Origin: a virus
IMG/VR virus record: IMGVR_UViG_3300045135_000367
Location: 1 to 28,979 of that record
DNA: 28,979 nucleotides
Strand: one strand, 5' to 3'
Part shown: in pieces, positions 1-28,979 of the stretch
Layout of the letters: every line of letters begins with the position of its first letter
Numbering within the stretch: position 1 is the first letter of the stretch
Made by a program: the position numbers and the translations under genes
Notes under the pieces: model-generated
The model's database searches: none
Seen by the model: the letters and a program-made list of their open reading frames with translations, nothing else
Told to the model about the DNA's origin: nothing

Positions 1-66
1 AACGCAACCCTGAGTGCCTATTCTAAAAAATTGGGACTGTCTTTACGGCGCAGTCATTCCGTTTAA
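1..66 (+). CDS. possible 3' end of a plus-strand gene cut by the window edge
   Basis: Frame 1 is open from the first base and stops with TAA at 64-66, giving a 21-residue tail ending in SLRRSHSV. It would converge on the minus-strand gene that stops at 122. It is too short to identify and an open frame of this length occurs by chance, so this is only a possibility. Confidence 0.25.
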   Translation, partial: NATLSAYSKKLGLSLRRSHSV

Positions 67-121
67 GTATACTCCAATGTCCAATTTTGGCGATTTTGTG
101 TACACATAGACACCCTCATGT

Positions 122-628
122 CTAAAAGAAGTCCCCATCATCTGGGAAGTACGCCTGCGTTTCTTGGGCGCAACTGTCTCTAATTTTAGGGTAGGCATAT
201 GTAAATCCTGTCAGCGTGTAAGACTCAATGATCGAATACTTTTTGTTGTCATTGTTCCTAAACGCTAAACGGAGCGTGTCTCCCCGCTTCATGTCATCTA
301 CTAAAGTTGCGCCGTCCTCAATGCCCAGCGCAGGTGTATCGTTGTCTTCAAATAGCGTGCCGTAAGTATCTAAGATCTCACCTCGATCTACTCTCAGCTT
401 AACCTTCAGGCTTTGTCCGACATCCGCTGCCTTATAGGTATTAAGATCATAAGCAAACAATATCGGTTCACCAGAACATTTCCCGACCACAAGAAACTTA
501 TTGTATGACGCCTTTTCTACAACGACTGCAACCCCTGCGTCGTTAATCACCCATCTGTTTTTGTTAGGCGTCTCAGCAGTTGCTTCTATTGAGAAAAGCA
601 ACACAAACGGTAGTAATAACTTCTTCAT
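122..628 (-). CDS. secreted or periplasmic protein of unknown function
   Basis: This 168-residue protein opens with a textbook signal peptide: MKK, a hydrophobic run LLLPFVLLFSI, and an Ala-x-Ala type cleavage site (EATA before ETP, near residue 18). I start it at 628 because the Sec signal then begins at residue 1 and GAGGGAGC lies upstream. An in-frame ATG at 652 also has a GGAG, but it would put eight charged residues ahead of the signal. Two cysteines lie in the mature part (in KCSGE and DSCAQ), so an export-dependent disulfide is possible. It is the last gene of the left block. I do not recognise the family. A role at the host envelope, such as exclusion or lysis control, is inference only. 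Confidence 0.8.
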   Translation of the reverse strand: MKKLLLPFVLLFSIEATAETPNKNRWVINDAGVAVVVEKASYNKFLVVGKCSGEPILFAYDLNTYKAADVGQSLKVKLRVDRGEILDTYGTLFEDNDTPALGIEDGATLVDDMKRGDTLRLAFRNNDNKKYSIIESYTLTGFTYAYPKIRDSCAQETQAYFPDDGDFF

Positions 629-641
629 AGTAAAGCTCCCT

Positions 642-893
642 CTATCTTTCATTTTCAGACTCCTTAGTCGGCAGACTAAGATTTATTTGTAAACAAGCCT
701 TGGCCAACTCTTCGTTTAAAAATTCCACAATTCCGTGTTTGTTGCTGTCAACGTGGGCATGAGACAAATCTATCTTGACCCCATCATTCTCCCGGAACTG
801 GTATCGGATATATTCTTGTCGGGCTTCCTTGGTCGCCCAGTAACGCACCTTGCGCACAGGCTCGGACGGATTAAACGTCTTATAGATGTACAC
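642..893 (-). CDS. small hypothetical phage protein
   Basis: This 83-residue protein begins MYIYKTFNPSEPVRKVRYWATKEAR in translation, but its start codon is GTG (891-893). The start is supported by GGAGAACGA just upstream, the same leader seen before many genes of this block. The GGAG overlaps the TAG stop of the upstream nuclease gene (TAGGAG at 902-907). The protein is charged and rich in Tyr and Arg near the N terminus, with no membrane segment or signal. No family is recognised. It sits between the VRR-NUC gene and the secreted-protein gene and is probably translated from the same message. Confidence 0.75.
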   Translation of the reverse strand: MYIYKTFNPSEPVRKVRYWATKEARQEYIRYQFRENDGVKIDLSHAHVDSNKHGIVEFLNEELAKACLQINLSLPTKESENER

Positions 894-904
894 TTCTCGT
901 TCTC

Positions 905-1192
905 CTAATACCCAAACAACTTAGGTATATCTTTTATATTGTCTTCATTGATGACTACAGCTATGCCACCGTTATGTTTTATAGCATCTAAGTTTCTTTC
1001 TTGCAAGGCTGTGGGTTTATTTTTACCTGCCTTACATTCAATGCCAAAGAAACGGCCTTCGAAGCACCCAACAATGTCAGGTACTCCGCTTGCTCCATAG
1101 CCTCCTGTTACTGGATAGAAGTAATAGGCTCCTATATTTTTCAATTGTTCCACGACTTTCTTTTTCACCTTGGCTTCAGGTGTCATTGCCAT
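905..1192 (-). CDS. VRR-NUC domain nuclease
   Basis: This 95-residue protein is essentially one VRR-NUC domain, a minimal PD-(D/E)XK nuclease fold. The motif GVPDIVG (D39) is followed by FFGIECKAG with E52 and K54, then TALQ with Q64, which are the expected metal-binding and catalytic positions. The family includes Holliday-junction-type resolvases and phage stand-alone copies that cut branched or flapped DNA. Here it probably resolves replication or recombination intermediates, an inference from family membership. The start at 1192 has GAGGT seven bases upstream. A second Met at residue 3 is possible. The domain is complete, with no missing catalytic residue. Confidence 0.92.
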   Translation of the reverse strand: MAMTPEAKVKKKVVEQLKNIGAYYFYPVTGGYGASGVPDIVGCFEGRFFGIECKAGKNKPTALQERNLDAIKHNGGIAVVINEDNIKDIPKLFGY

Positions 1193-1202
1193 TGTTAGTA
1201 CC

Positions 1203-2087
1203 TCATTGCTCTAATACATAGTAAGTTGACTCATCGACACGCATACCTAACCCGTCAACAAACTCTCCGTCCTGTAGCATGAACAGAGTAGCAACTGTAT
1301 TCTGGATATATTCGGGTATTTGGTCGTCAGTCGTTCTCGTTACAACGTTGTGTTGTTCTGGGTTATCGCGTCTGTGATCCGTTACTTGAACCCCCGATAC
1401 CATAACAACTCTGTTATCACTGATCAATCGAATATAAACGTACGTGTCCTTAGAAGAACGCTTAGCCGATTCTTGGTTGTCATAAGTTGTTATCAGGTTA
1501 GTAAACAACTCGCCTATATTCGGATTGACAAACTCATACGTAGCAACCATGTGCTTGAACTCATGTATAAACTCGCCTTGGTCGGGTAGGTTGTTTGTCG
1601 CGTCGTACTTAGATCGCCACGTGCTTTTGAACCCATCCGATAGGTTAGTTGCTATCTTCTGGAACTCTTGATCCGCTATACGGACAACGTTGCCCACCGC
1701 TCGATTCAGTTTTTTCACATCCAGTGTGGCATCGTCTATAGAAGACTGACGCTTTAAGTACCTAGCCGCATTGCGTACCGCCACATCTATGTGCGTAGAA
1801 CTCTTGGTATTGATTGAACTGATAGAGCTACGCTGGTTGTGTATGTGAGGCGAAGTCACCTCGTAACGCCATCTACCATCCTTATGCACAGACTTGCTTA
1901 TGGCTCCCATAGCGTATCTATCGTCGGGGTAGTACACACATAAGTACTTGGGGTCACCTACGAGTTGCCCTAACTTAGCTCCACGTAACTTGTCTGCTAC
2001 AGCCGAGGCAAACTCATAGTCTATCCAGTGTTCCAAAGATGCTATCTCTACTAAGTCTCTTACTAAAACAGGTTTGTACTGTCTCAT
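1203..2087 (-). CDS. unknown 294-residue phage protein
   Basis: I start this gene at 2087 (MRQYKPVLVRD) because AAGGAG followed by CGAC sits directly upstream. The longer open frame from 2117 would overlap the preceding gene. No known domain is evident. Visible features are an aromatic stretch CVYYPDDRYAMG near residues 60-70, a segment with His and Ser (SPHIHNQRSS), a helical middle with Lys/Arg, and a beta-rich end (TYVYIRLISDNRVVMVSGV). No signal or membrane segment is seen. It is the second gene after the VWA gene and shares the leader type of that operon, so it may work with the MoxR-VWA module, but the sequence does not prove this. Confidence 0.8.
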   Translation of the reverse strand: MRQYKPVLVRDLVEIASLEHWIDYEFASAVADKLRGAKLGQLVGDPKYLCVYYPDDRYAMGAISKSVHKDGRWRYEVTSPHIHNQRSSISSINTKSSTHIDVAVRNAARYLKRQSSIDDATLDVKKLNRAVGNVVRIADQEFQKIATNLSDGFKSTWRSKYDATNNLPDQGEFIHEFKHMVATYEFVNPNIGELFTNLITTYDNQESAKRSSKDTYVYIRLISDNRVVMVSGVQVTDHRRDNPEQHNVVTRTTDDQIPEYIQNTVATLFMLQDGEFVDGLGMRVDESTYYVLEQ

Positions 2088-2097
2088 GTCGCTCTCC

Positions 2098-2499
2098 TTA
2101 TAGATTAAATTCTGCAACTCGGTGTACGGGTAGTGCGTACTCCATCTCGTATTCGTAGTGATCCCCGTAGTTTTCCACTTCTATATCATTGTACTGCTCA
2201 CCTATACGCACAAACCGTGCGGCATATACGTCCTCAGATCGCTCTTGGTTAAAGGTATCCACAAGATCACACAACCCCATGATCGCGTCCACATCGTCGT
2301 ATAATTCGTACCACTTAACGTCATCTGCCTCGTATGTCAGTACTCTCCCCTCGCCTAGTTCGTAGCGTTCCCAACCTAACTCATCGAACCCCCCCGCTTT
2401 CTGCACCTTGGGTAGCATTGCGTACACTGCAAGCAGGTCGTCCATCGCTTCCTTAGAACTTGCTATTACCACGATCTTTACGTCACTTCTGTATCCCAT
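2098..2499 (-). CDS. hypothetical acidic phage protein (MGYRSDV-type)
   Basis: This is a 133-residue acidic protein starting MGYRSDVKIVVIAS. Short proteins opening with MGYRSDV or MGYRSEV are common in phages and have no assigned function (from memory). The body has many Asp, Glu and Tyr residues (YELYDDVDAIMG, NYGDHYEYEMEY) and looks like one small alpha/beta domain. The start at 2499 has the block's standard leader, AGGAGAACGAC. The TAA stop at 2098-2100 touches the ribosome binding site of the next gene, so the two are probably translated together. It follows the VWA gene with a 26-bp gap. Confidence 0.8.
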   Translation of the reverse strand: MGYRSDVKIVVIASSKEAMDDLLAVYAMLPKVQKAGGFDELGWERYELGEGRVLTYEADDVKWYELYDDVDAIMGLCDLVDTFNQERSEDVYAARFVRIGEQYNDIEVENYGDHYEYEMEYALPVHRVAEFNL

Positions 2500-2525
2500 G
2501 TCGTTCTCCTTTGTTAGTCCACGGA

Positions 2526-3713
2526 CTAAGATGTTATATCTTTCACGTTCACATACTTACCAACGTCTGGCTTGGCGCGGTCGTTGTTGAGCAGACACCA
2601 CAAGATAGGCGCTGGCCACTGACCCCAACCATCGAACAACCAACCGTCAGTAAAACATATTACTGCTTGGGGCTTGATGTTGTGCTCCTGCATGTACTTG
2701 GGTACACAGTGCACTGACGTGCCACCACCACCTGCGGGCTTGGTCGATGTAACTAACTGATCGAGACCCTGTGCACTGTATCTCTCGTCTCGGCATACTT
2801 GTGTATCCCAGTACAACACACGCACAACGTCGGGGCGTACCGTGTCACATATCTTCTTGACCTCTGTCAGAAACACAGTAAGCTCACGCTGTCCGATAGA
2901 CCCCGACGTATCAATGGCAAGTACTAGCTCGTCAACCTTCTCACTGATACCACTGGGCATGTACACACCCGATGACATGAAACGTCTGTTCGGTCTAGCC
3001 CACGTAGAGTAGTCGTTACCAGAACATGTTGAGGATATGAAGTCACGTAGCACCTCACGCCAGTCAACCTGTGGCTGTAACAAGTCTTGGATATCACGGC
3101 TAACACTCTCACCCATCTTACCTGCCGCCATCGCACCCTGTCGTATCGCCTCGTCTAGGTCACGCTCAAGCTCTTGCTTATCTGTATCGGATAACTCTTG
3201 TGCACCCTCCCAGTCATGCTCGTCTAGCCCCCCGCCATCACCGCCATCACCACCGTCGTCATCGTCTTGCTGATCTGGTAGTAACTTGTATACAGCGGCA
3301 CTGTCCATGTCACGGAACTGCGGATCAATGAGCGCACCCTTGATAACTACCGCAAAGCCATCAGTGTTGTCGTCGGCAATCTTCTGGTTGATAACGTAGT
3401 CACACGCCATGTTCGCACGCTTGGCATTGTCCTCGTATAGATGTTTCCACGTAGTAAGGTGGCGGTATAGCTTGTGGTACGTCTCATGTAATACCAAGAA
3501 GCGTAGCTCCGCATCGGTCAGACCATCGACAAACGCACGTCCGTAATACTCGTCACGCCCATTGGTGTACGCAGTCGGCACGTCGTCTTTGATAGCACGC
3601 TCACCGATCATCATCACACCTGCGAGCGCCACGTACTTGGGGTTCTGCATAATGGCAATGACCGCCTTGGATAGGCGTTGCTCCGCAGTAAGTTGTTTAG
3701 CTGTCGCAAACAT
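2526..3713 (-). CDS. VWA/metallopeptidase-like protein (DUF2201 type), partner of the MoxR AAA+ ATPase
   Basis: This 395-residue protein has two parts. The N-terminal region carries LHETYHKLYRH, an intact HExxH zinc motif (H76, E77, H80), followed by MACDYVINQ with D105, as in the putative metallopeptidase domain DUF2201_N. A low-complexity Asp/Gly linker runs from about 150 to 165. The C-terminal part is a von Willebrand A-like domain with a full MIDAS: DTSGS (D268, S270, S272), GGTS (T332) and FTDG (D356). Such proteins pair with MoxR-family ATPases, as in RavA-ViaA or CobS-CobT, and the ATPase is two genes upstream. The start at 3713 has GGAGAACGACA before ATG. Whether the HExxH site cuts peptides is unknown. 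Confidence 0.9.
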   Translation of the reverse strand: MFATAKQLTAEQRLSKAVIAIMQNPKYVALAGVMMIGERAIKDDVPTAYTNGRDEYYGRAFVDGLTDAELRFLVLHETYHKLYRHLTTWKHLYEDNAKRANMACDYVINQKIADDNTDGFAVVIKGALIDPQFRDMDSAAVYKLLPDQQDDDDGGDGGDGGGLDEHDWEGAQELSDTDKQELERDLDEAIRQGAMAAGKMGESVSRDIQDLLQPQVDWREVLRDFISSTCSGNDYSTWARPNRRFMSSGVYMPSGISEKVDELVLAIDTSGSIGQRELTVFLTEVKKICDTVRPDVVRVLYWDTQVCRDERYSAQGLDQLVTSTKPAGGGGTSVHCVPKYMQEHNIKPQAVICFTDGWLFDGWGQWPAPILWCLLNNDRAKPDVGKYVNVKDITS

Positions 3714-3951
3714 TGTCGTTCTCCTCTATGAATTCAAAAGCACCGTTCACACACCAAAGGGATTCGGTACCGTCAGGTTGTAGGCTCGCTGTCAGTGGTC
3801 GTACGTGTCGGCATGATGCTGTGTCAAACGGTTTATCATGGACATCATCCGCATAGTACTCGCACTCGACACACGAACCTTGGTTACTGCGCACCACACG
3901 ACCAAGCTGATCTATGTGGTGCAGTATGTATGGATACCCATCGTTAGGCAT
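3697..3951 (-). CDS. small Cys-containing hypothetical protein in the MoxR-VWA operon
   Basis: This is an 84-residue protein with cysteines in a CVEC pair, a CRH and two later single Cys (CVNG, VCDS). A small metal-binding fold is possible, but the spacing is not a clear zinc ribbon. AAGGAG precedes the ATG at 3951 and overlaps the end of the ATPase gene. Its own 3' end overlaps the start of the VWA gene by 17 bases, which argues for a real, translationally coupled gene. It is placed exactly between ATPase and VWA partner, so it may be an adaptor or accessory of that pair. No family is recognised. Confidence 0.7.
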   Translation of the reverse strand: MPNDGYPYILHHIDQLGRVVRSNQGSCVECEYYADDVHDKPFDTASCRHVRPLTASLQPDGTESLWCVNGAFEFIEENDNVCDS

Positions 3952-3960
3952 GGATGCTCC

Positions 3961-5052
3961 TTACACCTTGTCAGCAGTAAACATATAGTTGTTGTCACGT
4001 GCCCACTCGGTGAACTTCTTGTTAGTCATCACGATGTCACGCTTGCTGTACTTGGGTGCACGTACACCGTTAGCAAACAGACCTTGTGCTTCCTTGTCGA
4101 GTCGGTTGAGGTATGTCATGCACGAGTCAACCCAGTCACGCTCAAGTACAGATAACAACTTATACACAACCATACACACTGCACTGGCAGACGTAGGCAA
4201 TGTCGCACTTGTCGGGTCTTGCTTGATAGACTCAAGGCTTGGTAGCTGATTCGCTAGCTTGACAAACGCCATCAGATCAAGCGCACCGCGATCACCGATA
4301 GTACCCATCAGTAAACTTGTTAGAGTCTGGTCATCGAACGATGACTGCTCGTGCAACCAGTCGCTTGCCGCTTCCAAAGACCGAGGTGTCACAAACGCCG
4401 CCCGTGGTACTTGTGGGTGGAATATGTATGGGTTCTCGTCTGGGTCGCGCACGTCCTCGAATGACTGCATCACTTGTGGATTCTCACGTACCCAACCAAG
4501 CACTGTCGGGTGTACACTGTTGTTGATCCCCCAGTCGATCCACTCATCAGCCGTAGGCTTGCGTGACGTAACCACTGTGATTCTGTTGCGAGCATGCGCA
4601 GGTAACAGGTCGCCCACACCCTCAGCCCCGAGGTTAGTTGTAGCAAACACAATACTGTCAGGGTGCAGGGTGTAGCTCCCGATCTTGCGCTCTAACATCA
4701 GACGTAGCAGGGCGTTCTTCACCGCAGGGTTAGCCTTACCGTACTCGTCAACCATCAGTATCACAGGCACGTCGTGGTGTGCACCTAGCTCCTCGTTAGT
4801 CAGGTATGTCACGTAACCTGTACCGTCATCGAGCTTGGCAAGGTTAGGCACAGTAATGTCACCCAAGTCCTTAGTGGTACAGTCGAGGTAGCATGGTATG
4901 TGACTCGGCAACTCTTGGGCTAAGCTGTTGAGCATACTACTCTTGCCTGTACCCATGTGCCCTTGGACAAGTATTGTCCGCTTGTGACCACCAACAAGTA
5001 TGGCGTTAGTGATCTGGTCTAAACCTAGTGCGTACATTTGTTGTGCGTTCAT
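3961..5052 (-). CDS. MoxR/CobS-type AAA+ ATPase
   Basis: This 363-residue protein has a complete AAA+ core: Walker A GHMGTGKS (31-38), Walker B VILMVDE (D102, E103), sensor-1 ATTN (N140) and candidate arginine fingers in PAHARNRI (R155, R157). The short N terminus and the order of motifs fit the MoxR/CobS clade, whose hexamers remodel protein partners and are usually paired with VWA proteins. A small Cys protein and the VWA/HExxH protein follow at once, and a DUF3150-like gene precedes it. It is named cobS-like in some phages, but nothing here points to cobalamin synthesis. The start at 5052 has GGAGAACGACA. A 17-bp palindrome lies 30 bases upstream. Confidence 0.92.
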   Translation of the reverse strand: MNAQQMYALGLDQITNAILVGGHKRTILVQGHMGTGKSSMLNSLAQELPSHIPCYLDCTTKDLGDITVPNLAKLDDGTGYVTYLTNEELGAHHDVPVILMVDEYGKANPAVKNALLRLMLERKIGSYTLHPDSIVFATTNLGAEGVGDLLPAHARNRITVVTSRKPTADEWIDWGINNSVHPTVLGWVRENPQVMQSFEDVRDPDENPYIFHPQVPRAAFVTPRSLEAASDWLHEQSSFDDQTLTSLLMGTIGDRGALDLMAFVKLANQLPSLESIKQDPTSATLPTSASAVCMVVYKLLSVLERDWVDSCMTYLNRLDKEAQGLFANGVRAPKYSKRDIVMTNKKFTEWARDNNYMFTADKV

Positions 5053-5081
5053 TGTCGTTCTCCGTTACATAAAGTTGTTTT

Positions 5082-5098
5082 TCTATACACTGTATAGA
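5082..5098. promoter_or_regulatory. palindromic site 1 (TCTATACA-C-TGTATAGA)
   Basis: This is a perfect 8-bp inverted repeat around one central base, in the 67-bp gap between the DUF3150-like and AAA+ genes. On the minus strand it is followed by AAACAAC and then GGAGAACGACA before the start codon at 5052. It may be an operator for a dimeric regulator or an RNA hairpin. Confidence 0.8.
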
Positions 5099-5119
5099 AG
5101 TGTATATACGTAGTTGTTG

Positions 5120-6040
5120 TTACATGTCCAAGGACGGTAGTTGTACAGACTTAAGTGCAGTTTGCACTGCGGTTCTAGTTTCGGCACGCAGACCTGCGTC
5201 TTCTTTGAGACCCTCGGTCGTCACACCACGGAACGCGTCTTCAAGTTGCACGCGCAGTGTTTCCATCTGGCTGTCGTTTGTAATGTTGCACGTACGTAGC
5301 ATGTCGATCATATCCAACACCTTGTCAAACGTACTCTCGTGTAGCCGCTTGCGTGTCTCGCCCTCGTTCCAGTCGATTCGCTCACACAAAGTAGTCAGTG
5401 CGTCATAGGTGCGTTGCCATACATCACGCATACTTGTTTCTAGGAAACGGTTGTACGTATCTGCATAGTGGTTCTGCAACACCTGCTTCTGCTCGTTACC
5501 GATGTCAATACGGAAGTCACCGCTCTCAGGCAGTGGTATGTAGTTGATACGGAAGTCAAACCTACCACGCAAACTGTCTACCGTAGGATAGTCATCGGCA
5601 TTGAACAGGTCACCGAGTGCGATCTGAGCACGTGATATAGCCCATGTGTACTCACGCAAGAAGTCGTCAACCAGTCGGTCAAACTCGTTACGCAGTGCTG
5701 TGATCTGCTCGCTGTACTTGAAGTACTGTTGTGTTGGTAGCAAGCGCAGACCTGTATCTGACCACGGCATTGTCATGGCATAGTGAGACTGTCGCACCTG
5801 CGCTACAAACTTACCGATGGCGATCAGCTCTTGGCACTCTGCCAGTAACAACTTATTTACAGACGCGGCACCGCGCTTGGCATGGGCGTCACTTGCTACC
5901 TGATCACTGGCACGCTTGTCTTTCTTACGCCCCGCCCACTGGCTGATTGATAACTCGCACAGCATCGCGCTTGATGCGATAGACGGTGCACTCACTTGGC
6001 TTGCTTGGTTGTGCAGTTGTAATACGTTAGATGTTTCCAT
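5120..6040 (-). CDS. DUF3150-like protein, first gene of the MoxR-VWA operon
   Basis: I start this 306-residue protein at 6040 (METSNVLQLHNQ) because GGAGAACGAC lies directly upstream. The open frame extends to 6052, but that Met falls inside the leader. The protein is soluble and mostly helical, with an N-terminal WAGRKKDKRAS, a central MPWSDTGLRLLP followed by a helical TALRNEFDRLVDDFLREY, and a long helical C-terminal part. The LPW...RLLP-type centre and its place beside MoxR and VWA genes fit DUF3150, a family of unknown function seen in such clusters. That match is from memory and not searched. It is the promoter-proximal gene of the operon driven from 6182-6210. Confidence 0.75.
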   Translation of the reverse strand: METSNVLQLHNQASQVSAPSIASSAMLCELSISQWAGRKKDKRASDQVASDAHAKRGAASVNKLLLAECQELIAIGKFVAQVRQSHYAMTMPWSDTGLRLLPTQQYFKYSEQITALRNEFDRLVDDFLREYTWAISRAQIALGDLFNADDYPTVDSLRGRFDFRINYIPLPESGDFRIDIGNEQKQVLQNHYADTYNRFLETSMRDVWQRTYDALTTLCERIDWNEGETRKRLHESTFDKVLDMIDMLRTCNITNDSQMETLRVQLEDAFRGVTTEGLKEDAGLRAETRTAVQTALKSVQLPSLDM

Positions 6041-6066
6041 GTCGTTCTCCATTTATGAATGTTGTT

Positions 6067-6083
6067 TCTATACACTGTATAGA
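6067..6083. promoter_or_regulatory. palindromic site 2 (TCTATACA-C-TGTATAGA)
   Basis: This site is identical in sequence to the one at 5082. It lies in the leader of the DUF3150-MoxR-VWA operon, about 95 bases downstream of the predicted start of transcription and 27 bases upstream of the ATG at 6040. Confidence 0.8.
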
Positions 6084-6121
6084 TTTGGCTTGTCTCGTCA
6101 GTGCGCTGGGAGCCACCCACA

Positions 6122-6169
6122 CGCAGACCCCCCGAAGGGGGTTTCGACATTCGCAGTTGGAGTTCTGCG
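6122..6169 (-). promoter_or_regulatory. structured 5' leader with alternative pairings
   Basis: Read on the minus strand, CGCAGA (6164-6169) begins about six bases after the predicted transcription start. Its CGCAG can pair with CTGCG (6152-6156), and the full CGCAGA can pair with TCTGCG (6122-6127). The latter closes a stem that contains ACCCCC-UUCG-GGGGGU (about 6129-6144). The two pairings exclude each other. There is no U-tract, so a simple terminator is unlikely. A switchable leader for the MoxR operon is an inference. Confidence 0.45.
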
Positions 6170-6181
6170 ATTTGAATGAAC

Positions 6182-6210
6182 ATTATACCATACATGTTAC
6201 CATATGTCAA
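6182..6210 (-). promoter_or_regulatory. consensus sigma-70 promoter for the MoxR-VWA operon
   Basis: On the minus strand, TTGACA (6205-6210) is followed by a 17-base spacer and TATAAT (6182-6187), a perfect match to the bacterial consensus. Transcription would begin near 6175. The -10 box runs directly into GTTC, forming a copy of AATGTTC, the motif repeated in the intergenic region 7887-8294, so a regulator that binds that motif could act here. Confidence 0.85.
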
Positions 6211-6226
6211 GTGATACAAAGTTAAC

Positions 6227-6382
6227 TCACTTCTCGATACTTTCTGATACTTCTAACACGTTCTGTAGTTTAGTCAGTTTGTCCTGCACTGCCGCAAGGC
6301 TTACCGCTAAGTCGTCCGCCTCGTCCATAAGGCACGCTATGTCCATAGCTATGTCGTTTACTGCCTCTTTTATCTCATTCAT
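6227..6382 (-). CDS. 51-residue helical protein
   Basis: This short gene starts at 6382 with MNEIKEAVNDIAMDIACLMDEADD and ends SESIEK. GGAG lies seven bases before the ATG, and the start overlaps the stop of the upstream gene as ATGA, which indicates translational coupling. The residues repeat in a leucine/alanine heptad-like pattern (LAVSLAAVQDKLTKLQNVL), suggesting one amphipathic or coiled-coil helix. The promoter for the next operon begins 17 bases after its stop. No function is recognised. Confidence 0.7.
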   Translation of the reverse strand: MNEIKEAVNDIAMDIACLMDEADDLAVSLAAVQDKLTKLQNVLEVSESIEK

Positions 6383-6579
6383 AACGCACTCCAGCACCCA
6401 GTCCATTCTCGATAGTGTCTCTGGCGGTCAAGTTTCAGTGGCACCTCGACTGCCTTGCCGTTACCTATCACCGTACGTGTGACGTAGATCTTGCCCCGCT
6501 CCAGTGGTATTGATAGTGTTTGTCGGTCAGTAGCGCGGATCTTCTCCGCGCCGTGTACCTTTGCTATATAGAAGTTCAT
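6379..6579 (-). CDS. 66-residue hypothetical protein
   Basis: I start this gene at 6579 (MNFYIAKVHGAEKIRATDRQ), where GGAGG lies eight bases upstream. The frame is open further, but that extension covers the end of the zinc-ribbon gene. The start overlaps the upstream stop as TAATG, and its own stop overlaps the next start as ATGA, so three small genes form a tightly coupled chain. The protein is basic and beta-rich (LERGKIYVTRTVIGNGKAVEV) with no known motif. Confidence 0.7.
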   Translation of the reverse strand: MNFYIAKVHGAEKIRATDRQTLSIPLERGKIYVTRTVIGNGKAVEVPLKLDRQRHYREWTGCWSAL

Positions 6580-6743
6580 TACACGTCCTCCATAATCGGT
6601 TCTTCTTCTGAGTCGCACTTCTCGCAATAGGCTTCATCGTCTGCTTCTACAGCCTTGAAGTTCTGAGACCTAAAATCCCACGCAACATACCCTCGCCAGA
6701 TCAAGTCCTCGTTGCCACACTCTCTGCATGTATATTTTTTCAT
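6579..6743 (-). CDS. 54-residue zinc-ribbon protein
   Basis: This small gene starts at 6743 with MKKYTCRECGNEDLIWRGY. It has two CxxC knuckles, C6-x2-C9 and C40-x2-C43, the pattern of a one-domain zinc ribbon. The C-terminal tail is very acidic (DSEEEPIMEDV). GGAGGT lies five bases before the ATG. It begins one base after the stop of the previous gene and overlaps the next as TAATG. Such small ribbon proteins may bind nucleic acid or host polymerase, but the target cannot be told from sequence. Confidence 0.75.
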   Translation of the reverse strand: MKKYTCRECGNEDLIWRGYVAWDFRSQNFKAVEADDEAYCEKCDSEEEPIMEDV

Positions 6744-6744
6744 G

Positions 6745-7080
6745 CTATACCTCCATACCTGCCGCTACACCACCAATGCCGTAGTACATCAGGCACACCA
6801 TGTCTTTACATGTCATAGGCATAGTCTCGCAGTGTGGGTGCAGTTGGCTCCGATGTTTTGACGTAGTGGGGCTGTACTTGTCCACGTTCTCATACCACAC
6901 GCCATCGTCCCATACAAACAGTGGCCAGTGGTTGCCGTAACTTGTTACTACGTACCTACGCAAGTGGGCTTCGGATCCTTTGTATATGTCCCTGCGCCAT
7001 ACACCCTCGGTGTTGCTCCCACTAAAAGGTTTCCGTTCCTGCACATACCGACGTGCGTCTCTGTTTGCTACTCTATCCAT
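6745..7080 (-). CDS. hypothetical phage protein with conserved aromatic core
   Basis: This 111-residue protein has a distinctive centre, RRYVVTSYGNHWPLFVWDDG, followed by KYSPTTSKHRSQLHPH. I recall this pattern (YxxHWPLFVWD then TTSKHRSQxHP) from many phage proteins of unknown function. The spaced His, Cys and Asp residues (HPHCETMPMTC) could bind a metal, but no known active site is clear. The start at 7080 has the standard GGAGAACGAC leader, with a palindrome 22 bases upstream. It heads the chain of small genes down to 6227. Confidence 0.8.
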   Translation of the reverse strand: MDRVANRDARRYVQERKPFSGSNTEGVWRRDIYKGSEAHLRRYVVTSYGNHWPLFVWDDGVWYENVDKYSPTTSKHRSQLHPHCETMPMTCKDMVCLMYYGIGGVAAGMEV

Positions 7081-7101
7081 GTCGTTCTCCTAAGTTGTTT
7101 T

Positions 7102-7118
7102 TCTATACGCTGTATAGA
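7102..7118. promoter_or_regulatory. palindromic site 3, one arm altered (TCTATACG-C-TGTATAGA)
   Basis: This is the same element as sites 1 and 2, with one mismatch in the left arm (G for A). It sits in the 45-bp gap between two small genes and is followed on the minus strand by AAACAAC and the GGAGAACGAC leader of the gene at 7080. Confidence 0.75.
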
Positions 7119-7125
7119 TTTGTGA

Positions 7126-7455
7126 CTACTCTTCCTCGTCAATTATCCGCCAAAAACCAAAGTCGCTACCGTCACCGTAGTGGGCACCGAAATAGAACCC
7201 ATCGGGCGCGTAGTCGTTCAGCACCTCGTCTAGCTGTTCTAGCACCCAGTAAGCGTTTTCGGAGTACCACCACTCGTGGTCGTCGTCTTCTTGGGCGTAT
7301 TGCGGCACGCACGGATGCATACCCATAGTCATCTGCTCATACACCGCAGGTGCTAAGTGACTGACCGCTTCTAAAAACGCAGGGATCAGGTCTTGGTTAC
7401 GCAGTGTTGCACGTGACACACTTACTTCTACTGGAAACTTGTTTGTGGCTTTCAT
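7126..7455 (-). CDS. hypothetical acidic phage protein
   Basis: This is a 109-residue protein starting MKATNKFPVEVSVSRATL and ending in an acidic DEEE. The C-terminal part, LDEVLNDYAPDGFYFGAH then GDGSDFGFW, resembles a phage family I have seen without function. It has many aromatic residues (EWWYSENAYW). The start at 7455 has AGGAGAACGAC. A second copy of this initiation region, with the start codon changed to ATA, lies just upstream (7467-7494). No signal, membrane segment or catalytic motif is seen. Confidence 0.8.
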   Translation of the reverse strand: MKATNKFPVEVSVSRATLRNQDLIPAFLEAVSHLAPAVYEQMTMGMHPCVPQYAQEDDDHEWWYSENAYWVLEQLDEVLNDYAPDGFYFGAHYGDGSDFGFWRIIDEEE

Positions 7456-7494
7456 GTCGTTCTCCTGTTGTTTGCGGCTTTTATGTCGTTCTCC
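7438..7494 (-). repeat. 29-bp tandem duplication of a translation initiation region
   Basis: The stretch 7439-7465, covering GGAGAACGACATG and the first codons of the 7455 gene, is repeated at 7468-7494 with two mismatches in 27 bases. In the upstream copy the start codon reads ATA. The intact copy is the used start. Confidence 0.85.
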
Positions 7495-7502
7495 GTTGGT
7501 TG

Positions 7503-7715
7503 TTACTTAGCTAGGATTATGGCTATTTCTAGTCCGTCGATTTTGCCTTGGAAATACCCGACCATGTTTAAGGCATGTTCGTATTCTGGTGTGCCTTCGG
7601 GCAGTTCGAGTTGGTTTTCGTAATACTCTTTACGCACCTGCGCAGTGCCTAGCTGTGAATTCAGCAGGTCAATAATAACGCGCTTTTTGGTCTCTACCAT
7701 TGTGTAGTCTTTCAT
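7503..7715 (-). CDS. 70-residue hypothetical protein
   Basis: I start this gene at 7715 (MKDYTMVETKKRVIIDLLNS), which has the standard GGAGAACGAC leader. The frame is open to 7808, but that extension would translate the palindrome at 7741-7757 and is not credible. The protein is helical and charged (VRKEYYENQLELPEG) and ends IDGLEIAIILAK. It is the first gene after the promoter at 7820-7848. A seven-codon reading frame ending on its start codon lies in the leader (7712-7735). No family is recognised. Confidence 0.75.
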   Translation of the reverse strand: MKDYTMVETKKRVIIDLLNSQLGTAQVRKEYYENQLELPEGTPEYEHALNMVGYFQGKIDGLEIAIILAK

Positions 7716-7740
7716 GTCGTTCTCCGTTGTTTCATGTCGT

Positions 7741-7757
7741 TCTATACACTGTATAGA
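7741..7757. promoter_or_regulatory. palindromic site 4 (TCTATACA-C-TGTATAGA)
   Basis: A perfect copy in the leader of the gene at 7715, about 60 bases downstream of the predicted transcription start and 26 bases upstream of the ATG. On the minus strand it is followed by ACGACATG and AAACAAC before the real GGAG leader. Confidence 0.8.
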
Positions 7758-7819
7758 TTTTTGGTGGTGTATCTTAGCACCTTTGCTTTTGTAAGCGGTT
7801 TGTCCCACTCACAGGAAAC

Positions 7820-7848
7820 AGTATACCACAAGTATCATACAATGTCAA
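7820..7848 (-). promoter_or_regulatory. near-consensus sigma-70 promoter for the small-gene operon
   Basis: On the minus strand, TTGACA (7843-7848), a 17-base spacer and TATACT (7820-7825) lie about 100 bases before the gene at 7715. The spacer and flanks resemble the promoter at 6182-6210 (both have ATCACTTGACA), so the two are probably related copies. Confidence 0.85.
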
Positions 7849-7886
7849 GTGATTGTAAATGGTGGTAAATAGTAGGCTATAGGTAT

Positions 7887-8294
7887 AATGTTCTGTTGTT
7901 TTGTGTAATGTACGGTAAATGTTCTGTTGTGAGGGTTTGTAAGTCATTGATTTTTAATAATGTTCTTAAAGTTTGCGAACATTAGGGGTATATGGGGGAT
8001 TTGGCTTTTTTACTGCTTGCACAAAACATGTTTTTTCTAACGGTAAATGGAAAAGCTAAGGAGGGTATACTATATAAAAAACGAACATTATATATATATA
8101 TACTTATTTTACTCTATTTTTCTATAACTACAGCTCGGTGCATAACACCACTTGTCACTATTTGTCACTAAACTCAAATGTACGTTTTTCAAATCAAAAA
8201 ACGAACATTACACCCCCCAAAAACGAACATTGCTTTAAAATCAATGACTTACAAAGGGGGTTTTGTTCGCTTTTTTTCGAGCAGACCGAACATT
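7887..8294. repeat. iteron-like GAACATT/AATGTTC repeats
   Basis: AATGTTC occurs at 7887, 7918 and 7959, and its complement GAACATT at 7977, 8083, 8203, 8225 and 8288. The first two copies are extended to AATGTTCTGTTGT and lie 31 bp apart. Three of the later ones share AAAACGAACATT. The pair at 7959 and 7977 forms an inverted repeat. A further copy overlaps the -10 box at 6182-6187. Confidence 0.7.
7936..8255. repeat. 19-bp inverted repeat enclosing about 280 bp
   Basis: TTTGTAAGTCATTGATTTT at 7936-7954 is exactly complementary to 8237-8255. Just inside each arm lies a GAACATT-type element at nearly equal distance (7959 and 8225), which extends the symmetry. The arms could form a cruciform or define the ends of a replication or recombination element. 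Confidence 0.8.
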
Positions 8295-8302
8295 GTACGA
8301 TT

Positions 8303-8319
8303 TCTATACAGTGTATAGA
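8303..8319. promoter_or_regulatory. palindromic site 5 (TCTATACA-G-TGTATAGA)
   Basis: A perfect inverted repeat with G as the central base. Unlike sites 1 to 4, it is not followed by a gene and lies between a terminator (8480) and the promoter at 7820, in DNA that is probably not transcribed on the minus strand. This favours protein binding to DNA over an RNA role. Confidence 0.8.
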
Positions 8320-8325
8320 TTTACG

Positions 8326-8465
8326 CGGTGCGCCACGCTTCTGCTTGTAACTGGTTTCAGTGAAAGATGTAATGCTCAACGCTGCTCCATGTAACTGGTT
8401 TCTATACACTGTATAGAATTTAAACTCGTGCTCGGTGCGCCACGCTGCTCCATGTAACTGGTTTC
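8326..8465. repeat. three imperfect copies of a 33-bp unit interleaved with palindromic sites
   Basis: The unit CGGTGCGCCACGCT plus TAACTGGTTTC occurs at 8326-8358 and 8433-8465, with a shortened copy at 8377-8402 that keeps CGCTGCTCCATGTAACTGG. The copies alternate with palindromic sites at 8303 and 8401, as if a segment made of palindrome plus unit had been duplicated. Confidence 0.75.
8401..8417. promoter_or_regulatory. palindromic site 6 (TCTATACA-C-TGTATAGA)
   Basis: A perfect copy with one more matching base pair on each side (8400-8418). It lies in the gene-free region, 84 bp from the centre-shifted copy at 8303, with shared sequence around both. Confidence 0.8.
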
Positions 8466-8479
8466 ATTTTTTCGAGACG

Positions 8480-8503
8480 AAAAAAAGCCCGCCGAAGCGG
8501 GCT
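8480..8503 (-). terminator. rho-independent terminator after the 60-aa gene
   Basis: On the minus strand AGCCCGC-TTCG-GCGGGCT (8486-8503) forms a seven-pair stem with a UUCG loop followed by a T run (8480-8486). It lies seven bases after the stop of the gene at 8510. The same hairpin recurs at 8703-8725. Confidence 0.92.
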
Positions 8504-8509
8504 AGTGGT

Positions 8510-8692
8510 TCATTCTTTTAGTTCCCATCCGCGAATGTGATGGCGTCTGTACACGGTTACACTTAAATCATTTTTAAGAGCGGTAATAGCGTGGCTAAGG
8601 TCATTTGTAACAATGTCCGAAAAACGATATACAGTAGTATCGTGCGGAAAGTCGAGCTCTATACTCTCAAAAAATTGCGCTTGTTTACCCAT
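8510..8692 (-). CDS. 60-residue hypothetical protein between two terminators
   Basis: I start this gene at 8692 (MGKQAQFFESIELDFPHD). GGAG lies seven bases upstream, while the longer frame to 8704 begins with TTG inside that GGAG context. The protein has an acidic N-terminal part and a basic end (VTVYRRHHIRGWELKE). The T run of the upstream terminator leads straight into its ribosome binding site, and an identical terminator closes it. It is therefore expressed only if RNA polymerase reads through the first terminator or starts at an unseen promoter. No family is recognised. Confidence 0.7.
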   Translation of the reverse strand: MGKQAQFFESIELDFPHDTTVYRFSDIVTNDLSHAITALKNDLSVTVYRRHHIRGWELKE

Positions 8693-8702
8693 AATATTCT
8701 CC

Positions 8703-8725
8703 AAAAAAGCCCGCCGAAGCGGGCT
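8703..8725 (-). terminator. rho-independent terminator after the 183-aa gene, abutting the next ribosome site
   Basis: On the minus strand AGCCCGC-TTCG-GCGGGCT (8708-8725) is followed by TTTTTT (8703-8708) and at once by GGAG of the 60-residue gene. It is placed five bases after the TAA of the 183-residue gene. Confidence 0.92.
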
Positions 8726-8730
8726 GTGTA

Positions 8731-9282
8731 TTACTTGCTGTCAGGGTCTTTGAATTGTTGGCCCGTGATTGCCTTGTACTCGTTTTTGAGATTGACAATG
8801 TGCTCACTTAGTCGGTATCCACTAGGCAAGCCAGTGAGCTTCTCAGCGCCTAGGGCATTGATCGCTCTGGCCAGTGCATCGCCTACCTTGTGAGCGGTAG
8901 TCTTGGCCACCTTTTCAGGCTTGCTAGGCGCTTGTATATCGTCCAAGTACTTGCCAAGTCTGACTCGGTAGACCCCGACTCGTTTCTGAGCGGTTGCCGC
9001 GAATTGCTTGTCGTTGTCAGACCGAGCCTTGGCAGGTTTAGCCAGAGCCGTTTGCATTCGAGCAGGCAAGCCAGCGATTATGAGCGCACTCAATTGCTTG
9101 TGGCTCGCCTTATCCTCACCGTAAGGCATACGGATCAACTCAGGCGTGAATCCTAGCTTATCCCATACCGCGGCGGTCTTAGTCCAAGCGTTATTGTCAG
9201 TCTCACCCGCGCTTACCGCAGTAGCTAACACCTTTTGAGCGGTTGCTGGTACGCTCACACCATACAAAGTAACAGTAGACAT
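8731..9282 (-). CDS. unknown 183-residue basic protein
   Basis: I start this gene at 9282 (MSTVTLYGVSVPATAQKVL), where GGAG lies nine bases upstream. The frame extends to 9336, but that part is leader sequence. The protein is rich in Ala and Lys (AKPAKARSDNDKQFAATAQKR, KPEKVAKTTAHK) with long helices and no signal or membrane segment. A nucleic-acid-binding role is possible from the charge, but there is no recognised motif. It is the first minus-strand gene beside the divergent junction with the terminase genes, a common position for early regulators. That is context, not proof. Confidence 0.8.
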   Translation of the reverse strand: MSTVTLYGVSVPATAQKVLATAVSAGETDNNAWTKTAAVWDKLGFTPELIRMPYGEDKASHKQLSALIIAGLPARMQTALAKPAKARSDNDKQFAATAQKRVGVYRVRLGKYLDDIQAPSKPEKVAKTTAHKVGDALARAINALGAEKLTGLPSGYRLSEHIVNLKNEYKAITGQQFKDPDSK

Positions 9283-9288
9283 AATCAT

Positions 9289-9306
9289 TTCTCCATTTAT
9301 GAATGT
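9289..9306 (-). repeat. 18-bp leader sequence shared with 6045-6062
   Basis: On the minus strand ACATTCATAAATGGAGAA lies in the leader of the 9282 gene and is found identically in the leader of the 6040 gene (6045-6062). It includes the ribosome binding site in both, so it is either a copied leader or a shared regulatory sequence. Confidence 0.8.
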
Positions 9307-9393
9307 CATGTGCGTTCGGCGGTATTGCCTCGGCACACCTTTATAATCTCACAGAAACTCGTTTATGCAAGATAATTTCCGGTAATAGATACC

Positions 9394-9416
9394 AATTCTA
9401 TACACTGTATAGAATT
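9394..9416. promoter_or_regulatory. palindromic site 7, extended to 23 bp
   Basis: This is the longest copy of the element: the 17-bp core at 9397-9413 is extended by AAT and ATT to eleven paired bases on each side of a central C. It lies between the divergent early and late arms, the usual position of a master operator. Confidence 0.8.
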
Positions 9417-9619
9417 AGATGTCACGATTTGATACTAGGCGAACCCTGAAAATCCAGATAGCTAAGACCCACCGCCCCCCTATGCCCCCTTTGACAAACG
9501 GGACTCCGCGCATATCTATGTATTAATAATTTACTCAAACAATCCCGCAAAAATTACGTTTGGTACCTGTACATTCAAAAAACCTAATATACAGAACACC
9601 CCCCATAGTAAAAATAAAT

Positions 9620-9648
9620 CCGCTATGAAAAAATTTTTTGTATATACA
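9620..9648 (+). promoter_or_regulatory. upstream copy of a duplicated late promoter-like element
   Basis: CCGCTA, a 17-base spacer containing an A-tract/T-tract, and TATACA (9643-9648). A 16-bp perfect palindrome (9636-9651, centred on GTATATAC) overlaps the -10. The element is repeated 103 bp downstream. The -35 match is poor. Confidence 0.4.
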
Positions 9649-9722
9649 AAAGGCGCATTGCTACCGGTAACTGAAAAGACTCCCTCACACAGGAACACCC
9701 CCCTATATGGGACCCAACATCC

Positions 9723-9751
9723 TTGCTATGGAAAAATTTTTCTGTTATAAA
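9723..9751 (+). promoter_or_regulatory. promoter for the terminase and head genes
   Basis: TTGCTA (9723-9728), a 17-base spacer with AAAAATTTTT and TATAAA (9746-9751) give four and five of six consensus matches. Transcription would start about 35 bases before the terminase small subunit start codon. It aligns with the element at 9620 at an offset of exactly 103 bp. Confidence 0.6.
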
Positions 9752-9792
9752 TCAGCGCAATCCGGTGCAAACCTGCGACAACTTGGTAGATT

Positions 9793-10350
9793 ATGACGAT
9801 ACATGTGACTCCAGAGATAGGAGCGCCTTATTACGACGACGTTCCGTACAAGGATCTAAAGGCACGTGCCGATGCTGCGTGCAATACCATCTCTGAGCTT
9901 GTCGAAAACGGTCTAACCATAGAAGTCACCGACGAAGATCGTGAAGTAGCAGCTGCCATTACCACTGCCTACGCTAAAGACCCAGAGCAAACGTCCAAAA
10001 AAGTAACAAATAAACGTGTAGGACAGTTACGTCCAGCCTCACTTGTGTTGGTTGGTAACATATTGGACGAGTTCGGGCAGTCAGTAGTAGAAAGTGCCAA
10101 CCACATTCGGCATCTTGTGACTAACAAGTTGCTTTTAGAGACTGAAAACCCCGACCCGAGGATACGCCTGCGTGCACTAGAGCTGCTTGGTAAGATATCC
10201 GACGTCAGTTTGTTCGCTGAGAAGACCGAAGTGACCGTAACGCACAAGTCTACGGACGAGCTACGCGATGTACTGCGTTCTAAACTGAGTCGCTTGATAA
10301 ATCCTGAAGATGACATTACAGATGTCGAGGTAGAGACGCTCGATGACTAG
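9793..10350 (+). CDS. terS: terminase small subunit (putative)
   Basis: This 185-residue protein directly precedes and overlaps the large terminase gene by eight bases (ATGACTAG). It is largely helical and acidic at the C terminus. The segment RALELLGKISDVSLFAEK followed by a basic helix matches what I recall of small terminase subunits in related phages. Small subunits bind the packaging site and regulate the large-subunit motor. The ribosome site before ATG 9793 is weak (GGTAG). The role rests mainly on position and general character. Confidence 0.8.
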   Translation: MTIHVTPEIGAPYYDDVPYKDLKARADAACNTISELVENGLTIEVTDEDREVAAAITTAYAKDPEQTSKKVTNKRVGQLRPASLVLVGNILDEFGQSVVESANHIRHLVTNKLLLETENPDPRIRLRALELLGKISDVSLFAEKTEVTVTHKSTDELRDVLRSKLSRLINPEDDITDVEVETLDD

Positions 10351-11902
10351 TGCCGTCCCCACTTTGGATTTTACCGAAGAAGAAGTGCAGGTCATGCTGG
10401 ACAATCTCGATCAGTATACTGAGGACGAAGTTACTGAGATTATGAAGATTGTCGATGAGATCGACACAAGAGTGAAAACCAAGCGGGTATACGACGATTT
10501 AATCGAGTTTTGTAAGCATATGCAGCCAGATTACAAGGTTGGTAAACACCACAGGATCTTGGCGAACATGCTAATGGCTATTGAAAGAGGGGATAAGGAT
10601 AGGATATGCGTCAACATCCCGCCTCGGCACGGTAAATCTCAGTTAGTTTCTATCTTCTTCCCTGCGTGGTTTTTAGGTCGCAACCCTACTAAAAAGGTTA
10701 TGATGGTCTCGCATACCACAGACCTAGCGGTGGATTTTGGTCGAAAAGTACGTAACTTGATCGCTACCGATGCCTATAGAGAGGTGTTTCCACATGTTAA
10801 TCTCGCTTCTGACTCTAAGTCTGCAGGTCGTTGGAATACTAATAGTGGTGGCGAGTATTACGCTTGCGGTATTGGGTCGTCAATCGCGGGACGTGGTGCT
10901 GACTTGCTGCTTGTGGATGACCCCCACTCCGAACAGGATGTCATTAACGGAAACTTCGAGGTGTTTGAGAAGGCGTACGAGTGGTTCACATTCGGTGCAC
11001 GTACACGCCTCATGCCCGGCGGCAGAGTTGCTATTATCCAAACACGCTGGCATCTCGATGATTTAACAGGGCGTGTAACCCGCGACATGACTAAGAACGA
11101 CAAAGCGGACCAGTATGAGGTCGTAGAGTTCCCTGCCATTTTAGATGTTAAGGATAAAGGTACAGGGGAGATGATACAGAAACCCCTATGGCCTGAGTTC
11201 TTTGATCTAGAAGCGCTAATCAGAACCAAAGCGTCAATGCCTGTGTTCCAGTGGAACGCCCAGTATCAGCAGAAACCTACGGCTGAAGAAGCTGCGCTAG
11301 TAAAGAGAGAGTGGTGGCAGTCGTGGGGAGGGGATAACCCACCTTCATGTGAGTACATAATCATGTCATTGGACGCCGCTGCAGAAAAACATAACCGTGC
11401 GGACTACACTGCGATTACCACGTGGGGAGTCTTTTTTAATGAAGAAACAAGCGCTTACAACATAATCTTGCTAAACAGCATTAAGGATAGATTCGAGTTT
11501 CCAGAGCTTAAGAAGGTGGCGATGGAGAGCTACGAAGAGTGGGAACCTGATTCGTTTATTGTGGAAAAGAAGTCAGCAGGTACCGCGCTATACCAAGAAA
11601 TGCGAAGAATGGGCCTGCCAGTGCAAGAATACACCCCACACAGAGGTTCTGGTGATAAACTAGCGCGACTAAACTCAGTTGCGGACATTGTGGCTTCTGG
11701 GTTAGTGTGGGTACCACAAACACGTTGGGCTGAAGAAGTGGTAGAAGAGATCGCGGCATTTCCTTTTGGTAGTCACGACGACTTGGTGGACTCAACGGTG
11801 ATGGCGTTAATGCGGTTTAGACAGGGTGGATTTATACGCTTGCCAACGGATGAGCCAGAGGAACAACAGTACTTTAAGCGGCGTTCAGGCGGGTATTACT
11901 GA
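10343..11902 (+). CDS. terL: terminase large subunit (packaging ATPase/nuclease)
   Basis: This 519-residue protein has the full two-domain terminase layout. The ATPase has Walker A PPRHGKS (93-99) and Walker B LLLVDDP (188-194, D192/D193). The RNase H-fold nuclease has its acidic residues in MSLDAA (D344), IVEKKSAG (E408) and HDDLVDS (D479/D480). It drives DNA into the procapsid through the portal and cuts concatemers. Length is normal for the family. The start at 10343 lies inside the small-subunit gene, so the two are translationally coupled. The portal gene follows after 12 bases. Confidence 0.97.
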   Translation: MTSAVPTLDFTEEEVQVMLDNLDQYTEDEVTEIMKIVDEIDTRVKTKRVYDDLIEFCKHMQPDYKVGKHHRILANMLMAIERGDKDRICVNIPPRHGKSQLVSIFFPAWFLGRNPTKKVMMVSHTTDLAVDFGRKVRNLIATDAYREVFPHVNLASDSKSAGRWNTNSGGEYYACGIGSSIAGRGADLLLVDDPHSEQDVINGNFEVFEKAYEWFTFGARTRLMPGGRVAIIQTRWHLDDLTGRVTRDMTKNDKADQYEVVEFPAILDVKDKGTGEMIQKPLWPEFFDLEALIRTKASMPVFQWNAQYQQKPTAEEAALVKREWWQSWGGDNPPSCEYIIMSLDAAAEKHNRADYTAITTWGVFFNEETSAYNIILLNSIKDRFEFPELKKVAMESYEEWEPDSFIVEKKSAGTALYQEMRRMGLPVQEYTPHRGSGDKLARLNSVADIVASGLVWVPQTRWAEEVVEEIAAFPFGSHDDLVDSTVMALMRFRQGGFIRLPTDEPEEQQYFKRRSGGYY

Positions 11903-11914
11903 TGAGGATACGAA

Positions 11915-14395
11915 ATGGCTATTGAAAAAGGATTATACGCTGCTCCAGAGGGTATGGATGACGAGATGATGGAAGAAGGTGCCGAAGTTGCACTGGACAT
12001 CGAAATTGTAGACCCCGAGATGGTGGTGTTAGACGACGGGTCAGTTGAGATCGCCCTTGTCCCCAGCGAAGGTTTAGACGAACCGACCGAATTTGGTGCG
12101 AATCTTGCTGAGTATATGAGCGAAAACGCACTGAATTTGTTGGCTAACGACCTCGTTGGTTTGGTTGACTCTGACGTGGACGCGAGAAAGGACTGGGCGG
12201 ATACCTTCGTAGCAGGTCTGGATGTGCTTGGGTTTAAGTATGAAGAGCGTACAGACCCTTGGGATGGTGCCTGTGGGGTGTTCTCAACGGTGCTAGCTGA
12301 AGCTGCGATCCGGTTCCAAGCAGAGACAATGAGTGAGACTTTCCCCGCCGCAGGTCCTGTACGGACTAAGATTTTAGGGGAAGAAACGCCTGAGAAGATG
12401 GAAGCTGCAGAACGTGTCCGTGCGGATATGAACTACGAGCTGACTGAGCGGATGGTGGAGTACCGACCCGAGCATGAGCGGATGCTATACAGCTTAGGTT
12501 TGGCAGGGTCAGCGTTCAAAAAAGTGTACTATGATCCCAATTTGGGACGTCAAATTAGTATTTATATCCCAGCAGAAGACGTGATTGTGCCCTACGGTGC
12601 GAGTCATATTGAGTCTGCTGAGCGAGTCACGCATATCATGCGCAAAACAAAGAACGAGCTGCGTAAGCTACAGGCGGCTGGGTTCTACAGAGACGTGGAG
12701 CTGGGGGAGCCTCAGTCATTCCACACCGACATTGAGCAGAAAAAAGCTGAAGAAGGCGGGTTCAATCTAACAGACGACGACCGATACGCTATCTACGAGA
12801 TCCATGCAGACCTTGTGCTGGACGACATTGATGATGACGGTGATGATATAGCGAAGCCGTACGTTGTTACGATTGACCGAGGCAGTAACGAGGTTTTGGC
12901 AATACGCCGAAACTGGAACGAGGATGACATGCTGATGTTGAAGCGCCAGCACTTCGTTCACTACGTTTACGTGCCGGGATTTGGATTTTATGGGCTTGGG
13001 TTGATCCACATTATTGGTGGTTACGCTCGGGCTGGGACGTCGCTGATACGACAACTTGTGGATGCGGGCACACTGGCGAACTTGCCGGGGGGTCTAAAAA
13101 CTCGTGGGTTGCGAATTAAAGGCGATGATTCACCAATTCCGCCGGGGGAATGGAAAGATGTCGATGTGCCATCAGGCAGTATACGCGACAACATCATGCC
13201 CCTGCCATACAAGGAGCCTAGCCAGACTTTACTTGCGTTGTTGGACCGCATCACAAATGAAGGTCGCAGGTTAGGGGCAATCAGTGATTTAAACGTCTCT
13301 GATATGTCGGCAAACGCTCCTGTTGGTACCACTCTGGCTCTGTTAGAGAGAACATTGAAGCCAATGGCGGCGGTACAGGCTCGTGTCCACTATGCGATGA
13401 AGCAGGAATTCAAGCTCCTCAAGTCGATTATGGCGGAATACGCAGCGGCGGAGTATGGGTATAACCCAGCACGAGGCGACATCACTGCGAAAGCTGACGA
13501 TTACATGATGGTAGACGTGATCCCTGTCAGTGACCCCAACAGCTCTACGATGGCTCAACGGGTTGTGCAGTACCAAGCGGCGTTGCAGATGGCGCAAACG
13601 GCTCCTCAGATATACGACCTGCCTCAGTTACACCGACAGATGATCGAGGTTTTGGGTATTAAGAACGCTGAAAAACTGATACCGCTGGAAGGCGATATGG
13701 AACCTACAGATCCTGTCAGCGAGAACATGGCGGCATTGGTTGGCAAGCCCATGAAGGCGTTCATCTACCAAGATCACCAAGCGCATATTGCGTCTCACAT
13801 GGCGTTTATGCAGGACCCACAGGTTGCTCAGATGATCGGGCAGAACCCACAAGCACAGCAGATTATGATGTCGCTACAGGCACACATAGCCGAGCACTTA
13901 GGGTTCCAGTACCGCCAGCAGATCGAGGAGAAGTTGGGTGCGACACTACCAGCACCGGGGCAGGAGATGCCAGAAGAGATCGAAGTTCAGTTGTCTCGTT
14001 TGGTAGCAGACGCAGGTCAGCAGCTCACTCAAGCAAAACAGCAGCAAGCAGCACAAGCAGCCGCACAGCAGCAAGCACAAGACCCTATGTTCCAGCTCAA
14101 GCAGCAAGAATTGGCTGTCAAGCAAGCCGAAGTGCAGCGTAAAGCTCAGAAAGACATGGCAGACGCACAGGCTAAAGAGACTGAAGCCCAGCGTAAAGCT
14201 AAGAAGGACCTTCTGGACGCTATGATCGAAGCAGAACGGTTGAAAATAGACCAACAAGAGATAGCAATCCAAGCTAAAACCGAGGGCGTCAAGATACGCG
14301 CTCAGCGTGAACAAGCGCAAGAACAGCGCAATATGGACCTTATGAAGACCATATCGAGTATGAAAGGTAACCAAAATAACCAGCCCAAGGAGTAA
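11915..14395 (+). CDS. portal protein with long Gln-rich C-terminal helix
   Basis: This 826-residue protein follows the large terminase and has the length and make-up of the large portal proteins of podovirus-like phages. After an acidic N terminus, the wing/stem region includes RTDPWDGACGVFSTVLAEA and YVPGFGFYGLGLIHIIGGY, and later ISDLNVSDMSANAPVGTTLALLERT, a conserved portal-type segment. The last 170 residues are Gln/Ala/Lys-rich (near 690-810) and predict a long coiled coil or barrel. Portals form the dodecameric ring through which DNA enters and to which the tail attaches. GAGG precedes ATG 11915. I rate this by context and recalled motifs, without a search. Confidence 0.9.
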   Translation: MAIEKGLYAAPEGMDDEMMEEGAEVALDIEIVDPEMVVLDDGSVEIALVPSEGLDEPTEFGANLAEYMSENALNLLANDLVGLVDSDVDARKDWADTFVAGLDVLGFKYEERTDPWDGACGVFSTVLAEAAIRFQAETMSETFPAAGPVRTKILGEETPEKMEAAERVRADMNYELTERMVEYRPEHERMLYSLGLAGSAFKKVYYDPNLGRQISIYIPAEDVIVPYGASHIESAERVTHIMRKTKNELRKLQAAGFYRDVELGEPQSFHTDIEQKKAEEGGFNLTDDDRYAIYEIHADLVLDDIDDDGDDIAKPYVVTIDRGSNEVLAIRRNWNEDDMLMLKRQHFVHYVYVPGFGFYGLGLIHIIGGYARAGTSLIRQLVDAGTLANLPGGLKTRGLRIKGDDSPIPPGEWKDVDVPSGSIRDNIMPLPYKEPSQTLLALLDRITNEGRRLGAISDLNVSDMSANAPVGTTLALLERTLKPMAAVQARVHYAMKQEFKLLKSIMAEYAAAEYGYNPARGDITAKADDYMMVDVIPVSDPNSSTMAQRVVQYQAALQMAQTAPQIYDLPQLHRQMIEVLGIKNAEKLIPLEGDMEPTDPVSENMAALVGKPMKAFIYQDHQAHIASHMAFMQDPQVAQMIGQNPQAQQIMMSLQAHIAEHLGFQYRQQIEEKLGATLPAPGQEMPEEIEVQLSRLVADAGQQLTQAKQQQAAQAAAQQQAQDPMFQLKQQELAVKQAEVQRKAQKDMADAQAKETEAQRKAKKDLLDAMIEAERLKIDQQEIAIQAKTEGVKIRAQREQAQEQRNMDLMKTISSMKGNQNNQPKE

Positions 14396-14398
14396 TTC

Positions 14399-14596
14399 AT
14401 GGCTAAAACCGTCTTTGACGTGCTTAAAGATAAGATCGAGGAACAAACTTCCTCTGCAGAGAATTTCCTATCAGGTGGGGGTCCAAAAGACTACTCAGAA
14501 TATAGGGAAGTGTGCGGGCTATTACGGGGTCTACGCTCCGCACAGGCAATCATAGAAGACCTCTCGCGTAATTATATGGATGGTGACGATGACTGA
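14399..14596 (+). CDS. small hypothetical protein next to the portal
   Basis: A 65-residue acidic protein, MAKTVFDVLKDKIEEQTSSAEN, ending NYMDGDDD. GGAG lies seven bases before ATG 14399. A Gly-rich turn (LSGGGPKDYSEYREV) separates two helices. Proteins of this size and pattern often sit after the portal in podovirus-like genomes, and their role is not settled. It overlaps the start of the GroES-like gene, implying co-translation. Confidence 0.75.
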   Translation: MAKTVFDVLKDKIEEQTSSAENFLSGGGPKDYSEYREVCGLLRGLRSAQAIIEDLSRNYMDGDDD

Positions 14597-14972
14597 CGCA
14601 GCAGAAAATATAGAACCAATCTCAGACGAGGAGCTGGAACTACAACTACCGAAACCTGTCGGGTATAGAGTGCTTATAGCTATGCCTGAAGTCGAAGAGA
14701 CTTTCGAAGGTAGCGGGTTGTTAAAAGCTTCTATTACAAAAACCCACGAGTCGGTACTGTCGATTATTGGGCTTGTGTTGGATATGGGCGAGCAAGCCTA
14801 TTCTGACGTGGATAGGTTCCCGACTGGGCCTTGGTGTAAGACCGGGGACTATGTGATGTTCCGTGCCAATACTGGCACGCGGTTTAAAATTGGTGGCGTC
14901 GAGTATCGTCTAATGAATGACGACTCTATCGAGGCTGTAGTCGCAGACCCCCGTGGTGTGCAGCGAGTATAA
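14589..14972 (+). CDS. GroES/Cpn10-like protein
   Basis: This 127-residue protein has the GroES beta-barrel signature: PVGYRVLIAMPEVEETFEGSG at the start, a mobile-loop-like segment KASITKTHESVLS, then VLDMGEQAY and WCKTGDYVMFRANTG, and ends IGGVEYRLMNDDSIEAVV. Phage Cpn10 proteins such as T4 gp31 replace host GroES so that GroEL can fold the capsid protein, and this gene sits just before the scaffold and capsid genes. I start at 14589, where the ATG overlaps the upstream stop, because the in-frame ATG at 14580 has no ribosome site. No GroEL gene is visible, so a host GroEL would be needed. Confidence 0.85.
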   Translation: MTDAAENIEPISDEELELQLPKPVGYRVLIAMPEVEETFEGSGLLKASITKTHESVLSIIGLVLDMGEQAYSDVDRFPTGPWCKTGDYVMFRANTGTRFKIGGVEYRLMNDDSIEAVVADPRGVQRV

Positions 14973-14982
14973 GGAGTAAGTT

Positions 14983-15978
14983 ATGCCGTTTGAAAAAGTA
15001 GAGTTTGACTTTCCTGATCCAGATAAAGAAGAGGATCTTGAGATAGAAGGTTCATCTGCTGAGACGATTGATACGTCTGGTAAGAAGAAAGTAGAAGAGC
15101 CGTCTGATGATCTCGATATCGAAGTTGTTGATGATACCCCACCAGAAGATCGTGGGCGTAAGCCGTCAGAACCTCCAGAAGACGTAACTGAGGAAGAGCT
15201 AGAAGACTATAGCGAGAAAGTTCGCAAACGTATACAGCACTTTAGTAAGGGCTATCACGACGAGCGTCGAGCCAAAGAAGCGGCTATGCGTGAGCGTGAA
15301 GAGCTTGAAAGACTGGCCCAAAAACTTGTAGATGAGAATAACAAGTTAAAGGGAACTGTGTCTAAGAACCAGAGTGTCTTGCTTGAACAAGCTAAAAAAC
15401 AAGTCGCTGTAGAGTTGGAACAGGCTAAACGTGCGTACAAAGATGCGTATGAATCAGGTAATGCAGACGCATTACTAGAAGCTCAAGACAAGCTAACTTC
15501 CGCTAAGTTACGAAGCGAACGTGTTGAAAACTTTAAAGTTCCTGCTTTACAAGAAGAGCAGAATGAGGTACAAACGCAGGTAACCGAGGATATTTCCGTC
15601 CCAGAACAGATTAAACCAGACGAGAAAGCGGTTAAATGGGCTGACGCCAATCCGTGGTTTGGTACGGACGACGAAATGACAAGCTTTGCTCTGGGACTGC
15701 ATAAAAAGCTTGTATCGAATGGAGTCGATCCACTAAGTAATGAATACTACGCGAGCATTGACGCTCGTATGCGACAAGTGTTTCCCGATAACTTCGAGGA
15801 TTCACAAACACAGGAGGTACGGAAGCCTAAGCAGAACAATGTGGTTGCACCCGCTACGCGGAGCACAGCACCTAAAAAGGTGAAACTAACGCAAACACAA
15901 GTTGCTATTGCTAAAAGGCTTGGAGTACCACTGGAACAATACGCCAAACAGGTTGCTGACTTAATGAGGAATGGATAA
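14983..15978 (+). CDS. head scaffolding protein (putative)
   Basis: This 331-residue protein has an acidic, disordered N terminus (FDFPDPDKEEDLEIEGSS), a long charged coiled coil from about 85 to 190 (EREELERLAQKLVDENNKL) and a compact C-terminal segment (WADANPWFGTDDEMTSFALG, then YYASIDARMRQVFPDNF). These are properties of a scaffold that directs capsid assembly, and the gene lies between the portal and capsid genes as expected. AAGGAG precedes ATG 14983. Its stop overlaps the next start as TAATG. No protease domain is seen, so the scaffold may be released intact. Confidence 0.8.
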   Translation: MPFEKVEFDFPDPDKEEDLEIEGSSAETIDTSGKKKVEEPSDDLDIEVVDDTPPEDRGRKPSEPPEDVTEEELEDYSEKVRKRIQHFSKGYHDERRAKEAAMREREELERLAQKLVDENNKLKGTVSKNQSVLLEQAKKQVAVELEQAKRAYKDAYESGNADALLEAQDKLTSAKLRSERVENFKVPALQEEQNEVQTQVTEDISVPEQIKPDEKAVKWADANPWFGTDDEMTSFALGLHKKLVSNGVDPLSNEYYASIDARMRQVFPDNFEDSQTQEVRKPKQNNVVAPATRSTAPKKVKLTQTQVAIAKRLGVPLEQYAKQVADLMRNG

Positions 15979-16427
15979 TGGCTGAGAATAGACTTAAACG
16001 GGATCTAGAAACTAGGGAACAAACCACGCGCAAGCGATCATGGCAGCGTCCCGAACTCTTACCAAATCCCGAACCCGAAGAGGGTTATAAATTCCATTGG
16101 GTGCGAGTGAGCACTCAAGGTCAAACCGACGCCACTAACGTTTCCTCAAAAATTCGTGAGGGATGGGAGCCTGTGAAAGCAAGCGATCACCCTGAAATCA
16201 CGATGGTCTCCGTAGAAAACGAGCGATTCAAAGATAACGTTGTTATTGGTGGGTTAATGCTGTGTAAAGCGCCTATTGAAATGGTAGATGAACGTAATGA
16301 ATACTATAGCCAACAGGCTAAAGCAGCAATGGACTCTGTAGATAACAGTTTAATGAAAGAAAATGATCCGCGTATGCCTTTGTTCAGCGAGAGAAAAACG
16401 AAGGTTACGTTTGGTAAAGGAACTTAA
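15978..16427 (+). CDS. hypothetical head-module protein
   Basis: A 149-residue protein with a very basic N terminus (MAENRLKRDLETREQTTRKRSW) and a central domain FHWVRVSTQGQTDATNVSSK followed by REGWEPVKASDHPE. A similar small protein beside the scaffold and capsid genes is frequent in marine phages, to my recollection, without known function. AGGA lies seven bases before ATG 15978, which overlaps the scaffold stop. A minor capsid or assembly role is inferred from position only. Confidence 0.7.
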   Translation: MAENRLKRDLETREQTTRKRSWQRPELLPNPEPEEGYKFHWVRVSTQGQTDATNVSSKIREGWEPVKASDHPEITMVSVENERFKDNVVIGGLMLCKAPIEMVDERNEYYSQQAKAAMDSVDNSLMKENDPRMPLFSERKTKVTFGKGT

Positions 16428-16439
16428 TAGGAGCTAATC

Positions 16440-17036
16440 ATGGCTTATCCAGCTGTTAGTGGTCCTTATGGACTGGTTCCGGTAAAATTGTTGAGCGGCA
16501 CTCCCTTTGTGGGTGGTGTATATCGTTCGATGAAGATCGCAAGTGGATACAACACCTCGATTTTCTTCGGCGATGCCGTAAAACTTGTTACCGGTGGAAC
16601 TGTTGAGCGCGATGCGTTTGACGCCGCTATGACGCCTGTAGGCGTTTTCATGGGTTGTAAGTACACTGATCCTAACTTGGGTTATGAACTGTACAGCCAA
16701 TCTTACCCCGCGGGTACTGTAGCTAGCGACATCGTTGCTTATGTTGCAGACGCAACTGACTTGTTGTTTAAAGCAGCCGTAGTGTCTTCAGGCACAACTA
16801 TCGGTGATCTTGCTTTAACTGACATCGGTGCAAACGTTGCAGGTGTAGATAACACTGGCGATTCTACTTCGGGTAATTCTCGCGGTGCAATCTCAGATAC
16901 CTCAGCTACAACTAACACCCTTCCTTTCCGAATTGTCGGTTTGGTTGAGGAAACTAAAAACTCATCTGGTGGTTATACGGAAGCCTACGTTAAGTGGAAT
17001 GCCGGTCATCAGTACAACAATACCACTGGCGTATAA
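16440..17036 (+). CDS. structural protein next to the major capsid gene (possible decoration protein)
   Basis: A 198-residue protein starting MAYPAVSGPYGLVPVKLLSG, rich in Gly, Thr, Val and Ala, and predicted to be mostly beta. It contains one variable, low-complexity part (DNTGDSTSGNSRGAISDTS) near residues 137-160. GGAG precedes ATG 16440 and the next gene is the major capsid protein, so a head-associated structural role is likely. Decoration or stabilising function is an inference. Codon use is rich in GCT, ACT and GTT like the capsid gene, consistent with high expression. Confidence 0.7.
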   Translation: MAYPAVSGPYGLVPVKLLSGTPFVGGVYRSMKIASGYNTSIFFGDAVKLVTGGTVERDAFDAAMTPVGVFMGCKYTDPNLGYELYSQSYPAGTVASDIVAYVADATDLLFKAAVVSSGTTIGDLALTDIGANVAGVDNTGDSTSGNSRGAISDTSATTNTLPFRIVGLVEETKNSSGGYTEAYVKWNAGHQYNNTTGV

Positions 17037-17049
17037 GGAGTGATGTAAC

Positions 17050-17955
17050 ATGGCAATTTCACGCGCCCAGCTACTCAAAGAACTCCTGCCCGGACTGAAC
17101 GCTTTGTTCGGTATGGAGTACGCAAAATACGGTGAAGAGCACTCAGAGATTTTCGAAACTGAAACTTCTGATCGTTCTTTTGAAGAAGAAACTAAGCTTT
17201 CTGGCTTCTCTGCTGCACCTGTTAAAGGCGAAGGCTCTGCCATCGAATACGACAATGCACAAGAAGCATGGACCGCTCGCTACACGCACGAAACTATTGC
17301 GATGGGCTTTTCAATCACTGAAGAAGCGATTGAAGATAACTTGTATGACTCTTTGTCGTCTCGTTATACCAAAGCATTGGCTCGCGCTATGGCGTACACC
17401 AAGCAAGTTAAAGCTGCGTCTGTATTGAACAATGCGTTCTCTGGCACAACTTACGGTGACGGTAAAACTCTATGTGCTACCGACCACCCACTTGTTTCTG
17501 GTGGAACTAACTCAAACGCTCCAGCTGTTGCTGCTGACCTTAACGAAACTTCTTTGGAAGCGGCTGTTATTCAGATTGCAGGTTGGACGGATGAGCGTGG
17601 CCTTTTGATCGCTGCTAAGCCTCGTAAATTGATCGTACCCCCTTCATTACAATTCGTTGCAACTCGCTTGCTCGAAACTGAAGGACGTGTGGCAACTGCC
17701 GACAACGATCTGAACGCGCTTCGCAACAACGGATCAATCCCTGAAGGCTATGCGGTTAACCACTACCTGACCGACAATAACGCTTGGTTCTTGTTAACTG
17801 ACGTTCCTAACGGTCTTAAGCACTTCGTGCGCACACCCATGCAGACATCAATGGACGCTGACTTTGATACTGGCAACAGCCGATACAAAGCTCGTGAGCG
17901 TTACTCATTCGGTGTTTCTGACCCATTGGGTATCTACGGCTCTGCCGGAGCGTAA
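17050..17955 (+). CDS. major capsid protein, Mu gpT-like
   Basis: This 301-residue protein resembles the Mu-like gpT major head subunit: the N-terminal LKELLPGLNALFG, the segment SDRSFEEETKLSGFSAAPVK, then YTHETIAMGFSITEEAIEDN, and the strand-rich LLIAAKPRKLIVPPSLQFVA. This implies the HK97 capsid fold. The position after scaffold and the strong terminator directly after its stop (17961-17987) also fit a highly expressed capsid gene. AGGAG lies ten bases before ATG 17050. The family call is from pattern recall. The capsid role itself is secure. Confidence 0.92.
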   Translation: MAISRAQLLKELLPGLNALFGMEYAKYGEEHSEIFETETSDRSFEEETKLSGFSAAPVKGEGSAIEYDNAQEAWTARYTHETIAMGFSITEEAIEDNLYDSLSSRYTKALARAMAYTKQVKAASVLNNAFSGTTYGDGKTLCATDHPLVSGGTNSNAPAVAADLNETSLEAAVIQIAGWTDERGLLIAAKPRKLIVPPSLQFVATRLLETEGRVATADNDLNALRNNGSIPEGYAVNHYLTDNNAWFLLTDVPNGLKHFVRTPMQTSMDADFDTGNSRYKARERYSFGVSDPLGIYGSAGA

Positions 17956-17960
17956 GACAG

Positions 17961-17987
17961 AGGGGGCTTCGGCCCCCTTTTTTATTT
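17961..17987 (+). terminator. strong rho-independent terminator after the major capsid gene
   Basis: AGGGGGC-TTCG-GCCCCCT (17961-17978) forms a seven-pair stem with a UUCG loop, followed by TTTTTTATTT. It separates the head module from the downstream tail module. Confidence 0.95.
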
Positions 17988-18014
17988 GACTGATTTTTTG
18001 TACCGTGGTACAAA
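17986..18014 (+). promoter_or_regulatory. promoter overlapped by an 18-bp inverted repeat
   Basis: TTGACT (17986-17991), a 17-base spacer and TACAAA (18009-18014) form a reasonable sigma-70 promoter straight after the terminator. The perfect inverted repeat TTTGTACC-GT-GGTACAAA (17997-18014) covers the spacer and the -10, as an operator would. The site would control the connector and tail genes. Confidence 0.6.
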
Positions 18015-18089
18015 GATGTTACAAATTGTATAGATCTCACTACCTAGCAAGTTTTGAGAGTTGACCCCGGACACGGGAGGAGTATTAAT

Positions 18090-18311
18090 ATGGCTGCTAC
18101 TAATTTTTCAGGTCCAGTTGTTTCCGCAAACGGTTTCGAAGGCGTTGTCCAAGTCCCAACTTACACAGTAGCTACTGCACCTAGTGCGGCAAGCATTGCT
18201 GGGTCGGTCGTTTACGTAACAGACGGCGCTGCTGGCTCTGCTATCTTGGCGTTTTCTGACGGTACTGACTGGAAGCGTTCTGACACTGGCGCAACGATTT
18301 CTGATTCTTAA
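18090..18311 (+). CDS. small virion-type protein
   Basis: I start this 73-residue protein at 18090 (MAATNFSGPVVSANGFEG) because GGGAGGAG lies just upstream. The longer frame from 18054 lies in the leader. It is small, Ala/Ser/Val-rich and ends AILAFSDGTDWKRSDTGATI, a pattern I associate with short phage capsid or fibre proteins. It is the first gene after the terminator and promoter at 17961-18014. No specific function can be given. Confidence 0.75.
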   Translation: MAATNFSGPVVSANGFEGVVQVPTYTVATAPSAASIAGSVVYVTDGAAGSAILAFSDGTDWKRSDTGATISDS

Positions 18312-18324
18312 TAGGTGATTGACT

Positions 18325-18444
18325 ATGCCTATTTTACGACCAGCATCTAAGCAAGAGTTGGCACGTCGGGCATCAAAGCCTGCACCAGCTCCTACGACAA
18401 AACCCGCCGCAAAGAAGGCCAAAAAGTCTAGCGGTAAGGAGTAA
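18325..18444 (+). CDS. 39-residue Lys/Ala/Pro-rich protein
   Basis: This tiny gene starts at 18325 with MPILRPASKQELARRASKPA and ends KKSSGKE. AGGTGA lies upstream of the ATG, and the stop overlaps the GGAG of the next gene. The histone-tail-like mix of Lys, Ala and Pro suggests binding to DNA or to another acidic partner, but no family is recognised. It is credible as a gene because the neighbours are closely packed and it has its own ribosome site. Confidence 0.65.
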   Translation: MPILRPASKQELARRASKPAPAPTTKPAAKKAKKSSGKE

Positions 18445-18447
18445 GTT

Positions 18448-18729
18448 ATGGCGATGGAAACCGATGTCAGTGCTAAAACACTTACTGCTGACGGTACCGT
18501 TTATGGCGCACGAACCCGAGTCAAGTCTATTACGTATCTAGCTACTGCTACGGCAGGTAGCATTGTGTTGAAAGACGGCGGCTCTTCAGGCACCACAAAA
18601 ATTGACATTGCTACCCCAGCCGTTGCGGACGCTTACGAAGTAGTGATCCCTGCACAAGGTGTTCTATTTGAAACCGATGTGTATTTGGATCTTACTAACG
18701 TAGGCTCTGTAACTGTATTTTATGGGTAA
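18448..18729 (+). CDS. small beta-rich virion-type protein
   Basis: A 93-residue protein, MAMETDVSAKTLTADGTVYG, predicted to be all beta (SITYLATATAGSIVLKDGGS, then VYLDLTNVGSVTVFYG). Similar short proteins are common among structural genes of marine phages as I recall. AAGGAG lies seven bases before ATG 18448. A head-fibre or decoration role is possible. Confidence 0.7.
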   Translation: MAMETDVSAKTLTADGTVYGARTRVKSITYLATATAGSIVLKDGGSSGTTKIDIATPAVADAYEVVIPAQGVLFETDVYLDLTNVGSVTVFYG

Positions 18730-18734
18730 TAGTC

Positions 18735-19100
18735 ATGCGTACTTACTATGCAGCAGGTGGACGTGTTGAAAAGTCGAAGATGGCTTGCAACAAACCTAAG
18801 CGCACGCCTAGCCACCCCAAAAAATCTCACGTAGTTAAAGCGTGTGAAGGCGGTAAGGAAAAGGTAATACGTTTCGGTGAGCAAGGCGCGAGCACTGCGG
18901 GAAAACCCAAATCAGGTGAGTCTGAGCGCATGAAGAAGAAACGAGCGTCGTTTAAAGCCCGACATGCTAGAAACATCAAGAAAGGTAAGATGTCTGCGGC
19001 ATACTGGTCAGACAGAGAAAAATGGACTATACTGGGGCCAATGTTAATTGGTGAGGTATGGTTAAATGTTAGCAGTTCAGGATTCTCGAATCTCTTATGA
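18735..19100 (+). CDS. basic phage protein with a displaced C terminus
   Basis: The first 97 residues look like a common small basic phage protein: PSHPKKSHVVKACEGGKEKV, then IRFGEQG, and FKARHARNIKKGKMSAAYW with a conserved end at SDREKW (W97). In relatives I recall, the protein stops about there. Here translation continues for 24 hydrophobic residues (TILGPMLIGEVWLNVSSS and on) that overlap the HNH gene by 35 bases. The extension looks like read-through into inserted DNA, which would make this gene slightly altered. Function unknown. It is one of several Lys-rich small proteins in this region. Confidence 0.75.
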   Translation: MRTYYAAGGRVEKSKMACNKPKRTPSHPKKSHVVKACEGGKEKVIRFGEQGASTAGKPKSGESERMKKKRASFKARHARNIKKGKMSAAYWSDREKWTILGPMLIGEVWLNVSSSGFSNLL

Positions 19101-19683
19101 CGGTGAATTTTATGTTTCCGAATGTGTTAAGTGTGGACACAAACTTAGTTCGAAGACTAAAGGGTCTATTCGTAGGACACTTAATAATGGGTACTGTAGG
19201 AAATGCGTGCCACACTACAGAGCTGCTGATGCTCCAAAAAACGCGGCAGGAAAATGGATTTCCCACTGTCCTAAATGCGGTAAGGAACAAGCGTATACTA
19301 GACCTGACCATGCGAAATCTAGCGAACGTCAGGGATGGATGTGCAAACCTTGCAGTAGTAGCAGCAACAATGCTCATGTGGGGGCGGAGAAAAGGTTGTA
19401 TAACAAGTTTAGGAAAAGCGCGAACACCCGTAAAATTTACTGGGGGATTACGTTCGAAGACTTCACCCGCTGCTACACTAAAAAATGTGCACTTACAGGG
19501 TGGGATTTAAGTATGGAGTACGGGAATTGCACAGCTAGTTTTGATCGTATAGACAGCAATCTTGGGTATACTCCAGAAAACATACAATGGGTACATAGTA
19601 TGGTCAACATGTGCAAAAACAAATATACACAGGAAAAATTTATTGCTATGTGTAAAGCCGTAGCAGATAAGGTGAAGTGGTAA
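19066..19683 (+). CDS. HNH homing endonuclease (free-standing)
   Basis: This 205-residue protein has two zinc-ribbon pairs (C20/C23 with C44/C47, and C68/C71 with C93/C96) followed by an HNH-type core: CALTGWDLS (C141), SFDRIDSNLGYTPENIQWVH (D160, D163, N172, H177) and MVNMCKNKYT (N181, K184). Such free-standing nucleases spread themselves by cutting a sister phage lacking the gene. The gene begins inside the 3' end of the preceding basic-protein gene and its A+T-richer codon use differs from the neighbours. Its last residues, ADKVKW, resemble the SDREKW of that gene, consistent with insertion at this point. GAGG lies about ten bases before ATG 19066. Confidence 0.88.
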   Translation: MLAVQDSRISYDGEFYVSECVKCGHKLSSKTKGSIRRTLNNGYCRKCVPHYRAADAPKNAAGKWISHCPKCGKEQAYTRPDHAKSSERQGWMCKPCSSSSNNAHVGAEKRLYNKFRKSANTRKIYWGITFEDFTRCYTKKCALTGWDLSMEYGNCTASFDRIDSNLGYTPENIQWVHSMVNMCKNKYTQEKFIAMCKAVADKVKW

Positions 19684-19686
19684 ACT

Positions 19687-20097
19687 ATGCCCAGCATGAG
19701 CAGAGCGCAGCACAAGATGATGACTGCAGTGGCAAACAACCCTAAGTTTGCTAAGAAAACGGGGATACCCCAATCAGTAGGAGAAGAGTTTATGAAAACT
19801 GGCAAGAAGATGATGAAGTATCAAGAAGGTGGAATGGCGTCAAAGCAACCACCTATATCTCAAGAGGATATCGACCGTATGATGATGGAAGGTGAGTCTG
19901 AGTACCAGTCTAGAATGAAATCAACGGATCGTAAGGCACGTCAGAAGAAGATGGAAGAAAAAGACATGAAGAAAAAAGCCGCTAAGAAGCCTGAAATGAT
20001 GATGGGCGGTGGCATGACTAAAGGCTACAAAGCTGGTGGTAAAGTGCGCGGTGCAGGTTGCGCTAAGAAAGGCGTTCGCCCCTGCAAGATGATGTAA
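19687..20097 (+). CDS. Lys/Met-rich small phage protein
   Basis: A 136-residue protein. The N terminus, MSRAQHKMMTAVANNPKFAK then IPQSVGEEF, matches a phage/bacterial family I know only as of unknown function (similar to DUF3008, unverified). The middle is Lys/Met-rich and helical. The C terminus is GYKAGGKVRGAGCAKKGVRP followed by CKMM, a Gly/Lys/Cys motif that recurs in the gene at 21504. The first residues just precede MSRAQ, so translation may start at 19687 or at the ATG at 19696. Its stop overlaps the next start as TAATG. Confidence 0.75.
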   Translation: MPSMSRAQHKMMTAVANNPKFAKKTGIPQSVGEEFMKTGKKMMKYQEGGMASKQPPISQEDIDRMMMEGESEYQSRMKSTDRKARQKKMEEKDMKKKAAKKPEMMMGGGMTKGYKAGGKVRGAGCAKKGVRPCKMM

Positions 20098-20237
20098 TGC
20101 GTACGTATTACAAAAAAGGCGGTACTGTGAAAGATGATTGTTACCGAAAGGTAAAGTCACAGTACAAAGTATTCCCGAGTGCCTATGCATCGGGGGCGAT
20201 AGCCAAGTGTAGGAAGAAGAAAGCTCGTGGCGGTTAG
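20097..20237 (+). CDS. 46-residue basic protein
   Basis: A short gene starting MRTYYKKGGTVKDDCYRKVK and continuing YKVFPSAYASGAIAKCRK. The K[VW]xPSAYASGAxxKCRK pattern is very common in marine phages (from memory) and has no assigned role. Two Cys residues could bind a metal. It begins on the stop of the previous gene (TAATG) and overlaps the next gene, whose GTG start lies inside its last codons. Confidence 0.7.
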   Translation: MRTYYKKGGTVKDDCYRKVKSQYKVFPSAYASGAIAKCRKKKARGG

Positions 20238-20502
20238 AAAGACTGAGAAAGGTGCGGCACTGAAACGCTGGTTCAAAGAGGACTGGAAAGACGTCCGCAC
20301 TGGTAAGGCTTGTGGTAGGGGTAAAGATGAAAAGCGTGGGACCCCTTACTGTCGCCCTACTAAAAAGGTGTCGAGTAAGACACCAAAAACCGCAGGAGAA
20401 ATGTCCGCCGCGGAGAAACGCAAGAAAGTTGCGGAGAAAAAACGCTTAGGGCAACCCGCAGGTAAGCCACGTCGTGTGTCTCCTGCTAAGAGGAAAAAGT
20501 AA
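20227..20502 (+). CDS. DUF5872-like basic protein
   Basis: A 91-residue Lys/Arg-rich protein starting at GTG 20227. The N-terminal half, GAALKRWFKEDWKDVRTGKA then CGRGKDEKRGTPYCRP, fits the DUF5872 pattern as I recall it (LKRWFKExW ... CGR ... YCRP), followed by a helical Lys-rich tail. AGGAAGAAG lies upstream. The overlap with the previous gene suggests coupled translation, and its stop overlaps the next start as TAATG. Function unknown. The Cys pair may coordinate a metal. Confidence 0.7.
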   Translation: MAVRKTEKGAALKRWFKEDWKDVRTGKACGRGKDEKRGTPYCRPTKKVSSKTPKTAGEMSAAEKRKKVAEKKRLGQPAGKPRRVSPAKRKK

Positions 20503-21182
20503 TGGCGACATCAGGCACAACAGCGTTCAACATGGACTTCACCGAAATAGCGGAAGAAGCATGGGAGCGTGCGGGCCGAGAAATGCGTTCTGGGTACGAT
20601 CTTCGTACTGCACGTCGTTCTATGAACCTGATGACTATTGAGTGGCAGAACCGTGGTATTAACCTTTGGACTATTGACGAAGGGACTATAAGCCTTACAA
20701 ACGGCACTGCACAGTACGACCTCCCTGCGGACACTATTGATTTGCTAGATCAGGTTGTTCGTACGGGCTCAGGCGCAAACCAACAAGACCTAACTATTTC
20801 TCGTATCAGTGTAAGCACGTACGCTTCTATTCCCGCGAAAAACAACACAGGGCGACCGATTCAGGTCTGGATAGAACGTCTTAGAGACAACCCAAGAATC
20901 AACGTATGGCCTGTACCAGACAGTGATAACTATACGTTTTGCTACTGGCGATTACGGCGTGTACAAGATGCAGGTAGCGGGGTAGAGACAGCGGATATGA
21001 ACTTCCGGTTTTTACCTTGTTTAGTGGCAGGTTTGGCTTATCACATTGCGATGAAAGTGCCTGAGCTTGAAGGTCGCATACCCATGTTAAAACAAATGTA
21101 CGAAGAACAGTTCCAACTTGCTGCTGAAGAGGACCGAGAGAAGACCCCCGCTAGGTTTGTACCCAGAATTTCGAGGTACTAG
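20502..21182 (+). CDS. head-tail adaptor (gp4/gp11-type, putative)
   Basis: This 226-residue protein opens MATSGTTAFNMDFTEIAEEAWERAGREM and continues LRTARRSMNLMTIEWQNRG, then a beta domain (LTNGTAQYDLPADTIDLLDQ), which resembles P22 gp4-type tail accessory factors and T7 gp11-type tail tubular proteins. These sit between portal and tail. The ATG 20502 overlaps the upstream stop (TAATG), with AGGA before it. The call rests on recalled patterns and position in the connector region. A second adaptor-like protein lies downstream. Confidence 0.75.
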   Translation: MATSGTTAFNMDFTEIAEEAWERAGREMRSGYDLRTARRSMNLMTIEWQNRGINLWTIDEGTISLTNGTAQYDLPADTIDLLDQVVRTGSGANQQDLTISRISVSTYASIPAKNNTGRPIQVWIERLRDNPRINVWPVPDSDNYTFCYWRLRRVQDAGSGVETADMNFRFLPCLVAGLAYHIAMKVPELEGRIPMLKQMYEEQFQLAAEEDREKTPARFVPRISRY

Positions 21183-21184
21183 CA

Positions 21185-21493
21185 ATGGGCGTACGGTTTG
21201 CCTCAAATAAACGTGCAGTCGCAATATGCGACGTATGCGGGTTCCAGTACAAATTGAAAGAGCTTCGTAACTTAATTGTTAAGGGACGGGACACAAACGT
21301 TAAAGCCTGTCAGGAGTGCTGGGACCCAGATCATCCTCAGCTTCACTTGGGCGAATATCCAGTTGACGACCCTCAAGCTTTGCGCGATCCTAGACCTGAT
21401 AACGCAGAATATGCTCAAAGTAGGGCACAGATTATCCCAGCGTTCCAAATAGTTGGTACTGGGTTTATAGGTACTGTAACTGTAGTTACGTAA
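21185..21493 (+). CDS. zinc-ribbon-containing small phage protein
   Basis: A 102-residue protein with CDVCGF near residue 15 and CQECWDPDHP near residue 42, together a CxxC...CxxC zinc-binding fold. The segment HPQLHLGEYPVDDPQALRDP that follows is familiar from many phage proteins. GAGGT lies before ATG 21185, just after the adaptor stop. Its function is not known. It may be a virion component since it lies between two adaptor genes. Confidence 0.75.
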   Translation: MGVRFASNKRAVAICDVCGFQYKLKELRNLIVKGRDTNVKACQECWDPDHPQLHLGEYPVDDPQALRDPRPDNAEYAQSRAQIIPAFQIVGTGFIGTVTVVT

Positions 21494-21503
21494 GGAGATT
21501 GTT

Positions 21504-21653
21504 ATGGCAGGTTGTGGAAGCAAAAAAATGAAGAAAGGCGGCATGGCTAAGAGCAGCTGTGGCACTAAGAAAATGGCTAAAGGTGGTGGCGTTAAAGTAC
21601 GAGGGTGTGGCGCGGCTACTAAAGGCACTATGGCCAGAGGGCCAATGGCGTAA
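21504..21653 (+). CDS. 49-residue Gly/Lys/Cys-rich protein
   Basis: A tiny gene starting MAGCGSKKMKKGGMAKSSCG and ending KGTMARGPMA. GGAG lies seven bases before ATG 21504. It repeats CG and KKM/KGG units and shares the VRGxG element with the C terminus of the 136-residue protein at 19687. Low complexity makes family assignment unreliable. Tight packing between neighbours (stop at 21653, next start at 21657) supports a real gene. Confidence 0.65.
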   Translation: MAGCGSKKMKKGGMAKSSCGTKKMAKGGGVKVRGCGAATKGTMARGPMA

Positions 21654-21656
21654 AGT

Positions 21657-22286
21657 ATGAACTATACGGAACTGAAAACGAATATTGAAGACATTTGTGA
21701 GACGTCTTTCACAGATGACCAGCTTGCTATGTTTACACAACAGGCGGAGCAGAAAATATACAATTCGGTTCAGATCCCCGCCTTACGGAAAAATGTTACG
21801 GGTACTTTGACGGCAAGTAATAAGTATTTGTCTAGCCCGTCTGATTTTTTGTATAGCTATAGTATAGCCGTGATTGACGGTGACGGTGCGTACCACTACC
21901 TCATTAACAAAGACGTTAACTTTATCCGCGAAGCGTATCCGACCCCCACAAGTACTGGATTACCCAAGCACTACGCATACTTCGATGACGACACACTCAT
22001 ACTAGGGCCAACACCCGACGATACGTACGAAGTTGAATTGCATTACGGATATTATCCAGAGTCTATCGTTACCGCAGGTACTACGTGGTTAGGGGATGAG
22101 TTTGATTCTGCGTTGTTAAACGGGGCACTCATAGAAGCTATACGGTTTATGAAAGGTGAACCTGATATCATCGCAAACTACGAGAAGCTTTATTTACAAT
22201 CAGTTACACTACTCAAGAATTTAGGTGACGGAAAACTACGCGAGGACACTTATCGTTCTGGGCAGTTTAGGTCGCGGGTAAGTTAA
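21657..22286 (+). CDS. tail adaptor/tubular protein (putative)
   Basis: A 209-residue protein starting MNYTELKTNIEDICETSFTD, with a helical N terminus (TDDQLAMFTQQAEQKIYNSV), a beta middle (LTASNKYLSSPSDFLYSYSI) and TYEVELHYGYYPESI toward the C terminus. This layout is typical of T7 gp11-type and related tail tubular or adaptor proteins in phages. The weak spacing from the previous stop (three bases) indicates coupled translation. It is the second adaptor-like gene in the window, so the two may form successive rings of the neck. Confidence 0.75.
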   Translation: MNYTELKTNIEDICETSFTDDQLAMFTQQAEQKIYNSVQIPALRKNVTGTLTASNKYLSSPSDFLYSYSIAVIDGDGAYHYLINKDVNFIREAYPTPTSTGLPKHYAYFDDDTLILGPTPDDTYEVELHYGYYPESIVTAGTTWLGDEFDSALLNGALIEAIRFMKGEPDIIANYEKLYLQSVTLLKNLGDGKLREDTYRSGQFRSRVS

Positions 22287-22296
22287 GGAGATAACT

Positions 22297-22731
22297 ATGG
22301 CTATAACACAGGCAATGTGTACTTCGTTTAAAGTCGCTCTGTTAGATGGAGAGATGGATTTTAGCAGTGACACATCGCAGACTTTTAAAATCGCTTTGTA
22401 CACTTCAAGTGCTACATTGGGTGCAAGCACAACCGCTTATTCTGCTACTAACGAAGTATCGGGTACAGGCTACACGGCGGGGGGAAACACCCTGACAATC
22501 GCGGCTAACCCAGCTTCGTCCGGTACTACGGCATTCTTAGACTTCGCGGATACTACGTGGACAACTGCTACGATTACGGCTCGTGGGGCGTTAATTTATA
22601 AAGCTGATGGGGCTACTAACCCAGCGGTAGCGGTACTGGATTTTGGTTCCGACAAGACTTCTACGGCGGGTAACTTTACTATCCAATTCCCAGCCGCTGA
22701 CGCGTCTAACGCCATAATTAGAATCGCGTAG
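22297..22731 (+). CDS. conserved phage structural protein, Thr/Ala-rich
   Basis: A 144-residue protein, MAITQAMCTSFKVALLDGEM, continuing FKIALYTSSATLGASTTAYS. I recall this N-terminal pattern (CTSFKxxLL...FKxALYTSxATLG) from many tail-module proteins in phages, without defined function. It is predicted to be beta-sheet rich. AAGGAG lies eight bases before ATG 22297. It is followed by the repeat protein and the giant fibre, so a tail or fibre role is likely. Confidence 0.75.
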   Translation: MAITQAMCTSFKVALLDGEMDFSSDTSQTFKIALYTSSATLGASTTAYSATNEVSGTGYTAGGNTLTIAANPASSGTTAFLDFADTTWTTATITARGALIYKADGATNPAVAVLDFGSDKTSTAGNFTIQFPAADASNAIIRIA

Positions 22732-22739
22732 GTGTACTA

Positions 22740-23582
22740 ATGGCGTCGTCTATTGAGTACGTAGGGTGGGGTGCACAACCTTGGGGCGCTGGCTCTTGGG
22801 GGGAAGACCTCACTATTGTACTAGTAGATGGCGTTAGTGCTACTTCGACCGTAGGTAGTGTTAGTGTTGTTGCTGAGGCGAACGTTACTGCTAGCGGTGT
22901 AGAGGCTACAGGTACTTTAGGTACTCCGGCAGTAATTGGGACGTCCAATGTATACCCATCTGGCTTAGAAGTTGTTGGGTCAATAGGTACAGTAAGTGTC
23001 GTCGCCGAAGCAAACGTCGCTGTTACAGGTCTAGAAGCCACTGCTAGTTTAGGCTCCATTGAGGTAGCGGCAGATGCAAACGTAACTGTTACTGGGGTAG
23101 AAGCGACTGGCTCCCTTGGTACGGTAAGTGTCGTTGCAACGGCTAATATATACCCAATTGAGGTGCAAGCCACTGGCTCTGTAGGATCTGTCAGCACTGA
23201 ATCCACAGCGAACGTATACCCCACTGGAGTAGAAGCTACAAGTAGTCTAGGCGATGTTACGTTTGTTTTATCGATTGTTGAGAAGGTGGGTTCGGTTACA
23301 GGTACGGCTTTGTTAGGTACGCCCGTAGCCTCAGCAGATGCAGATGTCCCCGTTACAGGACTTCAAGCGCAGGGGTATTTAGGGGTAGTTAACATTTGGG
23401 CTGAAATAGATGACAATCAGTCCCCAAACTGGCAAGATATTACAAGTATACAGGATCCATTATGGGGTACAGTGAACGACGCACAAAACCCCGATTGGCA
23501 AAGCATCGCAGATGCACAAGATCCATTATGGGGTACAGTGAACGATACACAAGATCCCGACTGGCAAGACATAGCCGCATGA
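22740..23582 (+). CDS. 22-residue-repeat structural protein
   Basis: A 280-residue protein made almost wholly of repeats. After a Trp-rich N terminus (YVGWGAQPWGAGSWGED), nine units of 22 residues run from 31 to about 228, each with GxEATGSLGTxSVVAxANVx-type sequence. A second repeat type, QDPDWQ...QDPLWGTVND, follows at 227, 249 and 271 with the same 22-residue step. Short-step beta repeats like these form elongated fibre-like folds. It lies directly before the tail fibre gene and is likely to be a virion protein, perhaps a fibre or baseplate component. AGGTG precedes ATG 22740. No family is recognised. Confidence 0.75.
   Translation: MASSIEYVGWGAQPWGAGSWGEDLTIVLVDGVSATSTVGSVSVVAEANVTASGVEATGTLGTPAVIGTSNVYPSGLEVVGSIGTVSVVAEANVAVTGLEATASLGSIEVAADANVTVTGVEATGSLGTVSVVATANIYPIEVQATGSVGSVSTESTANVYPTGVEATSSLGDVTFVLSIVEKVGSVTGTALLGTPVASADADVPVTGLQAQGYLGVVNIWAEIDDNQSPNWQDITSIQDPLWGTVNDAQNPDWQSIADAQDPLWGTVNDTQDPDWQDIAA
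22830..23579 (+). repeat. 66-bp tandem coding repeats of two types
   Basis: Nine imperfect 66-bp units (22830-23423) encode the 22-residue beta repeats, and a second set with the same 66-bp step runs to 23579. In the second set CAxGATCCATTATGGGGTAC at 23451 and 23517 is nearly identical, suggesting recent duplication. Confidence 0.75.
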
Positions 23583-23591
23583 GGTTAAAAC

Positions 23592-26500
23592 ATGGCAACT
23601 CAATATACATCAATACTTAAATTAGCGCTTCCCACTCAGGGGGAGTTAAGTGGTACTTGGGGTGACGTGGTTAACGACAACATCACTTCTATGATTGAAG
23701 AGGCTATTGCAGGTCGCTCAGTTATTAACTCGTGGGCTGCTAACTCCCATACATTGACTACAGCGGACGGACTTACTTCAGAATCCAGAGCCGCGATGCT
23801 TGAGTTTACAGATACTGGTACGGCGTTGTCAGGAGCAGCTACAGTAATATGCCCTACAGCGACTAAAATCTACGTATGTAAAAACGGAGCCGGACAAACG
23901 GTAACAGTTAAAACTGCCGCAGGCACTGGTGTTGCTATCCCGAACGGCGAGACGATGTTTGTTTTCTGTGATGGGACTAATGTTGTTCAGGCAGTTACAA
24001 GTCTAACTACACTTAAAGTCGGTACTGGGGTCCAAGTCAGTACAATTCTTGACGAAGATAACATGGCGTCTGATAGCGCCACCGCATTAGCTACTCAACA
24101 ATCTATCAAAGCATATGTAGACGCGCAAATTACCGCACAAGACTTTGATTTTGCAGGAGATACAGGGACTGGCGCAGTAGACCTTGATAGCCAAACATTC
24201 ACTGTTGCGGGTACTGCTAATGAGATTGAGACCTCTGCTTCTGGGCAGACTATAACCATTGGACTACCGACTGCTATTGTTGTAACAACTATTACTACGA
24301 CTAATGTCCAAGCGACGAATATTAAAGCTAATGATGGTACCGCAGCTATCACCATCGCAGACTCCACAGGACAAGTTACTGTAGCCGATGCCGTACTAAC
24401 TACCGCTGATATTAATGGGGGCACCGCAGATAACGTAACGATTGGTGGTTCTACCGCAGCTGCGGGATCTTTTACGACTCTAGGCGCTTCTGGAACTACG
24501 AGCCTTGGCGGTGCGCTAGCATTAACTGGTAACTTGGACATTAACACAAACAAGTTCAACGTAACCGCTGCGGATGGTAATACACTTATCGCTGGTACTT
24601 TAGGTGTTACAGGAAATGTAGACCTTAACGGCGGCACAATAGACGGCACAGTTATTGGTGGAACATCTCCTTCGGCTATCACGGGCACTACAATCACAGG
24701 GACTAGCTTTGTATCTTCTGGGGATATGACCTTTGGAGATAATGATAAGGCAGTCTTTGGTGATGGCAGTGATTTGCAGATTTCACATGACGGGACGCAT
24801 AGTAAAATCCAAGATGTAGGTACTGGCGACTTAAAGATACAAGCCACCAATTTGCTGCTAGAAGCACAAGATGGGACAAATTATATTTATGCTGTAGATG
24901 GCACGGCTGTGCGGCTGTACCACCCTGATGCAACAAATGACATAAAACTAGCCACCACATCCACAGGCGTAGACGTAACAGGCACAGTCACGGCTGATGG
25001 GTTGAGTGTTGATGGGACTGTTGATGTAAACCTTGGTTCTGATGGTAGCCCTATTGCTAGCCTTAGCGGCGCGTCAGCAGGCAGAAAGCTAGATATTCAA
25101 TCGTTTGCTGTAGGAGCTAGTGTAGGCGCTGGATATAGTATTAACGCTACGTCTGGGCAAGGTGAATTAGACTTTCAAACGACAGGAGTTTCTAGGTTAA
25201 ATATTGATTTTGGTGGAGACATCTCATTTTTTGAAGACACGGGCACAACTGAAAAACTCACGTGGTCAGCTTCAGGGGAAACACTAAACTTTGCTGATAA
25301 CAGTAAGGCAGTCTTTGGTGCGTCTGATGATTTGCAGATTTATCATGATAGCACAACAAACGACAGCATAATTACGGAAAGCGGAGCAGGAAACCTTGTT
25401 TTGCAAGGCAATTCTTTGCGTTTAACAAATACTTCTGGCGTTCGCTATCTACAAGGAAACTCTGGCGCTGAAGTAAACTTATGGCATAACGGAAACAAAA
25501 AGCTAGAAACCACAGCCACAGGCATTGACGTAACAGGCACAGTCACGGCTGATGATGTTTTAGTCGGTACAGGCACAACAACAAAAGCGGCTTTAGGCAC
25601 TGCTGTAACTCAAATTGACATAGCAAATGCGGTAGGTTTTGGCCCTGAGTTGTTCATTCATAACAGCGGACAAGGCGGCGAAGCTAAATCTGTACTGACT
25701 TTTGGTGGTAAATTAAGTGGTTATGAAGGGTATACAGCATCGTTACACACGACAAACAACGATGGACTATTTATTGGTACGAAAGACGCATCTGATGGTG
25801 TAGCTGACCAGTACACTTTGCCAACCACAAGAATGAACATTGCATCCAACGGAGACATCTCATTCTACGAAGACACGGGCACGACTGCAAAACTCACATG
25901 GTCAGCTTCAGGGGAAACACTAAACTTTGCTGATAACGCAAAGGCAGTCTTTGGTGCTGGCTCTGATTTGCAGATTTATCATGATGGGTCTAATAGCTAT
26001 ATCGTTGATGCAGGAACTGGCGACTTATACTTCAGGTCAGCGTCTAATCTTTATATTGGCAATGCCGCTGGAACACAAAGCTATATCACAGCCGCTGATG
26101 GAGGCGCTGTTGACCTTCGTTATAACGGTTCAGCCAAACTAGCCACCACCTCCACAGGCATAGACGTAACAGGCACAATCACGGCTGATGGGTTGGCTAC
26201 TCTTAGTGCTAATTTAAAACTCCCTTCAAACGGTACTCTTTTTACCACTGGAGACACAGGTTTAAATCATTACACCAATAATTACCTGTATATGGCGGGT
26301 GGTTCTAATGGCATTATTTTTAAAGGCCAAGGGCTTACTCCAGAGTTTGCTAAGTATGAAGCTGGCGGTATTACTTTCAACGAAGACGGCGGAGATATGG
26401 ACTTCCGCGTTGAGTCTAACAGCAACGCTAATATGCTGTTTGTTGAAGCAGGAACAGATCGGGTTGGAATAGGTACAAACGACCCACAAGAGATGCTTTA

Positions 26501-27995
26501 TATGCGCTCAAGTGGCGCTGACGCTCGACTTGGTATAGATGCTCCTACAGGATACGACGCGGAAATTAAGTTTTCTAATAACCAGAATGTTGAGTACACA
26601 ATTGGTCATGACGACGGAAATGACCTATTTGTTATAGGCACGACTAACGTCGATACTCCTGCGGTCACAGTAAACAAAAGCGGGTTTGCCGGTTTCGGCG
26701 GAAACACAAGCCCCTTAGTAAATATACACAGCAAAAGCACCAGTTCAGGCGAACAGCTACGCCTTGAAAGCACTGACTCTGGTGGTTCTTACGGCCCTTT
26801 AATGGGTCTTTATAGAAACTCTTCAACACCCGCCGATAGTGATGGTTTAGGCCAAATTAATTTTTATGGTGAAGATAGCGCAAGCAATATAACGACTTAC
26901 GCAAGTATTAGCGGCATTATTCAAGATGTTAGCAATGGCACTGAAGATGGCCGCTTGGTTATTTTGACTCAGGGAGCGGGTTCTGAACGAAACCGTTTAG
27001 ATGTTAGGGCAGATTCTCTAAACATTAATGAAGATGGGCAAGACACAGACTTCCGCGTTGAGTCTGACTCAAACGCCAATATGCTGCTTGTTGATGCCAG
27101 TGGGAATCAAGTTGGTGTAGGTAAAAATCCAAGCAACACTTTTGACGTAGAAGGCTCAGCGTCTTTTGGTAATACTTCCACCAATAACACCATTGTTCTC
27201 AACGGCAAACAAGATGGAACCGTTATAAAATTCAACGCTGGCGGATCGCACCGATTTGATTTGGATTGTAATGGCACTGGCACAGATAATCTGTCATTCA
27301 ATGACACTGACTCAACAAAAATTTTCACGATCTATCGAAGCAATGACGTTGTTGTAAACGAAGATGCCACAAGCACTGTTGACTTCCGCGTTGAGTCTGT
27401 TGGCGTAAGCGATATGTTTTTCGTTGATGCCAGTGGAAACAGAGTCATTATTGGCCGAAACATTGGAAGCGCAACCTTAGAGATTTACGAAGCCGCCAAT
27501 AAAACTGAAGCCGACGCTCATTTCAGAATTACGGGATCAGGCTACTCAGGCAACCACTGGCTTGATGGTGCGGCTTACTATATAGGGCAAAACAGCACTT
27601 CTCGCTCTTTGAGATTTTACAGTGGCGCTGAAACCGCTGGCGCACAATTAAGTAATGGATCAACTTCATTCACTACGTTCTCAGACGAAAGACTAAAGTA
27701 TGACGTTGAACCGATTGAAAATGCGCTTGATAGTCTTAGCGGATTGCGAACAGTTAAGTACAGACTCGAGGGTGTTGATTCGCCAGAGGACAAGAAAAAG
27801 CTAGGCGTTATAGCCCAAGATCTCGTTGGTGTGCACGACGAGGTTCTTGACTCAATGACGCGTTCAGGTGACGACACTGAGTACATGGGCGTAAGATACA
27901 CCGAGCTTGTGCCTGTACTAATAAAGGCAATGCAAGAACAAACTGAAATTATCAATGATCTACGTGCGCGAGTCACACAACTCGAATCTAACTAG
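23592..27995 (+). CDS. giant tail fibre/spike with C-terminal S74 chaperone domain
   Basis: A 1467-residue protein. The N terminus (TSILKLALPTQGELSGTWGD, VNDNITSMIEEAIAG) is the attachment region of a family of fibres that I recall from marine phages. The long middle is repetitive beta sequence, with recurrent units FADNAKAVFGAGSDLQIYHD and FRVESNSNANMLFV. The C terminus is a peptidase S74 intramolecular chaperone with FSDERLKYDVEPIENALDSL (Ser 1364 at the cleavage site), GVIAQD and a final coiled coil. In this family the chaperone trimerises the fibre and cuts itself off. GAGG lies before ATG 23592. The product would recognise the host surface. Confidence 0.93.
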   Translation: MATQYTSILKLALPTQGELSGTWGDVVNDNITSMIEEAIAGRSVINSWAANSHTLTTADGLTSESRAAMLEFTDTGTALSGAATVICPTATKIYVCKNGAGQTVTVKTAAGTGVAIPNGETMFVFCDGTNVVQAVTSLTTLKVGTGVQVSTILDEDNMASDSATALATQQSIKAYVDAQITAQDFDFAGDTGTGAVDLDSQTFTVAGTANEIETSASGQTITIGLPTAIVVTTITTTNVQATNIKANDGTAAITIADSTGQVTVADAVLTTADINGGTADNVTIGGSTAAAGSFTTLGASGTTSLGGALALTGNLDINTNKFNVTAADGNTLIAGTLGVTGNVDLNGGTIDGTVIGGTSPSAITGTTITGTSFVSSGDMTFGDNDKAVFGDGSDLQISHDGTHSKIQDVGTGDLKIQATNLLLEAQDGTNYIYAVDGTAVRLYHPDATNDIKLATTSTGVDVTGTVTADGLSVDGTVDVNLGSDGSPIASLSGASAGRKLDIQSFAVGASVGAGYSINATSGQGELDFQTTGVSRLNIDFGGDISFFEDTGTTEKLTWSASGETLNFADNSKAVFGASDDLQIYHDSTTNDSIITESGAGNLVLQGNSLRLTNTSGVRYLQGNSGAEVNLWHNGNKKLETTATGIDVTGTVTADDVLVGTGTTTKAALGTAVTQIDIANAVGFGPELFIHNSGQGGEAKSVLTFGGKLSGYEGYTASLHTTNNDGLFIGTKDASDGVADQYTLPTTRMNIASNGDISFYEDTGTTAKLTWSASGETLNFADNAKAVFGAGSDLQIYHDGSNSYIVDAGTGDLYFRSASNLYIGNAAGTQSYITAADGGAVDLRYNGSAKLATTSTGIDVTGTITADGLATLSANLKLPSNGTLFTTGDTGLNHYTNNYLYMAGGSNGIIFKGQGLTPEFAKYEAGGITFNEDGGDMDFRVESNSNANMLFVEAGTDRVGIGTNDPQEMLYMRSSGADARLGIDAPTGYDAEIKFSNNQNVEYTIGHDDGNDLFVIGTTNVDTPAVTVNKSGFAGFGGNTSPLVNIHSKSTSSGEQLRLESTDSGGSYGPLMGLYRNSSTPADSDGLGQINFYGEDSASNITTYASISGIIQDVSNGTEDGRLVILTQGAGSERNRLDVRADSLNINEDGQDTDFRVESDSNANMLLVDASGNQVGVGKNPSNTFDVEGSASFGNTSTNNTIVLNGKQDGTVIKFNAGGSHRFDLDCNGTGTDNLSFNDTDSTKIFTIYRSNDVVVNEDATSTVDFRVESVGVSDMFFVDASGNRVIIGRNIGSATLEIYEAANKTEADAHFRITGSGYSGNHWLDGAAYYIGQNSTSRSLRFYSGAETAGAQLSNGSTSFTTFSDERLKYDVEPIENALDSLSGLRTVKYRLEGVDSPEDKKKLGVIAQDLVGVHDEVLDSMTRSGDDTEYMGVRYTELVPVLIKAMQEQTEIINDLRARVTQLESN
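24972..26190 (+). repeat. dispersed 28-bp repeat in the fibre gene
   Basis: A 28-bp sequence (starting GACGTAACAGGCACAGTCAC) occurs at 24972-24999 and 25527-25554, and with one mismatch at 26163-26190. It codes for the DVTGTVTADG stretch of the fibre. Other shared coding words include GACTTCCGCGTTGAGTCT at 26400, 27048 and 27381. Such repeats allow homologous exchange within the fibre. Confidence 0.85.
25215..25985 (+). repeat. 135-bp direct repeat within the fibre gene
   Basis: 25215-25349 and 25851-25985 are imperfect direct copies at 636 bp distance, both coding for a unit with TAKLTWSASGETLNFADN and the YHD turn. A third, more diverged copy lies near 24739-24800. Confidence 0.75.
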
Positions 27996-28015
27996 CCATT
28001 AAAGGAGAAAGAACC

Positions 28016-28366
28016 ATGGCAATAACTACAACTTGGAGCGTCAACAACATGACGCATAACGACGCCGATGGTGGCGTCATCTTGGTTTACTGGTCTTGCG
28101 TAGCGGCAAGCGACGGTACTCCGTCTTACACGGCTACTGAAGGCGGAAAGCTCCGTTGTGAGCCTGACCCCTCAAGCCCCGGCTACATTCCTTACGCAGA
28201 CCTAACGGAAGCCGATGTGCTTGCGTGGGTTTACGAAAGCCTTGTACAAGGGGAAGAAACCCCAGAAGAAGCCAAGGCCCGTGTTGAAGCTGACCGTACC
28301 GCTAAGGTGCAGGGCCAGATTGACCGTGCAAACACGCAAGCAGACGGCGTGCCTTGGGACGCTTAA
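28016..28366 (+). CDS. conserved tail-module hypothetical protein
   Basis: A 116-residue protein, MAITTTWSVNNMTHNDADGG, with a beta-rich first half and a helical, acidic C-terminal part (PEEAKARVEADRTAKVQGQI). The end NTQADGVPWDA is typical of a protein that I recall after tail fibres in many phages, without function. AAGGAG lies nine bases before ATG 28016, directly after the fibre stop. A fibre-assembly or fibre-partner role is a guess from position. Confidence 0.7.
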   Translation: MAITTTWSVNNMTHNDADGGVILVYWSCVAASDGTPSYTATEGGKLRCEPDPSSPGYIPYADLTEADVLAWVYESLVQGEETPEEAKARVEADRTAKVQGQIDRANTQADGVPWDA

Positions 28367-28391
28367 TTCAACTTAAATAAGGAGACTTATG

Positions 28392-28607
28392 ATGGCTAAA
28401 GACGAAAAGAAAACCATCACTGTCAATGGCGTGGAACACAACGTTGACGATCTAAATGAACAGCAGATTGCTATGGTGAACCATATTGCAGACTTAGACC
28501 GAAAGCTTTCTAGCGCACGTTTTAACGTGGACCAGCTTGCTTTTGGCCGTGAAGCGTTTGTGAATGCTCTTGCTGGTTCATTGGAGTCAAAAGAAGCCGC
28601 TGAGTGA
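28392..28607 (+). CDS. small helical protein (DUF6447-like)
   Basis: A 71-residue protein starting MAKDEKKTITVNGVEHNVDD. GGAG lies seven bases before ATG 28392; an in-frame ATG at 28389 is also possible but very close to it. The ITVNGVEHNVDDLNEQQIAM beginning is like the DUF6447 pattern as I recall it (IxVDGVEYxVDxL). A helical half follows: LDRKLSSARFNVDQLAFGRE. The next small gene shares that last segment. Function unknown. Confidence 0.65.
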   Translation: MAKDEKKTITVNGVEHNVDDLNEQQIAMVNHIADLDRKLSSARFNVDQLAFGREAFVNALAGSLESKEAAE

Positions 28608-28614
28608 GGAATGA

Positions 28615-28779
28615 ATGCCGCTACAGAAGTATCTGTTAGCACAGGTGCGGGGTATCGGCACTAAAATCTCTAGCTTGCGGTTTCAGCTTGATCAGCTTGC
28701 TGTAGCTAGAGACTCTTTTGGTGAGGCGTTAATCAAGGAAGTGGAGGTAGAAAATGTTTCAGAAAGCACTGAAATCTAA
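28615..28779 (+). CDS. 54-residue partial paralogue of the preceding gene
   Basis: This short gene starts at 28615 (MPLQKYLLAQVRGIGTKISS), with GAGG five bases upstream, and ends VSESTEI. Its LRFQLDQLAVARDSFGEAL aligns with ARFNVDQLAFGREAFVNAL of the preceding protein. The DUF6447-type N terminus is missing, so it is either a truncated duplicate or a short helical partner. Its end overlaps the holin-like gene by 26 bases in another frame. No frameshift within the alignable part is seen. Confidence 0.65.
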   Translation: MPLQKYLLAQVRGIGTKISSLRFQLDQLAVARDSFGEALIKEVEVENVSESTEI

Positions 28780-28939
28780 AACCGTACAGTACGGTATCGC
28801 TATCGCGGTGCTATCTGTTTTGCAGGGCTTTGTGGGCTTTATCCCTTCTCCATGGGTGCAAGCAATCATTGGCTGTAGTATTGCAAGCGGAATTGTTATA
28901 CTTAGATTCATTACTACGCAACCTCTAAGCGAGAAATGA
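28754..28939 (+). CDS. holin-like small membrane protein
   Basis: A 61-residue protein with a short basic N terminus (MFQKALKSKTVQYG) and two hydrophobic segments, IAIAVLSVLQGFVGFIP and VQAIIGCSIASGIVILRF, separated by a Pro/Trp turn (SPWVQ). This is a class-II-holin-like hairpin: such proteins form holes in the inner membrane that release the endolysin. The lysis role is inferred from topology and from position at the end of the tail module. No endolysin is visible before the window ends. GGAGG lies seven bases before ATG 28754. Confidence 0.7.
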   Translation: MFQKALKSKTVQYGIAIAVLSVLQGFVGFIPSPWVQAIIGCSIASGIVILRFITTQPLSEK

Positions 28940-28943
28940 CGCT

Positions 28944-28979
28944 ATGGCTATTGACTGGAATAAAGTGATATCGGCAGAA
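28944..28979 (+). CDS. start of a gene cut by the window end
   Basis: ATG 28944 opens a frame of 12 codons (MAIDWNKVISAE) that runs off the window. It follows the holin-like gene after four bases. The ribosome site is weak (GAGA). With so little sequence the product cannot be identified. Confidence 0.5.
   Translation, partial: MAIDWNKVISAE

Follow-up and report, generated by a model that had tools for sequence, protein, structure and literature searches.

What do seven copies of one palindrome do in the early region of a phage, and which protein reads them? The question is raised by a window of 28,979 nucleotides (the whole stretch of DNA that was analysed), which comes from a podovirus-like marine phage and is a fragment of its genome. 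The site is a 17-base palindrome, TCTATAC-N3-GTATAGA, in which two 7-bp arms surround a 3-base centre. A scan of the window that tolerated up to 3 mismatches gave 7 matches in total, all between 5082 and 9413, where dinucleotide shuffles predict 0.15. The seven copies listed by the sequence-only reading, and their absence elsewhere in the window, were thus recovered. The 7-bp arms are perfect in 7/7 copies, and the sole mismatch, in the 7102 copy, falls in the eighth pair.

5082–5098, minus strand: putative operator copy, 29 nt before the start (5052) of the MoxR-like ATPase gene
6067–6083, minus strand: putative operator copy, 26 nt before the start (6040) of the 306-aa gene
7102–7118, minus strand: putative operator copy with centre AGC, 21 nt before the start at 7080
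7741–7757, minus strand: putative operator copy, 27 nt before the start at 7713
8303–8319, minus strand: putative operator copy in the noncoding early region
8401–8417, minus strand: putative operator copy behind the terminator 8503–8486, within the noncoding early region
9397–9413, minus strand: putative operator copy; the 183-aa gene 8731–9282 starts 114 nt downstream

On the minus strand, four of the copies end 21–29 nt before a gene start (5052, 6040, 7080 and 7713), with AAACAAC and then GGAGAACGAC following downstream, as had been noticed. The proposal that palindrome, spacer word and ribosome site form a fixed cassette does not hold, because GGAGAACGACATG, allowing two mismatches, occurs 11 times, in some cases before palindrome-free genes (for example at 2497 and 7453). 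GGAGAACGACATG is a general ribosome-site habit of this phage, independent of the palindromes. The remaining three copies had been described as having no gene nearby. Of these, 8401 and 8303 do lie behind the terminator 8503–8486, but the 9397 copy has a gene ahead of it, the 183-aa gene. Other elements of the early region surround the copies.

6182–6210, minus strand: sigma-70 promoter TTGACA-17-TATAAT, 12/12, for the 306-aa gene
6083–6149, minus strand: leader segment between promoter and operator that matches the hammerhead type II ribozyme
7820–7848, minus strand: sigma-70 promoter TTGACA-17-TATACT, 11/12, ahead of copy 7741
8486–8503, minus strand: intrinsic terminator before the noncoding early region
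8708–8725, minus strand: terminator behind the candidate regulator gene, an exact repeat of 8503–8486

The 6067 copy lies downstream of the 12/12 promoter and the hammerhead-like leader, and the 7741 copy is 91 nt past the beginning of the −35 box of the 11/12 promoter. The hammerhead match in the leader of the 306-aa gene is a side feature.

A check of relatives for background frequency of the motif brought no refutation; it found the same arrangement written in other letters, usually with 5–14 copies and, in the larger records, in the early region only. Arm sequence is phage-specific (GTTAGTG, GTTAGGC, GTTATAC and others). Within one phage the arms are constant and the centre is free; between phages the arms change symmetrically. 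The centre, or loop, is unconserved across relatives, and spacer length shifts by 1–2 bp inside single phages. The nearest relative has mixed site types, with TTTAGTCCGCGGACTAGA before the 306-aa gene and ACTATACAGTGTATAGA before the ATPase gene. In all, 53% of copies precede a start codon, as against 16% of random positions; some are located after the start codon, some lie within genes, and others lie in the noncoding region alongside other repeats. Exact matches to the window's motif elsewhere in IMG/VR have one copy apiece, and no such repeat was found in the stretches read of HTVC023P, CRP-902, 023Pt_psg01, RW and DSL-LC04, which have a related portal. A genome scan for the host gave no match. 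An asymmetry of the flanks (206/258 have A after the 3' arm, compared with 147/258 on the other side) was not taken as directionality because upstream and downstream base composition differs enough to explain the asymmetry.

The dispersal of the copies, and the fact that site types are swappable between near relatives, could suggest a repeat that is mobile or selfish, or a family that arose by chance, with no role in regulation. This reading is scarcely credible, as the same gene boundaries carry different letters across deeply divergent phages, copy number is far above chance, and the arms covary with a protein residue, as described below. Leader RNA hairpins that control translation, stability or processing are a further alternative, suggested by a 7-bp stem with a short loop of varying length inside a phage, by the many copies directly before a ribosome site and by the location of promoter-linked copies in the leader. 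However, the arms are identical within a phage and have no compensatory variation. Single-mismatch copies cluster at half-site position 6 (19/33); they break the pair in 24/33 cases and leave a G.U in the sense strand in only 9/33. The half-sites GTTAGYC in L050 and L277 produce C.A oppositions, and in relatives the first copy, equivalent to 9397, sits before the first early promoter, a few tens of bases upstream of its −35 box. Together with arms that track a protein residue, these observations make hairpins very unlikely. The fixed half-site, free centre and symmetric arm changes likewise argue for the DNA-binding dimer that had been preferred over an RNA hairpin from the start.

The early promoters of phage N4 are short perfect stems with small loops, located ahead of early genes, and the palindromes resemble them in each respect. 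They could accordingly be promoters for a phage RNA polymerase, an alternative raised earlier. N4-like phages also encode MoxR-like ATPases, and a virion protein of 2,000–2,300 residues is encoded where N4 has its virion polymerase. An entry point to the N4 virion RNA polymerase promoters is PMC4496689. Nevertheless, the giant protein has no motif B, for which N4 itself is positive, its profile alignment reaches only 36% probability, and it matches polyvalent DarB-like proteins. A search of 20 records gave zero RNA_pol family matches, T7-like polymerases included, with the control equally silent. Unlike N4 promoters, the sites have a free loop without a conserved base, some follow the start codon, and consensus sigma-70 promoters adjoin them. 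Phage promoters are therefore a highly improbable explanation.

The regulator had been placed outside the window. It is most likely encoded inside it, by the first early gene.

8731–9282, minus strand: probable reader, first early gene, 183 aa; a mostly helical protein that covaries with the sites
8932–9018, minus strand: codons of a predicted long helix, residues 89–117, holding the specificity segment AATAQKRVGVYRVRLGKYL
8959–8961, minus strand: Arg108 codon, segment position 14, which tracks half-site base 7 (C here)

The specificity segment consists of 19 residues inside the long helix, and Val107 is its position 13 in the window's protein. The 183-aa family has no match in Pfam, PHROGs or PDB, and family and fold searches recognised neither an HTH_3 match nor an N-terminal HTH with a stoperator domain. 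AlphaFold models of the family, all monomers, show no recognised DNA-binding fold; the segment is not called a helix-turn-helix because they give a single long helix instead. A search with the window's own protein found zero relatives. The family is present in 45 loci of the ATPase set, window included, and in a second set 40/43 family-bearing loci show a repeat by a strict census. Two other candidate readers were rejected. A conserved 71-aa excisionase-like HTH protein has the same recognition region in phages with GTTAGGG and GTTATAC arms, and an HTH_3 repressor is found in 2/20 records only and is not conserved in the group.

The case for the 183-aa protein comes from covariation. Among 70 proteins, Asp at segment position 14 accompanies G at half-site base 7 in 31/33 cases and Lys or Arg accompanies C in 34/36, with zero crossovers. 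Related contigs do not count as independent cases, and where motifs were odd the half-site register was set by eye; with clades collapsed, the link has a Fisher p of 5.6e-6. The rule was kept in 17/17 and 15/16 of the loci fetched after it was formed, and it agrees in ~13/14 groups of a further set fetched by terminase. Exceptions at position 14 are L240 (Leu), L043 (Gln), L073/L088 (Gly/Ala) and the L124 type (Thr). The best column of the reader protein scores 0.79 and the next 0.39. Control proteins of the same phages have no such tracking column, their best values being 0.42 (ATPase), 0.49 (306-aa protein) and 0.30 (VWA). In proteins that are 60–80% identical outside the segment, identity over its eight central residues is 84% for matching arms vs 45% for differing arms. 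The covariation resolves base 7 and none of bases 1–6. On this sequence evidence, the first early gene encodes a protein of an undescribed family that very probably binds DNA at the seven palindromes, and its target in the window would be TCTATACAGTGTATAGA.

The function of binding is suggested by promoter geometry. A copy starts 70–89 nt after the −35 box at 50/124 early sigma-70 promoters in relatives, where 2.5 are expected. Strong promoters often have a copy ~35–55 nt past the inferred transcription start, the commonest promoter-linked place. Most copies (283/376) lie away from any promoter of at least 10/12. The sites, the gene, the covariation and this geometry are computed directly; the covariation points strongly to binding by the 183-aa protein, the symmetry of the site suggests a dimer, and the position of the sites is what suggests repression. 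The palindromes are probably dispersed operators bound by a dimer of the first-early-gene protein, most likely blocking early transcription. The operators would be double-stranded DNA, with two 7-base half-sites flanking a free spacer. A dimer of the 8731–9282 product would read the half-sites through its long helix, and in that helix position 14 (Arg108 here) would recognise base 7. Built up from the first early promoter, the protein may then fill its sites, some behind the strong early promoters of the host sigma-70 type and some ahead of single early genes. There it would act as a roadblock or silencer, so that the early genes, its own included, are shut down or balanced. The 1–2 bp spacer variation within a phage is unusual and counts against a rigid dimer.

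The same protein could bind the same DNA sites for another job, as an activator or antiterminator, in origin binding or partition, or by bridging early DNA as an organiser. The many copies away from recognisable promoters, some of them inside genes or in the repeat-bearing noncoding region, would suit such a role, and the first copy, upstream of the first promoter, is well placed for an activator. Sites ~35–55 nt downstream of the inferred transcription start fit a roadblock better than an activator, and the excess of copies before start codons also counts against another job, which we consider unlikely. The 183-aa protein is most likely a dimeric early regulator that represses or acts as a roadblock, and its operators would be dispersed in the manner of stoperators. 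The chances are about even that it represents an undescribed DNA-binding class, in which a long single helix reads a 7-base half-site by a near one-residue-to-one-base inner code. This class would govern a network of dispersed operators in marine phages for which no integrase was detected, and between close relatives the site would switch specificity jointly with its reader.

A literature search for early palindromic operators in lytic marine phages found nothing about this system, and the closest parallels come from other phages. Lambda-type CI and Cro bind 17-bp dyad sites, and a small early regulator represses early genes; the operators are few and clustered at promoters, and the reader is of the HTH_3 type. 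The sites described here share the length and the dyad symmetry, and the position of the sites suggests a comparable small early regulator. In contrast to lambda, the sites are scattered and HTH_3 is not conserved in the group.

The layout also resembles the stoperators and immunity repressor of the Cluster A mycobacteriophages L5, Bxb1 and TipsytheTRex (PMC6550527, PMC9283540). In both, each phage has a single reader and one site in many copies, placed at promoters and in short intergenic stretches, and the site differs between related phages along with the repressor, or here with the candidate reader. Cluster A phages are temperate, with an integrase or parABS, their repressor when bound stops elongation, and their 13-bp asymmetric sites, in a single orientation, are bound by a monomeric repressor with an HTH and a stoperator domain (PMC6550527, PMC9283540), whereas the sites here are palindromic with a free spacer and the candidate reader is an unrelated helical protein. 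The integrase family PF00589 was found in 0/20 records of the phage group, while the control matched 14/14. Most known cases of dispersed operators under one repressor are from temperate mycobacteriophages; here a similar layout appears in a widespread marine phage group, and a so far functionless family gains a likely function. The joint change of specificity in phage regulators and their sites is a long-standing question, and it becomes directly testable with natural variants, since more than 60 naturally matched protein-site pairs follow a simple residue-base rule.

The seven palindromes of the early region are all found where the sequence-only reading had placed them. The repeat TCTATACANTGTATAGA occurs 7 times in the window against 0.15 expected, its arms TCTATAC and GTATAGA are free of mismatches in 7/7 copies, and the centres on the minus strand read AGT in five copies, ACT in one and AGC in one. 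The virus record containing the window consists of the same 28,979 bases, and the window counts cover that record. Leftward genes span 1 to 9.3 kb, and rightward packaging and structural genes start from 9.8 kb. The early features are:

2526-3713, leftward: DUF2201/VWA protein
3961-5052, leftward: MoxR-like ATPase
5120-6040, leftward: 306-aa protein
6210-6182: sigma-70 promoter TTGACA-17-TATAAT, ahead of copy 6067, at 127 nt
7848-7820: sigma-70 promoter TTGACA-17-TATACT, ahead of copy 7741, at 91 nt
8731-9282, minus strand: first early gene, 183-aa protein

The portal protein shows 39-45% likeness to podoviruses akin to Pelagibacter phage HTVC023P, and none of the named phages carries a close relative of the ATPase. 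Two identical intrinsic terminators (8481-8503 and 8703-8725, 23/23 bases) enclose a 64-codon frame. CGAACATT occurs five times inside 320 bases of AT-rich noncoding early sequence (7976-8294, plus strand; 0.8 expected for the whole window), and this cluster is possibly an origin. Three 30-nt repeats containing GAAACCAGTTACA lie at 8329-8465 on the minus strand.

The sequence-only reading had proposed checking the motif's frequency in relatives, and the same arrangement is present there with different arm letters. A repeated palindrome was found at corresponding gene boundaries in 58 of 68 sequences (67 ATPase-encoding loci and the window). The arm is fixed inside one phage and differs from phage to phage (GTTAGTC, GTTAGTG, GTTAGGC, GTTAGGG, GTTATAC, GTTATGC, GTAGGGG, GTTATCA and others). 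The sequence of the centre is unconstrained across relatives, and its length differs by 1-2 nt within a single phage in nine contigs. Copies in the larger records are confined to the early region, with none in the late region. In relatives, the palindromes adjoin GAAACCAGTT or GATACCAGTT with GCG-rich words after it. Two contigs (L043 and L046) carry GTTAGTC as far as the ATPase gene and GTTATGC past it, reflecting either an exchange between specificities by recombination or a chimeric assembly. A GTTAGGG palindrome stands at 31257 of G007 (the L076 record), and one also in L308; in both phages the other sites are GTTAGGC.

Such repeats could act as DNA sites or as RNA hairpins. Single arm mismatches occur in 33 non-redundant copies: 9 give G.U on the sense strand, 4 give A.C and 20 neither; half-site position 6 holds 19 of the 33. 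GTTAGYC half-sites create C.A oppositions in L050 and L277, and T.G in L050. These mismatch types and half-sites reflect half-site degeneracy rather than stem conservation. In a number of relatives a first copy precedes the first early promoter, and some copies are located 3' of a start codon.

The positions of the copies were compared with those of promoters. A survey of the early gene strand in 58 contigs found 124 sigma-70 promoters (at least 10/12). A copy follows within 160 nt of the -35 box in 84 (22 expected), including 50 at 70-89 nt (2.5 expected), about 35-55 nt past the inferred transcription start, although the counts are not fully independent because the contigs are related. The window distances of 127 and 91 nt are somewhat beyond this common spacing. 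A start codon with ribosome site lies 10-70 nt beyond 53% of non-redundant copies, versus 16% of random nearby positions.

The nearest relative (ATPase 96%, 306-aa protein 91%) retains both the 306-aa gene's promoter and its leader, with TTTAGTCCGCGGACTAGA at the place of the window's TCTATACAGTGTATAGA, and has ACTATACAGTGTATAGA ahead of the ATPase gene. Its probable regulator gene lies outside the contig. The same leader holds a Hammerhead_II match in the window (Rfam; 6083-6149, minus strand; 37.4 bits, threshold 37), with a consensus promoter on one side and the operator on the other. In the relative (L228 223-289) it scores 29 bits and the core CUGACGA has become UUGACGA, so ribozyme activity is doubtful there; 18 other loci gave no match.

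One protein family is the first early gene product in 45 loci of the ATPase set, including the window. No convincing relatives were found in Pfam, PHROGs or PDB, and the window protein is merely 12-22% identical to other members. A segment common to all members can be recognised; it reads KRWVQQQIGSRLNRVVQHV in L076 and AATAQKRVGVYRVRLGKYL in the window. In protein pairs 60-80% identical elsewhere, identity over its eight central residues is 84% for equal arms and 45% for unequal ones. Numbering Gly as position 9, position 14 follows half-site base 7: Asp with G, Lys/Arg with C, and Asn with A (a single case). This column tops the alignment of the first 38 proteins (0.915 bits; runner-up 0.511). 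The rule holds for 17/17 (G) and 15/16 (C) in later loci, obtained via the 306-aa protein and via one family member. Pooled, Asp occurs in 31/33 base-G proteins and Lys/Arg in 34/36 base-C proteins, with zero crossovers (Fisher p = 5.6e-6, one vote per clade). A terminase-reached set, which omits motifs of uncertain register, adds about ten Asp/G groups and three Lys/C groups that fit; a single group, Thr/C, departs from the rule. By the same statistic, the best control columns reach 0.42 (ATPase), 0.49 (306-aa) and 0.30 (VWA), versus 0.79 for the candidate reader. Position 13 is Val/Ile in three lineages with TATAC/TATAG arms; its link to these arms is only a hint because L240 (GTTATAC) has Ala.

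AlphaFold predicts helical structures for the L076 protein (pLDDT 87) and the window protein (92.5), the latter with a small strand pair. The segment is predicted to lie within a single long helix (residues 81-113 and 89-117, respectively), so by these models it is not a classical helix-turn-helix. Foldseek gave no PDB match below E = 0.8 and one weak viral match.

The sites and their confinement, the promoter geometry, the gene and the covariation are all computed results. From them we strongly infer that the 183-aa family binds the palindromes, presumably as a dimer given the site symmetry. Such a dimer, occupying sites behind strong promoters and ahead of genes, would repress transcription; this is the most tentative step, and the protein may have other roles.

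Virion proteins of 2,000-2,300 residues with both LPD39 and a DarB-like C-terminal region (L211 6060-12668 and orthologues) occupy the genomic place of the N4 virion polymerase but lack N4 motif B. The sites themselves are palindromic, unlike Cluster A mycobacteriophage stoperators, their candidate reader is unrelated to that system in sequence and fold comparisons, and a check of 20 records turned up no integrase; for these reasons we do not class them with stoperators, which they resemble in layout (PMC6550527, PMC9283540).
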